DNA from: Streptomyces akebiae
Lineage (GTDB): Bacteria; Actinomycetota; Actinomycetes; Streptomycetales; Streptomycetaceae
DNA length: 64,000 nt
Direction: 5' to 3'
Assembly: GCF_019599145.1 (NCBI RefSeq)
Contig: NZ_CP080647.1
Location: 5,890,001-5,954,000 of the forward strand
Part shown: positions 1-64,000 of the stretch, piece after piece
Layout: each line of letters begins with the position of its first letter
Numbering within the stretch: position 1 is the stretch's first letter
Program-made: the position numbers and the translations under genes
The notes under the pieces: generated by a model
What the model was told of the DNA's origin: nothing
Database searches by the model: none
Seen by the model: only the letters and a program-made list of their open reading frames with translations

Positions 1-570
1 GAGTTCGGGGACGCCCAGGTACTGGAAGCACGGCGTGGGCCCGCCGCGGTCACGGGCCAGGAGCGTCACCGCGGCGGCGAGGCCGCCGCCCGCGCTCTCC
101 CCGGCGATCCCGAGGCGGTGGGGGTCGATGCCCAGTTCGTTCGCCGACTTCGCGGTCCATGCCAGGGCTGCGTAGCAGTCCTCCAGCCCGGCGGGGAAGG
201 GGTGTTCCGGGGCGAGCCGGTACTCGACGGAGACCACGACAGTGCCGACCTCCGCGGCGATGCGGGTGGCGGTGGCGTCGAACTGCTCGACACTGCCCAT
301 GATGAATCCGCCGCCGTGGATGAACAGCAGGCCGGGCAGCAGGCCGTCGTGCTCCGCGGGACGGTAGACGCGGACCAACACGTCGGGTGCGCCGTCGGGC
401 CCGGGGACGGTGACGTCGGCGGTGCTGATCGGGATGTCCGGCTCGTAGACCGGCAGGCCGCCTCGGACCGCTGCCTCGCCCATTGCTCGTAGCTCATGGA
501 AGTCGGCGAACGGCCCGTTGGGGAACAGGTCGAGCCAGGGTGCGATCTCGGGGTCGTACGCGTAGGTCAT
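1..570 (-). CDS. alpha/beta hydrolase (HSL-type esterase), C-terminus off the window
   Basis: N-terminal 190 residues of a carboxylesterase of the hormone-sensitive-lipase group; the reading frame is open at base 1. The start ATG (568-570, complement) has a good AAGGAGG site just upstream. The oxyanion-hole motif HGGGF and the nucleophile motif GESAGGG are both visible, as is the family's YRLAPEHPFPAG block. The Asp and His of the triad would lie beyond the window. Family knowledge suggests hydrolysis of short acyl esters in the cytosol; the substrate is unknown. The same frame stays open upstream of the start (see the spacer entry). Confidence 0.9.
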   Translation of the reverse strand, partial: MTYAYDPEIAPWLDLFPNGPFADFHELRAMGEAAVRGGLPVYEPDIPISTADVTVPGPDGAPDVLVRVYRPAEHDGLLPGLLFIHGGGFIMGSVEQFDATATRIAAEVGTVVVSVEYRLAPEHPFPAGLEDCYAALAWTAKSANELGIDPHRLGIAGESAGGGLAAAVTLLARDRGGPTPCFQYLGVPEL

Positions 571-1016
571 GAAGCCTCCTTGGCGAGGTCGGGCGAGGTC
601 GGGCGAGGATCCGGTGAGCGCGGCGTGAGCGACCTCGCAGGGCCCGGTGTCGCGGCATCGGTGCTCGGTGAGTGCACCGATGTGACGGGCGCCCGCTGCC
701 GGACGGTGACCAGGGTCTTCACCTGCCGACGTCGGGGCGTCGTGGGCGATGGACGACACCCGGACCAGTCCCAGCGCGATGGATGCGAGGACGGGCAGCA
801 CAGCGTGGACGGCGCCGGCTGCGCGGTGCAGCTCAAGTAAGGCGGTGCGCTTGATGACGCCGATCAGCGCACCAGCGGAGACATACGTCCCCACCGCAGG
901 CGTCGGGAGGAGTGAACGCGGCGGGACCCTCTTTCGGACCGCGCCGCCGCAGCGTCAAGCGCGATGGCGCGATCCGGCTCCGGCGAAGGAGGAGAGGACG
1001 GAGCCCTGGTGCGATC
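571..1016. other. spacer between two minus-strand genes; possible decayed reading frame
   Basis: No confident gene. On the minus strand the frame of the downstream esterase stays open through roughly 571-930, with GC-rich third positions and a short hydrophobic stretch (AVLPVLASIALGLV). That could be the tail of a degraded membrane protein. No credible start with a ribosome site was found, and one TTA codon is present. I treat it as non-genic. Confidence 0.4.
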
Positions 1017-1691
1017 TCAGAGGCTGAAGACGAGTTCGGCCTGGTTGCGCTTGGTGGTGTGCAGCTCCCAGTAGACCGGGGAGATCTCCTCGGGCTGGGC
1101 GGTCGGGAAGCCGGGGACGGCCGGCGTGCCGATCGACACGTCGATGCCGACGTGGGCGGCCTGGACGCCGGTGCCGTCCAGCTCCTTGTGGAGGTTGATC
1201 GCCCAGTTGCGCAGCGCGGCGGCGGCGGCGTTGACGTTGCCGACCTGCGGCACGGGATCGATGGAGCCCGCGCCGGTGGTGTAGAGCAGCGTGCCCGCGT
1301 CGGCTTCCCGCATCGCCGGCAGCACCGCCTTGGTGGCGGTGATGGCGCCGTAGAGCTGGAACTCGATCTCGTGCTGCACCTGGGCCGGTTCGGCCTCGGC
1401 CGGGGTGGCCAGCGTGGTGGCGAGGCCCGCGACCGGGGAGTACTCCAGGACGTCGATGCTGCCGAACCTCGCGGCGGCGTCCTTGAGGGCCTGGGTGAGG
1501 GCGTCGCGGTCGAGGACGTCGGCGGGGAAGGCGGCGGCGGTGATGCCCTCGGTGGTGAGCCTGCCGACGAGATCGTCGAGCTTGGCGCGGTTGCGGGAGA
1601 TCAGGGCGACGTCCAGGCCCTGGGAGCCGAAGGTGCGGGCGATGGCCAGACCCAGCTGGGGGCCGGCTCCGATGATGGCGATGCTGGTCAC
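1017..1691 (-). CDS. atypical short-chain dehydrogenase/reductase-like protein
   Basis: A 224-residue Rossmann-fold protein. The N-terminus IAIIGAGPQLGLAIA (residues 4-18) replaces the classical TGxxxGIG loop. A ISRNRAKL segment fits NADP(H) selectivity. The region where SDRs carry Ser and Tyr-x-x-x-Lys reads YTTGAG and VGNVNAAAAALRN, so the catalytic Tyr and Lys are absent. It may be a non-canonical reductase or an NADP-sensing protein. It is divergent from the TetR gene at 1835, and three operator-like palindromes lie between them, so TetR control is likely. Confidence 0.85.
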   Translation of the reverse strand: MTSIAIIGAGPQLGLAIARTFGSQGLDVALISRNRAKLDDLVGRLTTEGITAAAFPADVLDRDALTQALKDAAARFGSIDVLEYSPVAGLATTLATPAEAEPAQVQHEIEFQLYGAITATKAVLPAMREADAGTLLYTTGAGSIDPVPQVGNVNAAAAALRNWAINLHKELDGTGVQAAHVGIDVSIGTPAVPGFPTAQPEEISPVYWELHTTKRNQAELVFSL

Positions 1692-1730
1692 AGCGATCCT
1701 TTCCTGAGCTGGTCGAAGGAGCAGGTATTC

Positions 1731-1815
1731 GGATAGGTCTATCCATATCGAGATCCGGATAGGTCTTTCCGGTTCACTGTCGCCACTGTATCACCGAAAA
1801 TGGATAGGGCAATCC
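1731..1815. promoter_or_regulatory. three operator-like 14-bp inverted repeats
   Basis: Three related sites lie in the divergent SDR/TetR spacer: GGATAGGTCTATCC (1731-1744), GGATAGGTCTTTCC (1757-1770) and GGATAGGGCAATCC (1802-1815). Each has GGA and TCC ends, and the first has perfect 6-bp arms. Size, symmetry and position suit a TetR autoregulatory operator. Inferred, not demonstrated. Confidence 0.7.
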
Positions 1816-1834
1816 GATTGCTAGACTCCCGGGT

Positions 1835-2530
1835 ATGACCCCTGGCCCCCAGCGTCCCGACGGCCCTGCCGCCCAACCCTTGCGCAGCGATGCCGAGCGC
1901 AACCGTGAGCGGATCGCCGCCGCTGCCCGCAAGGTGTTCGCGCGTGACGGTCTGGGTGCCTCGATGGCCTCCGTGGCCCGTGAGGCGGGGGTGGGGATCG
2001 CCACCATGTTCCGCCGCTTCCCCACGAAGGAAGAGCTGGTCGACGCCGTCTTCCTCGACCGCATGGACGCCTACGCCACCGCGGTCGCCGTGGCCCTGGA
2101 GGACCCCGACCCCTGGAACGGGTTTGTCGGCTACATCGAGACCGCCTGCGCGATGCAAGCCGCCGACAGCGGCTTCGCCGACGTCCTGATCACGACCTTC
2201 CCCACCGCCAAAGCCCTGGAGCGGCGCCGCAACGAGGCCTACGAGGGCATGGTGGAGCTCATCAGCCGGGCCAAGGCGACGGGCCGGCTGCGCGAGGACT
2301 TCGACTCCTCGGACATGGTCCTGCTGCACATGGCCAACGCCGGTGTCGTCAACGCCACCGGCGACGCCGCCCCCGACGCCTGGCGCCGCGTCGTCGCTCT
2401 GCTGGTCCAGTCCTTCGAGGCCCCGTCCCGCGGCCCCCTGCCCGCCTCACCCGAGCATGAAGCCCTCTACCGGGCCATGCTTCGCGCCGGTCCGGCGGCT
2501 GTTGCGGAGTCGGATGCTGGGGACGGCTGA
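1835..2530 (+). CDS. TetR/AcrR family transcriptional regulator
   Basis: 231 residues. The N-terminal helix-turn-helix is clear: RNRERIAAAARKVFARDGLG, then MASVAREAGVGIATMFRRFP at about residues 50-69. The C-terminal ligand-binding half is TetR-like and variable. It is divergent from the atypical SDR at 1017-1691, with three GGATAGGnCnnTCC palindromes between, so it probably represses that gene and itself. The ligand is unknown. Confidence 0.92.
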   Translation: MTPGPQRPDGPAAQPLRSDAERNRERIAAAARKVFARDGLGASMASVAREAGVGIATMFRRFPTKEELVDAVFLDRMDAYATAVAVALEDPDPWNGFVGYIETACAMQAADSGFADVLITTFPTAKALERRRNEAYEGMVELISRAKATGRLREDFDSSDMVLLHMANAGVVNATGDAAPDAWRRVVALLVQSFEAPSRGPLPASPEHEALYRAMLRAGPAAVAESDAGDG

Positions 2531-3108
2531 CTTGGGGCTGGCGTCGTCTCGTCGTGCCGGATTTCTCGCTGAACTCGCCGCGGTCTGTGCTCGCGGGGTG
2601 TTCCCGGCCGGGTCGGCTGTGTGTGAGCCAGACGGGTGCTGTCGCTGGCGGCGTGAAGCAGGCTCTCCTCGCGTGGCGTACGGCTTGGAGGGTGCGGGCC
2701 GACTGTTCCGTGTCCCCGCCGGTCAGCAGGACAGTGCGCACCGGTCGGACGTGAGATCGACCATCACGCCGCACATCAGGAGCCCGATGCCCCTCCGGCG
2801 GCGGACGGGGTCAGCGACAGCAACCGCCATCGGCCGGACCCCGCCGCCTGATCGGCCCGTCACCGGCCTGAGCGCGACGACCGCGCAAGTGGACCAGCGG
2901 TTCCGCTTGACGCTACTCCAATCGGAACGACTTATCCATATCTTCCGGCCGCCAATGCGCGGCATCCGCAGGAACGGCGAGGGGCCAGGTTCTCTTCGTG
3001 TTGATGGAACGCCTCAGCCGATACCGAAGGTCCTGGTGCCGCCGCCCCGGGGCGGGGAAACTGATACGGCTCCTAGCGAACGTGAGCTCGGGCAACTGAT
3101 GGGTAGCT
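2531..3108. other. 578-bp spacer with no supported gene
   Basis: Several frames are open, but none has a ribosome site, GC3 pattern or recognisable protein sequence. A TTGACG hexamer at 2907-2912 could be a -35 element for the LysR gene, but no convincing -10 sits at the right distance. It may be decayed sequence. Confidence 0.5.
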
Positions 3109-4002
3109 GTGGGTATGGAACGGCCGGAAACACGCGAGCTCGAGTACTTCGTCGCGGTCGCCGAGGAACTGCACTTCGGGCGGGCCGCGGAACGGCTCGG
3201 TATCACGCAGCCCCCGTTGTCCAGGGCGATCGGCAGGCTGGAACGCCGGATGGGCGTTCAATTGCTCACGCGCACCAGTCGTCGTGTCGTCCTCACGGCG
3301 GCGGGCGCGGAGTTCCTGGCCGAAAGCCGGAAAGCGCTGACTGCGGTGGACATCGCTGTGTCGCGCGCCCAACGCAGCGTTAACTCCCACCGGCTGGTGG
3401 TGGCCGCGCGGCAGGGCACCGGTTCCGGGCTGCTGGCCAAGGTGGTGCGCGCCTACCGTCGCCGGCCGGATGCGGCCGAGGTCGCGATCGTGTTCACCCG
3501 GAACCAGGTCGATCTGGTACGTAACGGCGCGGCGGACATCGCGTTGATGTGCGGCCACGTCCCGCTTGACGGACTGGAATCCTCCGAGGTCGCCGAGGTG
3601 CAAACAGTCGCGTTGCTGCCGCTGGACCATGCCTTCGCGGCGAAACCGGCCGTTTCGGTTGCCGATGTCGTGCAGGACGAGCTGTTCCGGCCGCTGTGGC
3701 CGCAGAGTGCGGCGGAGATCGTGCTCGACCAGATCATCGACAAGGTCGCGATGGGCGAACTGGTCGTGACGCTGGGGGCGAGCGCGACTGACCGGATCGG
3801 ATCCGCCGTCGTGGCTGTTCCCGTCGTCGATGCGCCACCGACACGCGTGGCGCTGACATGGCGGCAGGGCGTCCCGGCCGCGACGCGTGACGCGTTCGTT
3901 CGTACGGCCGAGAGCGTGGCGGCCGGGATGTGGACCCCTCAGCCGAAGGCGCCCAGTTGGGTGGCGCCACCGTCGACGACCAGCTCGAAGCCCGTGATGT
4001 AG
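3109..4002 (+). CDS. LysR family transcriptional regulator
   Basis: 297 residues from the GTG at 3109; the ATG at 3115 would give 295. The N-terminal winged HTH is textbook: LEYFVAVAEELHFGRAAERL followed by GITQPPLSRAIGRLE. The C-terminal half is a LysR substrate-binding domain (residues about 90-290). Its 3' end overlaps the convergent SDR (3939-4691) by 64 bp, so the last 20 or so residues may be variable. Convergent placement gives no clear target. Confidence 0.92.
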   Translation: MGMERPETRELEYFVAVAEELHFGRAAERLGITQPPLSRAIGRLERRMGVQLLTRTSRRVVLTAAGAEFLAESRKALTAVDIAVSRAQRSVNSHRLVVAARQGTGSGLLAKVVRAYRRRPDAAEVAIVFTRNQVDLVRNGAADIALMCGHVPLDGLESSEVAEVQTVALLPLDHAFAAKPAVSVADVVQDELFRPLWPQSAAEIVLDQIIDKVAMGELVVTLGASATDRIGSAVVAVPVVDAPPTRVALTWRQGVPAATRDAFVRTAESVAAGMWTPQPKAPSWVAPPSTTSSKPVM

Positions 4003-4691
4003 CTGCTCTCGTCCGAGGCCAGGAACAGGATCGCGTCAGCCTGCTCCTCCGGCCGCCCCCACCGGCCCAGCGGGACCCGCGACGTGAGGTGCGTCATGAA
4101 CGCGCGCCTGGTGTCGTCATCGACTCCGCTCCCGATACCGGGAGTGTCAGTGGTGCCCGGTGCCAGCGTGTTCACCCGAATATTCCGCCCCTTGAGCTCG
4201 TTCGCCCATCCCCGGGCGAACGAGCGGACCGCGGCCTTCGACGCGCCATAGACGCTGAACCCCGGCGCCGAGGTGCTTCCCGACACCGAGCCCACCAGCA
4301 CGATCGACGCGCCGTCGTTGAGCAGTGGAAGGGCCTTCTGGACAGTCTTGAGCGTGCCCTTGACGTTGATGGTGAAGGTCTTGTCGAAGTGCTCGTCGGT
4401 GACGTCTTCGAGCCTGGCGACTTCGGCGGTCCCGACGTTCGCGACCAGCACGTCGACCTGGCGGCCGTCGCCCCGCACGGTTTCGTACAGCCGGTCGAGA
4501 TCCGCGGGGTTCGACGCGTCGCCCTGGACGGCGATCGCGCCCACCTTCGCCGCGGCGGCTTCCAGCTCCTGCTGCTTGCGGCCGGTCACATAGACCACCG
4601 CGCCCTCTTCGACGAACCGCTGCGCCGTGGCGAGTCCGATACCTGAACTGCCGCCGGTGATGACCGCGACCTTGTTGCTGAGCCTCTTCAT
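3939..4691 (-). CDS. classical SDR family oxidoreductase
   Basis: 250 residues with every classical SDR signature: cofactor loop TGGSSGIG (about 13-20), NVG, catalytic Ser in VGSVSGS, YGASK catalytic Tyr/Lys pair, and the C-terminal FLASDESSYITG and VDGG blocks. An Arg after the second strand (VTGRK) suggests NADP(H). Length is normal for the family. The substrate cannot be deduced. The 3' end overlaps the LysR gene tail to tail. Confidence 0.95.
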   Translation of the reverse strand: MKRLSNKVAVITGGSSGIGLATAQRFVEEGAVVYVTGRKQQELEAAAAKVGAIAVQGDASNPADLDRLYETVRGDGRQVDVLVANVGTAEVARLEDVTDEHFDKTFTINVKGTLKTVQKALPLLNDGASIVLVGSVSGSTSAPGFSVYGASKAAVRSFARGWANELKGRNIRVNTLAPGTTDTPGIGSGVDDDTRRAFMTHLTSRVPLGRWGRPEEQADAILFLASDESSYITGFELVVDGGATQLGAFG

Positions 4692-5387
4692 GCCTTGAGT
4701 CCAACACCGCTGACCTGCCAGAACAATGACGGTCTCGGCATCACAGCGGTACTCGGACGGTATCGGATATGCATAGTCGTGCTTGCCGGCTTCCCTGGGT
4801 ACCGCGGAATCCGTGGTCCGTCAGCTGCGCCACGGGCGGTACGAGTCCTTGATGTGTTCACACCTGAGGAGCCGACTTGCGGCAGCGGGACTTAGGGACG
4901 AAGGCGTCGCCCACTCTGCCGCTGCGGGTCATTACACGTGGCGCCAGCGACGACGACGCATTCTCCGCGTACGTGCGCGGCCCGGTCCACTGGGGCGAGG
5001 CCGCTTGACTGCCAGTCTGGGCGCACGTACGACACCATCGTTCACCGCCATCCGGGTGAAGCAGTGCGTGTGCCAGGAAACCTTCGAGCCGACAAGAACG
5101 TGCCCGGCTTCACGACGGAGTTTTCTGCAGGCCCCACGAAGGCAACGAAGGCAAGGTGCCCGGTCAGCGTAGCGGGTGGTGGGCGGGTGCGGAGGAGGCG
5201 TTCGGGGTGGGTGGGGTGGGTAGGTCGGGGCGGCAAAACAAATCGGTTTTCCGGAGCGGGGCGTGGGCCTAGCATGCCGCAGTCGTTCCGAATGGCGTTC
5301 GGCATATCGGACAGTGTGGACGGTATGGGTGGCGTGTCGGGACGGTGTGTCGGGCGAGATGTCGAGCGGGTCGTGTGAAGGGGAGTG
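4692..5387. other. 696-bp spacer, possibly containing decayed coding sequence
   Basis: No complete gene. A 43-codon frame at 4877-5008 (plus) ends VRGPVHWGEAA and has GC-rich third positions, so it could be the tail of a lost gene, but it lacks a plausible start. A G-rich tract (about 5170-5235) precedes the ABC operon, whose promoter should lie between 5240 and 5380. I could not place its hexamers with confidence. Confidence 0.45.
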
Positions 5388-6590
5388 ATGCCGTTGTCCG
5401 CGGTGATCGAGGCGCGTGGGCTGTCCAAGGTGTTTCAGACGACCGTGCGGCAACCCGGTCTCGCGGGGGCGCTCAGATCGCTCGTCAGTCCGCGGCGCGT
5501 GGACAAGGTCGCGGTGCAGGACGTCGACTTCAGTGTGGGCAGAGGGGAGTTGCTCGCGCTGCTCGGTCCCAACGGGGCCGGCAAGTCCACCACGATCAAG
5601 ATGCTCACCGGCATCCTCACGCCCACCTCGGGCGAGGCACTCGTCGCCGGGGTGGTCCCGCACCGGGACCGGGAGCGCAACGCCCACAACATCGGGGCCG
5701 TGTTCGGACAGCGGACGCAGTTGTGGTGGGATCTGCCCGCCCGGGAGTCCTTCGAGATCCTGCGGGACATCTACGGGGTTCCGGAGGAGCGGTTCCGGGA
5801 GCGCATCGAGGAGTTCGACGGGCTGCTCGAACTCTCCGAGTTCTGGGACACCCGGGTCCGGCATCTGTCGCTCGGGCAGCGGGTGCGTTGTGATCTCGCC
5901 GCCTCGCTGCTGCACGATCCGCCCGTCGTCTTCCTCGACGAACCCACCATCGGCATGGACGTGGTGGTGAAGGAGCAGGTACGGCGGTTCCTGCGGCATC
6001 AGGTCGAGGAGCGCGACCGTACCGTCCTGCTCACCACGCACGACATGACCGAGGTGGAACGCCTCGCCGAACGCGTCGTGCTCATCAATCACGGCCGGAT
6101 CGTCCTCGACGGCTCCCTCCAGGAGATCCGGCGGCGCTTCGGCGGCACCTGGCAGGTCCGGGCCACACTCGCCGACCCGGCCGACGTCGAGACGGTCGAG
6201 TCGGTCGAGACGGGAGAGCAGGGCGAAGGGGCCGGCGGACCTGTTCCGCTGCCCGGGTTCGCCGGTATCGGTGTGCTGCGGCGGGAAGGGCCGCGGGTCG
6301 TGTTCGGGCCGGTCGGGGAGGACGCCCCCACCGTCCACGAGGCCCTCAAGGTGATCATCGGGCGGTTCCGGGTCGCGGACCTCGCGCTGGAGGAGAACGA
6401 CCTGGAGGACGTCATGCGCGCCGCCTACCTCAGCGACGTACCGGCCCAGAAGGGCCGACACCTGGCCACCGTCGCCTCCGCAACGACTGCCGCCGCCTCC
6501 GCCGCCGCCTCCACTGCCGGTTCCACCGCAGACCCTGCCCCTGTCGGCGACTCCGCCCCCGACTCCGCCTCCACCCCCCAAGGCGGCTGA
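5388..6590 (+). CDS. ABC transporter ATP-binding protein (ABC-2 exporter)
   Basis: 400 residues. ATP-hydrolysing subunit: Walker A GPNGAGKST (60-68), signature LSLGQ (160-164), Walker B VVFLDEP (180-186), and the switch His in TTHDMTE (218). An insertion before Walker A and a C-terminal accessory region precede a 35-residue Ala/Ser/Thr/Pro-rich tail. The ATG at 5388 has AAGG six bases upstream; a GTG at 5385 is the alternative. It is first in a tight three-gene operon (3 bp to the next gene). The paired permeases resemble the DUF990/ABC2_membrane_6 group, so an exporter is expected; the substrate is unknown. Confidence 0.94.
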   Translation: MPLSAVIEARGLSKVFQTTVRQPGLAGALRSLVSPRRVDKVAVQDVDFSVGRGELLALLGPNGAGKSTTIKMLTGILTPTSGEALVAGVVPHRDRERNAHNIGAVFGQRTQLWWDLPARESFEILRDIYGVPEERFRERIEEFDGLLELSEFWDTRVRHLSLGQRVRCDLAASLLHDPPVVFLDEPTIGMDVVVKEQVRRFLRHQVEERDRTVLLTTHDMTEVERLAERVVLINHGRIVLDGSLQEIRRRFGGTWQVRATLADPADVETVESVETGEQGEGAGGPVPLPGFAGIGVLRREGPRVVFGPVGEDAPTVHEALKVIIGRFRVADLALEENDLEDVMRAAYLSDVPAQKGRHLATVASATTAAASAAASTAGSTADPAPVGDSAPDSASTPQGG

Positions 6591-6593
6591 CCC

Positions 6594-7469
6594 ATGACCG
6601 CCACCTCCCCGTCCGCCCCCACCCGAACCTCACCCCCCACCCGCCCCACACTCCGCAGCCTCACCGCCGCCTTCTCCCGGGCCCGCCGCGTCTCCTGGAT
6701 CACCCCACGGGGCGAACTGCTCGCGCCGCCCCGGATGTCCGCCACCGCCGTACGGCTCTTCGTCCAGGTCTGCCTGGTCATCTACCTCTGGCGCGGGCTG
6801 TACGCGAACACCGAATCCAGCGCCGGGCTCGACGAGACCCAGGCAGTCGGCTACGCCGTGCTCGCCGTGCTCGCGAACCGGATCCGCGGCCTCGACCGGC
6901 AGGCGGGCCGCGACATGGTGATCCAGCATCTGCGCTTCGGGACGATCGTCTACTGGTACCTGCGGCCGATGAAGCCCCAGCGCTACTACGCACTGCGCGC
7001 CCTCGGCGACCAGCTGTACGGCTTCTGCTGGGTGCTCGCCGGATACGTACTGTGTCTCGCCGTGGGGGTCGTCCCTCCGCCCGCCTCCCCCTCGGTGGCC
7101 GGGGTCTTCGCGGTGAGCATGCTGCTCGGCCAACTCGTCCTGTACTACGTGATGATGCTGGTCGACCTGCTCTGCTTCTGGACCCTGCGCAACGAGGCGG
7201 CCCTGCTGATCCTGGTCTTCGCGCAGAACCTGCTCTCCGGTGTGTACGCCCCGCTCTGGTACTTCCCGGACTGGTTCATCACGCTCAGCTCGTTCCTGCC
7301 GTTCCAGGCGACGCTCAGTGTGCCGCTCTCCATCTACGTCGGCCGGATCGAGGTCGGTGACGCCTTCGGGCAGCTGGCGGTCCAGGCCGTCTGGGTCGTC
7401 CTGCTCGCGCTGCTCACCCGCCGGCTCTGGGACCTGGCCGGCCGTCGCGTCGTGTCCCAGGGAGGATGA
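6594..7469 (+). CDS. ABC-2 family permease, first subunit
   Basis: 291 residues, about six membrane segments (for example VRLFVQVCLVIYLWRG, CWVLAGYVLCLAVGVV, LVLYYVMMLVDLLCFW, LAVQAVWVVLLALL). The WFPDWFITLSSFLPFQATLSVP stretch is typical of the ABC2_membrane_6 (DUF990) family by memory. It follows the ATPase by 3 bp and overlaps the region of the next gene's ribosome site, so the three are co-transcribed. It likely forms a heterodimeric membrane channel with the next protein. Confidence 0.9.
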   Translation: MTATSPSAPTRTSPPTRPTLRSLTAAFSRARRVSWITPRGELLAPPRMSATAVRLFVQVCLVIYLWRGLYANTESSAGLDETQAVGYAVLAVLANRIRGLDRQAGRDMVIQHLRFGTIVYWYLRPMKPQRYYALRALGDQLYGFCWVLAGYVLCLAVGVVPPPASPSVAGVFAVSMLLGQLVLYYVMMLVDLLCFWTLRNEAALLILVFAQNLLSGVYAPLWYFPDWFITLSSFLPFQATLSVPLSIYVGRIEVGDAFGQLAVQAVWVVLLALLTRRLWDLAGRRVVSQGG

Positions 7470-7471
7470 CC

Positions 7472-8368
7472 ATGGCGACCACACACAGCACCGCTCCCCA
7501 CGGAGCTCCCCACGGAGCTTCCCAGGGGGCTCCCCCTACGGCTCCCCGGGCGATTCCCCACGGGCCCGCGCACGCCTGGCGCGTCGTCTGGCGGATCACC
7601 AAGCTCAACTTCAAGGCCCGGCTGGAGTACCGGGGCGAGTTCCTGATGGGTGTCGCCGTCGGAGCGATCTGGCAGGTCTCCATCGTCGTCTTCGCCTCGG
7701 TGCTGCTCACCCGGTTCCCCGGCCTCGGCGGCTGGTCCAGCTCCGACGTGCTCCTCATCGCCAGCATGCGCATGCTGGCCCACGGGCTGTACGTGCTCTT
7801 CCTCGGCCGGATCCAGTACATGAACATGCTCGTGCAGGAAGGAGTCGTCGACCCCTGTCTGATCCGCCCGATGCCGGTCTACCGGCAGGTCCAGCTGACG
7901 TTCTTCCCGGTCAACGCCATCGGTGACCTGGTCGTCGCGGTCGGTCTGTTCGTCGCCGCGCTCCAGCGCAGTTCCCTGGACTGGACGGCGGGCCGGATCA
8001 CGTACGTGGTCGCCGGTGTCCTCGGCGGCATGCTGGTGGAGGCCGCGCTCTTCACGGCCCTGGCCGCCGCCGCGTTCCACTTCCCGGCCACGTCGTACTG
8101 GAGCCAGTGGCTGGAGGAGCTGATGGGCACCTTCGGCAGCTACCCGCTGAGCATCCTCCCGAAGGCGGCGTCCGCCGCGTTCACCTTCGTCGTGCCGCTC
8201 GCGTTCATCGCCTACTTCCCGGCCGGTGTACTGACGGGCCACGGAGACGCGATGGGCGTGCCGGAGGCACTCGCGGTCGCCTCACCCCTCATCGGCCTCA
8301 CCGCGTTCGTCCTGTCCCGGCTGCTGTGGAACTGGAGCCTCAGCAAGTACACGGGCGTCAACGGGTAG
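7472..8368 (+). CDS. ABC-2 family permease, second subunit
   Basis: 298 residues. The ATG at 7472 is chosen because GGAGG (7461-7465) is 6 bases away, whereas the ATG at 7466 abuts it. A Gly/Ala/Pro/His-rich leader (residues 1-30, from near-repeats of GGAGCTCCCCAC) precedes about six membrane segments. It belongs to the same family as the preceding permease. A convergent TetR gene ends 40 bp downstream; no strong terminator hairpin is seen between them. Confidence 0.9.
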   Translation: MATTHSTAPHGAPHGASQGAPPTAPRAIPHGPAHAWRVVWRITKLNFKARLEYRGEFLMGVAVGAIWQVSIVVFASVLLTRFPGLGGWSSSDVLLIASMRMLAHGLYVLFLGRIQYMNMLVQEGVVDPCLIRPMPVYRQVQLTFFPVNAIGDLVVAVGLFVAALQRSSLDWTAGRITYVVAGVLGGMLVEAALFTALAAAAFHFPATSYWSQWLEELMGTFGSYPLSILPKAASAAFTFVVPLAFIAYFPAGVLTGHGDAMGVPEALAVASPLIGLTAFVLSRLLWNWSLSKYTGVNG

Positions 8369-8391
8369 GAGGAACAGGGGCGTTGTACTTG

Positions 8392-8423
8392 CTCAGCCGC
8401 TCAGCCGCTCAGCCGCTCAGCCG
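8392..8423. repeat. 8-bp tandem repeat CTCAGCCG x4 over a stop codon
   Basis: Four perfect, adjacent copies of CTCAGCCG. The last copies encode the final residues and stop of the TetR gene at 8409-9152. Since 8 is not a multiple of 3, gain or loss of a unit changes the C-terminal frame. Confidence 0.95.
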
Positions 8424-9152
8424 CGTCGCCAACCCGTCCAGCACCCGGTCGAGGCCGTACTGGAACCCTTCCTCCCGGGCCGCCCGGGGATCCGTGCCGC
8501 GCTGTTCGGCGTAGCCCTCGCGCAGCAGTGGATAGTCCTGGGCGGCCTCCTCGGCGGCGGGCCACAGCTGTTCGACCATGCTCTGCTCGTCCTGGCCGCT
8601 GCGCGCGAGGACGTTGAGCCAGGCGGCCTCGGCGGTGGCCGTGCCGGTGACGTACGCGACGACCGTCGTGAGCGCCCGGTCGGCCTCGTCGGCGGGGAAC
8701 CCGGCGGTGGTCAGCAGCCTCAGCATGGCCTCGGAGACCCGCATCCAGTTCGGGCCGAGATAGGACATGCCCAGCTCGCCGAGCACGGAGGCGAGCCACG
8801 GGTGGCGCAGGATCGTGGTGCGCAGACTGTGGGCGCAACTCGCCGTATCGGTGCGCCAGTTCGCGGGGTCGGGGGTGGTGGTCACCTCGATCTCGCCGTA
8901 GATCTCGTCGACGGCCAGCTCCAGCAGCTCGTCCTTGTTGGCGACGTGGCGGTAGAGAGAGGTCGCGCCGGCGCTGAGGCGGGCGCCCAGCTTGCGCATG
9001 CTCAGCGCGTCGATGCCCTCCTCGTCGAGCAGCCGCAGCGCCTCGGCCACGATGTGCTCCCGGCTCAGCGCGGGCTGCTCCCGCCCGGTCCGGGGCCGGG
9101 TCCAGACCGACTGGAACCCCTCCTGCTTCCTGGCCGGCTTCTCGGGTGCCAT
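8409..9152 (-). CDS. TetR/AcrR family regulator with long C-terminal domain
   Basis: 247 residues. HTH: REHIVAEALRLLDEEGIDAL then MRKLGARLSAGATSLYRHVA (about 50-69). The C-terminal part looks like the TetR_C (tetracycline-repressor-type) domain. It is convergent with the ABC exporter operon, so regulation of that operon is possible but not indicated by shared promoter space. The stop codon lies inside a four-copy 8-bp repeat. Confidence 0.92.
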   Translation of the reverse strand: MAPEKPARKQEGFQSVWTRPRTGREQPALSREHIVAEALRLLDEEGIDALSMRKLGARLSAGATSLYRHVANKDELLELAVDEIYGEIEVTTTPDPANWRTDTASCAHSLRTTILRHPWLASVLGELGMSYLGPNWMRVSEAMLRLLTTAGFPADEADRALTTVVAYVTGTATAEAAWLNVLARSGQDEQSMVEQLWPAAEEAAQDYPLLREGYAEQRGTDPRAAREEGFQYGLDRVLDGLATRLSG

Positions 9153-9244
9153 GGGGCGTGTCTCCTCTGCCTGCGTACGGCTGACGCGCCCAGCGTACGG
9201 TGTTCGCAGTGCCCCGGTTCACCGCGTGGCGCCCCCGGCGGACG

Positions 9245-11014
9245 TCAGACCTCCGGTACGCGCCGGAACATCCCCGCCACCGCCAGTTCCCCCTCGATCC
9301 GGCCCACCGCGTCCCGCAACTCGGGCAGTACCTCCGTCACGCACTCCTCGACCGACCGCCGGCTGCTGTGCATCGCGACGTTCACCGCGGCGACGACCCG
9401 CCCGCCCCGCTCCCGGACGGGCACGGCGATGGACCGCAGCCCCTCCTCCAACTCCCCGTCGACGAGGGCGTATCCGGCGTCCCGCACCCGCTCCAGGACG
9501 GTCAGCAGCTCCCGCCGGTCGGTGACCGTGTGCGGGGTCAGCGGGGCGCGACGCTCCGGCAGGGGGACCTCGGGCAGCAGGTCGGCGAGCATCACCCGAC
9601 CCAGGGACGTCGCGTACGCCGGCAGCCGCGTCCCGAGGGTGATGTTGACGCTCATGATGCGGCTGGTGGCGACCCGCGCCGTGTACTGCACCTCCTCCCC
9701 GCCCCCGGTGAGGACCGCGAGGGACGCCGAGTCGTGGACGCGCGTGGAGAGTTCGGTCAGGTGCGGCGCGGCGATCCCGGGGAGGGGCACCATCGACAGG
9801 GGCGGGAAGCCCAGGCCCAGCACCCGGGGCGTCAGGCGGAAGAACCGGTCGTACGACTCGACGTACCCGAGGTGTTCGAGGGTGATCAGCGCGCGCCGGG
9901 CCGTCGCCCGGGCGAGCCCGGTGGCCTGCGCGACCTCGGTGAGGGTGAGTGCGGCCCGGCCCTCGCCGAACGAGGTGATCACGGTGAGCCCCCGGGCGAG
10001 CGACTCGACGAACTCCCGGCCCAGTTCCTGCTTGGAGGCACCCGTCCAGGCGGCGAGCCCTGAGGACCCCGGCCCGCCGTCCCCGACGGCGGCACCGACC
10101 CCGCGTACCTCCCTCGACTCCCGTGAATCCCGTGAATCCCGCGTATCCCGTGAATCCCGCGTATCCCGTGAATCCCGCGTATCCCGTACCTCTCTCGACT
10201 CCCGCAGCTCTCGTTCCATCTCCGCCACCGTCGCCCGCAGCCGGGGCAGCAGCGTCGAGCGCAGCGACTCCGCCGTGTGCCGACTCGTGTGGCTGACGAC
10301 GCTCGCCACACACGCGACCCGTCCCGTACGCGGATCCCGCACGGGTACGGACACCGCCACCAGCCCCGGTTCGATCAACTGGTCGTCCAGCGCCCACCCC
10401 TGGGCGCCCGCCCGAGCCGTACGGTCCTCGAAGTCGTCGTAGGCGCCGCCGCGCGGAGGCACCGCCGGGAAACCGTGGCCCTCCGGGTCGGCCGCGCGGC
10501 GGGCGCGCCACCGGGCCCAGTCGGCCGGGTCCCACTCGGTGGCGAACAGCGGGCCGGGCGCGGTGCGTTCGGCCGGGAGGAGGTCGCCGATGCGGAAGCT
10601 GAGGGACATCGCACGACGGCGGGTGGCCTGGTGGATGAAGCGGACGCCGTCCTGGTCGCCGACCGCCAGGGACACCGACTCGTCGAGCTCGTCGGCGAGG
10701 GCGTCCGCGTGGGCGTCGAGGAGGCGGGGGAGACGGATGGCGGCCAGATAGGCGTTGCCCAGCTCCATCAGCCGGGGGGCGAGGACCGCGTCACGGCCGT
10801 CCAGCCGTACGTAGCCCATGCGGGCCAGCGTCGCCGTGATCCGGTCCACGGTGGAACGCGCCAGTCCCGTCGCCTTCTCCAGCGCGCTCGGACTCAGCGT
10901 TCCGTCCGCTTCGGTGAGCCGGCGCAGCACGGTGATCCCCCGCATCAGGGGTGCGACGGCTTCGGCGGGCGCGGAGGCGGAGGCCGCGGCCGCGTCGGGG
11001 GCGTTCGGGAGCAT
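9245..11014 (-). CDS. double IclR-type transcriptional regulator (tandem fusion)
   Basis: 589 residues, roughly twice a normal IclR protein. Copy 1 (about 20-270) has the HTH LSPSALEKATGLARSTVDRI and an IclR effector domain. Copy 2 (about 330-585) repeats the plan with LTLTEVAQATGLARATARRA and VAVNVAMHSSRRS near its end. The two are joined by a charged Arg/Asp/Ser linker at residues about 271-303 built from a repeated RDTRDS unit (10110-10200 in DNA). IclR regulators often control aromatic-acid catabolism; tandem versions are known in actinomycetes, but no target gene is adjacent here. Confidence 0.9.
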   Translation of the reverse strand: MLPNAPDAAAASASAPAEAVAPLMRGITVLRRLTEADGTLSPSALEKATGLARSTVDRITATLARMGYVRLDGRDAVLAPRLMELGNAYLAAIRLPRLLDAHADALADELDESVSLAVGDQDGVRFIHQATRRRAMSLSFRIGDLLPAERTAPGPLFATEWDPADWARWRARRAADPEGHGFPAVPPRGGAYDDFEDRTARAGAQGWALDDQLIEPGLVAVSVPVRDPRTGRVACVASVVSHTSRHTAESLRSTLLPRLRATVAEMERELRESREVRDTRDSRDTRDSRDTRDSRDSRESREVRGVGAAVGDGGPGSSGLAAWTGASKQELGREFVESLARGLTVITSFGEGRAALTLTEVAQATGLARATARRALITLEHLGYVESYDRFFRLTPRVLGLGFPPLSMVPLPGIAAPHLTELSTRVHDSASLAVLTGGGEEVQYTARVATSRIMSVNITLGTRLPAYATSLGRVMLADLLPEVPLPERRAPLTPHTVTDRRELLTVLERVRDAGYALVDGELEEGLRSIAVPVRERGGRVVAAVNVAMHSSRRSVEECVTEVLPELRDAVGRIEGELAVAGMFRRVPEV

Positions 11015-11422
11015 GGGTTCACGGTAATGCGGTTGGGCTGCGCCGCTGTGCCGGGCGCCTGATGGCTCGGGGGTGCGGGTGCCTTGGCGGCCGCGGGTCC
11101 GGTGGGGCTCTCGCGCAGTTCCCCGCGCCCCTGAGAAGCAGAGGGCTGCGCCCCGTGCTTCTCAGGGGCGCAACTGGTGTCATCCAGCGCCGCGGAATCG
11201 TGGTCTTTCAGGCCCGCAGGGCTTGGTTCTTCAGGGGCGCAGGGCCTGGTCCTTCAGCGGCGCAGGGCCTGGTCCTTCAGCGGCGCAGGGCGTGGTCCTC
11301 CAGGGGAGCAGGGCCTGGTCCTTCAGGGGCGCGGGGAACTGCGCGAGAAGCCCCACCGGACCCGCACCCGACAACGCACCCCCCCCACGCACCCCCCACC
11401 CCCCACGCACCCACCCCCGCCC
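11015..11422. repeat. 408-bp intergenic repeat region: long inverted repeat, hairpin and 23-bp tandem array
   Basis: An inverted repeat of about 42 bp (11093-11134 against 11324-11366) has one-base imperfections and contains CGCGCAGTTCCCCGCGCCCC. A perfect 16-bp stem, GCGCCCCTGAGAAGCA (11125-11140 with 11156-11171), has a 15-nt loop. A 23-bp tandem array, TTCAGGGGCGCAGGGCCTGG-type, runs from 11207 to 11321 (five full copies, plus a degenerate copy from 11183). No protein-like frame. I recall similar GCGCGGGGAACTGCGCGA sequences between genes in other Streptomyces, so this may be a mobile repeat family. Confidence 0.85.
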
Positions 11423-12754
11423 TCACCGCCGACTCACCACCACCCGATGGTTCCCCCCGACATCCACCCCCGCCACAGCGATCTCCACCCCCGCCCGCGC
11501 GTCCTTGAACGTCTCGCCGGGTACGAACGGCGCGTCGGACAACTCCGCGTGCACGTTGGGGCTGCGGGTGCACCCCCCGCTGTCGCGCCGCGAGTCGTGG
11601 ACCTTGATGGGGCCGTTGCCGGTGTCGACGGCCGCGTCGACCCGGTAGACGAGCACCCCCGGCCGGCACACCACCGCGTCGTTGCCCGCCCGTGTCCGCA
11701 ACTCCGCTACGTACGCCGTGCGGGAGCTGAGCGGCACGACGACCAGCTTCGCGCCGTGCCCGGTGGCGAGCGGCGTCAGGACGTACTCCGCGGAACCGAC
11801 GGTCGCCACACAGGAGACCTGCGTCTCGTCGAGCCACCCGAGCTTCCACTTGTGCCAGCCCAGCATGTCGTTGTCGACGCCCCAGTCCTCGCTCATGATG
11901 TCCCAGTGCCCGACCGCGCCCCCGCCCTCGTGGGTGTAGAGGTCGGGGAGGCCGAAGACATGGCCGTTCTCGTGGGGGAGCACCCGGTACCCGGTCTCCC
12001 CGTACGAGCCCGAGCCGTCGTCCTGGCGGCTGTAGACGAAGGACGCGTTGGCGACCGGCACCCCGTCCGCGACCGGCGCCTCCCGGTTGCCCGCGAACGT
12101 CACCGACAGGACGGTGTCCAGGGCGGAAGGACCCGCGTTCGGGGTGACGAGGACGTTGACGAGGTCGTACGACCGGAAGTCCACGAGCGGATCGGCGACC
12201 CGCACCACGTCCTCGACCAGCCGGCGGTAGCCGGGCTCGAAGGGGGCGCCGCGCTCTATGTCGTAGGAGCGGAAGGATCTCGGCATCCGCAGCCACTCGG
12301 TGAGCGGGGCCTCGGGACGGTAGTCGATGCGGCCGTACGAACTCGTCCTGAACCATTTCTGGGTCTGGGGCGCGAACTCCGCGAAGCGGGCCATCGCGCT
12401 GCCCTCACCGGGGGCGTCGGAGAAGTCGATCATCAGGTTGAGGGCGCGGACCGTGCCGGTGGAGCGGGAGTAGCCGGGTGGGGTCGGGACGCCCTCGGAC
12501 ATCTGGGTGCCGAGCGGGCCGCGGATCATGCAGGGACCGAGCGCCGAACCGCGGACCACGGCGGTGGCCCCCGCGGCCGTCGTCGTGCCCTTCGCCATCA
12601 GGCGCCCGGTCCCGGCGGAGGTGCTGACCGCGAGCGTGAGGGCGGTGACGGACGCGAGCGCCACGGCCCGGCGCGGACGTATCCGGCGCGGAGGTATCCG
12701 GCGTGGAGGTATCCGGCGTGGAGGTATCCCGTTTCGGCGGAACGGCTGCTGCAT
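11423..12754 (-). CDS. secreted M6-family metalloprotease
   Basis: 443 residues from the ATG at 12754 (AGGG seven bases upstream); a TTG at 12793 is a weaker alternative. The N-terminus is very basic, with PPRRI repeated three times, followed by a hydrophobic signal segment (AVALASVTALTLAV), so export is expected. The zinc-binding motif HENGHVFGLPD (about 261-271) fits the HExxH...D pattern of M6 (immune inhibitor A-like) peptidases. C-terminal sequence forms an Ig/beta-rich region with several Cys. Probable extracellular endopeptidase. Confidence 0.88.
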   Translation of the reverse strand: MQQPFRRNGIPPRRIPPRRIPPRRIRPRRAVALASVTALTLAVSTSAGTGRLMAKGTTTAAGATAVVRGSALGPCMIRGPLGTQMSEGVPTPPGYSRSTGTVRALNLMIDFSDAPGEGSAMARFAEFAPQTQKWFRTSSYGRIDYRPEAPLTEWLRMPRSFRSYDIERGAPFEPGYRRLVEDVVRVADPLVDFRSYDLVNVLVTPNAGPSALDTVLSVTFAGNREAPVADGVPVANASFVYSRQDDGSGSYGETGYRVLPHENGHVFGLPDLYTHEGGGAVGHWDIMSEDWGVDNDMLGWHKWKLGWLDETQVSCVATVGSAEYVLTPLATGHGAKLVVVPLSSRTAYVAELRTRAGNDAVVCRPGVLVYRVDAAVDTGNGPIKVHDSRRDSGGCTRSPNVHAELSDAPFVPGETFKDARAGVEIAVAGVDVGGNHRVVVSRR

Positions 12755-13148
12755 GCCCGCGCCCTTCGCTCCACGGCAGCCGTCCGGTGACAAGGCTGCG
12801 CCCTCTCGATCACCCTGGGTCGACGGGTGCGCGGGCGCGCGCTGGAAGGTCCGAACGTGGGGTTCACCTCCGGGGACGCGGGGGACGTGGGGAGGCGGGG
12901 TTCACCTGCGGGGGGCGTGGGTTTCGCCTCCGGCGACGCGGGTTCGCCTCAGCGACGCGGGTTCGCCTCCGGAGGCGTGGGCTGCGCCCGCGCTCATGTG
13001 ACTCAGGTCACTCGAAAAGTCTCCGGTGCGGGGAAATAACCGGGGAACGTTTCCCCGTTTAACCCTTCGTCCGAGCGAAACGGGGACTCCATCCCCGGAT
13101 CGTCACCGGGCGCCCCCCACACCACTGGATCAGGCAGAGGAGTACGCC
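12755..13148. promoter_or_regulatory. intergenic region with imperfect 20-bp repeats and two palindromes
   Basis: Five imperfect copies of a GGTTCGCCTCCGGCGACGCG-like unit lie between about 12860 and 12980. GTGACTCAGGTCAC (12998-13011) matches the Streptomyces Crp consensus GTG-N6-GNCAC as I remember it. CGGGGAA-CGT-TTCCCCG (13041-13057) is a 17-bp inverted repeat suited to a TetR operator. The region is divergent between the M6 protease and the TetR gene, so either site could act on both. Confidence 0.6.
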
Positions 13149-13808
13149 GTGGAGAGCAGCACCGCCACCGCCGTGCGCCGCAAGGTGGCTCGCCCCCGGG
13201 CGGACGCCCTGCGCAACCGGGAGCGGATCGTCACCGCCGCCCGGGAGATGTTCGTGGAGTTCGGCCCCGAGGTGCCGCTCGACGAGATCGCCCGCCGGGC
13301 CGGTGTCGGCAACGCCACGCTGTACCGCAACTTCCCGGACCGTGACGCACTGGTCCGTGAGGTCGTCTGCTCGGTCATGGACCGCACGGCCCTCGCGGCC
13401 GAGGTCGCGCTCACCGAGACCGGTGACGCGTTCGAGGCGCTCTCGCGCTTCGTGCACACCTCGGCCGACGAACGGGTCAGCGCGCTCTGCCCGATGGTCC
13501 AGAGCACGTTCGACAAGCATCACCCCGACCTGGAGGCGGCGCGCGAGCGCCTGGAGGAGCAGGTTGAAGGGATCATGCAGCGCGCCCGGGACGCCGGGCA
13601 GCTCCGCCCCGACGTGGGTGTCGGCGACCTGATGATCGCCGTCAGCCAGCTCAGCAGGCCGCCGGCCGGCACCCAGTGCGCGGGCGTCGACCGCTTCCTC
13701 CACCGCCATCTGCAACTGTTCCTGGACGGACTGCGCGCCCCGGCCCGCTCCGAACTGCCCGGCACCCCGGTGACCGTGGAGGACCTACGGAGGCCCTGCC
13801 CGTCCTGA
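13149..13808 (+). CDS. TetR family regulator of the adjacent efflux pump
   Basis: 219 residues from the GTG at 13149, preceded by AGAGGAG at good spacing. The HTH segment VPLDEIARRAGVGNATLYRN is clear (about residues 45-64). A DHA2-type MFS exporter follows on the same strand 186 bp downstream. This TetR/MFS arrangement normally means drug-responsive repression of the pump. The 13041-13057 palindrome upstream is a candidate autoregulatory operator. The first bases after the stop contain 27-bp imperfect repeats (about 13809-13880) encoding nothing obvious. Confidence 0.92.
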   Translation: MESSTATAVRRKVARPRADALRNRERIVTAAREMFVEFGPEVPLDEIARRAGVGNATLYRNFPDRDALVREVVCSVMDRTALAAEVALTETGDAFEALSRFVHTSADERVSALCPMVQSTFDKHHPDLEAARERLEEQVEGIMQRARDAGQLRPDVGVGDLMIAVSQLSRPPAGTQCAGVDRFLHRHLQLFLDGLRAPARSELPGTPVTVEDLRRPCPS

Positions 13809-13897
13809 GACCCACCCCTGTCCTGGCCATCGATCCCGAGACCTCAGTCCTGGCCCTCGACTCCGGGACGCCTGTCCTGACCCGCTGAGTTCACGGC

Positions 13898-13917
13898 CGT
13901 CGTCGACGCCGACGACG
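13898..13917. promoter_or_regulatory. CGTCGTCG-ACGC-CGACGACG inverted repeat
   Basis: A perfect 8-bp arm hairpin 78 bp upstream of the MFS start. It could be a weak terminator for the TetR gene or a regulator site for the pump. Function not shown. Confidence 0.45.
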
Positions 13918-13994
13918 AGCCGCTACCCCTCGACGCCCTTTTCCGTCACCCGATACCGATCTTTCCGTCACGAAGTCCCGAAGTGGGTATCCCC

Positions 13995-15551
13995 ATGTCC
14001 GAAACAGTCGGCACATCCAAAACAGTCGGCACATCCAAGACGTCCGAAACCGACGACGCGCACGCCAACCGCTGGAAAGCGCTCGTCTTCATCGCCCTCG
14101 CCCAGCTGATGGTCGTGCTCGACGCGACCATCGTGAACATCGCCCTCCCGTCCGCCCAGCAGGACCTGGGGATATCGGACGGCAACCGCCAGTGGGTCAT
14201 CACCGCGTACGCGCTGGCCTTCGGCGGTCTGCTCCTCTTCGGCGGCCGTATCTCCGACCTCTGGGGCCGCAAGCGGACCTTCGTCACCGGCCTGATCGGC
14301 TTCGCCGGTGCCTCCGCGCTCGGCGGCGCGGCCACCGGTGAGGCGATGATGCTGGGCGCCCGCGCGCTCCAGGGCGCCTTCGGCGCGCTGCTCGCGCCCG
14401 CCGCGCTCTCCCTCCTCGCGGTGATGTTCACCGACGCCAAGGAACGCGCCAAGGCGTTCGGCATCTACGGCGCGATCGCCGGTGGCGGCGGCGCCGTGGG
14501 CCTGATCCTCGGCGGCTTCCTCACCGAGTACCTGGACTGGCGCTGGACGTTCTACGTCAACATCCCGTTCGCGGTGATCGCCGCGGTCGGCGCGTACTTC
14601 GTCATCCGTGAACCGGCGGGCGGCCGCAACCGCTCCCCGCTCGACATCCCCGGCGTGGTCCTGTCCACCCTGGGTCTGGTCAGCCTGGTCTACGGCTTCA
14701 CGCGGGCCGAGTCCGACGGCTGGGGCGACTCGATGACGATCACCCTGTTCGTCGCCTCCGCGGTGCTGCTCGCGGCCTTCGTGTTCGTCGAGTCCAAGGT
14801 CAAGGCCCCGCTGCTGCCGCTGCGCGTGATCACCGAGCGCAACCGTGGCGGTGTCTATCTCTCCCTCGGCCTCGCGATCATCGCGATGTTCGGCCTGTTC
14901 CTCTTCCTGACCTACTACCTGCAGATCGTGAAGGGGTACTCCCCGGTCAAGACCGGCTTCGCCTTCCTGCCCATGATCGTGGGCATGATCACCGGCTCGA
15001 CCCAGATCGGCACCCGGCTCATGACCCGGGTCCCGCCGCGCCTGCTGATGGCCCCGGGCTTCCTGGTCGCCGGCCTCGGCATGCTCCTGCTGACCCAGAT
15101 GGAGATCGACTCCTCGTACGCCGGTCTGCTCCTGCCGGCCCAGTTGCTGCTCGGCCTCGGTATGGGTACGGCGTTCATGCCGGCGATGTCCCTGGCGACC
15201 TACGGTGTCGAGCCGCGTGACGCGGGCGTGGCCTCCGCCATGGTCAACACCTCGCAGCAGGTCGGCGGCGCCATCGGTACGGCCCTGCTGAACACGATCG
15301 CCGCGTCCGCCACCACGTCCTACGTCGCGGACCACATCGGTTCGGCCACCTCGAAGCCGGCCGCGCAGCTGGTCCAGCTCCAGGGCATGGTCAACGGCTA
15401 CACCAGCGCCATCTGGTTCGCCGTGGCCATCCTCGTGGCCTCCGCCGCCATCGCCTTCACCTTCGTCACGACGGGCAAGCCCGACATGACGGCGACCACG
15501 GCCGAGGGCGAGGACGCGAGCGAGGTCAAGGTCCCGGTGATCGCCCACTGA
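13995..15551 (+). CDS. DHA2-family MFS drug exporter
   Basis: 518 residues with about 14 membrane segments, typical of the EmrB/QacA (DHA2) group. Motif C-like and motif A regions are visible: LDATIVNIALPSAQQDLG in TM1, GRISDLWGRKRTF after TM2, and GGAVGLILGGFLTEYLDWRW. A short Thr/Ser/Lys leader contains a direct repeat (VGTSKT twice). The ATG at 13995 is preferred over a GTG at 13983, but neither has a strong ribosome site. Proton-coupled export of hydrophobic or cationic drugs is expected. Confidence 0.93.
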   Translation: MSETVGTSKTVGTSKTSETDDAHANRWKALVFIALAQLMVVLDATIVNIALPSAQQDLGISDGNRQWVITAYALAFGGLLLFGGRISDLWGRKRTFVTGLIGFAGASALGGAATGEAMMLGARALQGAFGALLAPAALSLLAVMFTDAKERAKAFGIYGAIAGGGGAVGLILGGFLTEYLDWRWTFYVNIPFAVIAAVGAYFVIREPAGGRNRSPLDIPGVVLSTLGLVSLVYGFTRAESDGWGDSMTITLFVASAVLLAAFVFVESKVKAPLLPLRVITERNRGGVYLSLGLAIIAMFGLFLFLTYYLQIVKGYSPVKTGFAFLPMIVGMITGSTQIGTRLMTRVPPRLLMAPGFLVAGLGMLLLTQMEIDSSYAGLLLPAQLLLGLGMGTAFMPAMSLATYGVEPRDAGVASAMVNTSQQVGGAIGTALLNTIAASATTSYVADHIGSATSKPAAQLVQLQGMVNGYTSAIWFAVAILVASAAIAFTFVTTGKPDMTATTAEGEDASEVKVPVIAH

Positions 15552-15578
15552 GCAGGGAACTCGACGGGCGATGACGGA

Positions 15579-15620
15579 ACGGGGTGGAGCAGGGGCGCGG
15601 GAGTCCCTGCTCCACCCCGT
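15579..15620 (+). terminator. factor-independent-type hairpin after the MFS gene
   Basis: A perfect 16-bp stem, ACGGGGTGGAGCAGGG against CCCTGCTCCACCCCGT, with a 10-nt loop, 28 bp after the stop codon. There is no U-tract, as usual in Streptomyces. It also separates the convergent MarR gene. Confidence 0.8.
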
Positions 15621-15722
15621 GCCCGCCCCGTTCCCACCCCGTGCCTGCCCCGTCCCGTCCCGCCCCGGACGGAAAGGCTTGCAGAGGCCTGCAAAGGCCC
15701 GCAAAGGCCCGGAAAGGTTCTT

Positions 15723-16229
15723 CTAACGCAGCCAGGGCAGGTCCGCGCCCGCCTCGGTCGGCTGAAGTCCCTCCGCGACGATCTCCATGATCTCGCCGAG
15801 GGCTTTCTGCTGTTCCGGCGACAAACGGTCGAACAGCGCCTGCCGCACCGCCGTTACATGCCCGGGCGCGCTCTTGGACAGCATCTCGAACCCGCCGTCC
15901 GTGAGGACCGCGAACTGGCCCCGCTTGTCCACGGGGCAGTTCTCGCGCCGCACCCAGCCGTTCTTCTCCAGCCGGGCCACGGCGTGCGACAGGCGTGATC
16001 GCGTGATCTTCGTCTGCATCGCCAGCTCCGTCATCCGCAGCCGCCGCTGCGGCGCCGAGGACAGCACCACGAGCAGGTGATAGTAGAGGTGCGGCATGCC
16101 CGCGTCGCGCTGCAACTGGCGGTCGAGATGGTCTTCGAGCAGGGTCTTGGCGTGCACGTAGGCGAGCCAGGTGCGCTGCTCCTCGTCAGTGAGCCAGCGG
16201 GGTTCTTCGTCGGCGGATGCGGTCTTCAT
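15723..16229 (-). CDS. MarR family transcriptional regulator
   Basis: 168 residues starting at the ATG 16227-16229. The winged-helix core is visible: RMTELAMQTKITRSRLSHAV, then LEKNGWVRRENCPVDKRGQF, the beta-wing. Length is normal. It is divergent from the LigB-type dioxygenase at 16437, which it probably controls. A candidate minus-strand promoter, TTGTTG with a 16-bp spacer to TATAGT, lies in the AT-rich spacer around 16260-16300. MarR proteins often respond to phenolic ligands, which fits the neighbour. Confidence 0.93.
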   Translation of the reverse strand: MKTASADEEPRWLTDEEQRTWLAYVHAKTLLEDHLDRQLQRDAGMPHLYYHLLVVLSSAPQRRLRMTELAMQTKITRSRLSHAVARLEKNGWVRRENCPVDKRGQFAVLTDGGFEMLSKSAPGHVTAVRQALFDRLSPEQQKALGEIMEIVAEGLQPTEAGADLPWLR

Positions 16230-16244
16230 GCCCCCACTGTACGA

Positions 16245-16310
16245 GGCCTTCCTTGAAATTTGAACTATAGAGATGTAAGGTGAAACAACAAATATTGAGA
16301 CTTCAACTAC
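16245..16310. promoter_or_regulatory. AT-rich divergent promoter/operator region of marR and the dioxygenase
   Basis: An unusually AT-rich stretch. It carries TTGAAATTTGAA and, about 40 bp on, TTGAGACTTCAA, which are related 12-mers with TTGA/TCAA ends typical of MarR sites. A minus-strand -35/-10 pair (TTGTTG/TATAGT) overlaps. Assignment inferred from position. Confidence 0.55.
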
Positions 16311-16436
16311 TGGGGAGTCGGGAGAGGTCTCAAGCGCCTGGCGTGCCGGGCGCGACCAAGGAGACAGAAGCGACCGCCGGGCCCGCCGAGGCGTGTGTGT
16401 CGTGTGCGTCGCGCATGTGTTGAGGGAGTCACCCCT

Positions 16437-17219
16437 ATGTCCGCCACCACCGAGCGCATGCCCGCCCTGTACCTGAGCCACGGGGCCCCGCCGCTCGCCG
16501 ACGATCCGATCTGGCCCGGCGAACTCGCCGGCTGGGCCGCGACCCTGCCCCGCCCCAAGGCGGTCCTCATGGTCTCCGCCCACTGGGAGGAGGCCCCCCT
16601 CGCCCTGGGCGCGGTCTCCACCGTCCCCCTGGTCTACGACTTCTGGGGCTTCCCCGAGCACTACTACAGGGTCCAGTACGGCGCCCCGGGCGCCCCCGAG
16701 CTGGCGGCCTCGGTCCGCAAGCTGCTCCAGGCCCCCGGCACCCCCGTCCAGGACATCCCGGACCGGGGCCTCGACCACGGCGCGTACGTGCCCCTCGTCG
16801 AGATGTACCCCGACGCCGACATCCCGGTCCTGCAGATCTCCATGCCGACCCTGGACCCGCTGAAGCTGATGGACGTCGGCCGCAAACTCGCCCCCCTGCG
16901 CGACGAGGGTGTGCTGATCATCGGCTCCGGCTTCTTCACCCACAACCTCGCCGCCCTGAGGCAGCCCGGCGTCCCCACCTGGTCCACCGAGTTCGACGAC
17001 TGGGGCCACCGCGCCCTGGAGTCCCGGGACTGGGACGCCCTCCTCGACTTCCTCCACAAGTCCCCGGCCGGACAGCTGGCCCACCCCCGCACGGAGCACT
17101 TCGCCCCCCTCTTCGTCACGATGGGCGCGGCCGAGGCCGCCGGGGAGCTCGACGCCCAGAAGTCGGTGATCGACGGCTTCTGGATGGGCCTGGCGAAGAG
17201 GTCGGTGCAGTTCGGCTGA
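16437..17219 (+). CDS. LigB/DODA-type extradiol dioxygenase
   Basis: 260 residues from the ATG at 16437 (GAGGGAG upstream). Family marks: LYLSHGAPPLA near the start with its metal-ligand His, VSAHWEE, the GLDHGAYVPL block and GSGFFTHNL. These match class III ring-opening dioxygenases related to 4,5-DOPA dioxygenase (YgiD). The Fe or Zn site would use the conserved His residues. It opens catechol-type rings by family; the true substrate is unknown. A divergent MarR regulator and a strong terminator downstream make it a single-gene unit. Confidence 0.92.
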   Translation: MSATTERMPALYLSHGAPPLADDPIWPGELAGWAATLPRPKAVLMVSAHWEEAPLALGAVSTVPLVYDFWGFPEHYYRVQYGAPGAPELAASVRKLLQAPGTPVQDIPDRGLDHGAYVPLVEMYPDADIPVLQISMPTLDPLKLMDVGRKLAPLRDEGVLIIGSGFFTHNLAALRQPGVPTWSTEFDDWGHRALESRDWDALLDFLHKSPAGQLAHPRTEHFAPLFVTMGAAEAAGELDAQKSVIDGFWMGLAKRSVQFG

Positions 17220-17281
17220 CCCCGCGGGCACGGGGGTCGGCCGACCCGCGAGCGCGGGTGCGGGCCCGGGTCGCTCACCTG

Positions 17282-17326
17282 ACGGGCCCGGGTCGCTTAC
17301 CTGACAGGTCATCGACCCGGGCCCGT
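17282..17326 (+). terminator. hairpin terminator after the dioxygenase
   Basis: ACGGGCCCGGGTCG (17282-17295) pairs perfectly with CGACCCGGGCCCGT (17313-17326), a 14-bp stem with a 17-nt loop. A partial direct copy of the left arm precedes it at about 17262-17274. Confidence 0.8.
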
Positions 17327-17387
17327 ACGCCTGCCAGGCTCGACGGCGTACGCAGCCCGACCGACCCGACCGACCGGAGGGACCCGC

Positions 17388-17738
17388 ATGCCCGCCTACG
17401 CCATCGCCCATCTGAAGGACGCCGCCCCGCATCCGGAGATCGCCGAGTACATCGAGCGCATCCCCGCCACCTTCGAGCCGTACGGCGGACGCTTCCTCGT
17501 GCACGTCACCCCGCACGAGGTGAAGGAGGGGAGCTGGCCCGGGGCCGTCGTGGTGATCGGCTTCCCCGGTATCGACGAGGCGCGCGGCTGGTGGGACTCG
17601 CCCGCCTACCAGGAGATCGCCCCCCTGCGCGCACGCCACATCGAGGGCGACATCATCCTGGTCGAAGGGGTACCCGCGGGCTATGACCCGCGCGCCACCG
17701 CGAAGGTCATGAGGGAGGCCCTGGCCGCCGAGCGGTGA
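17388..17738 (+). CDS. DUF1330 domain-containing protein
   Basis: 116 residues. The pattern AYAIAHLKDAAPHPEIAEYI, the GGRFLVH strand, VVVIGFPGIDEARGWWDSPAY and the EGDIILVEG strand match DUF1330, a dimeric ferredoxin-like alpha/beta-barrel fold. Function of the family is not established. It stands alone between the dioxygenase terminator and a convergent acetyltransferase 11 bp away. Confidence 0.9.
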   Translation: MPAYAIAHLKDAAPHPEIAEYIERIPATFEPYGGRFLVHVTPHEVKEGSWPGAVVVIGFPGIDEARGWWDSPAYQEIAPLRARHIEGDIILVEGVPAGYDPRATAKVMREALAAER

Positions 17739-17749
17739 GCCCGGAGGTC

Positions 17750-18268
17750 CTACAGCCCCTTCTCGTACCAGGCGACATCCCAGTACCGCCCGAACTTCCG
17801 CCCGACCTCGCGATAGGTGCCGACGTGCCGGAACCCGAAGCGCTCGTGCAGCCGGGTCGACGGCACGTTCGGCTGGGCGATGCCGGCGTAGGCGCGATGC
17901 ACGTCCTCGTCGGCGAGCGCCTCGAACAGCGCCTTGTACAGCAGCGTGCCCACGCCCCGGCCGCCCGCCTCCGGGGCGAGGTACACCGACACCTCCACCG
18001 AGGTGTCGTACGCCTGTTTAGCGCGAAACGGGCTGCTCGTGGCGTACCCCAGAATCCGCTGTGAACCCGTCTCGGCGGCAACCATCAGACGATGCCGTCC
18101 GTCTTCAAGGTGGGAGAGCAGCCAAGGGCGGCGCTCTTCCGGGGTGAAGACAGCGGTATCGAATGTGATGGGCGTCTCACGGATGTAGTGGTTGTAGATG
18201 TCGGTGAGAGCGGCGAGGTCGGTCTCGACTCCTGGTCTGACCTGCACCTCTGCGGACTCCGCTGACAT
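17750..18268 (-). CDS. GNAT acetyltransferase, phosphinothricin-acetyltransferase-like
   Basis: 172 residues from the ATG at 18266-18268 (GGAGG upstream). The order IYNHYIRETPITFDT, YATSSPFRAKQAYDTSVEVS, GRGVGTLLYKALFE (acetyl-CoA loop) and STRLHERFGFRHVGT follows Streptomyces PAT/bar proteins. Chromosomal homologues often acetylate methionine sulfone or related amino groups, so herbicide-resistance activity is not assured. It is divergent from hrdD. Confidence 0.9.
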   Translation of the reverse strand: MSAESAEVQVRPGVETDLAALTDIYNHYIRETPITFDTAVFTPEERRPWLLSHLEDGRHRLMVAAETGSQRILGYATSSPFRAKQAYDTSVEVSVYLAPEAGGRGVGTLLYKALFEALADEDVHRAYAGIAQPNVPSTRLHERFGFRHVGTYREVGRKFGRYWDVAWYEKGL

Positions 18269-18329
18269 CACGCCTCCTCCTGTGGCGGCACAGGGTACTG
18301 CAAGATCAGAAAAATAGTGGGATGGGTTG

Positions 18330-18355
18330 GGAATTCTGTCCTGATTCCAGTCGTT
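18330..18355 (+). promoter_or_regulatory. SigR-type promoter of hrdD
   Basis: GGAAT (18330-18334), exactly 18 bases, then GTT (18353-18355): a full match to the SigR (thiol-stress sigma) consensus GGAAT-N18-GTT. The start would be about 18360-18363, giving a 100-base leader. I recall hrdD being reported as a SigR target in S. coelicolor. Confidence 0.85.
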
Positions 18356-18461
18356 GTTTCCTTCGGAAGCAGGGCACTCGGGAGAGTGTCCGAGCGGCCG
18401 CATCACGACCCACGTAGGACCAGATACGACCCTGCCAGCCCACCATCGCAAGGGAGCACGC

Positions 18462-19460
18462 ATGGCAACCCGTGCCGTCGCCGCTCGTCGTTCGTCCGCC
18501 TCCGGCCGGACCGACGCGGCTCGCAGCGTTCGCGCCTCTGGCGGCGAGATCGCCGACCGCGACCTGGTCGGCATGTACCTCGACGAGATCGCGCGCACAC
18601 CGCTGCTCGACGCCGCCAAGGAAGTCGAGCTGTCCCAGATCATCGAGGCGGGTGTGTTCGCGCAGCAGATCCTCGACGGCGAGGAGGAGCCCAGGGCGGA
18701 CGCCACCCGCGACGAGCTCGAAGCCCTCGTCGCCGACAGCGAGCGGGCCAAGGACGTCTTCATCCGTTCGAACCTGCGCCTCGTCGTGGCTGTCGCCCGG
18801 CGGTACCCGCGCAGCGGCCTGCCCCTGCTCGACCTGATCCAGGAGGGGAACGCCGGCCTGGTCCGCGCGGTGGAGAAGTTCGACTACCGCAAGGGCTTCA
18901 AGTTCTCGACGTACGCCACCTGGTGGATCCGTCAGGCCATCACCCGTTCGATAGCGGACCAGTCGCGCACCATCCGGCTGCCCGTCCACCTCGTGGAGGA
19001 GCTGGGCCGGATCCGCCGTGTGCAGCGCGAGTTCAACCGCGAGCACGGGCGCGACCCCGAGCCCGCCGAGATCGCCGCCGAGCTCGGTTCCAACGCGGAC
19101 CGCGTCAGCGACGTCCTCGACTGGGCCCGTGACCCGGTCTCGCTGAACATGTCGGTGGACGACGACGGCGACACCCAGTTCGGCGACCTCCTGGAGGACA
19201 CCTCCGCGGTCTCGCCCGAGCAGTCCGTGCTGACGCTGCTGCGCAGCGAGGAGCTGGACGGTCTCATCGGGCGCCTCGACCAGCGCACCGCGTCCATCAT
19301 CAAGATGCGGTACGGCATCGAGGACGGCCGCGAGCGCACGCTCACCGAGGTCGGCAAGGAGCACGGTCTCACCCGTGAGCGGATCCGCCAGATCGAGAAG
19401 CACGCCCTGCTCGAACTGAAGAAGCTCGCCCGCGACACCGGCTTCGACGCCGCCGCCTGA
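18462..19460 (+). CDS. hrdD: RNA polymerase sigma factor HrdD (group 2 sigma-70)
   Basis: 332 residues, the length I recall for S. coelicolor HrdD. Region 1.2 DLVGMYLDEIARTPLL, region 2 RLVVAVARRYPRSGLPLLDL then KFDYRKGFKFSTYATWWIRQ, region 3 with HLVEELGRIRRVQREF, and region 4.2 LTEVGKEHGLTRERIRQIEK are all present. The large non-conserved N-terminal extension of the principal factor HrdB is missing, which supports HrdD over HrdB. The ATG at 18462 follows AAGGGAG. A SigR-type promoter lies 107 bp upstream. Expected role: alternative primary-like sigma, non-essential. Confidence 0.93.
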   Translation: MATRAVAARRSSASGRTDAARSVRASGGEIADRDLVGMYLDEIARTPLLDAAKEVELSQIIEAGVFAQQILDGEEEPRADATRDELEALVADSERAKDVFIRSNLRLVVAVARRYPRSGLPLLDLIQEGNAGLVRAVEKFDYRKGFKFSTYATWWIRQAITRSIADQSRTIRLPVHLVEELGRIRRVQREFNREHGRDPEPAEIAAELGSNADRVSDVLDWARDPVSLNMSVDDDGDTQFGDLLEDTSAVSPEQSVLTLLRSEELDGLIGRLDQRTASIIKMRYGIEDGRERTLTEVGKEHGLTRERIRQIEKHALLELKKLARDTGFDAAA

Positions 19461-20123
19461 TCCAGCCCGGGCACCGACCAGGGCCCCGTAACGGCCCGCC
19501 CTCCTGGGGCCGCCACGGGGCCCGGCCCGGCCTACCGCCGTACGCCGCCCACCCCGGCCGTACGCCGACCGCAGCCCCCGGTCGTACGTCGGCCACGCCT
19601 TGACCGCACGTCACCCACACTCTTGGTCGTACTCTGGCCGCCGATTGGTCGTAGTGCACCGCTACTTGGCCGTACTACGCCGCTACTTGGCCGTACTACG
19701 TCGCTTCAACTCCCCGTTCCCGGGGCACAAGACTTCCGGGCCGACTTCACCGGCCCGGAGCCGTGCGGCCCGGGACCCGGAGTTCGACCGCCGCGACCGC
19801 AGTCATCCGAAGCCGAGTCCCGACGCTCTCCCCCCAGCGCCGGGACTCTCCCAGAGCCGGGCTTCGGCGCCTCCCCCCTGGCGCCGAAGCCCGGCTCGAT
19901 TTCCGGGGGCCGCTCGCGCTGGCGCTGGCGCTGGCGCTGGCGCTGCCGCCGGCTGCCGCCACCGTTGCCGCCCCGCACGCCGACGGGCCACCCCGGACCT
20001 GAACCCCGGGGTGACCCGAACGGCAGATTGTGCCACAGAGTCCCACTCCGCCGGAGGCCCCGCGACGGCCGTCCCCGCACGTCAGAGGCACCGTAGGCAC
20101 CGTAGGCGCCGTTCACCCGTGCC
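19461..20123. other. 663-bp spacer with repeats, no gene
   Basis: It contains a weak hairpin after hrdD (GGCCCCG/CGGGGCC, 19482-19522), two perfect tandem copies of a 21-bp unit beginning CCGCTACTTGG (19659-19679 and 19680-19700), a strong 18-bp hairpin (19854-19897), and a GCTGGC hexamer run near 19918-19945. Frames here lack starts and protein-like composition. Confidence 0.75.
19854..19897. terminator. perfect 18-bp hairpin in the hrdD-WYL spacer
   Basis: GAGCCGGGCTTCGGCGCC pairs fully with GGCGCCGAAGCCCGGCTC around an 8-nt loop (TCCCCCCT). It lies between hrdD and the convergent WYL gene (20124-21098), so it could terminate both. It is far from hrdD's stop (394 bp), so a repeat-element origin is possible. 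Confidence 0.65.
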
Positions 20124-21098
20124 TCACCCTTCGGCGTCTCCCGCCGCCCGTGCCAGTCGGGCCCCCAACTCCCTTACGTACCCCACCAGTTCCGGTGGCC
20201 GATGCACCGTGAAATCGCAGTCGACCACCGCGAGCCGGACCGCCAGCCACTCCACGGAGTCCCCGACGGAGGCCCGCAACCGGCAGCTGTGCTCGTCGAC
20301 GGGCTCGGGCGTACCGAACCACCGGGGCAGCCGGGCCGCGATGAACTCGGCCGGCGCGGCGAAGGTGACGTCGCACTCGTACGTCTCCTGCCGCCGGTAC
20401 ATCGACTGCTTCAGATACTCCTCCGCACTCCCCGTCGGCAGCTCGCGCGGCGTGAACCGGGCGCCCGTGGCGAAGGGCTCCTCGACCCGGTCCACCCGGA
20501 AGGTCCGCCAGTCGGCGCGGTCGAGGTCGTACGCGACGAGATACCAGCGGCGCCCGGTCGAGACGAGCCGGTACGGCTCGCAGTGGCGTCGCGAGTCCGT
20601 CCCGTCGCCGGAGCGGTAGGCGAACCGCAGCCGCTCGTGCCCCGCCACCGCCGAGGCCATCACGGTCAGTGTCTCGGGCGTGACGGTCGCCCCGTCACCG
20701 CTGGTCAGGGGAGTGGTGGCGGCCTGCAACGTGGAGACCCGGTGGCGCAGCCGCGACGGCAGCACCTGTTCCAGCTTGGCGAGCGCCCGTACGGACGCCT
20801 CGTCCACCCCCTCGACCGCGTGCCCGGCCCCGGCCCGCAGCCCCACGGCGATCGCCACGGCCTCCTCGTCGTCCAGCACGAGCGGCGGCATGGCCTTCCC
20901 CGCCACCAGCCGATAGCCGCCGTCGGCCCCCATCGTCGCCTGCACCGGGTAGCCGAGCTCCCGCAGCCGGTCGATGTCCCGGCGCACCGTACGCCGGGAC
21001 ACCCCGAGCCGTTCGGAGAGTTCACCCCCGGGCCACTCGCGGGGTGTCTGGAGGAGGGAGAGGAGTTGGAGGAGCCGCGCCGGCGTGTCCGTAGTCAT
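20124..21098 (-). CDS. WYL-domain transcriptional regulator (YafY/DeoR-type HTH)
   Basis: 324 residues from the ATG at 21098. The N-terminal HTH ELSERLGVSRRTVRRDIDRL is followed by RELGYPVQATMGADGGYRL (wing). The WYL-domain core RRWYLVAYDLDRADWRTFRVD is present, then a WCX-type C-terminal domain. WYL regulators sense nucleic-acid or metabolite ligands. It is divergent from the DHA2 exporter at 21162; a GGCC-TATT-GGCC palindrome lies in the 63-bp spacer (about 21134-21145). Confidence 0.92.
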   Translation of the reverse strand: MTTDTPARLLQLLSLLQTPREWPGGELSERLGVSRRTVRRDIDRLRELGYPVQATMGADGGYRLVAGKAMPPLVLDDEEAVAIAVGLRAGAGHAVEGVDEASVRALAKLEQVLPSRLRHRVSTLQAATTPLTSGDGATVTPETLTVMASAVAGHERLRFAYRSGDGTDSRRHCEPYRLVSTGRRWYLVAYDLDRADWRTFRVDRVEEPFATGARFTPRELPTGSAEEYLKQSMYRRQETYECDVTFAAPAEFIAARLPRWFGTPEPVDEHSCRLRASVGDSVEWLAVRLAVVDCDFTVHRPPELVGYVRELGARLARAAGDAEG

Positions 21099-21161
21099 GC
21101 CCCCGAGCATGCCGGAGAAGTAGGACACGATCTGGCCTATTGGCCCTCTAGGTTTCCCTGT

Positions 21162-22778
21162 ATGACCTCGACAACGAGCGCCCTGAAGGGGCGCGGGACT
21201 GATGCGTCCGCGACTCCGGTACGTGGGCGCGATCAGTCACAAGCAACCGTCGGCGACCCGACCACGGTCCCGGCCACGGAGACGGCGCTCCCCGCACCCC
21301 AGGACTCCGACCGCCGCCGCTGGATCGCCCTCGCCGTCGTCATGACGGCCGCCTTCATGGACCTCGTCGACGTCACCATCGTCAACATCGCCGTCCCCTC
21401 CATCCAGCGAGGCGAACTCGCCACGTTCAGCCAGATCCAGTGGATCACCGCCGGCTACGCCCTCGCCTTCGCCGCGGGCCTCGTCACCGGCGGCCGGCTC
21501 GGCGACATCCACGGCCGACGCCGGATCTTCCTCCTCGGCATCGGCGGCTTCACGCTCGCCTCCGCGCTGTGCGGTCTCGCCGCGAACCCGGAGATGCTGG
21601 TGGCGGCGAGGATCGCGCAGGGCGCGACCGCCGCGCTGATGGTGCCGCAGGTGCTGTCGATCGTGCACGCGACCTTCCCCGCCCACGAACGCGGCAAGGT
21701 CTTCGGGCTGTTCGGCGCGATCGTGGGGCTCGGCGCGGTCTCCGGCCCCCTGCTCGGCGCCCTGCTCATCGAGTGGAACCCGCTCGGTCTCGAATGGCGG
21801 GCGATCTTCCTGATCAACCTGCCGGTCGGCGTCGCGGGCATGGTCCTGGGCCGCCGTTTCATCACCGAGTCCAAGGCCCCGCAGGCCCTGAAACTGGACC
21901 TCGTCGGCGTCGCGCTCGTCACCGGCGGGCTGCTGATGCTGCTCTACCCGCTCACCCGGGGCCACGAGACGGGCTGGCCGCTGTGGGGCCACGTCTCGAT
22001 GGCGGGCTCGCTCGGCGTGTTCGCGGCGCTGGTGGCGTACGAGCGGCGCAAGTCGGCGCGTGACGGATCCCCGCTGATCGAACTGTCCCTGTTCCGGGTG
22101 AAGAGCTTCGCGGCCGGTATCGCCGTCCAGACCGTGTTCGGCATCGCCCTCGGCGTCTTCTTCCTCGTCTGGACCCTCTACCTCCAGACCGGCCTCGGCT
22201 GGAGCGTCCTGAAGGCCGGCCTCACCGGCATCCCGTTCTCCCTCGCCGTGTCGGTCGCGGCCGGGCTGTCCGTCCAGAAACTCGTCCCGCGCTTCGGCCG
22301 CAAGGTCCTCCAGGCGGGCGCGCTGCTGATGGCGGCCGGTGTGCTCCTCTACCTGGCGGAGTCCGAACGGTACGGCCTCGCCATCACCCCCTGGCAGATG
22401 GCGCTCCCGCTGACCGTGATGGGCGCGGGCATGGGGCTCATCGTCGCCCCGCTGACCGACGCGATCCTCTCCGGGGTGCCGCGTGAGCACGCCGGTTCCG
22501 CGTCCGGGCTGATCAGCACGGTCCAGCAGATGGGCAACGCCCTCGGGCTCGGTCTGGTCGCCGTGGTCTTCTTCGGCGTCATGGACGACCGTCCGGCGCC
22601 GTCCGACCTCGGCCCCGCCTACGTCGACGCCTTCGAGTACGCGCTCGGCTGGGTGGCTGCGGTCCTGATCGCGATCTTCCTGCTGATGTTCGCCCTGCCG
22701 GGACGTTCCGCAGCGGACGCGGACGCGGACGCGGGCGAGCGCGAGGGGACCGATGAGTCGGCCGTCGCGGCCGACTAG
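21162..22778 (+). CDS. DHA2-family MFS exporter
   Basis: 538 residues; a hydrophilic 50-residue leader then about 14 membrane segments. Motifs: MDLVDVTIVNIAVPSIQ in TM1, GGRLGDIHGRRRIF after TM2, and GLGAVSGPLLGALLIEW in motif C. The tail is acidic (DADADAGE). No ribosome site precedes the ATG, but TAGGTT lies about 7 bases upstream, so a leaderless mRNA is plausible. The divergent WYL regulator likely controls it. Predicted multidrug or metabolite export. Confidence 0.93.
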   Translation: MTSTTSALKGRGTDASATPVRGRDQSQATVGDPTTVPATETALPAPQDSDRRRWIALAVVMTAAFMDLVDVTIVNIAVPSIQRGELATFSQIQWITAGYALAFAAGLVTGGRLGDIHGRRRIFLLGIGGFTLASALCGLAANPEMLVAARIAQGATAALMVPQVLSIVHATFPAHERGKVFGLFGAIVGLGAVSGPLLGALLIEWNPLGLEWRAIFLINLPVGVAGMVLGRRFITESKAPQALKLDLVGVALVTGGLLMLLYPLTRGHETGWPLWGHVSMAGSLGVFAALVAYERRKSARDGSPLIELSLFRVKSFAAGIAVQTVFGIALGVFFLVWTLYLQTGLGWSVLKAGLTGIPFSLAVSVAAGLSVQKLVPRFGRKVLQAGALLMAAGVLLYLAESERYGLAITPWQMALPLTVMGAGMGLIVAPLTDAILSGVPREHAGSASGLISTVQQMGNALGLGLVAVVFFGVMDDRPAPSDLGPAYVDAFEYALGWVAAVLIAIFLLMFALPGRSAADADADAGEREGTDESAVAAD

Positions 22779-22785
22779 ACCGGTC

Positions 22786-22839
22786 GGCGCGCGAGTGGGG
22801 CCCCGTACCTTCGTGGGTGCGAGGCCCCACTCGCGCGCC
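22786..22839 (+). terminator. terminator hairpin after the MFS gene
   Basis: GGCGCGCGAGTGGGGCC (22786-22802) and GGCCCCACTCGCGCGCC (22823-22839) form a perfect 17-bp stem with a 20-nt loop, 8 bp after the stop codon. Confidence 0.85.
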
Positions 22840-22908
22840 GTATGGGCGCGCCGGAGGCCTCCTGACGCCCGATCATGTCCGAGTCGGCCCGAGTGTTGCC
22901 CGAACCTG

Positions 22909-22937
22909 TTTACTTTTTGGAAATCCGGGCGTAGCCT
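22909..22937 (+). promoter_or_regulatory. candidate promoter of the fru operon
   Basis: TTTACT (22909-22914), a 17-bp spacer and TAGCCT (22932-22937) resemble a housekeeping (HrdB-type) promoter 45 bp before fruR. A DeoR-type operator should overlap; I could not identify it with confidence. Confidence 0.5.
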
Positions 22938-22982
22938 CCGAGCGAAACCACAGAATCGGGCATCAGTCGGAGGCGAACGGAC

Positions 22983-23891
22983 ATGTACGCACCGGAGCGG
23001 CAGCAGGAGATCCTCCGGCTCGCCCGTGACGGCGGCCGGGTGGACGTGGTGTCGCTGGCGGAGGAGTTCCAGGTCACGGCCGAGACGATCCGCCGCGACC
23101 TGAAGGCCCTCGACCGCGCCGGCCTCGTCCAACGGGTGCACGGCGGCGCGATCCCCGCAGGCCGCCTGGACTTCGAGCCCGACCTCGCCGAACGCGAGGG
23201 CACCGCGACCGACCAGAAGGACCGCATCGCACAGGCCGCCCTCGCCGAACTCCCGAACGACGGCACGGTCCTCCTCGACGCCGGTACGACGATCGCACGC
23301 CTCGCCGCCGCCATCCCGCTGGAGGCCACGCTCACCGCGGTCACGCACAGCCTGCCGATCGCCGCCCGCCTCGCCGACCACCCCGGCATCCAGCTCCACC
23401 TCGTCGGCGGTCGCGTCCGCCACCGCACCCGCGCCGCCGTGGACGCCTGGGCGCTCCGGGCCTACGGCGAGATCCGCGCCGACGTCCTCTTCGTGGCCGC
23501 CAACGGGTTCTCCACCGACCACGGCCTGACCACCCCCGACCTCGCCGAGGCCGCCGTGAAACGGGCGGCGCTGACCGCCGCCCGCCGCGTGGTGCTGCTC
23601 GCCGACTCCTCCAAGCACGGCCAGGAGCACTTCGCCCGCTTCGGCGACCTGAGCGACGTGGACCTGCTGATCACCGACACCGGCCTGAGCCCCGAGGACG
23701 CACTCGCCATCGAACGCGAGGGCACCGAAGTGCTGCGCGTCCCCGGCACCGAGTCCCCCGGCGGGAGCCACGGCGCAACCCGCGGTCGGACCGACGGCCG
23801 GTCCGACGGCCGACCCGACGGCCAGACCGACAGCCGGACCGCCGACGCGATCAACGGTCCGACCGACGGCCGGAAAGAACACCTCTCATGA
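22983..23891 (+). CDS. fruR: DeoR-family repressor of the fructose operon
   Basis: 302 residues. The HTH VDVVSLAEEFQVTAETIRRD with the DeoR signature DLKALDRAGLVQRVHGGA is at residues about 20-60. The sugar-phosphate-binding domain has VLLDAGTTIARLA and DSSKHGQEHFARF. The C-terminal 40 residues are an odd Arg/Thr/Asp/Gly tail of RTDGRSDGRPDG-like repeats not usual in the family. The last bases overlap fruK's ATG (ATGA), so translation is coupled. Role inferred from fruK and fruA: repressor relieved by fructose phosphate. Confidence 0.92.
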   Translation: MYAPERQQEILRLARDGGRVDVVSLAEEFQVTAETIRRDLKALDRAGLVQRVHGGAIPAGRLDFEPDLAEREGTATDQKDRIAQAALAELPNDGTVLLDAGTTIARLAAAIPLEATLTAVTHSLPIAARLADHPGIQLHLVGGRVRHRTRAAVDAWALRAYGEIRADVLFVAANGFSTDHGLTTPDLAEAAVKRAALTAARRVVLLADSSKHGQEHFARFGDLSDVDLLITDTGLSPEDALAIEREGTEVLRVPGTESPGGSHGATRGRTDGRSDGRPDGQTDSRTADAINGPTDGRKEHLS

Positions 23892-24835
23892 TCCTCACCG
23901 TCACCCCCAACCCCTCCCTCGACCGCACCTACGAGGTCCCCTCCCTCGACCGCGGCGAGGTCATCCGGGCCACCGGCGAACGCATGGACCCGGGAGGCAA
24001 GGGCGTCAACGTCTCCCGAGCGGTCGCCGCCGCGGGACGCCGCACCGTGGCCGTACTGCCGCTCGGCGGCGCGCCGGGCGCACTGGTCGCGGACCTGCTC
24101 GACGCACAGGGCATCGAGGTCGCACGCGTGACGGTGGCCGGGGCGACCCGTTCCAACATCGCCCTCGCCGAGGCGGACGGTGTCCTGACGAAGATCAACG
24201 CGCCCGGCCCCGAGCTCTCGGCCGCCGAGCGGGAACTCCTCCTGGAGACCGTCCACGCCCAGTCCGCCGACGCCTCCTGGATCGCCTGCTGCGGCAGCCT
24301 CCCGCGCGGCCTCGCCCCCTCCTGGTACGCCGAACTCGTCGCCCGCGCCCACGCCGCCGGCGCCCGCATCGCCCTGGACACCTCCGGCCCGGCCCTCCTC
24401 GCCGCGCTCCGCGAACGCCCCGACGTGGTCAAGCCCAACGCCGAGGAACTCGCCGAAGCGGTGGGCCGCCCCCTCGCCACCGTCGGCGACGCCGTCAAGG
24501 CCGCCGAGGAACTCCGCGAGATGGGCGCCGCCGCGGTACTGGCCAGCCTCGGCGCCGACGGACAACTCCTCGTCAACGCCTCCGGAGCCTGGTTCGGCAC
24601 CGCCCGCGTCGACGCCGTCCGCAGCAACGTCGGCGCCGGCGACTCCTCCCTCGCCGGCTTCCTCATCGCCGGCGGCCACGGCCCCGAAGCCCTCGCCTCG
24701 GCCGTGGCCCACGGAGCCGCCGCCGTCCAGCTCCCGGGCAGCGTCATGCCGACCCCCGGCGACCTCGACCCGGCAGCGGTGACGGTGACGGCGGAGGTTC
24801 CGGCGGACCGTGCGCTGAGGGAGCCGGTGTCATGA
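23888..24835 (+). CDS. fruK: 1-phosphofructokinase
   Basis: 315 residues, PfkB (ribokinase-like) family. It starts MILTVTPNPSLDRTY, as FruK proteins do, with GGKGVNVSRA (substrate loop) and the anion-hole/catalytic-base motif NVGAGDSSLAGF near residue 245. ATP-dependent phosphorylation of fructose 1-phosphate to fructose 1,6-bisphosphate in the cytosol. It lies between fruR (4-bp overlap) and fruA. Confidence 0.95.
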   Translation: MILTVTPNPSLDRTYEVPSLDRGEVIRATGERMDPGGKGVNVSRAVAAAGRRTVAVLPLGGAPGALVADLLDAQGIEVARVTVAGATRSNIALAEADGVLTKINAPGPELSAAERELLLETVHAQSADASWIACCGSLPRGLAPSWYAELVARAHAAGARIALDTSGPALLAALRERPDVVKPNAEELAEAVGRPLATVGDAVKAAEELREMGAAAVLASLGADGQLLVNASGAWFGTARVDAVRSNVGAGDSSLAGFLIAGGHGPEALASAVAHGAAAVQLPGSVMPTPGDLDPAAVTVTAEVPADRALREPVS

Positions 24836-25007
24836 GAGCCGTGAGCGGACGCCCGCGAACGAACCTTCGTTTTTCCTTACCCCTAGCCCCCCTTCTCCCC
24901 CTCCCCACCCTCCCTTGGTCGGCCCCCGAGGCCCACGCCCCCCACACTTCCGTCCCCACCCCCGCCCACCCCAGCACCCGGGCGATACGCGTGCGAAGGA
25001 GCCCGCG

Positions 25008-27113
25008 ATGAGCGAGATGATCACCGCGGACCTGGTCGACCTCGACCTGTCCGCCGATACGAAGGAAGCGGCGGCGCGTGCCCTCGCCGAGCGCATGGTG
25101 GCGAAGGGCCGGGTCACCGACCTGGACGGCTTCCTGGCCGACGTCGCGGCCCGTGAGGCACAGATGCCGACCGGCCTCGACGGCGGCATCGGCATCCCGC
25201 ACTGCCGCAGCGAGCACGTCACCGAGCCGACCCTCGCCTTCGGCCGCAGCGCGGCCGGCGTCGACTTCGGCGCACCCGACGGCCCCGCCGACCTGATCTT
25301 CCTGATCGCCGCCCCGGCGGGCGCGGACGACGCGCACCTGACGATCCTCTCCTCCCTCGCCCGCCAGCTGATGAACACCGACTTCACGGACGCGCTGCGC
25401 GCCGTGGACGACGCGGCCCGCGCCGCCGCCCTGATCCGGGGCGACGCCGCGACCGACGGCACCGAGAGCGGCGAAGCCACCGAGGGCACCGAAGACTCCG
25501 CGGCGGCGTCGGGCGGAACGGCCTCCCCCGACGCCGCCGCGGGCAGCACACCCCCGGCGACACCCGCCCCGGCGACCCCGGCCCCGACGACGCCCGAAGC
25601 GGCGGCCCCCGCCGAGGCCCGTCCCTTCCGCATCGTCGCCGTCACCTCCTGCCCCACCGGCATCGCGCACACCTACATGGCCGCCGAATCGCTGGAGAAC
25701 GCCGGCCGCGACGCCGGTGACGTCGAGATCGTCGTCGAGACACAGGGTTCGGCCGGCTTCACCCGCCTCGACCCGGCCGTCATCGCCGCCGCCGACGGCG
25801 TGATCTTCGCCCACGACGTCCCCGTACGGGAGAAGGACCGGTTCGCCGGGAAGCCCACCGTCGACGTCGGTGTGAAGGCGGGCATCAACCGCCCCGCCGA
25901 ACTGATCTCCGAGGTCCGCGGCAAGGCCGAACGCGGTGAGACCACGGCCGCCGCCCGCCCCGGCACCCCCGTCGACCGCGCCGGCGACTCCGGCGACGGC
26001 TACGGCACCAAGCTGCGCAAGTGGCTGATGTCCGGCGTGAGCTACATGGTCCCGTTCGTCGCCGCGGGCGGTCTCCTCATCGCCCTCGGCTTCGCGATCG
26101 GCGGCTGGGAGATCAACAACGCCAAGCCGGTCACCGAACACTTCGACTGGCTCCAGGTCGACAGCTGGGCCGCCCTGCTGTTCCAGATCGGCGCCGTCGC
26201 CTTCGGCTTCCTGATCCCCGTCCTCGCCGGCTACATCGCATACGGCATGGCGGACCGACCCGGCCTCGTCCCCGGCTTCGTCGGCGGCATGATCGCCGCC
26301 AACATCAACGCCGGCTTCCTCGGGGGCCTGGCCGCCGGTCTGATCGCCGGCGGGGTCGTCCTCGGCATTCAGCGGATCAAGATCCCGCCGGTGCTGCGCG
26401 GCATCATGCCCGTGGTCGTGATCCCGCTGGTCTCCTCGATGATCGTCGGCTTCCTGATGCTGATCGTGATCGGCAAGCCCATCGCCGAGGCCCAGAAGAG
26501 CATGACGGACTGGCTGAGCGGCCTCTCCGGCAGCAACGCGATCCTCCTCGGCGTCCTCCTCGGCCTGATGATGTGCTTCGACCTCGGCGGCCCGGTCAAC
26601 AAGGTCGCCTACGCCTTCGCCACCGCCGGTATCGCCGTGCAGGACCCCAGTGACTCCGCGATGAAGATCATGGCGGCGGTCATGGCGGCCGGTATGGTCC
26701 CGCCTCTGGGCATGGCCCTCGCCACCACGATCCGCAAGAAGCTGTTCACCACCGCCGAGCGCGAGAACGGCAAGGCGGCCTGGGTGCTCGGCGCCTCGTT
26801 CATCTCCGAGGGCGCGATCCCGTTCGCGGCCGCCGACCCGCTGCGCGTCATCCCCGCCTCCATGGCGGGCGGCGCGGTCACCGGCGCGCTGGCCATGGCC
26901 TTCGGCTCGACCCTGCGCGCCCCGCACGGCGGCATCTGGGTCACCCCCCTGATCGGCAAGCCGTTCCTCTACCTCCTCGCCATCGCGATCGGCACCGCGG
27001 TCACGGCCGGCCTGGTCATCGTCCTGAAGGGCATGCGCAAGACCCAGCCGGGCGCCGCCCCGCAGTCCGCTCCCGCCGCCACGGCGGAGACGAAGGAGCC
27101 GGTCGCGGCCTGA
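25008..27113 (+). CDS. fruA: PTS fructose-specific enzyme IIABC
   Basis: 701 residues. The ATG at 25008 has GAAGGAG at ideal spacing; upstream frame extension is a C-rich artefact. The EIIA domain (1-145) carries the phospho-His in GIGIPHCRS (His65). An Ala/Pro/Thr linker (145-205) follows. EIIB has the phospho-Cys in VTSCPTGIAHTYMAAE (Cys215). EIIC (about 335-685) has eight or more membrane segments, including GGPVNKVAYAFATAG. It imports fructose with phosphorylation to fructose 1-phosphate, the FruK substrate. The 172-bp spacer to fruK is pyrimidine-rich. Confidence 0.96.
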   Translation: MSEMITADLVDLDLSADTKEAAARALAERMVAKGRVTDLDGFLADVAAREAQMPTGLDGGIGIPHCRSEHVTEPTLAFGRSAAGVDFGAPDGPADLIFLIAAPAGADDAHLTILSSLARQLMNTDFTDALRAVDDAARAAALIRGDAATDGTESGEATEGTEDSAAASGGTASPDAAAGSTPPATPAPATPAPTTPEAAAPAEARPFRIVAVTSCPTGIAHTYMAAESLENAGRDAGDVEIVVETQGSAGFTRLDPAVIAAADGVIFAHDVPVREKDRFAGKPTVDVGVKAGINRPAELISEVRGKAERGETTAAARPGTPVDRAGDSGDGYGTKLRKWLMSGVSYMVPFVAAGGLLIALGFAIGGWEINNAKPVTEHFDWLQVDSWAALLFQIGAVAFGFLIPVLAGYIAYGMADRPGLVPGFVGGMIAANINAGFLGGLAAGLIAGGVVLGIQRIKIPPVLRGIMPVVVIPLVSSMIVGFLMLIVIGKPIAEAQKSMTDWLSGLSGSNAILLGVLLGLMMCFDLGGPVNKVAYAFATAGIAVQDPSDSAMKIMAAVMAAGMVPPLGMALATTIRKKLFTTAERENGKAAWVLGASFISEGAIPFAAADPLRVIPASMAGGAVTGALAMAFGSTLRAPHGGIWVTPLIGKPFLYLLAIAIGTAVTAGLVIVLKGMRKTQPGAAPQSAPAATAETKEPVAA

Positions 27114-27128
27114 ACCCGGGACCGGTAC

Positions 27129-27170
27129 GACGGCCGCGGCCCCCTCCCACGAGAGGGGGCCGCGGCCGTC
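27129..27170 (+). terminator. terminator of the fruRKA operon
   Basis: GACGGCCGCGGCCCCCTC (27129-27146) pairs perfectly with GAGGGGGCCGCGGCCGTC (27153-27170) around a 6-nt loop, 15 bp after the fruA stop. Confidence 0.92.
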
Positions 27171-27215
27171 CGCGTTTCCGCCCCGTGCGCCCCTTTGGGC
27201 GCCTTTACAACCGGT

Positions 27216-27249
27216 GTGACGTGTAAGCCGCACCTGCGAGATACGTCAC
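27216..27249. promoter_or_regulatory. GTGACGT ... ACGTCAC inverted repeat
   Basis: Perfect 7-bp arms separated by 20 bases, 44 bp upstream of the small membrane protein gene. It looks like a spaced regulator site. No family assigned. Confidence 0.45.
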
Positions 27250-27292
27250 GGTCCGGGCTCAAAGTCCCATCCGGTGGTGTCTACTGGACGGC

Positions 27293-27571
27293 ATGCCTGA
27301 GCACGTGTCGATACTCCAGTTGTTCGGCGGGGCCGCCCTCGCCCTCGCAGCGGTCATCTGGGTCGCTGTGCTCGTGCGGGTACTGCGCCGCGACCGCGAG
27401 ATCCACCACGGCCGCTTCGCCGACCTGGCCCGCCGACGCGGACAGCGGCTGCGCGGCCTGCCCCATCAGCGCCGCAAGGGCCCCCACGTCGAACACGTGG
27501 AGCTGACGCCGGCGGAACAGGACGCCTTCGCCTTCCTGGCCCGCCAGTTCAGCGACGACCGTCTGGCCTGA
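27293..27571 (+). CDS. small single-span membrane protein, unknown function
   Basis: 92 residues. One membrane segment near the N-terminus (LFGGAALALAAVIWVAVLVRVL), then a strongly basic cytoplasmic part (RRDREIHHGRFADLARRRGQ) and an acidic tail. I do not recognise a named family. A 7-bp inverted repeat is 44 bp upstream. It converges on the DUF6227-like gene across a 28-bp tandem repeat. Confidence 0.75.
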   Translation: MPEHVSILQLFGGAALALAAVIWVAVLVRVLRRDREIHHGRFADLARRRGQRLRGLPHQRRKGPHVEHVELTPAEQDAFAFLARQFSDDRLA

Positions 27572-27587
27572 GACGCCTTCCTGCGGT

Positions 27588-27671
27588 CGGCCGAGCGTCC
27601 CCGCCCGGCGTCGGTCGGCCGAGCGTCCCCGCCCGGCGTCGGTCAGCCGAGCGTCCCCGCCCGGCGTTCCA
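27588..27671. repeat. 28-bp tandem repeat x3 covering a stop codon
   Basis: Two perfect copies of a 28-bp unit (CGGCCGAGCGTCCCCGCCCG... at 27588-27615 and 27616-27643), with a third, slightly diverged copy at 27644-27671 encoding the C-terminus and stop of the minus-strand gene at 27643-28401. Confidence 0.95.
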
Positions 27672-28401
27672 TCGCGTCCCGGGCCGCGTCCTCCGACGCG
27701 TACACCTCGCACATGTGGCGACCGTCCGGAGTGGCCGTGTGCTCGACCTCCCAGAGGGAGATCTCCTGCCCGTCGGTGAGCAGGAAAGCATGCTCGTAGA
27801 GCGAGAAGCTGAGGCCGGGCCGACCCCGGCGCGCGGGGCGGTGAGGGCGGCCGAAGGCCTGGGTGATCTCGTGCGCGAACGCGGTCCGCAGCAGCAGCGT
27901 GGCCAACTCGTCCCCCGGAGGGTCCGGGTTCTCCGCGCGCCGCAGCAGCCGACGGGCGTGATCCGCCGAGTCGTCCGGCACGTACTCGTGACGCGGCTCG
28001 GGCAACGCCGCCAGCTCCACCGTGACCGGCAGCTCGAAGTCGGGGGCGTCCGACGGCAGCGGCAACCGCGCGGTGGCGGCCCGCAGCTCCTCGTCGTCCG
28101 TGTACACCTCGTGCTGGATGTCGCTGCCGGGCACCGTGTTGTGCACCAGCTCCCACAAGGTCACCGCCGAGCCGTCGGCGAGCAGCCAGGTGTGCCGGTA
28201 CGTCGCCCGATGCAGCCCCGAACTGTAGTGCGCGGAGTGCAGCGAGCTGTCGTGCGCGAGAGCGCAGTCGAGCTGCCGTATCGCCTCGTCGGGCAGCTCG
28301 AAGGAGTTCAGGGCGCGGCCGAGGAGTCGCGCGAGGTGCTCCTCAGGAGACTCGGGCGACTCGGGTGGCTCGTACGCTGCCGTCTCGTACGGAACGCTCA
28401 A
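27643..28401 (-). CDS. DUF6227-like protein with an internal duplication
   Basis: 252 residues, soluble and acidic. Residues about 68-109 (YRHTWLLADGSAVTLWELVH and following EVYTDDEELRAA) repeat at about 202-244 (YEHAFLLTDGQEISLWEVEH and EVYASEDAARDA), so the protein contains two copies of a roughly 42-residue module. I recall this as a Streptomyces-restricted family (DUF6227), with moderate certainty. Function unknown. The stop codon lies in the 28-bp tandem repeat. Confidence 0.8.
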   Translation of the reverse strand: MSVPYETAAYEPPESPESPEEHLARLLGRALNSFELPDEAIRQLDCALAHDSSLHSAHYSSGLHRATYRHTWLLADGSAVTLWELVHNTVPGSDIQHEVYTDDEELRAATARLPLPSDAPDFELPVTVELAALPEPRHEYVPDDSADHARRLLRRAENPDPPGDELATLLLRTAFAHEITQAFGRPHRPARRGRPGLSFSLYEHAFLLTDGQEISLWEVEHTATPDGRHMCEVYASEDAARDAMERRAGTLG

Positions 28402-28450
28402 GGTTTCTCCCGGCGTTGCTGCATGTCACCTTGTGGGTGCATACCGTAGC

Positions 28451-28480
28451 CCCTCGGTCGGACATCATGTCCGGGAACCG
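28451..28480. promoter_or_regulatory. nested palindrome upstream of the DUF6227-like gene
   Basis: CGGACAT-C-ATGTCCG (28459-28473) is a perfect 15-bp palindrome, flanked by CTCGGT and ACCGAG arms (about 28453-28480). It lies about 60 bp upstream of the minus-strand gene start and fits a dimeric-regulator site. Confidence 0.5.
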
Positions 28481-28508
28481 AGAAAACGTACGCCTCTAAA
28501 ACGCCGGA

Positions 28509-28533
28509 GCCGCGCGGTTGGTTCCCGCGCGGC
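28509..28533 (-). terminator. short hairpin after the L,D-transpeptidase gene
   Basis: GCCGCGCGG pairs with CCGCGCGGC around a 7-nt loop, 26 bp beyond the stop of the minus-strand transpeptidase gene. Confidence 0.65.
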
Positions 28534-28558
28534 CCGACGAACTACCGGAACGACGTGG

Positions 28559-29776
28559 TCAGATGGCGTCGCCCGCCGTCCACTCGCTCCACGGCATGTT
28601 CCAGCCGTTGAGGCCGTTGTCCGGCGCGACCGTCTTGTCGGGGGAGTTCTTGACGGTCACCACGTCACCGATCAGCGAATTGTCGAAGAACCACTTGCCG
28701 AGCGTGTCGCTGCTCGCGCCCCGGGCGTCCGCGAGACCGACGCAGCCGTGGCTGGTGCCCTGCCGTCCGAAGGGCGGGTTGCCCCTGTTGTACCAGTAGT
28801 TGCCGTGGACGAAGGTGCCCGACGTCGTCAGCCGCATCGCGTTCGGCACGTCCGCGATGTCGTACTCACCGCCGAAGCCCACCGTCGACCCGTTCATCCG
28901 CGTCTGCCGGAACTTCTCCGAGATCACCATCTGACCGTTGTACGTCGGGGTCGCGGCGCTGCCCGCCGAGATCGGCACGCTCTTGATCGTCTTTCCGTCC
29001 CGCACGACCGTCATGGTCTGGGTGTTCACATCGACCGTGGACACCTGAGACCGGCCGACCGTGAAGGTGACGGTCTTGTCCTGCACCCCGTAGAGCCCGT
29101 TCGCGCCCTCCACGCCGTCCAGGTCGATCTTCATCGTGACCTTGGACCCGGCCTTCCAGTACTCCTCGGGCCGGAAGTCGAGCCGCTGCTCCCCGAACCA
29201 GTGCCCCACCACCTCCTGCCCGCTGCTCGACGTCACCGTGATGTGCGACTGCACGGCCTTGCGGTCCGTGATCGCCTTGTCGAAGGTGAACGACACCGGC
29301 ATCCCCACCCCGACCGTGGTGCCGTTGTCCGGCGTGTAGGTGCCGATGAAGCTGTTGGCCGTCGACACGGTCGTGAAGATGGAGTTGGCGGCCGACGTCT
29401 TGCCGTCGGCGTTCTTCGCGGTCGCCGAGATCCGGTACTTCGTGCCGCGCTCCAACTGCTCCTTCGGCTTCCAGGACCGCCCGTCCGCGGCTATCTCGCC
29501 CGCCACGGCCTCGCCGCCCTCCGCGACGGTCATCTCCACCTCGGTCAGCTTGCCGCCGCTGACCTTCACCCCGGTCGCGTTGATGGACGCGCCCGTCGAA
29601 CCGTCCTTCGCCGAGATCGTGATCCGCGCCGCCGTGTCCTCGGCCGAAGTCCCCTTGCCATCACTCTTGTTGTCGGCCTGGGCGTCGCCGCCGCAGCCGG
29701 TGAGGGTCAGCGCACCGACCACCAGCACGGCACAGGTCCCCAGTGCCCGCCGTACAGCAATCTTCGGCCTTGTCAC
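28559..29776 (-). CDS. L,D-transpeptidase lipoprotein with Ig-like domains
   Basis: 405 residues from the GTG at 29774-29776, with GGAG seven bases upstream. The signal peptide ends in lipobox LTGC (Cys about 26), so it is lipid-anchored outside. Two Ig-like domains (about 50-250) precede a YkuD domain with HGNYWYNRG and the catalytic SHGCVGL (Cys345). It forms 3-3 peptidoglycan cross-links by family. It sits next to the fru operon, the same order I recall in other Streptomyces. Confidence 0.94.
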   Translation of the reverse strand: MTRPKIAVRRALGTCAVLVVGALTLTGCGGDAQADNKSDGKGTSAEDTAARITISAKDGSTGASINATGVKVSGGKLTEVEMTVAEGGEAVAGEIAADGRSWKPKEQLERGTKYRISATAKNADGKTSAANSIFTTVSTANSFIGTYTPDNGTTVGVGMPVSFTFDKAITDRKAVQSHITVTSSSGQEVVGHWFGEQRLDFRPEEYWKAGSKVTMKIDLDGVEGANGLYGVQDKTVTFTVGRSQVSTVDVNTQTMTVVRDGKTIKSVPISAGSAATPTYNGQMVISEKFRQTRMNGSTVGFGGEYDIADVPNAMRLTTSGTFVHGNYWYNRGNPPFGRQGTSHGCVGLADARGASSDTLGKWFFDNSLIGDVVTVKNSPDKTVAPDNGLNGWNMPWSEWTAGDAI

Positions 29777-29956
29777 GATCTGCTCCAGCTTCTTCGCTTC
29801 TAGGCGATCCACGTCATCCGCTCCGGTACGTGGACATAGAGCGAACGGCGGCCCGGCGGGTTCCCGCGCCTCCCGCCTCAGCGCATCACGTGACAGAACC
29901 GGGACAATCGCTCCCAGCGACCCGACTGAAACCACCGGCCGCCCACGGCCCCGCAA

Positions 29957-30001
29957 CCCCCCCGGGGGGGCCTCCCCCTCTCCCTCCCCCTCCCCCTCCC
30001 C
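29957..30001. repeat. C7G7 palindrome and 31-nt homopyrimidine tract
   Basis: CCCCCCCGGGGGGG (29957-29970) is followed directly by an uninterrupted C/T run (29971-30001). It lies in the spacer between the P1 peptidase stop and the transpeptidase start, both on the minus strand. Such tracts can form triplex or slipped DNA; no promoter function is evident. Confidence 0.7.
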
Positions 30002-30045
30002 GCCCCCGTGGCCATGCAACGGGCCCCGCCCTCGCCCCTCGCCCC

Positions 30046-31077
30046 TCAACCCCTCCCGTACAACTCCCCGTACGAAGGCCACACTCCGCCCGGACCGGCC
30101 ACCGACTCGGCCGCCCGTACCGCCCGTACGATCGCGCGGGTCACCAAGTCCGCTCCTGCCGCGAGGAGTTCGTTCAGGGCGAGCGGGCCGGCCCGGGGTG
30201 GCAGCGGTCGCGCGCCCGTCGCCAGGGTGAACACGGTGTCCCCGTCGTTGAGCAGATGCACGGGGCGCACGGCGCGGGCGATGCCGTCGTGTGCCGTGCC
30301 GGCCAGCTTCTGGGCCTGGGCGCGGGTCAGGTCGGCGTCGGTGGCGACCACGGCCAGCGTGGTGTTCATCGGGGGAGGGGGACTCGTCGCGGCGGTTTCG
30401 GCGATCCGCCGCCGCGCACTCTCGTGCACCTCCGGCGCCGGATACGTCGCACGCCCCTGGAACAACTCCCCGTACAGCACCCCCGTCTCCGGGTCCGTCA
30501 CCGATCCCGCCGCGTTGGCCACCACCAGCGCGGCCACCGTGATTCCGGAGTCCAGCACGGTGCTCGCGGTGCCGATGCCGCCCTTGAGCAGCCCGACCGT
30601 CGCCCCCGTCCCGGCCCCCACACATCCCTCCGCCACGGGCGCCCCGGGCCCGCTCGCGTCCGCCGCCTCCACCGCCGCCCGGCCGACGGCGGCATCCGGT
30701 CTGGCCTTGAAGTCGCCGCCCCGGCCCAGGTCGAAGACACAGGCGGCCGGCACGACCGGCACCACGTGTGCCGGGTCGAGGCCGACCCGCACGCCCCGTC
30801 CCCGCTCCTCCAGCCAGGCCATCACACCCGACGCGGAGTCCAGCCCGTACGCGCTGCCGCCGGTCAGCACCACCGCCTCGACCCTCTGCACCAGGTTGCG
30901 CGGGTCGAGCGCGTCCGTCTCCTTGGTGCCGGGCCCGCCGCCGCGCACGTCCACGGCCGCGACCGCGCCGCCCTCCGGAGCCAGCACGACCGTGGTGCCG
31001 GTGAGCCAGCCCTCGCCGATCCGGGTGGCATGCCCGACCCGCAGGCCGGACACATCGGTCAACGCGTCAACTGCCAT
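30046..31077 (-). CDS. P1 family (S58/DmpA-like) peptidase
   Basis: 343 residues from the ATG at 31077, whose first bases overlap the upstream LtrA gene by 11 bp. Family marks: VSGLRVGHATR, TVVLAPEGGAVAAVDVRGGG, LTGGSAYGLDSASGVMAWLE and the autocleavage region MNTTLAVVATDADL, with Thr239 after Asn as the expected N-terminal nucleophile. These enzymes release N-terminal residues from peptides or beta-peptides. Two subunits by self-cleavage are expected. Probably co-transcribed with ltrA. Confidence 0.93.
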   Translation of the reverse strand: MAVDALTDVSGLRVGHATRIGEGWLTGTTVVLAPEGGAVAAVDVRGGGPGTKETDALDPRNLVQRVEAVVLTGGSAYGLDSASGVMAWLEERGRGVRVGLDPAHVVPVVPAACVFDLGRGGDFKARPDAAVGRAAVEAADASGPGAPVAEGCVGAGTGATVGLLKGGIGTASTVLDSGITVAALVVANAAGSVTDPETGVLYGELFQGRATYPAPEVHESARRRIAETAATSPPPPMNTTLAVVATDADLTRAQAQKLAGTAHDGIARAVRPVHLLNDGDTVFTLATGARPLPPRAGPLALNELLAAGADLVTRAIVRAVRAAESVAGPGGVWPSYGELYGRG

Positions 31078-32344
31078 GAGAACCCCTGGTGTGGGGGGCC
31101 TGCTCCTGCTCCCTCGTCCCGTGGGCGTGCGGGGTGCCGTGGCCACGGGACGTGAGCGCCACCCCGACCGCGACCGTCACGGTCGCCACGACGCCCGCCG
31201 CCGGCACCGCCCAGTGCCCGAGGAACGTGCACAGCACCACGGCGAGCGCGGCGAGCGGCAGCACGGTCTGCTGTGCCGTCCCCACCTTGTAGTGGCGGGC
31301 GTGCAGCGCCCACACGGAGATGAGGTACAGCGCCGTCGGCAGGGTCACCGCCGCCGACGCGGCCAGGGTGGAGATGTGCGCCTTGTGTACCGTCTCCTCG
31401 ACCGCGACCTCCAGACCGGCGCCGATCGCGGCGGCCGACGCGAAGATCAGGTAGTGGCCGTACCCCCACAGGAAGCTCTCCTTGCTGGAGCGCAGATGGC
31501 CGTGGATGGGAACGGTGAAGTAGATCCACCACGCCGAGAAGACGATCAGCAGCCCGCCCACCGCGATCGGCAGCAGCTCGCCCAACGCGTCGTTCTCGTC
31601 GGCCGCCGACTTCACCGCGACCGTGGCCGCCAGGATCGTCTCGCCCAGCACGATGATGGTGAACAGGCCGTACCGCTCGGCGATGTGATGTGGATGCCAG
31701 GACGTCTGGAAGCCTCTCTCCGCGTACAGCGGGACGGACAGTTCGGCGATCGCCATCACCAGGAACAGCCACGGTCTGGCCGGCTCCGGCAGGACCAGCA
31801 GCCCCAGCCAGCCGATCTGGCACAGCGCCACACCACCCGCGTACCGCAGGGCCGTGACCCGTTCCGCGTCCGTCGCGGTCCGCGCGGCCCGCAGCCACTG
31901 CGCGGTCATCGCCAGTCGCATGATCGCGTAGCCGAGCACGACCAGGGTCCAGTCGTGGTCCTCGAAGGCCCGGCCGACCCCGGCGGCGAGCACCAGTACA
32001 CCCGCTATCTGGACGAGGGTCACCAGCCGGTAGGGCACGTCGTCGTTGTCGTAGGCCGAGGCGAACCAGGTGAAGTTCATCCAGGCCCACCAGATCGCGA
32101 AGAAGACCATCGCGTAGTTGAGGATGCCCTCGGCGGCGTGTGCCTCCGCGACGGAGTGGACCAGTTGGACGCCCGCCTGGGCGACGGCCACGACGAAGCA
32201 CAGGTCGAAGAAGAGCTCCAGCGGCGAGGCGACCCGGTGCTCCTCCCCACGGCCCCGTGCGACGAGCCTGCGCACCGGCGCCCGTCCTGCGCCGGAGGAA
32301 GGGCCGGGAGCCGAGGGGGGCGGGGGCGTGGAACTTGACGTCAT
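31067..32344 (-). CDS. low-temperature-requirement-A (LtrA) family membrane protein
   Basis: 425 residues. A Pro/Ser-rich cytoplasmic leader is followed by about 11 membrane segments. The LtrA pattern is clear: ELFFDLCFVVAVAQAGVQLV, FAIWWAWMNFTWFASAYDND, HHIAERYGLFTIIVLGETIL. The family's function is unresolved. It overlaps the P1 peptidase start by 11 bp, suggesting coupling. The tail is rich in His. Confidence 0.93.
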   Translation of the reverse strand: MTSSSTPPPPSAPGPSSGAGRAPVRRLVARGRGEEHRVASPLELFFDLCFVVAVAQAGVQLVHSVAEAHAAEGILNYAMVFFAIWWAWMNFTWFASAYDNDDVPYRLVTLVQIAGVLVLAAGVGRAFEDHDWTLVVLGYAIMRLAMTAQWLRAARTATDAERVTALRYAGGVALCQIGWLGLLVLPEPARPWLFLVMAIAELSVPLYAERGFQTSWHPHHIAERYGLFTIIVLGETILAATVAVKSAADENDALGELLPIAVGGLLIVFSAWWIYFTVPIHGHLRSSKESFLWGYGHYLIFASAAAIGAGLEVAVEETVHKAHISTLAASAAVTLPTALYLISVWALHARHYKVGTAQQTVLPLAALAVVLCTFLGHWAVPAAGVVATVTVAVGVALTSRGHGTPHAHGTREQEQAPHTRGSHGS

Positions 32345-32507
32345 GGGGCCAAGCACACCAGAGATCCCGGTGGAATTCTCGCTCAGGTGTTCACCAGTGC
32401 CGGGGTGGACCGAGGGTGTGCGCGGACGGGCCCGGGGCGGGTGAGGAGGAGCCGGGGGAGGGGCCGGCGCCGGAGGTCGTCCGGGCGCGGGGCCGTACTC
32501 TGGAGGC

Positions 32508-32696
32508 ATGAGTACTGCTCCCGCCCCCGGCTCCGAACCGCGTGACCCCAAGGCCGCGCTGGTCTTCGACGACCCGCTCAGCCGGCCGTCGTCCGACGAC
32601 ACGGACCACGGGTGGGGCGAGCGGTCCGGCGACGGCGGCGACGGCGCGGCCGACCTGAAGCGCTTCCTCGACGAGAAGCCGCCCCACCACATCTGA
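32508..32696 (+). CDS. small acidic hydrophilic protein, unknown function
   Basis: 62 residues, Asp/Pro/Gly-rich, ending FLDEKPPHHI. TACTCT lies seven bases before the ATG with no room for a normal ribosome site, so the transcript may be leaderless. I do not recognise a family, though the strong GC3 pattern supports coding. It is convergent with mscL, 10 bp away. Confidence 0.7.
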   Translation: MSTAPAPGSEPRDPKAALVFDDPLSRPSSDDTDHGWGERSGDGGDGAADLKRFLDEKPPHHI

Positions 32697-32706
32697 CAGC
32701 GCCGAG

Positions 32707-33186
32707 CTATGTGCGGTCGTGGCCCGAACCGCGCTGGGCCACCAGGGCGTCGCGGATCTCCTTCAGGACCTCCAGCTCGGTCACCTCCATGACCTCGTGC
32801 GCGCCCTCCTTGGCCTTGCGGCGGGCTTCCTGGCGGGCCAGGTACTTGGCCATGGGGAACACCATCAGGAAGTAGACGACGCCCGCGGTGATGAGGAACG
32901 TGAGCGTCGCGTTCAGCACCGTGCCCCAGAGGATCGCGACGCCGTCGGTGACCGTTCCGTCCGCCGACACCGTGCAGGGGGCCTTCAGGCACGAGCGGTA
33001 CTGGTCGAGGTTCTTCGTGCCGAACGCCCCCACCAGCGGGCTGATGACCCCCTTCACCACCGAGTTGACGATGTTGGTGAAGGCCGCGCCGATGACCACG
33101 GCGACGGCCAGGTCGACGACGTTCCCCCGCATCAGGAAGGCCTTGAAGCCTTCCCAGACGCTCGGATCCTTCTTCTCGCTCACCAC
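32707..33186 (-). CDS. mscL: large-conductance mechanosensitive channel MscL
   Basis: 159 residues (158 if the second GTG, 33183, is used; it has AGAGG at better spacing). TM1 is GNVVDLAVAVVIGAAFTNIV, the family's most conserved segment, and TM2 is TLTFLITAGVVYFLMVFPMA. A periplasmic loop of about 35 residues includes a Cys pair (SCLKAPC), unusual for MscL. The C-terminal helix is EVLKEIRDALV. It releases osmolytes on hypo-osmotic shock as a homopentamer. Confidence 0.96.
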   Translation of the reverse strand: MVSEKKDPSVWEGFKAFLMRGNVVDLAVAVVIGAAFTNIVNSVVKGVISPLVGAFGTKNLDQYRSCLKAPCTVSADGTVTDGVAILWGTVLNATLTFLITAGVVYFLMVFPMAKYLARQEARRKAKEGAHEVMEVTELEVLKEIRDALVAQRGSGHDRT

Positions 33187-33312
33187 GAGGCCTCTCTGCG
33201 CTGGTTGTGGGACAAACGACTCCGCAACCTACGTCAGGGCCGGGCCCGAGTGTCCAACCGGGTCCCTCTCTCGTGGCACTTGACGAGCGGTGCCCGACGG
33301 TGGGACGCGCGG

Positions 33313-33933
33313 TCACCACAGGGTCACCGCCAAGCGGGACGTGGCGCCCGCACCGGCCAGCCGGGCCGCCGTGCGCCGGGGGACGGTCAGGACGACCAGG
33401 GCTCCGCTCTCGGCCGTGTCGGCGGTGGGCACCTCGGAGACGCGGGCACCCCGGGCGACGACCCTCGCGGCGCCGCCCGTCGCGGACTCCTCGGCCGCGA
33501 TCACGTCGACCCGGTCACCGGGACGCAGCAGCCGGACCGTCGCGCCGTCGGCGATGCGTACCGGGGCGGTCACCGTGCCCACGGTGGCGGGGCGCTCGGG
33601 GACCGGGTCGGCCACAGGGTGGCCCCTGACCCGTCCGGCGTCCCTCGGGCCCGCGCCTGTCGCCAACAGGGCGGCGGCGGTCACCGCCAGACCCGCGGCC
33701 ATGGCACGCCGTCGGCAGCGGGCGAGACGGCGGAGCCGATGTGCTCCGCCGCTCACCCGAAGCGGGGCGAAGTGCGGAACCTCGCAGGTGGGAGGGGCAT
33801 CGGTGCCGGGTGGGCCGGCGGCCCAGGAGGGGAGGCGGGGAGAGGTGGGGGAGGACGAGTACGCGGACGACGAGGACGCGGACGTCGAGGACGACGAGTA
33901 CGTGGACGTGGAGGGGGACGAGGAACGGGACAT
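33313..33933 (-). CDS. SAF-domain (CpaB/RcpC-like) membrane-anchored protein
   Basis: 206 residues from the ATG at 33933 (AGGTGG seven bases upstream). A Ser/Thr/Tyr-rich stretch (residues 2-30) is followed by a basic segment, one membrane anchor (AAGLAVTAAALLATGAG) and a C-terminal SAF-like domain with VRIADGATVRLLRPGDRVDV. CpaB/RcpC proteins take part in Flp pilus assembly, but no other pilus gene is nearby, so the role here is uncertain. Confidence 0.8.
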   Translation of the reverse strand: MSRSSSPSTSTYSSSSTSASSSSAYSSSPTSPRLPSWAAGPPGTDAPPTCEVPHFAPLRVSGGAHRLRRLARCRRRAMAAGLAVTAAALLATGAGPRDAGRVRGHPVADPVPERPATVGTVTAPVRIADGATVRLLRPGDRVDVIAAEESATGGAARVVARGARVSEVPTADTAESGALVVLTVPRRTAARLAGAGATSRLAVTLW

Positions 33934-34143
33934 GGGGTCACCACCTGCGGTGTGGGATCGGCTTGCGGTCCCACGATGAGGCTTCGCGGCGGAGCCCGCT
34001 GGGGCCTGTGGACCACTCGACGACTGTGGAAAACCCCGCCACCCGAACGAGGACTTCCGCACCGCGCACTGCGCACCCTGCACCCCGTACTTCCCCCCAC
34101 CCCCCCAGCGGCCTCACCCCGGCCGGGTGGTGTGGTCACCCCG

Positions 34144-35052
34144 TCACGGCAGATCGAACCCGGGGTCCATCCCGCCCAGCGCCTTCGTGCACAGGCAGTC
34201 GCGGCCGTCGTTCGGCGGCAGGGCGGCGACCGCCTCGAAGAGGACGCCTCGGAGGCGGTCGATGTTGGCGGCGAAGACCTGGAGGACCTCCTCGTGGGAG
34301 ACGCCCTCGCCGGTCTCGGCGCCGGCGTCGAGGTCGGTCACGAGGGTCAGGGAGGTGTAGCAGAGCTCCAGTTCGCGGGCGAGGATGGCCTCGGGGTGGC
34401 CGGTCATGCCGACCACGGACCAGCCCTGGGCCTGGTGCCACAGGGACTCGGCGCGAGTGGAGAAGCGGGGGCCCTCGACCACGACGAGGGTGCCGCCGTC
34501 CACCGGTTCCCAGTCGCACCGGCGTGCCGCTTCGAGGGCCGCCTTGCGGCCGACGGGGCAGTAAGGGTCGGCGAGCGAGACATGGACGACGTTGGGGACG
34601 GCACCGCCGGGCAGGGGGAGGCCGTCGAAATAGGTCTGGGCGCGGGACTTCGTACGGTCCACGAGCTGGTCCGGGACGAGGAGCGTGCCCGGTCCGTACT
34701 CGGGCCGCAGACCGCCCACCGCACACGGGCCGAGCACCTGGCGCGCCCCGACGGAGCGCAGCGCCCACAGGTTGGCGCGGTAGTTGATGCGGTGCGGCGG
34801 CAGATGGTGGGCGCGGCCGTGGCGCGGGAGGAAGGCGACGCGGCGTCCGGCGATCTCGCCGAGGAAGAGGGAGTCGCTGGGCGGTCCGTAGGGGGTGTCG
34901 ACCTGTATCTCGGTCACGTCGTCGAGGAAGGAGTAGAAGCCCGACCCTCCGATGACACCGATCTCGGCCGGTCCCGCCGCCGCCGTGCTGTCCGTCGTGC
35001 CGGTCCCGCTCGTCGGCCCGACCCCGTTGTCCACGTGCTCCGTGTTCGCCAT
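34144..35052 (-). CDS. mtnP: S-methyl-5'-thioadenosine phosphorylase
   Basis: 302 residues. A 25-residue Gly/Thr leader precedes IGVIGGSGFYSFLDDV. Phosphate and base sites are seen in FLPRHGRAHHLPPHRINYRA, VDRTKSRAQTYFDG, VVVEGPRFSTRAES and GMTGHPEAILARELELCYTS. It cleaves methylthioadenosine to adenine and methylthioribose 1-phosphate in methionine salvage. It is a purine-nucleoside-phosphorylase-family trimer or hexamer. It lies downstream of the FmdB-like gene on the same strand, beyond a possible terminator. Confidence 0.95.
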   Translation of the reverse strand: MANTEHVDNGVGPTSGTGTTDSTAAAGPAEIGVIGGSGFYSFLDDVTEIQVDTPYGPPSDSLFLGEIAGRRVAFLPRHGRAHHLPPHRINYRANLWALRSVGARQVLGPCAVGGLRPEYGPGTLLVPDQLVDRTKSRAQTYFDGLPLPGGAVPNVVHVSLADPYCPVGRKAALEAARRCDWEPVDGGTLVVVEGPRFSTRAESLWHQAQGWSVVGMTGHPEAILARELELCYTSLTLVTDLDAGAETGEGVSHEEVLQVFAANIDRLRGVLFEAVAALPPNDGRDCLCTKALGGMDPGFDLP

Positions 35053-35083
35053 GCCCGCACCCTAACCGGGCCCGGAAACGCCA

Positions 35084-35119
35084 AGGACCCCGCAGGTCGT
35101 CGTGCGACGGCAGGGTCCT
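35084..35119 (-). terminator. hairpin between the FmdB-like gene and mtnP
   Basis: AGGACCC (35084-35090) and GGGTCCT (35113-35119) form a 7-bp stem; an inner GTCG/CGAC pairing can extend it. It lies 89 bp beyond the FmdB-like stop. Confidence 0.55.
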
Positions 35120-35207
35120 GGACGGAAGCCGCTTGGAAGCGCTCACGCGGCGCGAGCACCACGCGGCCGCACACGCGATGCGGCCGAAGCGCTACGCGGC
35201 CGAGGTG

Positions 35208-35534
35208 CTACGCGGCCGAGGTGCTGCTGGTGGAGGAAGAACCCGAGGACGACGACTTCGCGTCGGAGGACGACGAGGACGAGGACGACGTCGAGGACTT
35301 CGCGTCCGAGGAGGACGAGGAGGACTTCGACGTCGCCGGGCTGCTGCTCGACGACGAGCCCCGGCTGTCGTTCCGGTAGAAACCGGAGCCCTTGAAGACG
35401 ATGCCGACCGCCGAGAACACCTTCTTGAGGCGGCCGTTGCAGCTGGGGCACTCGGTCAGGGCGTCGTCGGTGAACTTCTGCACCGCTTCGAGGCCCTCAC
35501 CGCATTCGGTGCACTGGTACTGGTACGTCGGCAC
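35208..35534 (-). CDS. FmdB-family zinc-ribbon protein (Ruc-like redox chaperone candidate)
   Basis: 108 residues from the GTG at 35534 with AGGAGG upstream. The N-terminal zinc ribbon has two Cys pairs, YQCTECG and CPSCNG, then the FmdB-type GIVFKGSGFYRND. The C-terminal 50 residues are almost only Ser with Lys/Asp/Thr, hence disordered. This is the plan of M. tuberculosis Rv0991c (Ruc), reported as a redox-regulated chaperone. A CIRCE operator overlaps the 5' region, which supports a heat-shock role. The chaperone function here is inferred. Confidence 0.88.
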   Translation of the reverse strand: MPTYQYQCTECGEGLEAVQKFTDDALTECPSCNGRLKKVFSAVGIVFKGSGFYRNDSRGSSSSSSPATSKSSSSSSDAKSSTSSSSSSSSDAKSSSSGSSSTSSTSAA

Positions 35535-35545
35535 TGGTCTTCCTC

Positions 35546-35572
35546 CTGGCACTCTCACTCGATGAGTGCTAA
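35546..35572 (-). promoter_or_regulatory. CIRCE element (HrcA operator) upstream of the FmdB-like gene
   Basis: CTGGCACTC, nine bases, GAGTGCTAA. The right arm is a perfect CIRCE half-site (consensus TTAGCACTC-N9-GAGTGCTAA); the left arm matches 7 of 9. It abuts the AGGAGG ribosome site of the minus-strand gene, so HrcA binding would block transcription or early elongation. Confidence 0.85.
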
Positions 35573-35603
35573 CGACGGTCCATAGTGACCTATTCCCCGG
35601 GGA

Positions 35604-36893
35604 TCAGTCCACTGTCACCGGCACTCGGTGACCGACGACACGCGCGACGGTCCGGCTGCGGGGGCTGCCCGCCAGCCGCGTACGCAGGGCGAACAGGGTC
35701 GCCAGGGCCAGTGCCGTACCGGCCGCGGGCACCAGGAATCCGGCGCCGGTCCACAGCCGGTCCTCCAGCTGACCGGCGGCCGTGACGGCGGCCGCCTGGC
35801 CGAGCGCGACCGCGCCGGTCAGCCAGGTGAAGGCCTCCGTACGGGCGCCGGACGGGACCAGGGAGTCGACCAGCGTGTAGCCGGTGATCAGGGCGGGGGC
35901 GATGCACATCCCGACCAGGAGGCCGAGCGCCGCGAGGACGAGCACGGAGTCCGCGGTCCACAGGGCGGATGCGGCCAGCGCGAGAGCCGTGTAGCCGATG
36001 ACCAGACGCCGCTGCGGGGCCGCCTTCCAGGCGATCGCGCCGCAGACGATGCCGGAGAGCATGTTGCCGGCGGCGAACACGCCGTACAGGACACCGTTCA
36101 GGCCGGGCTCGCCGATCGACTCGGAGAAGGCGGCGAGGGAGACCTGCATGCCGCCGAAGACGGAGCCGATGCCCAGGAAGGTGACGATCAGGACACGCAC
36201 TCCGGGGACGGACAGGGCGGAAACCCGCTCCACGCGCGCGTGGGCCACGGGAACGACACGGGGCTGGGTGCCGCGCTGCGCGGCGAACAGCAGGCCGCCG
36301 ATCAGGGTGAGCGCGGCCTCGGTGAGCAGGCCGGCGGCCGGGTGCACGGCGGTGCACAGCGCGGTCGCGAGCAGCGGGCCGAGGACGAAGGTCAGCTCGT
36401 CGGTGACGGACTCGAAGGCGGCCGCGGTGCTCATCAGGGGCGAGTCCTGGAGCTTGACGCCCCAGCGGGCGCGCACCATGGGGCCGATCTGCGGCACCGA
36501 GGCCCCGGTGGGCACGGCGGCGGCGAAGAGCGCCCACAGGGGGGCGTCCATCAGGGCCAGCGCCGTCAGGGAGAGGCCGGCCGCGCCGTGGACGAGGATG
36601 CCGGGGATCAGGACGGCCCGCTGGCCGTGCCGGTCGGCGAGACGGCCGCTCCAGGGGGCGAACAGGGCCATGGAGACGCCGGTCGCGGCGGCCACGGCGC
36701 CGGCCGCGCCGTACGAGCCGGTGGTGTGCTGGACGAGCAGCACGATGGAGAGCGTCAGCATCGCGAACGGCTGGCGGGCCGCGAAGCCGGGCAGGAGGAA
36801 CGTCCACGCGCCACGGGTGCGCAGCAGCTGCCCGTAGCCCGGACGGGACGCCTTGGAGGTGTTCGAGGTGTTCGAGGAGACCGTGGATGCCAC
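35604..36893 (-). CDS. MFS transporter
   Basis: 429 residues from the GTG at 36893 (AAAGG eight bases upstream). An in-frame ATG at 37061 would add 56 Arg/Pro-rich residues that look like promoter sequence. Twelve membrane segments; the loop WSGRLADRHGQRAVLI is a motif A variant, and FGGMQVSLAAFSESIG starts the second half. It resembles sugar-efflux or YcaD-type MFS proteins; the substrate is unknown. An inverted repeat, CTCTG...CAGAG, lies upstream at about 37019-37035. Confidence 0.88.
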   Translation of the reverse strand: MASTVSSNTSNTSKASRPGYGQLLRTRGAWTFLLPGFAARQPFAMLTLSIVLLVQHTTGSYGAAGAVAAATGVSMALFAPWSGRLADRHGQRAVLIPGILVHGAAGLSLTALALMDAPLWALFAAAVPTGASVPQIGPMVRARWGVKLQDSPLMSTAAAFESVTDELTFVLGPLLATALCTAVHPAAGLLTEAALTLIGGLLFAAQRGTQPRVVPVAHARVERVSALSVPGVRVLIVTFLGIGSVFGGMQVSLAAFSESIGEPGLNGVLYGVFAAGNMLSGIVCGAIAWKAAPQRRLVIGYTALALAASALWTADSVLVLAALGLLVGMCIAPALITGYTLVDSLVPSGARTEAFTWLTGAVALGQAAAVTAAGQLEDRLWTGAGFLVPAAGTALALATLFALRTRLAGSPRSRTVARVVGHRVPVTVD

Positions 36894-37161
36894 GGCCGTG
36901 CCTTTCCGCCGCCTGGTAGCGCGCCTGTGCGGGGGCGCCGAGAGCTGTCCTCTTGCGCCACTGCGGTAGATGCCGGGCCCACGAGAGGGGGCGTGACGGC
37001 CGCCATACGGTCGCGCCAGCTCTGCGTCAGACAGAGTTGGTCCGATCAAGTGCGCCTTCATCGTACAGGGGGACGGGGAGGGTCGCCTGTGAAAGTGAGC
37101 ACCATGGGCGGCCGCACCCCGCGATCCTGAGGGTGTGAACGATGCGAAACTTGCCCGTAAC

Positions 37162-37239
37162 GACGGAACCCGCCCCCGCCCCTCAGTGACGGAACCCGCC
37201 CCCGCCCCTCAGTGACGGGACCCGCCCCCGTCCTCAGCG
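37162..37239. repeat. 26-bp tandem repeat x3 ending in a stop codon
   Basis: Two perfect 26-bp units (37162-37187 and 37188-37213; GACGGAACCCGCCCCCGCCC...) and a third imperfect unit (37214-37239) that carries the antiporter gene's stop codon (37234-37236). Confidence 0.95.
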
Positions 37240-38799
37240 CCGGGACCCCCCGTTGCCGGTCCCCAGCCAGTCGGCCAGCTTGCCGCCCTGGCCGACGGCC
37301 CTGAGCCGGCGCTCCGCCTGGTCCCGGACGGGGTCGGTGGCGACGACGAGGAGTTCGTCGCCGCGGCGCAGGACCGTGGTGGGCAGGGGGACGAAGGACG
37401 TGCCGTCGCGGACGACGAGGGTGACGGCGGCGCCCGCGGGGAGTCGCAGTTCGTTGACCTCGACGCCGTGCATACGGGACTTCTCGGGGATGGCGACGGA
37501 CAGCAGGTGGCCGCGCAGCCGCTCCAGGGGCGCCGATTCGATGCCGAGGTCGGCGGCCTCGTCGCCGGAGCCGCCGAGGCGCAGCTTGCGGGCCAGCCAG
37601 GGCAGCGTCGGCCCCTGGACGAGGGTGTAGACGACGACCAGCACGAAGACGATGTTGAAGATCCGGCGGCTGCCGTCGATCCCGCTCACCATGGGGATCG
37701 TCGCCAGGATGATGGGCACCGCGCCGCGCAGTCCGGCCCACGACAGCAGCGTCTGCTCCCGCCACGGCACCCGGAGCGGCGTCAGCGCGACGACGACGCT
37801 CAGCGGTCGGGCCACCATGGTCAGCACCAGGCCCATGACGAGCGCGGGCCAGATGTCGTCGCCCATCTCGTGCGGGGTGACGAGCAGGCCGAGCAGGACG
37901 AACATGCCGATCTGGGCGATCCAGCCGACGCCCTCGGCGAATCCGCGCGTGGCCGGCCAGTGCGGCAGCTTGGAGTTGCCGAGGACCACGGAGGCCAGGT
38001 AGACGGCGAGGAAGCCGCTGCCGTGGGCGAGGGCGCCGACGGCGTACGCGGCGACGGCGATGGCCATGACGGCGATCGGGTAGAGGCCGGAGGCGGGCAG
38101 CGCCACGTGCCTGAGGCACCAGGAGCCCAGCCAGCCCATGGCGAGTCCGACGGCCGCGCCGATCGCCAGCTCCAGCGCTATCTCGCCGACGAGGACGTAC
38201 CAGTGTTCGATCGGCCCGGCCATGGAGAGCGAGACGACGAGGATGACGACCGGGGCATCGTTGAAGCCCGACTCGGCCTCCAGGGTGCCCGTCACGCGCG
38301 CGGGGAGGGGGATCTTGCGCAGCACGGAGAAGACGGCCGCCGCGTCCGTGGAGGACACCACCGCGCCGATGATGAGCGCCTGCCGCCACTCCAGCCCGAT
38401 CAGATAGTGCGCGCCCGCGGCCGTGACGCCGACGCTCACCGCGACTCCGACCAGCGCCAGTGAAGTGGCGGCCGGCAGGGCCGGCCTGATCTCCTTCCAC
38501 TTGGTGCCGAGGCCGCCCTCCGCAAGGATCACGACGAGGGCCGCGTAGCCGATGACCCGAGTCAGTTCGGCGTTGTCGAAGTGGATCCCGCCGATGCCGT
38601 CCTGGCCCATCGCGATGCCGATGCCCAGATACACGAGCAGGCTGGGGAGCCCGCTGCGCGACGAGATCCGGACCGCGGCGACCGCGACGAGAAGGACGAG
38701 CGAGCAGACGAGCAGGAGCTGGTTGAGATCGTGGACAGTCAGCGGGCCGTACCTTTCTTGCCGAACCGCACGTGGTTCCGAGTGTGGGGTGCCGAGCAC
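37234..38799 (-). CDS. cation/proton antiporter (NhaP2/CPA1-type) with TrkA-C domain
   Basis: 521 residues from the GTG at 38799. A CTG at 38742 with AAAGG nine bases upstream, giving LTVHDLNQLLLV, may be the true start. About 12 membrane segments include IIGAVVSSTDAAAVFSVLRK and the LEAESGFNDAPVVI ion-binding region. A C-terminal RCK_C/TrkA-C domain (about 430-500) suggests gating by a nucleotide or K+. It exchanges K+ or Na+ for H+ by family. The stop codon sits in a 26-bp tandem repeat. Confidence 0.92.
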   Translation of the reverse strand: MLGTPHSEPRAVRQERYGPLTVHDLNQLLLVCSLVLLVAVAAVRISSRSGLPSLLVYLGIGIAMGQDGIGGIHFDNAELTRVIGYAALVVILAEGGLGTKWKEIRPALPAATSLALVGVAVSVGVTAAGAHYLIGLEWRQALIIGAVVSSTDAAAVFSVLRKIPLPARVTGTLEAESGFNDAPVVILVVSLSMAGPIEHWYVLVGEIALELAIGAAVGLAMGWLGSWCLRHVALPASGLYPIAVMAIAVAAYAVGALAHGSGFLAVYLASVVLGNSKLPHWPATRGFAEGVGWIAQIGMFVLLGLLVTPHEMGDDIWPALVMGLVLTMVARPLSVVVALTPLRVPWREQTLLSWAGLRGAVPIILATIPMVSGIDGSRRIFNIVFVLVVVYTLVQGPTLPWLARKLRLGGSGDEAADLGIESAPLERLRGHLLSVAIPEKSRMHGVEVNELRLPAGAAVTLVVRDGTSFVPLPTTVLRRGDELLVVATDPVRDQAERRLRAVGQGGKLADWLGTGNGGSRR

Positions 38800-38899
38800 T
38801 GGATGCGGGCACGCGCGCGCGAGGGCATGCGAAGCCGATCACGGAAACCGTGCGATTGCGGTTACGTCAGTGCGAGTACTTCGTTACCTTACCTAACTC

Positions 38900-38930
38900 T
38901 TGACGATTTCTTGACGCTTGCGCAGGCAAG
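38900..38930 (+). promoter_or_regulatory. paired TTGACG hexamers and CTTGC-GCAG-GCAAG palindrome
   Basis: TTGACG occurs at 38900-38905 and 38911-38916, both -35-like, upstream of the penicillin-acylase gene. A 14-bp palindrome (38917-38930) follows immediately. No clear -10 was found at 17-18 bp; a TATGGT further down (near 38992) is an alternative. Confidence 0.4.
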
Positions 38931-39061
38931 ATCGAACAGTCGTCCGCGCCAGTTCCCGACTCCGCGTCAAGTCGTGTCGGGCCCTGCGCCTATGGTTGCT
39001 CCAGCGTTCAGTACAAAGCACAGCCCGACCTGCCGCTCGTGTTAGGACAGCAAGGACAGCG

Positions 39062-41833
39062 ATGCCCACCGACACCACCCCCTCCGGCCAGCAGTCCGGC
39101 AAGTCCGGCAGGAAGAAGGGACGCAAAGTCCGTCTTTTCCTGATCGTCCTGGTCCTGGCCATCATCGGTGGCGTCGGCTACGGGGCGTTCTGGTCCGTCT
39201 CCACCGTGCGCGCCTCCTTCCCGCAGACCAAGGGTTCGATAACCCTGGACGGTCTGGCGGGACCGGTCGACGTCAAACGCGACGGCCACGGGATCCCGCA
39301 GATCTACGCCTCCTCCGACGAGGACCTGTTCATGGCGCAGGGCTACGTCCAGGCACAGGACCGGTTCTACGAGATGGACGTGCGCCGCCACATGACGGCC
39401 GGCCGCCTCTCGGAGATGTTCGGCGAGGGCCAGGTCGACAACGACGAGTTCCTGCGCACCCTCGGCTGGCACCGGATCGCCGAGGAGGAGTACGAGAAGA
39501 CGCTCTCCGCCGAGACGAAGAAGTACCTCGACGCGTACGCCAAGGGGGTCAACGCCTACCTGGCCGGCAAGGACGGCGACGAGATCTCCGTCGAGTACGC
39601 GGCCCTCGGCTTCGCAGGCGACTACAAGCCCGAGGCCTGGACCCCCGTCGACTCGGTTGCCTGGCTGAAGGCGATGGCGTGGGACCTGCGCGGCAACATG
39701 CAGGACGAGATCGACCGCGCCCTGATGACCAGCCGCCTCGGCCCCAAGCAGATCGCCGACCTGTACCCGCAGTACCCCTACGGCCGCAACGGGACGATCG
39801 TGCAGGAGGGTCAGTACGACGAGCTGACCGAGACCTGGTCGGACGGGTCGGGGTCGACGCAGAGCGCCGACGGCTCCACACAGGGCACCGGGGGCACCGG
39901 GACGGGTACGGGGACCGCCGGCACGTCCACCGACTCCGGAGCCCTCCAGACCCAGCTGGACGGCCTCTACAACGTCCTGGAGGACCTGCCCGAGGCCGTC
40001 GGCGTGAACGGCAACGGCATCGGCTCCAACTCCTGGGTCGTCTCCGGCGACCACACCATCACCGGCAAGCCGCTGCTCGCCAACGACCCGCACCTGTCGG
40101 CGGCGCTGCCGTCGGTCTGGTACCAGATGGGCCTGCACTGCAAGGCCGTCTCCGCGAAGTGCCAGTACGACGTCTCCGGCTACACCTTCTCCGGCATGCC
40201 CGGCGTGGTCATCGGCCACAACGCCGACATCGCCTGGGGCATGACCAACTCCGGCGTCGACGTCACCGACCTCTACCTGGAGAAGCTCACCGGCGACGGC
40301 TACCAGTACGGCTCCAAGGTCCTGCCCTTCGACACCCGCGAGGAGACCATCGAGGTCGCCGGCGGCACGTCCAAGAGGATCGTCGTCCGGACGACCAACA
40401 ACGGCCCCCTGCTCTCCGACCGCAACGACGAACTCGTCCAGGTCGGCAAGAAGGCCACGGTCGACCAGGACGCCCCGGACCGGGGCGACGGCTACGGCAT
40501 CGCCCTGCGCTGGACCGCGCTCGACCCCGGCACCTCCATGGACGCCGTCTTCGCCATGAACAAGGCCAAGGACTGGGACGGCTTCCGCGAGGCCGCCGCC
40601 CTGTTCGACGTCCCCTCGCAGAACCTGATCTACGCCGACACCGAGGGCCACATCGGCTACCAGCTGCCCGGCAAGATCCCCACCCGCGGCGAGGGCGACG
40701 GCTCGCTGCCCGCCCCGGGCTGGGACCCCCGCTACCGCTGGACCGGCTACATCGACCAGGACGAACTGCCCTACGAGTACGACCCCGAGCGCGGCTACAT
40801 CGTCACCGCCAACCAGGCCGTCGTCGACAAGAAGTACCCGTACACGCTCACCTCGGACTGGGGCTACGGCACGCGCGCGCAGCGGATCACCAGCCTGATC
40901 GAGTCCAAGATCAAGGGTGGCGGCAAGATCTCCACCGACGACATGCGGCAGATGCAGATGGACAACAGCAGCGAGATCGCCAAGCTGCTCGTGCCGCTGC
41001 TGCTCAAGATCGACGTCGGCGACCAGCACGTCCGCGAGGCGCAGAAGCTCCTGGAGGGCTGGGACTACACCCAGGACGCCGACTCGGCGGCCGCCGCGTA
41101 CTTCAACTCGGTCTGGCGCAACATCCTCAAGCTCGCCTTCGGTGACAAGCTGCCCAAGGAGCTGCGCGTCGAGGGACAGTGCCTGTCGGTCGAGCCGGTC
41201 GACTCCACGGGCCCCGCCGACGAGGACCAGAAGGTGCGCGAGTGCGGCAGGCGCGACGCGGACCAGGCGCAGCCGGACGGCGGCGACCGCTGGTTCGAGG
41301 TGGTCCGCCGGCTCGTCGACGACCAGGACAACGCCTGGTGGTCCACGCCGAAGACCCGCAACCTGAAGGCCGCCGACACCCGTGACGAGCTGTTCCAGCG
41401 GGCCATGCGGGACGCCCGTTGGGAGCTGACCGCCAAGCTCGGCAAGGACATCGACAGCTGGAGCTGGGGCCGGCTGCACCGTCTGTTCCTGAAGAACCAG
41501 ACCCTCGGCACCGAGGGCCCCGGTTTCCTCCAGTACATGCTCAACCGCGGCCCCTGGAAGCTGGGCGGCGGCGAGGCCACGGTCAACGCCACCGGCTGGA
41601 ACGCGGCGGGCGGCTACGAGGTCGTCTGGGTGCCCTCGATGCGCATGGTGGTGAACCTCGGGGACCTCGACAAGTCCAAGTGGATCAACCTCACCGGCGC
41701 CTCCGGGCACGCGTACAACGCGCACTACACCGACCAGACCGAGAAGTGGGTCAAGGGCGAGCTGCTCACCTGGTCGTTCTCGGACAAGGCGGTCGACGGC
41801 AGCACCAGTGACACGCTCTTGCTGAAGCCGTAG
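39062..41833 (+). CDS. membrane-anchored penicillin-acylase-family (S45) amidase
   Basis: 923 residues from the ATG at 39062 (AAGGA five bases upstream). An Arg/Lys stretch and one membrane anchor (RLFLIVLVLAIIGGVGYGAF, about 24-43) place the enzyme outside. After an alpha-like domain and a Gly/Thr-rich spacer (about 265-300), GIGSNSWVVSG holds the N-terminal nucleophile Ser322, where autocleavage to alpha and beta chains is expected. It hydrolyses amides such as penicillins or acyl-homoserine lactones by family; the physiological substrate is unknown. Confidence 0.93.
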   Translation: MPTDTTPSGQQSGKSGRKKGRKVRLFLIVLVLAIIGGVGYGAFWSVSTVRASFPQTKGSITLDGLAGPVDVKRDGHGIPQIYASSDEDLFMAQGYVQAQDRFYEMDVRRHMTAGRLSEMFGEGQVDNDEFLRTLGWHRIAEEEYEKTLSAETKKYLDAYAKGVNAYLAGKDGDEISVEYAALGFAGDYKPEAWTPVDSVAWLKAMAWDLRGNMQDEIDRALMTSRLGPKQIADLYPQYPYGRNGTIVQEGQYDELTETWSDGSGSTQSADGSTQGTGGTGTGTGTAGTSTDSGALQTQLDGLYNVLEDLPEAVGVNGNGIGSNSWVVSGDHTITGKPLLANDPHLSAALPSVWYQMGLHCKAVSAKCQYDVSGYTFSGMPGVVIGHNADIAWGMTNSGVDVTDLYLEKLTGDGYQYGSKVLPFDTREETIEVAGGTSKRIVVRTTNNGPLLSDRNDELVQVGKKATVDQDAPDRGDGYGIALRWTALDPGTSMDAVFAMNKAKDWDGFREAAALFDVPSQNLIYADTEGHIGYQLPGKIPTRGEGDGSLPAPGWDPRYRWTGYIDQDELPYEYDPERGYIVTANQAVVDKKYPYTLTSDWGYGTRAQRITSLIESKIKGGGKISTDDMRQMQMDNSSEIAKLLVPLLLKIDVGDQHVREAQKLLEGWDYTQDADSAAAAYFNSVWRNILKLAFGDKLPKELRVEGQCLSVEPVDSTGPADEDQKVRECGRRDADQAQPDGGDRWFEVVRRLVDDQDNAWWSTPKTRNLKAADTRDELFQRAMRDARWELTAKLGKDIDSWSWGRLHRLFLKNQTLGTEGPGFLQYMLNRGPWKLGGGEATVNATGWNAAGGYEVVWVPSMRMVVNLGDLDKSKWINLTGASGHAYNAHYTDQTEKWVKGELLTWSFSDKAVDGSTSDTLLLKP

Positions 41834-41847
41834 TCCCTCAGCCCGCC

Positions 41848-41884
41848 ACGGTTCCCCGCGCTCCTTCGGGACGCGGGGAACCGT
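41848..41884. terminator. bidirectional terminator between convergent genes
   Basis: ACGGTTCCCCGCG (41848-41860) and CGCGGGGAACCGT (41872-41884) form a perfect 13-bp stem with an 11-nt loop. It is 15 bp after the acylase stop and abuts the cyclo-ligase stop. Confidence 0.88.
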
Positions 41885-42498
41885 CATGTCAGGCGCCGTA
41901 CCCCCGAGGGCGTCACCACCGCGTGCACCGGGCGGTCGTGTTCCTCCTCCGGCACCCGGTCGACCACCTCCGTGTCGTACAGCAGGACCACGAGCGCCGG
42001 GTCGGCGCCCGCGCGGTCCAGACGGGCCAGGACGCGGTCGTAGGAGCCGCCGCCCCGTCCGAGACGCATCCCGCGCGCGTCGACCGCGAGGCCCGGGAGC
42101 AGGACGACGTCGGCGGTGGTCACCGCGTTGGGGCCGAGCCGCTCACCGGCGGGTTCGAGGAGTTCCATGCGGCCGCCGTGCCGTACGCGCGCGAGAGAGG
42201 CCTCTCCCTCGTAGACGCCCCAGTCGAGGTCGTTGTCGGGCAGCAGCACCGGGAGCAGGACGCGCACGCCCCGCGCGCGGAGCGCGTCGAGGAGCGCGAG
42301 AGTGCCCGGCTCACTCCCCACCGAGACGTACGCCGCGACCGTGCGCGCGTGCGCCAGTTCGGGCAGACCGAGCGCCCGGCCCGCAAGGGCGCCCGTCGTT
42401 TCCCGGACGTCATCCGGTGTCAACCCGCTCCTCATCAGGAGGAGCTCTCGTCGCAACATTCGCTTGGAAAGCTCCGGTTCAGGTCCCATCCGGTCCAC
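41884..42498 (-). CDS. 5-formyltetrahydrofolate cyclo-ligase
   Basis: 204 residues from the GTG at 42498, which has GGAG six bases upstream; an ATG at 42531 would add 11 residues. RRELLLMRSGL at the start, AAYVSVGSEPGTLALLDALR, and the ATP/Mg site LPGLAVDARGMRLGRGGGSYDR are diagnostic. It converts 5-formyl-THF to 5,10-methenyl-THF using ATP. It is divergent from galU, as at M. tuberculosis Rv0992c/Rv0993. Confidence 0.95.
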   Translation of the reverse strand: MDRMGPEPELSKRMLRRELLLMRSGLTPDDVRETTGALAGRALGLPELAHARTVAAYVSVGSEPGTLALLDALRARGVRVLLPVLLPDNDLDWGVYEGEASLARVRHGGRMELLEPAGERLGPNAVTTADVVLLPGLAVDARGMRLGRGGGSYDRVLARLDRAGADPALVVLLYDTEVVDRVPEEEHDRPVHAVVTPSGVRRLT

Positions 42499-42592
42499 AG
42501 GTAGCTCCAGTATTCTTCGTAATCGGCTCATATGAGAACGAATTCATCGGAGCCACAGATTCCGTACAAAGGCGCCGGATATGGTTCCGCCC

Positions 42593-43495
42593 ATGAGTGA
42601 GGCGAACCCCAGGATCAGCAAGGCTGTCATTCCCGCCGCGGGTCTGGGAACCCGGTTCCTGCCGGCCACCAAGGCGACTCCCAAGGAGATGCTGCCGGTG
42701 GTCGACAAGCCGGCGATCCAGTACGTGGTGGAGGAGGCCGCGTCGGCCGGTCTCGACGACGTCCTGATGATCACCGGCCGGAACAAGCGCCCCCTTGAGG
42801 ACCACTTCGACCGCAACTACGAACTGGAGTCGGCCCTCCAGAAGAAGGGCGACGCCCACCGGCTCGCCAAGGTCCAGGAGTCCAGCGACCTCGCGACCAT
42901 GCACTACGTCCGCCAGGGCGACCCCAAAGGCCTCGGTCACGCGGTGCTGTGCGCCGCCCCGCACGTGGGCGACGAACCCTTCGCGGTCCTCCTCGGCGAC
43001 GACCTGATCGACCCCCGCGACCCGCTCCTGCAGCGCATGGTCGAGGTCCAGGAACAGAACGGCGGCAGCGTCATCGCCCTCATGGAGGTCGCGCCGGAGC
43101 AGATCCACCTCTACGGCTGCGCGGCCGTCGACGCCACCGAGGACGGCGACGTCGTCAAGGTCACGGGCATGGTCGAGAAGCCGGACCCGGCCGACGCCCC
43201 GTCGAACTACGCGGTCATCGGCCGCTACGTCCTCGCCCCGCAGATCTTCGACGTCCTGCGCCGGACCGAGCCGGGCCGCGGCGGCGAGATCCAGCTCACC
43301 GACGCCCTCCAGCAGCTCGCCGCGGACGAGAAGGTCGGCGGCCCCGTGCACGGCGTCGTCTTCAAGGGCCGGCGCTATGACACCGGAGACCGTGGCGACT
43401 ACCTGCGTGCCATTGTCAGACTCGCGTGCGAACGTGAAGACCTGGGCCCGGACTTCCGGACCTGGCTTCGCAGTTACGTAGCCGAGGAGATGTAG
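42593..43495 (+). CDS. galU: UTP-glucose-1-phosphate uridylyltransferase
   Basis: 300 residues from the ATG at 42593; an ATG at 42581 is also possible and neither has a clear ribosome site. The nucleotidyltransferase signature AVIPAAGLGTRFLPATKATP is followed by KEMLPVVDKPAIQYVVEEA, VLLGDDLI, and MVEKPDPADAPSNYAVIGRY. It makes UDP-glucose for cell-wall glycans, trehalose and glycogen. It leads an apparent operon with moeA (5-bp gap), moaC and mog. A palindrome, CTCATATGAG (42527-42536), lies in the shared promoter region. Confidence 0.96.
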   Translation: MSEANPRISKAVIPAAGLGTRFLPATKATPKEMLPVVDKPAIQYVVEEAASAGLDDVLMITGRNKRPLEDHFDRNYELESALQKKGDAHRLAKVQESSDLATMHYVRQGDPKGLGHAVLCAAPHVGDEPFAVLLGDDLIDPRDPLLQRMVEVQEQNGGSVIALMEVAPEQIHLYGCAAVDATEDGDVVKVTGMVEKPDPADAPSNYAVIGRYVLAPQIFDVLRRTEPGRGGEIQLTDALQQLAADEKVGGPVHGVVFKGRRYDTGDRGDYLRAIVRLACEREDLGPDFRTWLRSYVAEEM

Positions 43496-43500
43496 CCACA

Positions 43501-44823
43501 TTGAGCACCGCCGCGACCCGCACCACCGGCCGGGACCACCTCTGGTCGGTGACCGAGCACCTGGAGGACATCCTCGCCACCGTCCACCCCCTGGAGCCCA
43601 TCGAACTGCAACTCCTCGACGCCCAGGGCTGCGTCCTGGTCGAGGACGTCACGGTGCCGGTGTCACTGCCGCCGTTCGACAACAGCTCCATGGACGGGTA
43701 CGCGGTGCGGGTCGCGGACGTCGCGGGCGCGAGCGAGGAGTTCCCCGCCGTGCTCACGGTGATCGGCGACGTCGCGGCGGGCCAGAGCGAACAGCCGCAG
43801 GTGGGCCCCGGCGAGGCCGCCCGCATCATGACCGGCGCCCCCCTGCCGCCCGGCGCGGAGGCGGTCGTCCCGGTGGAGTGGACCGACGGCGGCCTCGGCG
43901 AGGGACCCGTCTCCGGGATGCGCGCCCGCAGCGCGAGCCCCGAGGGCGCCACCGGCCAGGTCGCCGTGCACCGCGCCGCCGAGGCACGCGCGCACGTGCG
44001 CGCGGAGGGCAGCGACGTCAGGGCCGGCGAACGCGCCCTGGCGGCCGGCACCATCCTCGGCCCGCCCCAGCTCGGCCTGCTCGCCGCCATCGGCCGCGCC
44101 TCGGTACGCGTACGCCCGCGCCCGCGAGTGGTGGTGCTCTCCACCGGCAGTGAACTGATCCCGCCGGGCGACACCCTGGCCGCCGGCCAGATCTACGACT
44201 CCAACAGCTTCGCCCTCACCGCCGCCGCCCGGGACGCGGGTGCCATCGCCTACCGCGTCGGGGCCGTCGCCGACGACGCCGAGACCCTCCGCTCCACCAT
44301 CGAGGACCAGCTCGTCCGCGCCGACCTGGTGGTCACCACCGGCGGGGTCAGCGTGGGCGCGTACGACGTCGTCAAGGAAGCCCTGGAGTCCGTCGGCGAC
44401 GAGGACGAGGAAGGCGCCGGCATCGACTTCCGCAAGCTCGCCATGCAGCCCGGCAAGCCCCAGGGCTTCGGCACCATCGGCCCCGACCACACCCCGCTCC
44501 TCGCGCTCCCCGGCAACCCGGTGTCGTCGTACGTCTCCTTCGAACTCTTCGTCCGGCCCGCCATCCGCACCCTGATGGGCCTCGACGACGTCCACCGTCC
44601 GACGACCACGGCGACCCTGCGGGCCCCCAAGGCGCTGACCTCGCCCGCGGCCCGTCGGCAGTACCTCCGCGGCACGTACGCCGACGGCGAGGTCACCCCC
44701 GTGGGAGGTGCCGGATCGCACCTCGTCGCCGCCCTCGCGCACGCGGACGCGCTCATCGTGATCCCCGAGGACACCGAGTCGGTCGAGCCCGGTACGGAGG
44801 TGGAGGTCGTCCTGCTCGGCTGA
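43501..44823 (+). CDS. moeA: molybdopterin molybdotransferase / gephyrin-like Glp
   Basis: 440 residues from the TTG at 43501, with GAGGAG of the galU end as ribosome site. MoeA domains: PPFDNSSMDGYAVR, GEAARIMTGAPLPPGAEAVV, VVVLSTGSELIPPGD and TTGGVSVGAYDVVKEAL (MoCF-binding domain), then LPGNPVSSYVSFELFVRP. It may insert Mo into molybdopterin. The Corynebacterium homologue Glp moonlights in cell division, binding FtsZ and the membrane protein GlpR, whose homologue sits at 46851. Which role dominates here is not known from sequence. Confidence 0.93.
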   Translation: MSTAATRTTGRDHLWSVTEHLEDILATVHPLEPIELQLLDAQGCVLVEDVTVPVSLPPFDNSSMDGYAVRVADVAGASEEFPAVLTVIGDVAAGQSEQPQVGPGEAARIMTGAPLPPGAEAVVPVEWTDGGLGEGPVSGMRARSASPEGATGQVAVHRAAEARAHVRAEGSDVRAGERALAAGTILGPPQLGLLAAIGRASVRVRPRPRVVVLSTGSELIPPGDTLAAGQIYDSNSFALTAAARDAGAIAYRVGAVADDAETLRSTIEDQLVRADLVVTTGGVSVGAYDVVKEALESVGDEDEEGAGIDFRKLAMQPGKPQGFGTIGPDHTPLLALPGNPVSSYVSFELFVRPAIRTLMGLDDVHRPTTTATLRAPKALTSPAARRQYLRGTYADGEVTPVGGAGSHLVAALAHADALIVIPEDTESVEPGTEVEVVLLG

Positions 44824-44907
44824 ACCGTCGAGGGTGGCGTACCGTGTCGCGCACAACAGGCCGCGCGCCGCACCGCGACGGGCCCCGACCGGGAGCGCCA
44901 CACCACC

Positions 44908-45390
44908 ATGAGTACGCCGCAGGACCGACTGACCCACATCGACGAGGCGGGCGCCGCTCGCATGGTCGACGTCTCCGGGAAGGACGTGACCGCGCGCACC
45001 GCCCGCGCCAGCGGCCGGGTCCTGGTCTCCCCGAAGGTGGTCGAACTGCTGCGCGGCGAGGGGGTGCCCAAGGGCGACGCCCTCGCCACCGCGCGCATCG
45101 CCGGGATCATGGGCGCCAAACGCACCCCCGACCTGATCCCGCTCTGCCACCCGCTCGCGGTCTCGGGCGTCAAGGTCGACCTGGCGGTCGCGGACGACGC
45201 CGTCGAGATCCTCGCGACCGTGAAGACCACCGACCGCACGGGCGTAGAGATGGAAGCCCTCACGGCGGTCTCCGTCGCCGCGCTCACCGTGATCGACATG
45301 GTGAAGGCGGTCGACAAGGGCGCGGTCATCACGGACGTCCGCGTCGAGGAGAAGACGGGCGGCAAGTCGGGCGACTGGAGCCGGGCATGA
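44908..45390 (+). CDS. moaC: cyclic pyranopterin monophosphate synthase
   Basis: 160 residues. The conserved active-site stretches are visible: [40 protein letters not shown] motif ending LCHPLAVSG, and [20 protein letters not shown], with [10 protein letters not shown]. It catalyses the second half of the first step of molybdenum-cofactor synthesis. The stop overlaps the start of mog (ATGA), so the two are coupled. Confidence 0.97.
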
Positions 45391-45968
45391 CGGCCCCGGC
45401 GGAACCACCGCTCGGGGGCGCCCTCACCGCGCCGTACGCCGCCCTGGTCGTGACCGCCTCCAACCGCGCCGCCGCCGGAATCTACGAGGACCGGGGCGGG
45501 CCCCTGATCGCCGAGGGACTCAGGGGGTTCGGCTTCGCCGTCGACGGCCCCCAGGTCGTGCCCGACGGCGACCCCGTGGAGGCCGCGCTGAGGGCGGGCG
45601 TCGACGCCGGGTACGACGTGATCGTGACGACCGGCGGAACCGGCATCTCGCCCACCGACCGCACCCCGGAGGCCACCCGCGCGGTCCTCGACCACGAGGT
45701 CCCCGGCATCCCCGAGGCGATCAGGGCGTACGGTCGGCAGAAGGTGCCCACGGCCGTGCTCTCCCGGGGCCTCGCCGGAGTCGCGCGCGGCACCCTGATC
45801 GTCAACCTGCCGGGCTCGACCGGCGGCGTACGGGACGGCCTGGCCGTCCTGGAACCCCTGCTGACCCACGCCGTCGACCAGATCCGCGGCGGGGACCACC
45901 AGAGGCCGGCCCCCGGCGGCTCACCGGCCGAGGAGGACCCCTCCAGACCCCGTGGGGGTGCGAGCTGA
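45387..45968 (+). CDS. mog: MogA/MoaB-type molybdenum cofactor protein
   Basis: 193 residues from the ATG at 45387, overlapping moaC by 4 bp. The MoCF-biosynthesis fold shows in [40 protein letters not shown] and [14 protein letters not shown]. It adenylylates molybdopterin before Mo insertion. The C-terminal 25 residues are Pro/Gly-rich and non-conserved. The frame ends 17 bp before the acetyltransferase start. Confidence 0.95.
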
Positions 45969-45985
45969 ACAGCCCATCCTGGCCC

Positions 45986-46627
45986 GTGGCGCTGGTGGAC
46001 GGCGAGGTCGTCCTCCGGCCCATAAGGATGCGCGACCAGCGGGCCTGGCGCGAGGTCAACCGGCGCAACCGGGACTGGCTGCGGCCCTGGGAGGCGACCA
46101 TTCCGCCCCCCACGCCCAGCGGCCCCATCGCGCACCGCCCGACGTACCGTCAGATGGTCCGCCATCTGCGGGCGGAGGCGAACGCGGGCCGGATGCTGCC
46201 GTTCGTGATCGAGTACCAGGGGCGACTGGTCGGGCAGTTGACGGTCGCCGGGATCACCTGGGGCTCCATGTGCTCCGGCCACGTCGGCTACTGGGTGGAC
46301 GAGTCGGTGGCCGGCCGGGGTGTGATGCCGACAGCGGTCGCGCTCGTCGTCGACCACTGCTTCCGGACCGTCGGACTGCACCGCATCGAGGTCTGTATTC
46401 GCCCCGAGAATCGGCCCAGCCGACGGGTCGTGGAGAAACTCGGATTCCGCGAGGAAGGCCTTCGTCCACGATATCTTCACATCGACGGCGCCTGGCGCGA
46501 CCATCTCGTCTTCGCGCTCACCGCCGAAGAGGTGCCCGAGGGGCTGCTCGGTCGCTGGCAGCGGGAACGGGCGCGGAACGCGCGGAACGCGGGTTCCGAC
46601 GCCGGCAAGCCCGGCCAGCCGCAATAA
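45986..46627 (+). CDS. rimJ: RimJ-type GNAT acetyltransferase
   Basis: 213 residues from the GTG at 45986; a CTG at about 45965 overlapping the mog stop would add 7 residues. RimJ/RimL features: VVLRPIRMRDQRAW, LRPWEATIPPP, QLTVAGITWGSMCSGHVGYW, GRGVMPTAVALVVDHCF and RIEVCIRPENRPSRRVVEKLGF. It probably acetylates a protein N-terminus. The order moeA...rimJ...membrane protein matches M. tuberculosis Rv0994-Rv0996 as I recall. Confidence 0.92.
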   Translation: MALVDGEVVLRPIRMRDQRAWREVNRRNRDWLRPWEATIPPPTPSGPIAHRPTYRQMVRHLRAEANAGRMLPFVIEYQGRLVGQLTVAGITWGSMCSGHVGYWVDESVAGRGVMPTAVALVVDHCFRTVGLHRIEVCIRPENRPSRRVVEKLGFREEGLRPRYLHIDGAWRDHLVFALTAEEVPEGLLGRWQRERARNARNAGSDAGKPGQPQ

Positions 46628-46850
46628 ATGAAATACGTGTTCGAAGAAAATTGCACGGACGGCGACCGGGTGAACGATCGGTTGAACGAGTCGGTACGTT
46701 CTCGGCATGTTCTCAGCACGTTAATTTCGCGCTCTCGGTGGCCTGCTGATCGGATCGGTCACAAAAAAAGCTCGAAATATCAGCCAGATCGTGCGACACA
46801 CCGGCTCAATTGGCGGATGGCCTCACGCAAACCCCTCTACCGTGTGAGTC
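46628..46850 (+). promoter_or_regulatory. AT-rich spacer and promoter region of sepX/glpR
   Basis: The most AT-rich stretch in this part of the window, with an A7 run near 46765. TACCGT (46839-46844) sits 6 bases before the GTG at 46851, and there is no ribosome site, so a leaderless transcript is plausible. Confidence 0.55.
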
Positions 46851-48203
46851 GTGAGCAGCAGCGGCCTCATCTACGCAGTCATCGTCGGGGCCTGGGCCGC
46901 CTACTTGGTGCCGATGTGGCTCCGTAGGCAGGACGAGCTGAACGAAGCCCGTCCGACGGAACGCTTCAGCACCGCCATCCGGCTGCTTTCCGGCCGGGCG
47001 GGGATGGAGCGCCGATACGCCAAGGACCTGCGGGCGCGCTCCACCGAAGAGGGGGAGCCCAGCGCCGAACCGGACGGCGTCACCGACTCGGTGGACGTCC
47101 GGGCCTTCGCCGTGCCCCCGCACCGGGAGCACACGAAGGCACAACTGCCGGTGGAACGGGGTGAGTCACCGCAGCAGGGCCAGCAGCAGGGCCAGCAGCT
47201 GCGGCAGCCGGGGAAACCGGCGACGCAGGCCCCCGCACCGGCGCAGGCGAAGCCGGTGCCCCAGCAGAGCGGCGCGCCGGCGGCCAAGCAGGGGACCCCC
47301 AAGCAGGGGGCGGCCCAAGTGCCCGCTCCCGCGCGGACGAAGCGGCCGGGCAAGCAGACGGCGGGCGCACGCAGGGACGACACGGCGGAGGCCAAGGCGC
47401 GGGCCCAGCGCTCGAAGGTGCTCGCGCGCCGACGGCGTACGACCGTGATGCTCTTCCTCGCCTTCACGCTCGGCGCGGTCGTCGCGGCGGTCGGCGGACT
47501 CGCCTTCCTGTGGGCGCCGGCCGTACCGGCGGTGCTCCTGAGCACCTACATCGCGCACCTGCGCCGCCAGGAGCGGAAGCGGTTCGCGTACACCATGGAC
47601 CGGCGGCAGGCCGAGGCGGCGGCGCAGCGACTGCGGGAGCGGCAGCCCCAGCGGCGGCGCCCCGCGCCGGACCCGGTGGACACCGACGAGCCGGAGGACG
47701 GACCCGAGAGCGAGGAGACCAGGGCCGACCTGACCGCGCTCGCGGCCGACCGCCGGGCCCTCGTCGAGCAGACCGACCACGCCGAGTGGGTCGACCAGCA
47801 GCGTGAGCGTCAGCGGCGGCCCGGCCAGGGCGACAGCTGGGACCCCGTCCCGGTGCCGCTCCCGACGTACGTCACCGCGCCGGTCGCGCCCCGGGCCACG
47901 TCCGGGGTCGACCTCGGCGCCCCGGACGCGTGGAGTTCCGCGCGCTCCAGCGCCGCCGACCCGCACGGCTCGTCGGGCACCCCCGCGAACTCCCCGAGCG
48001 CCTCCGGGCGCGCGTCGGAGGGGGAGTGCGGCGGCGAGGAGGACGCGGACGACGCCGGCCCGGGGGAAGCGGCCGACGCACCCGACGGCGCCCGTTCCGA
48101 CGCCCGCCGGGCCGCGTCCGCGCGCCGCTCCCGGGAGCGGGGGCGTACGCCGCTCTTCGACCAGTACGAGGACGGCGACCGGCCGCGCGCGGCCAACGAG
48201 TGA
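46851..48203 (+). CDS. sepX: membrane divisome protein SepX / gephyrin-like receptor GlpR
   Basis: 450 residues from the GTG at 46851. TM1 at residues 6-23 (LIYAVIVGAWAAYLVPMW), then the conserved RRQDELNEARPTERFSTAIR, a Gln/Ala/Pro-rich segment (105-175), a basic stretch and two adjacent membrane segments (about 200-235), followed by a long acidic tail. This plan fits the actinobacterial protein called SepX in Streptomyces (septation, compartmentation) and GlpR in Corynebacterium (membrane receptor of Glp). It is near moeA/glp, as expected for partners. Assigned from memory of neighbourhood and architecture. Confidence 0.85.
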   Translation: MSSSGLIYAVIVGAWAAYLVPMWLRRQDELNEARPTERFSTAIRLLSGRAGMERRYAKDLRARSTEEGEPSAEPDGVTDSVDVRAFAVPPHREHTKAQLPVERGESPQQGQQQGQQLRQPGKPATQAPAPAQAKPVPQQSGAPAAKQGTPKQGAAQVPAPARTKRPGKQTAGARRDDTAEAKARAQRSKVLARRRRTTVMLFLAFTLGAVVAAVGGLAFLWAPAVPAVLLSTYIAHLRRQERKRFAYTMDRRQAEAAAQRLRERQPQRRRPAPDPVDTDEPEDGPESEETRADLTALAADRRALVEQTDHAEWVDQQRERQRRPGQGDSWDPVPVPLPTYVTAPVAPRATSGVDLGAPDAWSSARSSAADPHGSSGTPANSPSASGRASEGECGGEEDADDAGPGEAADAPDGARSDARRAASARRSRERGRTPLFDQYEDGDRPRAANE

Positions 48204-48361
48204 CCCTCGCCCTCCGGCTCCGCCCGCCCCGCTGACCAGCCACGAGCCGCCCGCGAGCCGCCCGCGAGCCGTCCGGGCGCCGGCCGCGGGCCGCTCTCCG
48301 GCCGCCCGGGAACGGATTTCCAAGCACCGCGATGGGGATGCTAGAGTTTCACTCGTTGCAA

Positions 48362-48435
48362 GGGCCTGTGGCGCAGTCCGGTAGCGCACCTCGTTCGCAT
48401 CGAGGGGGCCAGGGGTTCAAATCCCCTCAGGTCCA
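48362..48435 (+). tRNA. tRNA-Ala (anticodon CGC)
   Basis: 74 nt. Acceptor GGGCCTG/CAGGTCC (one G-U), D stem GCGC/GCGC, anticodon stem CCTCG/CGAGG with loop TTCGCAT (anticodon CGC, reading GCG), T stem AGGGG/CCCCT with TTCAAAT. CCA is not encoded. The downstream 3' end is not duplicated near the recombinase remnant. Confidence 0.95.
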
Positions 48436-48439
48436 CGCA

Positions 48440-48955
48440 TCACAGAGGCTCGTTCCCCGTCAGGGGAGCGGGCCTCTGGTCGTTTTCAGGGCCAAGTGGT
48501 GGGCCAGAGGGGTGGGTTGAAGCCCAGGCCTCCGTCAGCCCGGTGTTCGGGTCCGTGTTCGCGTCGGCCGTGTTCGCGTCGGCCGTGATCGCGTCGGCCG
48601 TGATCGCGTCGAAGTAGGGCCAGCCGTCCAGCTCGATCGTTCGGATGGTGGGGTGGAGGGCCAGGTTCGGGGCGGCGGCGTCCAGGAGGCGGCGGACCGT
48701 GCCGGGCTCGTGCAGGTTGAGGTAGGTGTGGTCCGACAGGCGGACCAGGGCGCCGGAGTCGAAGTAGCAGTTCGAGACCGCGCGGTTCTCCGCCGGGCTG
48801 AAGAGCAGGACCAGACGGCGTCCCCGGGGGCCGTCGGGGTAGAGCGACAGCTTCAGGTGACAGTGGTCGTAGGCGACTCGGGAGCGTTGACGGACGGTCC
48901 AGTGCCAGGTGGTGTCGCCCACGACGAGACGGCGCAGGCGGGTGTTCTTCTTCAC
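48440..48955 (-). CDS. hypothetical protein with C-terminal degenerate repeats
   Basis: 171 residues from the GTG at 48955; TACGGT six bases upstream suggests a leaderless start. The first 115 residues look folded (RRLVVGDTTWHWTVRQRSRV, RRLVLLFSPAENRAVSNCYF). The tail contains a five-residue repeat of the DAITA/DANTA type, from four copies of a 15-bp GGCCGTGATCGCGTC unit (about 48560-48612), then a Pro/Gly-rich end running to within 5 bp of the tRNA. No recognised family; coding potential is good in the first two-thirds. Confidence 0.75.
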   Translation of the reverse strand: MKKNTRLRRLVVGDTTWHWTVRQRSRVAYDHCHLKLSLYPDGPRGRRLVLLFSPAENRAVSNCYFDSGALVRLSDHTYLNLHEPGTVRRLLDAAAPNLALHPTIRTIELDGWPYFDAITADAITADANTADANTDPNTGLTEAWASTHPSGPPLGPENDQRPAPLTGNEPL

Positions 48956-49011
48956 AGGCACACCGTAGGGGCCCGACACCCCGGTGGGCACCGGGGTTTA
49001 CCGGCCCGGCG

Positions 49012-49503
49012 TCAGGGGTGGAGCGGCTTCGCGAAGCACAGGCTCAGTTCGTGGAAACGGTAGTAGCCGAACTTCGCGCAGGGCTCGTAGCCGCTGGAGG
49101 TGTACAAGGCCACGGCCTCGGGCTGCTTGGAGCCGGTTTCCAGGACCATGCGGGTGCGGCCGCCGGCCCGGGCGTCGGACTCCAGTTCACCGAGTATGCG
49201 GCGGGCCAGCCCCAGACCCCGGGCGCCGGGGGTGACGTACATCCGCTTGATCTCGGCGTCCCCGTCCTGGTACCCCTCGTCATTGGTGTCCTGGCTGCGC
49301 CAGCCGCCCGTGGCCAGGGGGCTTCCGTGCTGGTCGTAGGCGATCAGGTACAGCCCGGCCGGCGGGACGAAGTGGGCCGGGTCCATGGGGGTGGCGTCGC
49401 CGTCGTCGCCGTAGCGGACGCTGTACTCGGCCTGGACCTCGTCGTTCAGCTTGACGGCGTCGGGGTGGTCGAAGGGGACCCGGCGGATAATCATGTCAAG
49501 CAT
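49012..49503 (-). CDS. GNAT family acetyltransferase
   Basis: 163 residues from the ATG at 49503; 160 from the ATG at 49494. The acetyl-CoA loop RGLGLARRILGELESDARA is preceded by IKRMYVTPGA and followed by LETGSKQPEAVALYTSSGYE, the usual GNAT order. The substrate is unknown. It is divergent from xthA, with a perfect 12-bp palindrome (49515-49526) between them. Confidence 0.9.
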   Translation of the reverse strand: MLDMIIRRVPFDHPDAVKLNDEVQAEYSVRYGDDGDATPMDPAHFVPPAGLYLIAYDQHGSPLATGGWRSQDTNDEGYQDGDAEIKRMYVTPGARGLGLARRILGELESDARAGGRTRMVLETGSKQPEAVALYTSSGYEPCAKFGYYRFHELSLCFAKPLHP

Positions 49504-49514
49504 CGTACATCTAT

Positions 49515-49526
49515 GCATGCGCATGC
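49515..49526. promoter_or_regulatory. GCATGCGCATGC palindrome in a divergent promoter
   Basis: A perfect 12-bp palindrome 12 bp upstream of the GNAT start and 39 bp upstream of xthA. Candidate regulator site for one or both. Confidence 0.45.
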
Positions 49527-49564
49527 TCCAGGGTGCTCCGCAGCGCGACGGGTATCGTGCCCGG

Positions 49565-50368
49565 GTGCTGACTGTGACCTCTGTGAATGTGAACGGGCTG
49601 CGGGCCGCCGCGAAGAAGGGCTTCGTGGAGTGGCTCGCCGGGACCTCGGCGGACGTGCTGTGTCTGCAGGAGGTGCGGGCCGAGCCGGAACAGCTCCCCG
49701 CCGGGGTGCGGCAGCCCGAGGGGTGGCACGTCGTGCACGCGCCGGCCGCCGCCAAGGGGCGCGCGGGGGTCTCGCTCTACAGCCGCCGTGAGCCCGACCG
49801 GGTCCGGATCGGCTTCGGATCGGCCGAGTTCGACGGCAGCGGGCGGTACGTCGAGGTCGATCTGCCCGGTGTCACCGTGGCCAGCCTCTACCTTCCCTCC
49901 GGCGAGGTCGGGACCGAGCGGCAGGACGAGAAGGTCCGGTTCATGGACGAGTTCCTCGCCTATCTGAAGGAGCTGCGCGAGCGTGCCGCCGCCGACGGGC
50001 GCGAGGTGGTGGTCTGCGGCGACTGGAACATCGCCCACCAGCCCGCCGACCTCAAGAACTGGCGGGGGAACCAGAAGAACTCCGGGTTCCTGCCCGAGGA
50101 GCGGGCGTGGCTGGGGCGGGTCCTCGACGAGGCCGACGGGGGCTATGTCGACGTCGTGCGGGCGCTGCATCCCGATGTCGAGGGGCCGTACTCGTGGTGG
50201 TCGTACCGGGGGCGGGCCTTCGAGCGGGATACGGGTTGGAGGATCGACCTTGCCGTTGCGACCCCGGGGCTTGCGAGCAAGGCAGTGAAGGCGTTCGTGG
50301 AGCGGGCCGCGAGCCATGACGAGCGGTGGTCGGACCATGCTCCGGTGACGGTCGTCTTCGGCATGTGA
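49565..50368 (+). CDS. xthA: exodeoxyribonuclease III
   Basis: 267 residues from the GTG at 49565. Metal and catalytic motifs of ExoIII/APE: SVNVNGLRAA, CLQEVRAEPEQLP (Glu metal ligand), VCGDWNIAHQPADLKNW, FLPEERAWL, YSWWSYRGRAFERDTGWRID and SDHAPVTV (catalytic His). It repairs abasic sites and digests 3' ends. Length and order are normal. Confidence 0.95.
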   Translation: MLTVTSVNVNGLRAAAKKGFVEWLAGTSADVLCLQEVRAEPEQLPAGVRQPEGWHVVHAPAAAKGRAGVSLYSRREPDRVRIGFGSAEFDGSGRYVEVDLPGVTVASLYLPSGEVGTERQDEKVRFMDEFLAYLKELRERAAADGREVVVCGDWNIAHQPADLKNWRGNQKNSGFLPEERAWLGRVLDEADGGYVDVVRALHPDVEGPYSWWSYRGRAFERDTGWRIDLAVATPGLASKAVKAFVERAASHDERWSDHAPVTVVFGM

Positions 50369-50425
50369 CACGGAGCGTGGGGGCGGGCCGGCATGGGCAC
50401 GCCCCCACGCGCGTCGCAGGGCGGA

Positions 50426-50982
50426 TCAGAGACGCGTCCTGACCGTGAAGGTCAGCGGGAGGTGTCGGGTCCGGCCGGCCGCTCGGGCCCGCCGCCCGAC
50501 CGTCCCTTGGCGACGGTGACGCGAACTGCGTCGCTCAGGAGTCGCTCGCGTGTCACCTCGCCGTCCACGGCGAACGCCTCGGGACAGCGGCTGACGGTGT
50601 ACTCAGCGAGCCGGCTGGCACGCATGGCTGCGGGCGCGGGACACGTCGTGCCGCGAGCACTGGCGCGGCAGACGTAGTCGCCGTAGTCGTAGGCCTTCCG
50701 TGTGGCGAAGTACATGCGGCCACCACACCCGGCACAGTGTGCGGCCCCGATGGGCAGCGAAGTCTCCCGGCGTTTGGCGCGAGTACCGTTCGAGCGGGCG
50801 TTGAGGACATCCTGGAGGGCCTGGAACTCCTCTTCGGTGAGCACCGGAGGGGCGATCGGCACGGGTGCGCCGTTGGTGTCACGGACCGTCTGGCCTTTGT
50901 GCGCCCGGTGGCCCATCAGTGCCGGGGTGCGGAGGCTCGGCGCGTAGTTGGATGCAGGCGCGCTGCCTGTCCGGCGAGGTGG
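50426..50982 (-). pseudogene. decayed serine-recombinase (phage/ICE integrase) C-terminal fragment
   Basis: Only the C-terminal third of a large serine recombinase is left. It has the recombinase-domain segment RTPALMGHRAHKG, then EEEFQALQDVLNARSNGTR and the zinc-ribbon Cys residues in AHCAGCGGRMYFATRK and YVCRASARGTTC. No catalytic resolvase domain precedes it; an in-frame TGA is at 50983-50985. The usual ending RLTF... is frameshifted: DTSR is followed by TGA (50452-50454), while LTFTVRTRL continues in the next frame to 50426. A scar of an old integrative element. Confidence 0.85.
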
Positions 50983-50985
50983 TCA

Positions 50986-51173
50986 CTCTGGTCGGGTTGC
51001 TGAGACGCACGGCTCCAAGAGCTCGTGTCGCACAGTCGCCGGGGCCTTTTCGATCTCACTCTCGGATGTTGAACTCGTATCCTTGTGCGGTTAGGGGAAA
51101 GTGCCCCTGATGGGGTGCATATGTCTACGAGATGATGCCTTGGAAGGTGGGCGCATTCATGGCCCGCAGCCTC
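50986..51173. other. 188-bp spacer beside the recombinase remnant
   Basis: No gene. GGGG-AAAGTG-CCCC and GCCCC-TGAT-GGGG pairings near 51090-51115 could form small hairpins. No attachment-site duplication was identified. Confidence 0.4.
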
Positions 51174-51833
51174 CTACGGCTGCTCCCGCAGGCGCCGGTC
51201 CAGTGCCAGGGAGAGTTCCGCTTCCGCCACGCTCTTCGCCAGTGGCCGTAGGCGGGCGAGGTCTTCGGGGGTCCGGCCCGGCTGGGCGAGGACGAGGTCG
51301 GTGAAGAGGACGGCGAGGGCCTCCGCGTGTTCGCGGACGCGGCGGCCGGCGCAGAGGACGTCGGCGAGGGGGACGCCCTCGCGGACCAGCGCGGCCGAGA
51401 CGTCGAGGAGGCGGCGGCTGATGTGGACGATCTCGCCGCCGTCGATGCCGAGATAGCCGAGGTCGAGAGCGGCGGCGAGGTTCTCCGGGGTGGCCTGGTC
51501 GCCGAAGTGGTCGGCGAGTTCCTCGGGAGTGAGGCGGACCGGCACCTCCTCGGTGGGTGCGCCGAGGCCGAGCAGGTCGCCCACGTCGCGGCCCTCGTCG
51601 AAGGCCTCGGCCAGCTCCGCTATGCCGCTCAGGGTGTGGCCGCGTTCCAGCAGGGCCGCGATCGTGCGCAGCCGGGCCAGGTGCGTGTCGTCGTACCAGG
51701 CGATGCGGCCCTCGCGGCGGGGCGGTGGGATCAGTTTCCGCTCCCGGTAGAAGCGCAGGGTGCGTACGGTGATGCCGGCCGCCTCGGCCAGCTCCTCCAT
51801 GCGGTACTCGTGCCGCTCGCCGTCTTCTGCCAC
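51174..51833 (-). CDS. MerR family transcriptional regulator
   Basis: 219 residues from the GTG at 51833; an ATG at 51800 is an alternative. The winged HTH begins RMEELAEAAGITVRTLRFYR, then ERKLIPPPRREGRIAWYDDT, typical MerR. A dimerisation helix and a long C-terminal domain (about 110-215) without Cys clusters suggest an organic rather than a metal ligand. It is divergent from the monooxygenase operon, with a 20-bp palindrome between, and is its likely regulator. Confidence 0.92.
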   Translation of the reverse strand: MAEDGERHEYRMEELAEAAGITVRTLRFYRERKLIPPPRREGRIAWYDDTHLARLRTIAALLERGHTLSGIAELAEAFDEGRDVGDLLGLGAPTEEVPVRLTPEELADHFGDQATPENLAAALDLGYLGIDGGEIVHISRRLLDVSAALVREGVPLADVLCAGRRVREHAEALAVLFTDLVLAQPGRTPEDLARLRPLAKSVAEAELSLALDRRLREQP

Positions 51834-51916
51834 CCGCGCAGCCTATGTCGTACCGCTGGTAACTCCAGAGTGCGCGACCCCTACCCATCGGTACGGTCCT
51901 GCCCTACGCTCCCACT

Positions 51917-51936
51917 GCGCCAGTGATTACTGGCGC
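51917..51936. promoter_or_regulatory. GCGCCAGT-GATT-ACTGGCGC operator-like palindrome
   Basis: A perfect 8-bp-arm inverted repeat, 81 bp after the MerR start and 55 bp before the monooxygenase ATG. Size and location fit a regulator site for the divergent pair. Confidence 0.7.
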
Positions 51937-51990
51937 GGACGTGCAGGTGCGAACGCGGTGTGCGCACGCGATGAGGCGTGGAGGTACCGG

Positions 51991-53550
51991 ATGGGCGAGC
52001 ACAGGGGCGGGAACGGGCCGCATGTGCGGGTGGCGGTGGTCGGGTCCGGGTTCGGCGGGCTGGGGGCGGCCGTACGGCTGCGGCGCGAGGGGATCACCGA
52101 CTTCGTCGTCCTGGAGCGGGCGGGGTCGGTCGGCGGCACCTGGCGGGACAACGACTATCCCGGATGCGCGTGTGACGTGCCGTCGCACCTCTACTCGTTC
52201 TCGTTCGCGCCCCACTTCGAGTGGCCGCGCGCCTTCTCCGGGCAGGAGCACATCCGGGCCTATCTGGAGCATGTGGCGGACGCCTTCGGGCTGCGGCCGC
52301 ACCTCCGCTTCGACTCCGAGGTGACGCGGATGGCCTGGGACACGGAGCGGCTGTGCTGGGACATCGAGACCAGCGGCGGGTCGTACTCCGCCGACTTCGT
52401 CGTCTCCGCCACCGGGCCGCTCTCCGACCCGAAGGTGCCGACCGAGGCCGAACTGCCGGGGCTCGGCTCCTTCCCCGGCAAGGTCTTCCACTCCGCCCGC
52501 TGGGACCACGGCTACGACCTGCGCGGCAAGCGGGTCGCGATGATCGGTACGGGCGCCTCCGCGATCCAGATCGTGCCGGCGATCCAGCCCGAGGTCGGCC
52601 GGCTGACCCTCTTCCAGCGGACCCCGCCCTGGGTGCTGCCCCGCGTCGACCGGAGCATCGGCGGGGCCGAGCGGTGGCTGCACAAGCAGCTACCGTTCAC
52701 CGCGCGGGCCCGGCGCGGACTGCTGTGGGGCGTACGGGAGTTGCAGGTGCAGGCCTTCACCAAGCGGCCGAACCAGCTGGGCCTGGTGGAGCGGTTGGCG
52801 AAGCGGCACATGACCCGGGCGGTCGGGGACCCGGAGCTGCGGGCCCGGCTCACCCCGGACTACCGCATCGGCTGCAAGCGCATCCTGCTGTCCAACACCT
52901 ACTATCCGGCGCTCACGCGACCGAACGTCGACGTTATCGCCTCGGGGCTGGCCAAGGTCGACGGCTCCACGCTCGTCGCCGCCGACGGGAGTGCCGCCGA
53001 GGTCGACGCGATCGTCTTCGGCACCGGGTTCCACGTCACCGACATGCCCATCGCGGACCGGGTGGTGGGCGCCGACGGGCGCACGCTCGCCGAGGCCTGG
53101 GCCGACAGCGGCATGCGGTCGCTGCGCGGGGCATCCGCGGCCGGGTTCCCCAACTGGATGACGATCATCGGACCCAACACGGGGCTCGGGAACTCCAGCA
53201 TGATCCTGATGATCGAGTCCCAGCTCACCTACATGGCCGACTTCCTACGGCAGTTGGACGTGCTGGGCGGTCGGGTGGCCCTCGACGCGCGGCCCGACGC
53301 CGTGGACGCCTGGAACCGGAGGGTCCAGCGGCGCATGGAGCGCACGGTGTGGAACACCGGCGGCTGCACCAGCTGGTACCTCGACGCGAGCGGCCGCAAC
53401 ACGACCGTCTGGCCGGGCACGACCACCGAGTTCCGCAGCGCGACCCGGCGGGTCGATCTGAGCGAGTACGAGGTGGTGCGGCCGGCCCCGCAGGGTACGA
53501 GGAACGCCGACGGGGCGAAGGACACGGAGAAGGTGGAGGCCGGCGCGTGA
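51991..53550 (+). CDS. flavin-containing monooxygenase (Baeyer-Villiger type)
   Basis: 519 residues from the ATG at 51991 with GGAGG at good spacing. FAD loop VVGSGFGGLGAAVRL, second Rossmann loop IGTGASAIQIVPA for NADPH, and the Baeyer-Villiger fingerprint FPGKVFHSARW are present, as is YPGCACDVPSHLYSFSF. It resembles mycobacterial MymA-type FMOs. It inserts oxygen into ketones or oxidises heteroatoms by family. First gene of a three-gene operon with 4-bp overlaps; the next genes encode an ester hydrolase and an SDR, a logical series for ketone-to-ester-to-alcohol conversion. Confidence 0.94.
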   Translation: MGEHRGGNGPHVRVAVVGSGFGGLGAAVRLRREGITDFVVLERAGSVGGTWRDNDYPGCACDVPSHLYSFSFAPHFEWPRAFSGQEHIRAYLEHVADAFGLRPHLRFDSEVTRMAWDTERLCWDIETSGGSYSADFVVSATGPLSDPKVPTEAELPGLGSFPGKVFHSARWDHGYDLRGKRVAMIGTGASAIQIVPAIQPEVGRLTLFQRTPPWVLPRVDRSIGGAERWLHKQLPFTARARRGLLWGVRELQVQAFTKRPNQLGLVERLAKRHMTRAVGDPELRARLTPDYRIGCKRILLSNTYYPALTRPNVDVIASGLAKVDGSTLVAADGSAAEVDAIVFGTGFHVTDMPIADRVVGADGRTLAEAWADSGMRSLRGASAAGFPNWMTIIGPNTGLGNSSMILMIESQLTYMADFLRQLDVLGGRVALDARPDAVDAWNRRVQRRMERTVWNTGGCTSWYLDASGRNTTVWPGTTTEFRSATRRVDLSEYEVVRPAPQGTRNADGAKDTEKVEAGA

Positions 53551-54482
53551 CCCGACTGACCCATGTGAAGCACGGGCCCTACGCGCCGCCCGTCGCCGTA
53601 CGGGAGTTGGCGGCCGTGTCCGCCGACGGGGCGCGGCTGCACGTCGAGACGCACGGCCCGCAGGAGGCGCCCACGGTGGTGCTCGTGCACGGCTGGACCT
53701 GTTCGACGGCGTACTGGGCGGCGCAGGTCCGGGACCTCGCCGTCGACCACCGGGTCGTCGTCTACGACCAGCGCGGGCACGGCCGCAGTCCCGCGTCCGC
53801 CGCGTGCACCGCGGACGGCCTCGCCGACGATCTGGAGGCGGTGCTCGCGGCGACGCTCGCGCCGGGCGAGAAGGCGGTGCTGGCCGGCCACTCCATGGGC
53901 GGGATGACCCTGATGGCCGCCGCCGGGCGGCCGGGCTTCCAGGAGCACGCGGCGGCGGTCCTGCTGTGCAGCACGGGCAGTTCGAGGCTGGTCGCCGAGT
54001 CGCTGGTCGTGCCGCTGCGGCCGGGGCGTCTGCGGACCTGGCTGACCCGGAAGGTCCTCGGCTCCCGGGCGCCGCTCGGGCCGGTCACGCCCATCGCCCG
54101 GCGGATCCTCAAGTACGCCACGATGGGCCCCGGTTCGTCACCGGTGATGGTCGAGGCGTGCGCGCGGATCGTGCACGCGTGCCCGGCCAGGGTGCGGCAC
54201 GCCTGGTCGCACGTCCTCGACTCGCTCGATCTCGACGACGGCGTACGGCGGTTGACGGTGCCGACGGCCGTCGTCGTGGGCACCGCGGACCGGATGACCC
54301 CGCCCGTGCACGCGCGGGCGCTGGCCGCCGCGCTGCCCGACTGCGTGGGCGTGAGCGAGCTGACCGGGGTCGGACACATGACACCGGTGGAGGCACCGGA
54401 AGCGGTCACCGCGCGCATACGCGAGCTGGTGGCGATGTACGTACGTGCTGGGCGGGACGAGTTGGAGGAGGCGGGCGCATGA
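53547..54482 (+). CDS. alpha/beta hydrolase
   Basis: 311 residues from the GTG at 53547, overlapping the monooxygenase stop (GTGA). Oxyanion block VVLVHGWTCSTAYWAAQ, nucleophile elbow LAGHSMGGMTL, acid residue in VVVGTADRMTPP and His in LTGVGHMTPVEAP. By position it may hydrolyse the ester made by the monooxygenase. The equivalent mycobacterial gene is lipR, next to mymA. No signal peptide. Confidence 0.93.
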   Translation: MTRLTHVKHGPYAPPVAVRELAAVSADGARLHVETHGPQEAPTVVLVHGWTCSTAYWAAQVRDLAVDHRVVVYDQRGHGRSPASAACTADGLADDLEAVLAATLAPGEKAVLAGHSMGGMTLMAAAGRPGFQEHAAAVLLCSTGSSRLVAESLVVPLRPGRLRTWLTRKVLGSRAPLGPVTPIARRILKYATMGPGSSPVMVEACARIVHACPARVRHAWSHVLDSLDLDDGVRRLTVPTAVVVGTADRMTPPVHARALAAALPDCVGVSELTGVGHMTPVEAPEAVTARIRELVAMYVRAGRDELEEAGA

Positions 54483-55375
54483 GCAACGGCAGCACCCTGG
54501 AGGGGCGGGTCGCGGTCGTCACCGGGGCCGCGCGGGGCGTCGGGGAACTCCTCGCGCGCAAGCTCTCGGTGCGGGGGGTGAAGGTCGCGCTCGTCGGCCT
54601 CGAACCGGACGAACTGAAGCGGGTGTCGGAACGGCTGTACGGCGAGAGCCAGTACTGGCACGCCGACGTGACCGACCACGAGGTGATGACGCGGGTCGCC
54701 GCCGAGGTGAAGGAGCGGTTCGGGCGGGTCGACATCGTCGTCGCCAACGCGGGCGTCGCCAACAGCGGGCCGTTCGTGGACTCCGACCCCGACTCCTGGC
54801 GGCGGGTCATCGAGGTCAACCTCGTCGGATCGGCCGTCACCGGGCGGGCGTTCCTGCCGGCGCTGATCGAGAGCCGGGGGTATCTGCTGCAGATCGCCTC
54901 CCTCGCGGCGATCACCCCGGCGCCGATGATGACGGCGTACTGCGCGTCCAAGTCGGGTGTCGAGGCGTACGCGCACTGTCTGCGGGCCGAGGTCGGGCAC
55001 CAGGGCGTGGGCGTCGGGGTCGGGTATCTGTCCTGGACCGACACGGACATGGTGCGCGGGGCCGACAAGGACGAGGCGCTGCGGGAGTTGCGGGAGCGGC
55101 TGCCGTGGCCGGCGGGCAAGACGTATCCGCTGGGGCCGGCCGTGGACCGGCTCGTCGCGGGGATCGAGCGGCGGTCCAGTCATGTGTACGGGCAGTGGTG
55201 GCTGCGGGGGATGCAGGGCGTACGCGGGTATCTCCCGGCGCTCATAGGGACGTTCGCGCCCCGCGAGGTGCGACGGATGGAGCCGCGGCTGCGCGGGGTG
55301 GCCAAGGGGCTGGTGGGGGCCGGCGGGGCGGCGGACGAGCGGACGCGGGGGGTTGGGGATCCGGGGGCGCGATAG
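54479..55375 (+). CDS. SDR family oxidoreductase
   Basis: 298 residues from the ATG at 54479, overlapping the hydrolase stop (ATGA). TGAARGVGELLARKLS cofactor loop, VANAGVANSGPF, a catalytic Ser in QIASLAAI and YCASK. A C-terminal extension (about 225-298) with RLPWPAGKTYPLGPAVDRLV resembles mycobacterial SadH-like SDRs. It likely oxidises or reduces an alcohol or ketone in the same pathway. Last gene of the operon. Confidence 0.93.
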   Translation: MSNGSTLEGRVAVVTGAARGVGELLARKLSVRGVKVALVGLEPDELKRVSERLYGESQYWHADVTDHEVMTRVAAEVKERFGRVDIVVANAGVANSGPFVDSDPDSWRRVIEVNLVGSAVTGRAFLPALIESRGYLLQIASLAAITPAPMMTAYCASKSGVEAYAHCLRAEVGHQGVGVGVGYLSWTDTDMVRGADKDEALRELRERLPWPAGKTYPLGPAVDRLVAGIERRSSHVYGQWWLRGMQGVRGYLPALIGTFAPREVRRMEPRLRGVAKGLVGAGGAADERTRGVGDPGAR

Positions 55376-55476
55376 CGGTGCGTCACCGAGCGTAACTGAT
55401 CGAAATGCGTGGGATGTCCGTGCGTGTTTGTCTGGTCGAGGCCCGATCCCCTCACCCGAAACGGGAGTGAATCCAC

Positions 55477-55776
55477 ATGGGCATGAAGGACCAGTTCCAG
55501 GACAAGGCTGAGCAGCTGAAGCGGAAGGCCGGGCAGTCGCCGGAGGAGCGGCAGCGGGCTCAGCGGCCTGGTGAGCGCGAACCCCAGCGTCAGCCGCAGC
55601 ACGGGCAGCCGCAGCACGGGCAGCCGCAGCGCGAGCACGGGCAGCCGCAGCGTGACCACGGCCGGCCCCAGCGCGAGCACGGGCAGCCGGAGCGCGGTGC
55701 GCGGCGGCGTGACGAGGAGTCGGAGCGGCTGATGCGGGACGAGGAAGACCGCGTCCGCGCGGACTACGACGTGTAA
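55477..55776 (+). CDS. small Gln/Pro/Arg/His-rich repeat protein
   Basis: 99 residues. The start GMKDQFQDKAEQLKRKAG resembles CsbD-like stress proteins. Residues about 35-75 are a series of QPQ(R)(E/D)HG-type heptads encoded by near-identical 21-bp units (about 55585-55690). The end is acidic (ESERLMRDEEDRVRADYDV). Very hydrophilic and probably disordered. Unknown function. Confidence 0.75.
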   Translation: MGMKDQFQDKAEQLKRKAGQSPEERQRAQRPGEREPQRQPQHGQPQHGQPQREHGQPQRDHGRPQREHGQPERGARRRDEESERLMRDEEDRVRADYDV

Positions 55777-55865
55777 CTCCCGCACCCGGCCCCGGCCGTG
55801 TGACACGCGGGGTGCCCTCCTTGACCGGAGGGTGCCCCGCGTTCGCGCGTTCCGCCGGACGGCCA

Positions 55866-56222
55866 CTACTCCCGCGGGCAGGCCGCTTCCTGGGCCGCCA
55901 TGACCTCGTCGCCGTGCTCGAACGCCCAGGCGCCGACGGCGTCGAGGGGGCCCAGCAGGGTGCGGCCGAGCGGGGTGAGCCGGTACTCGACCCGGGAGGG
56001 CCGGTCGGGGGGCGTCCGTCGGTCGACCAGGCCGTTGAACCGGAGCCTGCGCAGGGTCTCGGTGAGGACCTTGGAGCTGATGCCGCCGATCCGCTCCCGG
56101 AGTTCGACCGGGCGCGCCGGGCCGTCTCGCAGGGCGCGGAGCACCACGGCGTTCCAGGTGTTGGCGAGCAGGTCGAAGGCCAGGCGGGCGCGGCAGTCGG
56201 CGAGGAAGGCGTCGGTCGTCAC
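55866..56222 (-). CDS. HxlR family transcriptional regulator
   Basis: 118 residues from the GTG at 56222. The winged-helix pattern is diagnostic: LANTWNAVVLRALRDGPARP, then RIGGISSKVLTETLRRLRFN and GLVDRRTPPDRPSRVEYRLT. There is no Cys at the N-terminus except Cys9 (DC), which might be redox-active as in some HxlR proteins. It is divergent from the reductase at 56324, its likely target. Confidence 0.93.
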   Translation of the reverse strand: MTTDAFLADCRARLAFDLLANTWNAVVLRALRDGPARPVELRERIGGISSKVLTETLRRLRFNGLVDRRTPPDRPSRVEYRLTPLGRTLLGPLDAVGAWAFEHGDEVMAAQEAACPRE

Positions 56223-56323
56223 GTACCGAATGGTGCCCGAACGCCTCCCTAGCGTGGGTGCGACGGTCCGCGGACGACGTGCGCGGACCTGACCGGACGT
56301 GAGCGGTGCGAGGGGAGAGCGTG

Positions 56324-56986
56324 ATGAGGATCGGCGTGTGGGGCACGGGCGGCATGGCGGACGCGCTGGCCGGCCACTGGGTGCGGGCCGGACACGAGGT
56401 GACGGTCGGGGGCAGGGACGCGCGCAAGGCGGAGCGGCTCGCGGCGCGGATCGGTGGGGGCGCGAGGCCCGCCGGTCTGCGGGCGGCGGCCGAGGCCGGT
56501 CAGGACGTGGTGCTGGTCGCGCTGCCCTTCGGGGCGGGGGCGGACGTGGCACGGGAGTTGGGCCCGGCGCTGGACGGCAGGGTGTTGCTCGACTGCTCCA
56601 ACCCGGTCGGGCCGGGCTTCCGGCTGCTGACCGGGGAAGGCCCGTCCGCCGCGCGGCGACTGGCGGAGGCGGCGCCGGGAGCCCAGGTGGTCAAGGCCTT
56701 CAACCTCTGCCACGAGGATGTGTGGCGCATGCGGCCCCCCGTGTTCGACGGGCGCCCCCTGGCCGTACCGGTGTGCGGTGACGACGAGACGGCCCTCGCC
56801 CGCGTACGCGCGTTGGTGCGGGACACGGGCTGTGAACCCGTCTCAGGTGGCGGCCTCGAACGGGCGGGACTCCTGGAGGCGACCGCAGCGCTCTTCATCT
56901 CCCTGTGGGTCTCAGAGGGCGCCGACGCGCAGGCGATCGCCCCGCCTCTCTCCCACGCGTCCGGCCCTCCGCGGCGGGAGCCGTGA
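56324..56986 (+). CDS. NADP/F420-type oxidoreductase
   Basis: 220 residues from the ATG at 56324 (GAGGGGAG upstream). The N-terminal dinucleotide loop IGVWGTGGMADALAGHWVRA and the second-strand GGRDARKAERLA fit NADPH-dependent F420 reductase-like proteins (ProC_N/F420_oxidored). VVKAFNLCHEDVW and PVCGDDETALARVRALV continue the family pattern. It passes hydride between NADP and another cofactor by family, or reduces a substrate directly. HxlR is divergent. Confidence 0.9.
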   Translation: MRIGVWGTGGMADALAGHWVRAGHEVTVGGRDARKAERLAARIGGGARPAGLRAAAEAGQDVVLVALPFGAGADVARELGPALDGRVLLDCSNPVGPGFRLLTGEGPSAARRLAEAAPGAQVVKAFNLCHEDVWRMRPPVFDGRPLAVPVCGDDETALARVRALVRDTGCEPVSGGGLERAGLLEATAALFISLWVSEGADAQAIAPPLSHASGPPRREP

Positions 56987-57028
56987 GGCGGCGGGGGCTG
57001 CTCCCGTGGCCGTCGCCCGCTTCGCCGG

Positions 57029-60000
57029 TCACGGGATCGGCCTCGGTGGCAGCTGCGGGCGGGCCCTGTTCGGGACGTTGGTGTAGTCCGGGGGGTCCGC
57101 CGGGGGGTGGGACTTCAGCAGTTCGAGGGCCAGGTCCACCGCCGCCGCCAGCTGGGTGTTGCGGCCCTCGGCCCAGTCCAGGGGCGTACGAAGGGTCTCC
57201 AGGTCCGGGGTGACGCCTCGGTTCTCGACGGTCCAGCCGTACGCGTCGAACCAGGCGGCGTTCATGGGGACCGTGATGACCGTGCCGTCGCCGAGCTGGT
57301 GGCGGCCGGTCATGCCGACGACGCCGCCCCAGGTGCGCAGGCCCACGACGGGGCCGAGCTGCAGCAGCTTGAACGCGGCGGTGATCATGTCGCCGTCGGA
57401 GGCGGTCGCCTCGTCGGCCAGGGCGACGACGGGGCCGCGCGGGGCGCTCGACGCGTACGACACCGGCTGGGCGTTCCTCGTCAGGTCCCACCCCAGGATC
57501 GTGCGGGTCAGCTTCTCCACCACCAGCTCGCTGATGTGGCCGCCCGCGTTGCCGCGCACGTCGACGATCAGGGCGGGCCGGGAGACCTCCATGCGCAGGT
57601 CGCGGTTGAACTGGGCCCAGCCGGATCCGCCCATGTCCGGGATGTGCAGGTAGCCGCAGTGGCCGCCGCTCAACTCCCTTACGACCTCACGGCGTTTGGC
57701 GACCCAGTCCTGGTAGCGCAGGGGGCGTTCGTCGACGAGGGGGACCACGGCGACGCGACGGGGGCGGTCCTCCCCTTGGCGGTCGTCCCCTTCCGTGTCG
57801 GAGGGGTCCGCGGGGCCTTCCCCGGACGGGTGGGGGGCGACGGGCTGGGCGAAGGTCAGCTCGACCGTCGTGCCGCCCGCGCCCGCCAGCAAGGGGTACG
57901 GGCCCGTCGTCGGGTCCACCGGGCGGCCGTCGACGTGGGTGAGGGCCGCGCCCTCCCGGATGCCGGTGCCGGCCAGGGGGGAGCGTGCCTTGGAGTCGGA
58001 GGAGTCGCCGGGCAGGATGCGGCGGATCGTCCAGTCGTCGCCCCGGCGGACGAAGTTGGCGCCCAGGAAGCCCTGGCGGCGCTGGTAGTGCGGCGGGCCC
58101 TCGTTGCGGCGGGCGGGGGAGACATAGGCGTGGGAGGTGCCGAGTTCGCCCAGCACCTCCCTCAGCAGGTCCGCGAACTCGTCGGGGGAGGCGACCCGTT
58201 CGACCAGCGGGCGGTACTGGGCGAGGACGCCGTCCCAGTCGATGCCGCTCATCCTCGGGTCCCAGAAGTAGGCGCGGATCAGCCGCCCGGCCTCCGCGTA
58301 CGACTGGCGCCACTCGGCGCCCGGGTCGACCTCGTGCGGGATGCGCCGCAGGTCGATCCAGACGGTCGTGTCGCCGTCGCCGGACTCGGTGGAGGGGACG
58401 GCCCGCAGGTCGCCCTCGTCCACCACCACGAGCCGTGAGCCGTCGCCGCTGACCGTGAACCAGTCCAGGTGCTCGACGAGTTCGGACTTCTTCGCCTTGC
58501 TGATGTTGAAGTATTCGAGGGTCGGGCGCCCGGTCATGTCGTCCGGGTTGGCGAAGGTCTCGCCGAGGGCGCCCGAGATCGGCCAGCGCAGCCAGACCAG
58601 GCCGCCGCCCGCGACCGGGTACAGCGCCGAGTACTTGGAGGCGGTGACGGGGAACGGCGTGACACGGTTCTCCAGGCCCTCGGTCTCCACGGTCACCGTG
58701 CCGACGGTGTCCTCGTCCTCGGTGGGGTCCATGCCCCCGGCGACCGGCCGGCCGTCGGGGTTCAGGGCGAAGGGGGAGGGCGTGGCGGAGGAGAGCGGGA
58801 CCAGGTAGGGGCGGCAGCCGAGCGGGAAGGACAGGTCGCCGGTGTGCACGTCGTAGACCGGGTCGAAGCCGCGCCAGGACAGGAAGGCGAGGTAGCGGCC
58901 GTCGCGGGTGAACACCGGGTTCTCGTCCTCGAAGCGACCGTTCGTGACGTCCACGACGGTCCGGTCCTTCATGCGGGCCATCTTGATCTGGCGCAGGGTG
59001 CGGCCGATGCCCGGGTGGGACCAGGTCAGCCAGGCGCCGTCGGGGGAGAAAGCGAGGTCGCGGACGGGGCCGTTGAGGGAGGTGATGAGTTCGACGACCT
59101 CGCCGTCCGACTCCTCGGTCCCCGCGGCGGCGGCCGTCCTGTCGGGCACGCTCAGGAGCAGGACGCGGCCGTCGTGCGAGGCGACGGCGAGGCGTTCGCC
59201 GCGTGGGTCGGACACCAGTTCCAGGACGCGGCCCAGATCGCCGGAGGCGAGGCGGCGGGGCTCGCGCGCGCCGGTGGCTCCGGGGAGGTGGGCGATCTCG
59301 ATCGCGTCCTCGCCGTCCGCGTCCGTCACGTACGCCACCTGACCGCTGGAGCCCAGCATCTCCGGCAGCCGGACGCGGACGCCCGGGGTGTCGGAGATGG
59401 TCCGGGCGGGGCCGTCGCGGTGGGTCAGCCAGTAGAGGCTGCCGCGTACGACGACCGCGCTCGCCCGGCCCGTGTCGTCCACGGAGATGCCGTCGACGTG
59501 CTGGGCGGCCGGCACCTGGTACGGCCGCCGCCCGGTGCGCGCACCGCCGAGCCGTACGTCGAGGCGGCGCGGGACGGCGTCGGCGGCGAGGTCGTCGACG
59601 AGCCACAGCTCGCCCGCGCACTGGTACACGACCCGGGTGCCGTCGCTCGCCGCGTGCCGGGCGTAGAACGCGTCGTGGTCGGTGTGGCGGCGCAGGTCGG
59701 AGCCGTCGGGGGCGCAGGAGTAGAGATTGCCGACGCCCTCGTGGTCGGAGAGGAAGGCGATCCGGCCGCCGACGAACATGGGGGAGTGCAGATGGCCGTC
59801 GAGGTCGGCCAGCAGCCGCTCGCCGTGCAGCCAGAGGCGGCCCATGGCCCCGCCCCGGTAGCGCTTCCAGGAGGCCGGTTCGTGCGGGGGCGTGCCGGTG
59901 AGCAGCAGGGTGCGGCGCTCGCCGTCGAGCTCGGCGCACTGGATGTCGGAGACCGGGCCCCAGGGCAGTTTGCGGCCGGGGTCGCCGTCCGTGCCGACCT

Positions 60001-60409
60001 TGTAGGCCCAGGTGAAGTGCGAGAACGGCTCGCCGTGGGAGGCGACGGCCAGGATGTCCGAGCGCCCCCCGGTGTCGGAGGTCGGGGGTGTCCAGCCGCG
60101 GACCTCGGTGTCGGGGCTGCCCCAGTAGGTGAGCCGGCGGGCGGGGGTGCCGCCGTCCACCGGGGTCAGATGGATCTCCGGGAGGATGCTCCGCCAGCTC
60201 GTGTACGCGATGTGCCGGCCGTCCGGCGAGAAACGCGGTGTGGCGACCTTCGTACGGTCGACGGTGAGCCGCCAGGCGCGGTCCGTGCCGTCCAGTGGGG
60301 CCAGCCACAGGTCGTCCTCGGCGACGAAGCAGAGGCGGTCGCCGCTGAGGTGGGGGTGGCGGAGGTAGCCGGAGTCCCGGCCCGTTCCTTGCTCGTAGCT
60401 GTCGCTCAC
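57029..60409 (-). CDS. tricorn protease (S41 family)
   Basis: 1126 residues from the GTG at 60409. The N-terminal half is a beta-propeller pair (six- and seven-bladed in tricorn), with LRHPHLSGDRLCFVAEDDLW and repeated RFSPDGRHIAY-type blades. A PDZ-like segment and the C-terminal S41 peptidase follow. Predicted triad: His760 (GTSHAYVS), Ser1004 (TASDGDMITAAF) and Glu1062 (VENRGVTPD). The Ser-Glu spacing (58) equals that of Thermoplasma tricorn (965-1023). It degrades peptides downstream of the proteasome. It is divergent from the TetR gene and may share its operators. Confidence 0.95.
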   Translation of the reverse strand: MSDSYEQGTGRDSGYLRHPHLSGDRLCFVAEDDLWLAPLDGTDRAWRLTVDRTKVATPRFSPDGRHIAYTSWRSILPEIHLTPVDGGTPARRLTYWGSPDTEVRGWTPPTSDTGGRSDILAVASHGEPFSHFTWAYKVGTDGDPGRKLPWGPVSDIQCAELDGERRTLLLTGTPPHEPASWKRYRGGAMGRLWLHGERLLADLDGHLHSPMFVGGRIAFLSDHEGVGNLYSCAPDGSDLRRHTDHDAFYARHAASDGTRVVYQCAGELWLVDDLAADAVPRRLDVRLGGARTGRRPYQVPAAQHVDGISVDDTGRASAVVVRGSLYWLTHRDGPARTISDTPGVRVRLPEMLGSSGQVAYVTDADGEDAIEIAHLPGATGAREPRRLASGDLGRVLELVSDPRGERLAVASHDGRVLLLSVPDRTAAAAGTEESDGEVVELITSLNGPVRDLAFSPDGAWLTWSHPGIGRTLRQIKMARMKDRTVVDVTNGRFEDENPVFTRDGRYLAFLSWRGFDPVYDVHTGDLSFPLGCRPYLVPLSSATPSPFALNPDGRPVAGGMDPTEDEDTVGTVTVETEGLENRVTPFPVTASKYSALYPVAGGGLVWLRWPISGALGETFANPDDMTGRPTLEYFNISKAKKSELVEHLDWFTVSGDGSRLVVVDEGDLRAVPSTESGDGDTTVWIDLRRIPHEVDPGAEWRQSYAEAGRLIRAYFWDPRMSGIDWDGVLAQYRPLVERVASPDEFADLLREVLGELGTSHAYVSPARRNEGPPHYQRRQGFLGANFVRRGDDWTIRRILPGDSSDSKARSPLAGTGIREGAALTHVDGRPVDPTTGPYPLLAGAGGTTVELTFAQPVAPHPSGEGPADPSDTEGDDRQGEDRPRRVAVVPLVDERPLRYQDWVAKRREVVRELSGGHCGYLHIPDMGGSGWAQFNRDLRMEVSRPALIVDVRGNAGGHISELVVEKLTRTILGWDLTRNAQPVSYASSAPRGPVVALADEATASDGDMITAAFKLLQLGPVVGLRTWGGVVGMTGRHQLGDGTVITVPMNAAWFDAYGWTVENRGVTPDLETLRTPLDWAEGRNTQLAAAVDLALELLKSHPPADPPDYTNVPNRARPQLPPRPIP

Positions 60410-60491
60410 CCACCCATGCTTTTCCGGTCCGGGGGCCCCGGCAACTTCTGCCGCGTGACCCACGACTTCTCCCGCGTGACCCACCACACGA

Positions 60492-60554
60492 ACGAAACGG
60501 TTTCGTTTTCTTCGGCTCCCGGGGTATCTTCTTAAGCGTACGAAACCGTTTCGT
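60492..60554. promoter_or_regulatory. two mirror-image 15-bp operators flanking a promoter
   Basis: ACGAAACGGTTTCGT (60492-60506) and ACGAAACCGTTTCGT (60540-60554) are exact reverse complements of each other and near-perfect palindromes (centres 48 bp apart). TATCTT (60525-60530) between them could be a -10. Typical of a TetR repressor that loops or blocks the promoter. Confidence 0.85.
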
Positions 60555-60652
60555 TCGGGAAGCGGGAGCGTCCGGCCGGTGTCATTCGTGCCATGCCGTA
60601 CGGCCGGTAGCCTTGTCGCCTCGAACGGCAACCTGGAAGCAAGGGGAGTGGG

Positions 60653-61258
60653 ATGACTGAGACCGCGACGGCGCGCCGCAGTCGGATCACGCCCGAGCGC
60701 GAGGCCGAGCTCTACGCGGCCGTCCTCGACCTGCTCCGCGAGGTCGGCTACGACGCCCTCACCATGGACGCCGTGGCCGCCCGCACCCGGTCCAGCAAGG
60801 CCACCCTCTACCGCCAGTGGGGCGGCAAGGCCGAGCTCGTCGCGAAGGCGATGCGGCACAACAAGCCGGGTGTCGACATCGGCTCGGTCGACACCGGATC
60901 CCTGCGGGGCGACCTGCACGCTCTGGTGATGAGTACCGATGACTGCGCCATGGAACAGAACAACGCGCTGATGCGGGGTCTGGCCATGGCGGTGCACGGA
61001 AACCCCGACCTGCTGAAGGCCTTCCGTGAACTGATCATCGAGCCGGAGATGCTGGAGATCCGCCGCGTGGTGCAGCGCGCCGTCGACCGGGGTGAGGTCC
61101 GTCCGGACAACCCCGCCGTCGACTACGTGGTGCACATGTTCGTCGGCGCCTTCGTCGCACGGGGCATGATCGAGAACCAGCCGCCCACGCAGAGCTTCCT
61201 CCGGTCGTACCTCGACGCCGTGGTCCTCCCCGCTCTCGGCGTCTCGACCTCCCTGTAG
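60653..61258 (+). CDS. TetR family regulator
   Basis: 201 residues from the ATG at 60653. HTH: LTMDAVAARTRSSKATLYRQ (about 37-56); C-terminal TetR_C-like half. The upstream operators are described separately. It is followed on the same strand by an MMPL transporter (154 bp away), so export of a lipid-like compound may be the regulated function; tricorn protease is divergent. Confidence 0.93.
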   Translation: MTETATARRSRITPEREAELYAAVLDLLREVGYDALTMDAVAARTRSSKATLYRQWGGKAELVAKAMRHNKPGVDIGSVDTGSLRGDLHALVMSTDDCAMEQNNALMRGLAMAVHGNPDLLKAFRELIIEPEMLEIRRVVQRAVDRGEVRPDNPAVDYVVHMFVGAFVARGMIENQPPTQSFLRSYLDAVVLPALGVSTSL

Positions 61259-61412
61259 TTCCCCGCAGTTCGGCACGTACCCGTCCGACCCCGCTCATGT
61301 CGTCGGGCTGATCACCCCCACCCTGCCCCGCCCTGCCTCCTTCCTCCCCACGGCACGGGCTGATCCGTCCTGCCCTCAAGCACCTCCACGACCTGAACGG
61401 GAGTACGCCCCC
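61259..61412. other. 154-bp spacer between TetR and the MMPL gene
   Basis: Pyrimidine-rich, no gene and no clear promoter hexamers or hairpin. Co-transcription from the TetR promoter is possible. Confidence 0.4.
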
Positions 61413-63764
61413 GTGGCCACATTCCTCTACAAGCTGGGTCGACTCGCCTTCCGGCGACGACACTTCGTTGCCCTGATCTGGGTGGCCCTGCTGACGCTCG
61501 CGGGCGTCGGCGCCGCCACCGCGCCCGCCGCGGGCTCGACCTCCTTCTCCATCCCCGGGACCGAGGCCCAGAAGGCCTTCGACCTGCTGGAACAGCGCTA
61601 CCCCGGGATGAGCGCCGACGGCGCCACCGCCCGGGTCGTCTTCAAGGCGCCCGAGGGCGAGAAGATGGCCGACGCCGCCAACAGGGCGATCGTCGAGAAG
61701 ACCGTCGGCGAACTGGGCGACGGCTCCGAGGTCGTCTCCGTCAGCGACCCCTTCACCACCAACGCGGTCAGCCGGGACGGCACGATCGCCTACGCCTCGG
61801 TGACCTACAAGGTCCCGGCCATGGAGCTGAAGGACTCCTCCAAGGAGGCTCTGGAGGCCACCGCGCACAAGGCGCAGGACGCCGGGCTGACCGTCGAGAT
61901 GGGCGGTGACGCCCTGCAGGCCGAGCCCGAGACGGCCGTCGCCGGCGAGATCATCGGCCTCGCCATCGCCGCCGTCGTCCTCGTCGTCACCCTGGGCTCG
62001 CTCGTCGCCGCCGGGCTGCCGCTGCTGACGGCCATCATCGGCGTCGGTATCGGCGTCTCCACCATCACCGCCCTCGCGAGCGCGCTCGACCTCGGCGACA
62101 CCACCTCCACCCTCGCCCTGATGATCGGCCTCGCGGTCGGCATCGACTACGCGTTGTTCGTCGTCTCCCGCTACCGCTCCGAACTGGCCGAGGGCCGGGA
62201 GCGCGAGGAAGCGGTCGGCCGGGCCGTCGGCACCGCCGGCTCGGCGGTGGTCTTCGCGGGACTCACGGTCGTGATCGCGCTGGCCGGTCTCGCGGTCGTC
62301 AACGTCCCGATGCTGACCAAGATGGGTCTCGCGGCGGCCGGAACGGTCGTCATCGCGGTCCTCATCGCCCTCACCATGATCCCGGCGCTGCTCGGTTACG
62401 CGGGCCGCAAGGTCCGGCCGGCCGACCAGAAGGGCGGACTGCTGGGCCGCCGCAAGGCGAAGAACTCCGCCGGTGCCTCTGCCGAGGGCTCCGCCGGGAA
62501 CTCTGCCGAGGGCTCCGCCGAGGGATCCTCCGGGGGTTCCGCCGGGAGCTCAGCCGGGGGTTCCTCCGAGGGCTCCGCCGTGGTCAAGCCCAGCCTGGGC
62601 ACCCGCTGGGCGAGCTTCGTCGTCCGTCGTCCGGTCGCCGTGCTGCTGTTCGGCGTGGTCGGCCTGGGCGCGATCGCGCTGCCGGTCACCCAGCTCGAAC
62701 TGGGCCTGCCCGACGACGGTTCGCAGCCGACGTCCACCACGCAGCGCCGGGCGTACGACCTGCTCTCCGAGGGCTTCGGGCCCGGCTTCAACGGCCCCCT
62801 GATGGTCGTCGTCGACGCCCAGGACAGCGCGTCCCCGAAGGCCGCCGCCGACGCGGTGACCGACGGGATCAAGGGCCTTGAGGACGTCGTGACGGTGACC
62901 CCGGCGACGTTCAACAAGGCCGGTGACACCGCGATGATCACGGTGATCCCGGAGTCCAAGCCGTCCTCGACGCAGACCGAGGACCTGGTGCACGCCATCC
63001 GTGACGCGGGCGCCGGCGTGGCGGCCGACACGGACGCGAAGGTGCTGGTCACCGGCGCCACCGCGATGAACATCGACTTCTCGCAGAAGCTCACCGACGC
63101 GCTGGTCCCGTATCTGGCGCTGGTGGTGGGTCTCGCCTTCCTCCTGCTGATCGTGATCTTCCGGTCGATCCTGGTGCCGCTGAAGGCGGCCCTCGGCTTC
63201 CTGCTCAGCGTGCTGGCCGCGCTCGGTGCCGTGGTCGCGGTCTTCCAGTGGGGCTGGCTGGCGGGGCTCATCGGGGTCGAGGAGACCGGCCCGATCATGT
63301 CGATGATGCCGATCTTCATGGTGGGTGTCGTCTTCGGTCTGGCGATGGACTACGAGGTGTTCCTCGTGACCCGGATGCGCGAGGCGTACGTCCACGGCGA
63401 GAACCCGAACCAGGCCGTGGTGACGGGCTTCAGGTACAGCGCCCGGGTGGTGGCGGCCGCCGCGGCGATCATGATGGCGGTCTTCGCCGGCTTCATCGGC
63501 TCCGGCGAGTCGATGATCAAGATGATCGGCTTCGGACTCGCCATCGCCGTCTTCTTCGACGCGTTCGTGGTCCGCATGGCCATCGTCCCGGCCGTCCTCG
63601 CCCTCCTGGGCGACAGGGCCTGGTGGCTGCCGAAGTGGCTCGACCGCGCGCTGCCCAACGTCGACGTCGAGGGTGAGGGCCTGCGGGCGCACGACGACGC
63701 GGCGGGGAAGCGGGCCGAGGACGACGAGGACGAGGACGAGGACAGGACGCTGGTCCGCGTCTGA
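61413..63764 (+). CDS. MMPL family (RND-type) transporter
   Basis: 783 residues from the GTG at 61413. Two MMPL halves, about 12 membrane segments. The RND-type motif GLAVGIDYALFVVSRYRSEL (TM4 region of half 1) and VVFGLAMDYEVFLVTRMREA (half 2) carry the proton-relay Asp residues. A Ser/Gly/Ala/Glu linker (about 350-390) built from repeated SAEGSAG units separates the halves. The tail is Asp/Glu-rich. It exports lipids or other amphipathic molecules by family. Downstream of a TetR gene. Confidence 0.94.
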   Translation: MATFLYKLGRLAFRRRHFVALIWVALLTLAGVGAATAPAAGSTSFSIPGTEAQKAFDLLEQRYPGMSADGATARVVFKAPEGEKMADAANRAIVEKTVGELGDGSEVVSVSDPFTTNAVSRDGTIAYASVTYKVPAMELKDSSKEALEATAHKAQDAGLTVEMGGDALQAEPETAVAGEIIGLAIAAVVLVVTLGSLVAAGLPLLTAIIGVGIGVSTITALASALDLGDTTSTLALMIGLAVGIDYALFVVSRYRSELAEGREREEAVGRAVGTAGSAVVFAGLTVVIALAGLAVVNVPMLTKMGLAAAGTVVIAVLIALTMIPALLGYAGRKVRPADQKGGLLGRRKAKNSAGASAEGSAGNSAEGSAEGSSGGSAGSSAGGSSEGSAVVKPSLGTRWASFVVRRPVAVLLFGVVGLGAIALPVTQLELGLPDDGSQPTSTTQRRAYDLLSEGFGPGFNGPLMVVVDAQDSASPKAAADAVTDGIKGLEDVVTVTPATFNKAGDTAMITVIPESKPSSTQTEDLVHAIRDAGAGVAADTDAKVLVTGATAMNIDFSQKLTDALVPYLALVVGLAFLLLIVIFRSILVPLKAALGFLLSVLAALGAVVAVFQWGWLAGLIGVEETGPIMSMMPIFMVGVVFGLAMDYEVFLVTRMREAYVHGENPNQAVVTGFRYSARVVAAAAAIMMAVFAGFIGSGESMIKMIGFGLAIAVFFDAFVVRMAIVPAVLALLGDRAWWLPKWLDRALPNVDVEGEGLRAHDDAAGKRAEDDEDEDEDRTLVRV

Positions 63765-63845
63765 GGCGCGAGGAGGACCGCCGGTGAGGGCCCGTGGGGA
63801 CGGGCGCCCTCACCGGCTCTCGCGTGAACCGGGTAAGCATGGCGG

Positions 63846-64000
63846 GTGACCGAAGACACCGAAGACACCGAAGACACCGAAGACACCGAAGACACCGAAG
63901 AGACCGAAGAGACCGAAGAACTCGGGGACTTCGAGAAGTTCGTCGAGATCGGCGAGTTCGTCGAGATCAGCGAGCCCGAGGGAACTCATGACGACCGCGT
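63846..64000 (+). CDS. acidic protein with N-terminal Thr-Glu-Asp repeats (cut by window end)
   Basis: Visible 51 residues from the GTG at 63846: a run of ACCGAAGAC nonanucleotides (five copies, then ACCGAAGAG variants) encodes TED TED TED ... TEE, followed by a GDFEKFVEIGEFVEISEPEG stretch. Very acidic start, then a possible helix. The rest is beyond the window. No family recognised. Confidence 0.6.
   Translation, partial: MTEDTEDTEDTEDTEDTEETEETEELGDFEKFVEIGEFVEISEPEGTHDDR

Follow-up and report, generated by a model that had tools for sequence, protein, structure and literature searches.

A CIRCE operator overlapping a SigR-type promoter upstream of a ruc-like zinc-ribbon gene in Streptomyces

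The ruc-like gene and its upstream region

In a 64-kb window of the Streptomyces akebiae genome (the whole stretch of DNA that was analysed) we identified a ruc-like gene on the minus strand (35208-35534; GTG start codon at 35534, stop codon at 35208-35210) which encodes an FmdB-family zinc-ribbon protein of 108 amino acids. The product matches Pfam family PF09723 (56.6 bits; cut-off 34.4) and NCBIfam family TIGR02605 (73.4 bits; cut-off 31.3). An earlier reading made from the letters of this DNA (the sequence-only reading) had described two cysteine pairs and a serine-rich tail, and both are present. The cysteine pairs are C8/C11 and C29/C32, and the presumably disordered tail (residues 59-108; 35211-35360, minus strand) contains 33 serines in 50 residues and no cysteine. 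All four cysteines are kept in 275 of 280 loci, and the hydrophobic fraction of the 280 tails has a median of 0.000. The tail sequence itself varies between species and therefore gives no clue to the clients. An AlphaFold model of the protein (mean pLDDT 60.3), with three strands in the N-terminal part and a tail without secondary structure (pLDDT about 51-56), is too weak to support claims on the fold, and a search of solved structures by sequence profile gave no match at E 0.1. The start codon is GTG in all 78 sampled genomes of the genus. A mechanical list of open reading frames also offers a GTG at 35558 (116 amino acids), which was rejected as the start because it lies within the operator described below and the alignable protein begins at 35534.

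An MFS-like gene on the same strand ends 69 bp upstream of the ruc-like gene (Val-Asp-stop, 35604-35612, minus strand), so that operator, promoter and ribosome binding site are all contained within 69 bp. The operator is a CIRCE element, CTGGCACTC-N9-GAGTGCTAA, at 35546-35572 (minus strand; full letters CTGGCACTCTCACTCGATGAGTGCTAA), which along the gene reads TTAGCACTC-ATCGAGTGA-GAGTGCCAG. Compared to the consensus TTAGCACTC-N9-GAGTGCTAA it has two mismatches (CAG for TAA), which are located in the gene-proximal arm and lead into the Shine-Dalgarno sequence AGGAGGA (35541-35547, minus strand). The sequence-only reading, which had placed a CIRCE over an FmdB/Ruc-like zinc-ribbon gene and let it abut the ribosome site, is confirmed in the first point and slightly sharpened in the second: the first two bases of the Shine-Dalgarno sequence are the last two of the CIRCE. 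A perfect SigR-type promoter, GGAAT-N18-GTT, was missed in that reading. Its -35 element GGAAT (35592-35596, minus strand) is separated by 18 nt from the -10 element GTT (35571-35573, minus strand), the two T of which also open the CIRCE, and it agrees with the SigR consensus GGAAT-N18-19-GTT as given in passages of PMC9205884 and PMC2375139. No plain sigma-70 promoter was found when 35150-35700 was scanned.

CIRCE sites and SigR-type promoters in the genome

With up to three mismatches allowed, the site at 35546-35572 is the sole CIRCE in the window, and the same search on 100 dinucleotide shuffles of the window gave no matches. When 227-nt tiles of the window were scored on both strands, two tiles reached 16/18, two reached 13 and the remainder 12 or less; the two 16/18 tiles are one per strand, as expected for a single site. 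An alignment of upstream regions of the Streptomyces group (128 loci, of which 127 distinct, one labelled Kitasatospora; Mangrovactinospora, Actinacidiphila and Streptacidiphilus excluded) was used to follow the individual positions. Both CIRCE arms are invariant in 127/127 distinct upstreams, including the two deviating bases and the gene-proximal arm as a whole (read along the gene), which the sequence-only reading had called the left arm and whose conservation in relatives it had put forward as a test of its proposal. The Shine-Dalgarno sequence is invariant as well, and the 9-nt CIRCE spacer has a pairwise identity of 0.747. A chance palindrome was rejected on the shuffles, the tile scores and the invariance of the arms while the spacer drifts. 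By column consensus, the spacer repeats the right half-site (GAGTGA-GAGTGC), which would place right arms both 3 nt and 9 nt away from the left arm; the repeat is lost in some divergent species.

The promoter elements are held in register with the operator. In 121 of the 127 distinct upstreams GGAAT is found at exactly -24 and GTT at -1 relative to the CIRCE, and the pairwise identity of the -35 box is 0.963 compared to 0.788 for the 18-nt promoter spacer. Within this spacer (35574-35591, minus strand), the stretch CActATgGA is kept in most Streptomyces-group upstreams, above the other spacer positions. The distal flank above the SigR box, which is mostly the coding end of the MFS gene, has a pairwise identity of 0.660. 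Two conserved blocks in this flank, GTGGACT and GGTCACCG, correspond to the final codons of the MFS gene (Val-Asp-stop) and thus provide no evidence for a promoter; they were rejected as a second promoter, being coding DNA.

The search for further CIRCE sites which the sequence-only reading had proposed identified five beyond the ruc-like gene, bringing the 10.5-Mb genome to six places (up to three mismatches, each place found on both strands; one in the reversed control). Two are located at groESL, two at groEL2, one at hrcA-dnaJ and one at the ruc-like gene. GroES, GroEL2 and HrcA (340 bits; cut-off 197) score over their family cut-offs, and the first GroEL and DnaJ were labelled by our own reading. 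The sequence-only reading had noted that HrcA/CIRCE is classically a groESL operator in Streptomyces. At both groE promoters the operators are paired, at distances of 20 nt (L001, 1454-1527) and 9 nt (L002, 1501-1563), in contrast to the single CIRCE of the ruc-like gene. One groES copy carries a GCAGTC half-site variant, which is also the form found at the ruc genes of a number of other actinobacterial families.

The groESL, groEL2 and hrcA sites further differ from the ruc site, which has the same operator, in having no SigR-type box nearby: GGAAY-N16..20-GTT was not found on the coding strand near any of the other CIRCE sites of the genome. The composite motif GGAAT-N18-GTTNGCAC, in which a SigR-type promoter is joined to a CIRCE half-site, occurs once in the 10.5-Mb genome, at this locus, and is absent from the reversed-genome control. 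The genome encodes one SigR (SigH_actino; TIGR02947, 359 bits; cut-off 251.6), and its gene is adjoined by the gene for RsrA (TIGR03988, 105 bits; cut-off 62.5), the only protein over that cut-off.

Conservation across Streptomyces, its class and its phylum

The N-terminal 58 residues of the protein were matched in 147/150 genomes of the genus, 291/296 of the class and 183/198 of the phylum, the class and phylum samples including some genus members. Upstream regions were collected for loci L009-L288, and the gene start was found in 280/280. The CIRCE score was at least 13/18 in 225 of these upstreams and 10 or less in 55, while among 1400 shuffled upstreams (2-mer block shuffles, not exact dinucleotide shuffles) two reached a score of 14 and five a score of 13. 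GGAAT-N17..19-GTT was present in 143/280 upstreams compared to 1/1400 shuffles. For the group counts, CIRCE was called at a threshold of 13/18, and among 30 added loci two scoring 11 and one scoring 12 were accordingly counted as lacking it. The samples are non-random: that of the genus consists of the 30 best matches, 20 from the weak end and 28 from other searches, and that of the class took better-matching families first and then 30 genomes mostly of weaker-matching families.

All 78 loci of the genus sample carry the CIRCE and 75 carry the SigR box, in every case in the same phase. In the other families of the class, CIRCE was found in 75/98 loci, and 32 of the 39 families have it in one or more loci; in each of two families (f72 and f80), all four sampled loci lack it. 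In the other classes of the phylum it was found in 8/54 loci, one of which just reaches the threshold score of 13. Among named records, some of which are from the same species, 77/80 carry it. With CIRCE missing in 23/98 class loci and 46/54 loci of other classes, the link between HrcA and ruc is not universal. A match to hrcA was obtained in 70 of 72 genomes searched (69 over the cut-off). The two genomes without a match (G234 and G172) are both devoid of a CIRCE at ruc; many genomes without a CIRCE at ruc nonetheless have hrcA. The SigR box beside the CIRCE is narrower in its spread than the CIRCE itself: GGAAY-N17..19-GTT occurs within 200 nt in 19/98 non-genus class loci and a SigR box 24-30 nt before the CIRCE in 8/98.

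Relation to Ruc of M. tuberculosis and proposed regulation

In a mycobacteria-like genome the gene order is rimJ, moeA, galU, 5-formyltetrahydrofolate cyclo-ligase, ruc and mscL, with genes nearby that we take to be mprAB-like. The M. tuberculosis order is moeA-galU-5-formyltetrahydrofolate cyclo-ligase-ruc-mscL; synteny was checked in the mycobacteria-like genome. In the window, the same genes (rimJ, moeA, galU, the cyclo-ligase and mscL) flank ruc, together with moaC and mogA. Unlike the mycobacterial order, the Streptomyces neighbourhood is interrupted by genes for MTAP, an MFS transporter and a K+/H+ antiporter, and also by a penicillin-acylase-like gene and a SAF-like protein (the labels moaC, mogA, MFS, SAF and acylase are our own reading). 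The protein is 63% identical over 73 residues to its positional counterpart in the mycobacteria-like genome. A second FmdB protein of the same genome (G000:C1:7300874-7301020; L294 6794-7021, minus strand; 75 amino acids; TIGR02605, 57 bits) has a GGGGGCCGGGCCG-type Cys/Gly tail and lacks the FKGSGFY motif, the serine tail and a CIRCE (best 9/18), which indicates that the ruc-like gene and not this paralogue is the counterpart of Ruc. The paralogue adjoins a gene which we read as encoding a DedA-like membrane protein. Orthology of the ruc-like gene to M. tuberculosis Rv0991c (Ruc) is thus well supported by gene order and sequence, and the protein plan which the sequence-only reading had recognised matches.

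According to passages of PMC7448276, HrcA represses and SigH induces M. tuberculosis ruc via overlapping sites, and oxidised Ruc prevents aggregation whereas reduced Ruc does not, the tail being required; this agrees with the description of Ruc as an HrcA-controlled, redox-regulated chaperone in the sequence-only reading. Both proteins combine an N-terminal zinc ribbon (C8/C11/C29/C32) with a disordered hydrophilic tail, the tail sequences being different, and at both genes an HrcA operator, predicted in Streptomyces, overlaps a SigH/SigR-type promoter. The predicted Streptomyces layout is a repetition of the overlap reported at M. tuberculosis ruc, with differences in detail. In Streptomyces two bases of the -10 GTT also belong to the CIRCE, while in 4/6 mycobacteria-like loci of family f3 the GTT ends just before it; GGAAT-N18-GTT directly abuts the CIRCE in L045-L047 and L056 and overlaps it in L063. 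In Streptomyces the distance from the beginning of the CIRCE to the start codon is 36-39 nt, and the element extends into the Shine-Dalgarno sequence; in the six f3 loci this distance is 50-55 nt. Hsp33 (HslO) is likewise described in PMC7448276, in the part consulted, as a four-cysteine zinc protein that is activated by oxidation; the sequences are called dissimilar there, and it works alike but is not a member of the family.

We propose that the gene is the Streptomyces ruc and encodes a holdase with a disordered tail that is locked by HrcA, driven by SigR, held inactive by zinc and released by oxidation, an explanation to which, as a whole, we assign a probability of roughly 0.78. Regulation by the predicted HrcA and SigR sites is well supported at the level of sequence, and the claims of the sequence-only reading on regulation and FmdB/Ruc family stand, given the conserved CIRCE and the Rv0991c counterpart. 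In unstressed cells, HrcA bound to the CIRCE would cover the SigR -10 element, the start region and the edge of the Shine-Dalgarno sequence and keep the gene off. Heat or misfolded protein would withdraw active HrcA and free the operator, as in the established biology of HrcA at groESL, and thiol oxidation would free SigR from its anti-sigma factor RsrA to drive the promoter. Oxidation-responsiveness, which had been proposed from analogy alone, gains sequence evidence from the SigR-type promoter overlapping the CIRCE. HrcA would then be a lock common to the chaperonins and SigR a drive that, by motif, is unique to ruc among the HrcA targets of the genome. In passages of PMC7448276, an M. tuberculosis hrcA mutant contains much Ruc already at 37 C and heat adds further, suggesting a dominant HrcA lock with a SigR boost and not strict AND logic. 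Most of the first CIRCE arm would be missing from a transcript that begins at the SigR start, which suggests that the CIRCE acts as a DNA operator and not as a leader hairpin. No unusual leader fold was computed, and a leader hairpin acting as RNA thermometer was rejected (longer leader z -0.73, shorter z +1.74; nothing beyond the palindrome). By analogy to the M. tuberculosis protein, the product would carry one zinc on its four cysteines and be inactive when reduced; oxidation would expel the zinc, upon which the protein with its serine-rich tail may hold unfolded clients and aid refolding by DnaK. Since a heat-repressor site and an oxidative-stress promoter are joined at this gene, the chaperone is probably produced upon protein damage by heat or oxidants.

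That the gene is controlled by HrcA and SigR and encodes a zinc-ribbon protein with another function, such as metal buffering, RNA or ribosome binding or transcription, is unlikely. Zinc ribbons are versatile, the databases name the family FmdB family zinc ribbon, regulatory or transcriptional regulator, the tail sequence varies, and chaperone activity is known from the M. tuberculosis protein only in the parts of the literature consulted; against this stand the identity to the mycobacteria-like positional counterpart, the same four cysteines and disordered hydrophilic tail, and an operator shared with groESL in the same genome. We consider it still less probable that HrcA alone controls the gene and that GGAAT-N18-GTT is unused, the transcript coming instead from a different promoter or from transcription that continues out of the MFS gene, whose end on the same strand lies close enough for this. 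Such a reading would fit the other families of the class sampled, in which the CIRCE usually stands with no SigR box beside it, and the second start site 19 nt upstream that is reported for M. tuberculosis ruc in passages of PMC7448276. It is countered by the exact N18 spacing and -24 phase in 75/78 genus genomes, the conservation of the -35 box over its spacer, the negative sigma-70 scan, the similar layout of mycobacteria-like loci, and the value of 40.3 +/- 12.2 for Rv0991c in a table of SigH-dependent genes (PMC4803200, in part). A palindrome that arose by chance or was inherited and is unused, in favour of which the two mismatches to the consensus could be cited, is very unlikely at the sequence level, since the mismatches of the gene-proximal arm are themselves invariant and the arms stay fixed over a drifting spacer.

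Beyond the single locus, we think it probable that ruc is an old actinobacterial member of the HrcA regulon, beside groESL, groEL2 and hrcA, and that in Streptomyces its operator, a SigR promoter and the Shine-Dalgarno sequence have merged into a single switch within the 69 bp between the genes. Judged by motif, nowhere else in this genome would the sites of the heat repressor and of the thiol-stress sigma factor share bases. HrcA targets reported in M. tuberculosis are groES, groEL1, groEL2 and Rv0991c (passages of PMC7448276 and PMC8223512), while for Streptomyces only groES/EL1 and groEL2 are named in the consulted part of a 2009 S. coelicolor paper (PMC2687793). The main-text passages of this heat-shock array paper do not name the ruc-like gene, its list of 119 heat-induced genes being supplementary. 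A tentative S. coelicolor locus tag (SCO318x) gave no match in the main-text literature searched, PMC2687793 included, and SCO31 gave none in the main text of PMC9205884, whose list of 71 SigR targets is supplementary. SCO3162 is an earlier SigR target whose motif overlaps coding sequence (PMC2375139, in part). Titles and abstract openings on FmdB and Streptomyces do not concern the ruc-like gene, and our search found no literature joining FmdB and HrcA, a result that falls short of proving that none has been published. What is newer here is how widely HrcA and ruc are linked in Actinomycetes, and that the SigR and CIRCE sites overlap across the genus Streptomyces. A further conserved HrcA target encoding a likely redox-activated holdase would tie the repressor of the chaperonins to the thiol response under SigR, and Streptomyces would offer a harmless and genetically easy host for study of the Ruc family. 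In M. tuberculosis, a ruc mutant is reported to show no strong loss of virulence in mice and no increased sensitivity to several oxidants in vitro, as far as the consulted parts of the literature go.

Two further SigR-type boxes were observed in the window. GGAAT-N18-GTT occurs once more at 18330-18355 (plus strand), 132 nt before a sigma factor gene (18462-19460, plus strand) whose product matches sigma-factor families of NCBIfam, with no specific family above its cut-off, and which we take to be a group-2 sigma factor gene, hrdD. The box before this putative hrdD is in effect a positive control from the same window, hrdD being a known SigR target (PMC9205884, in part). In addition, GGAAT-N19-GTT is present at 42537-42563 (minus strand) and ends 5 nt before the ATG (42531) of the gene for 5-formyltetrahydrofolate cyclo-ligase; a SigR transcript from this box would have almost no leader.
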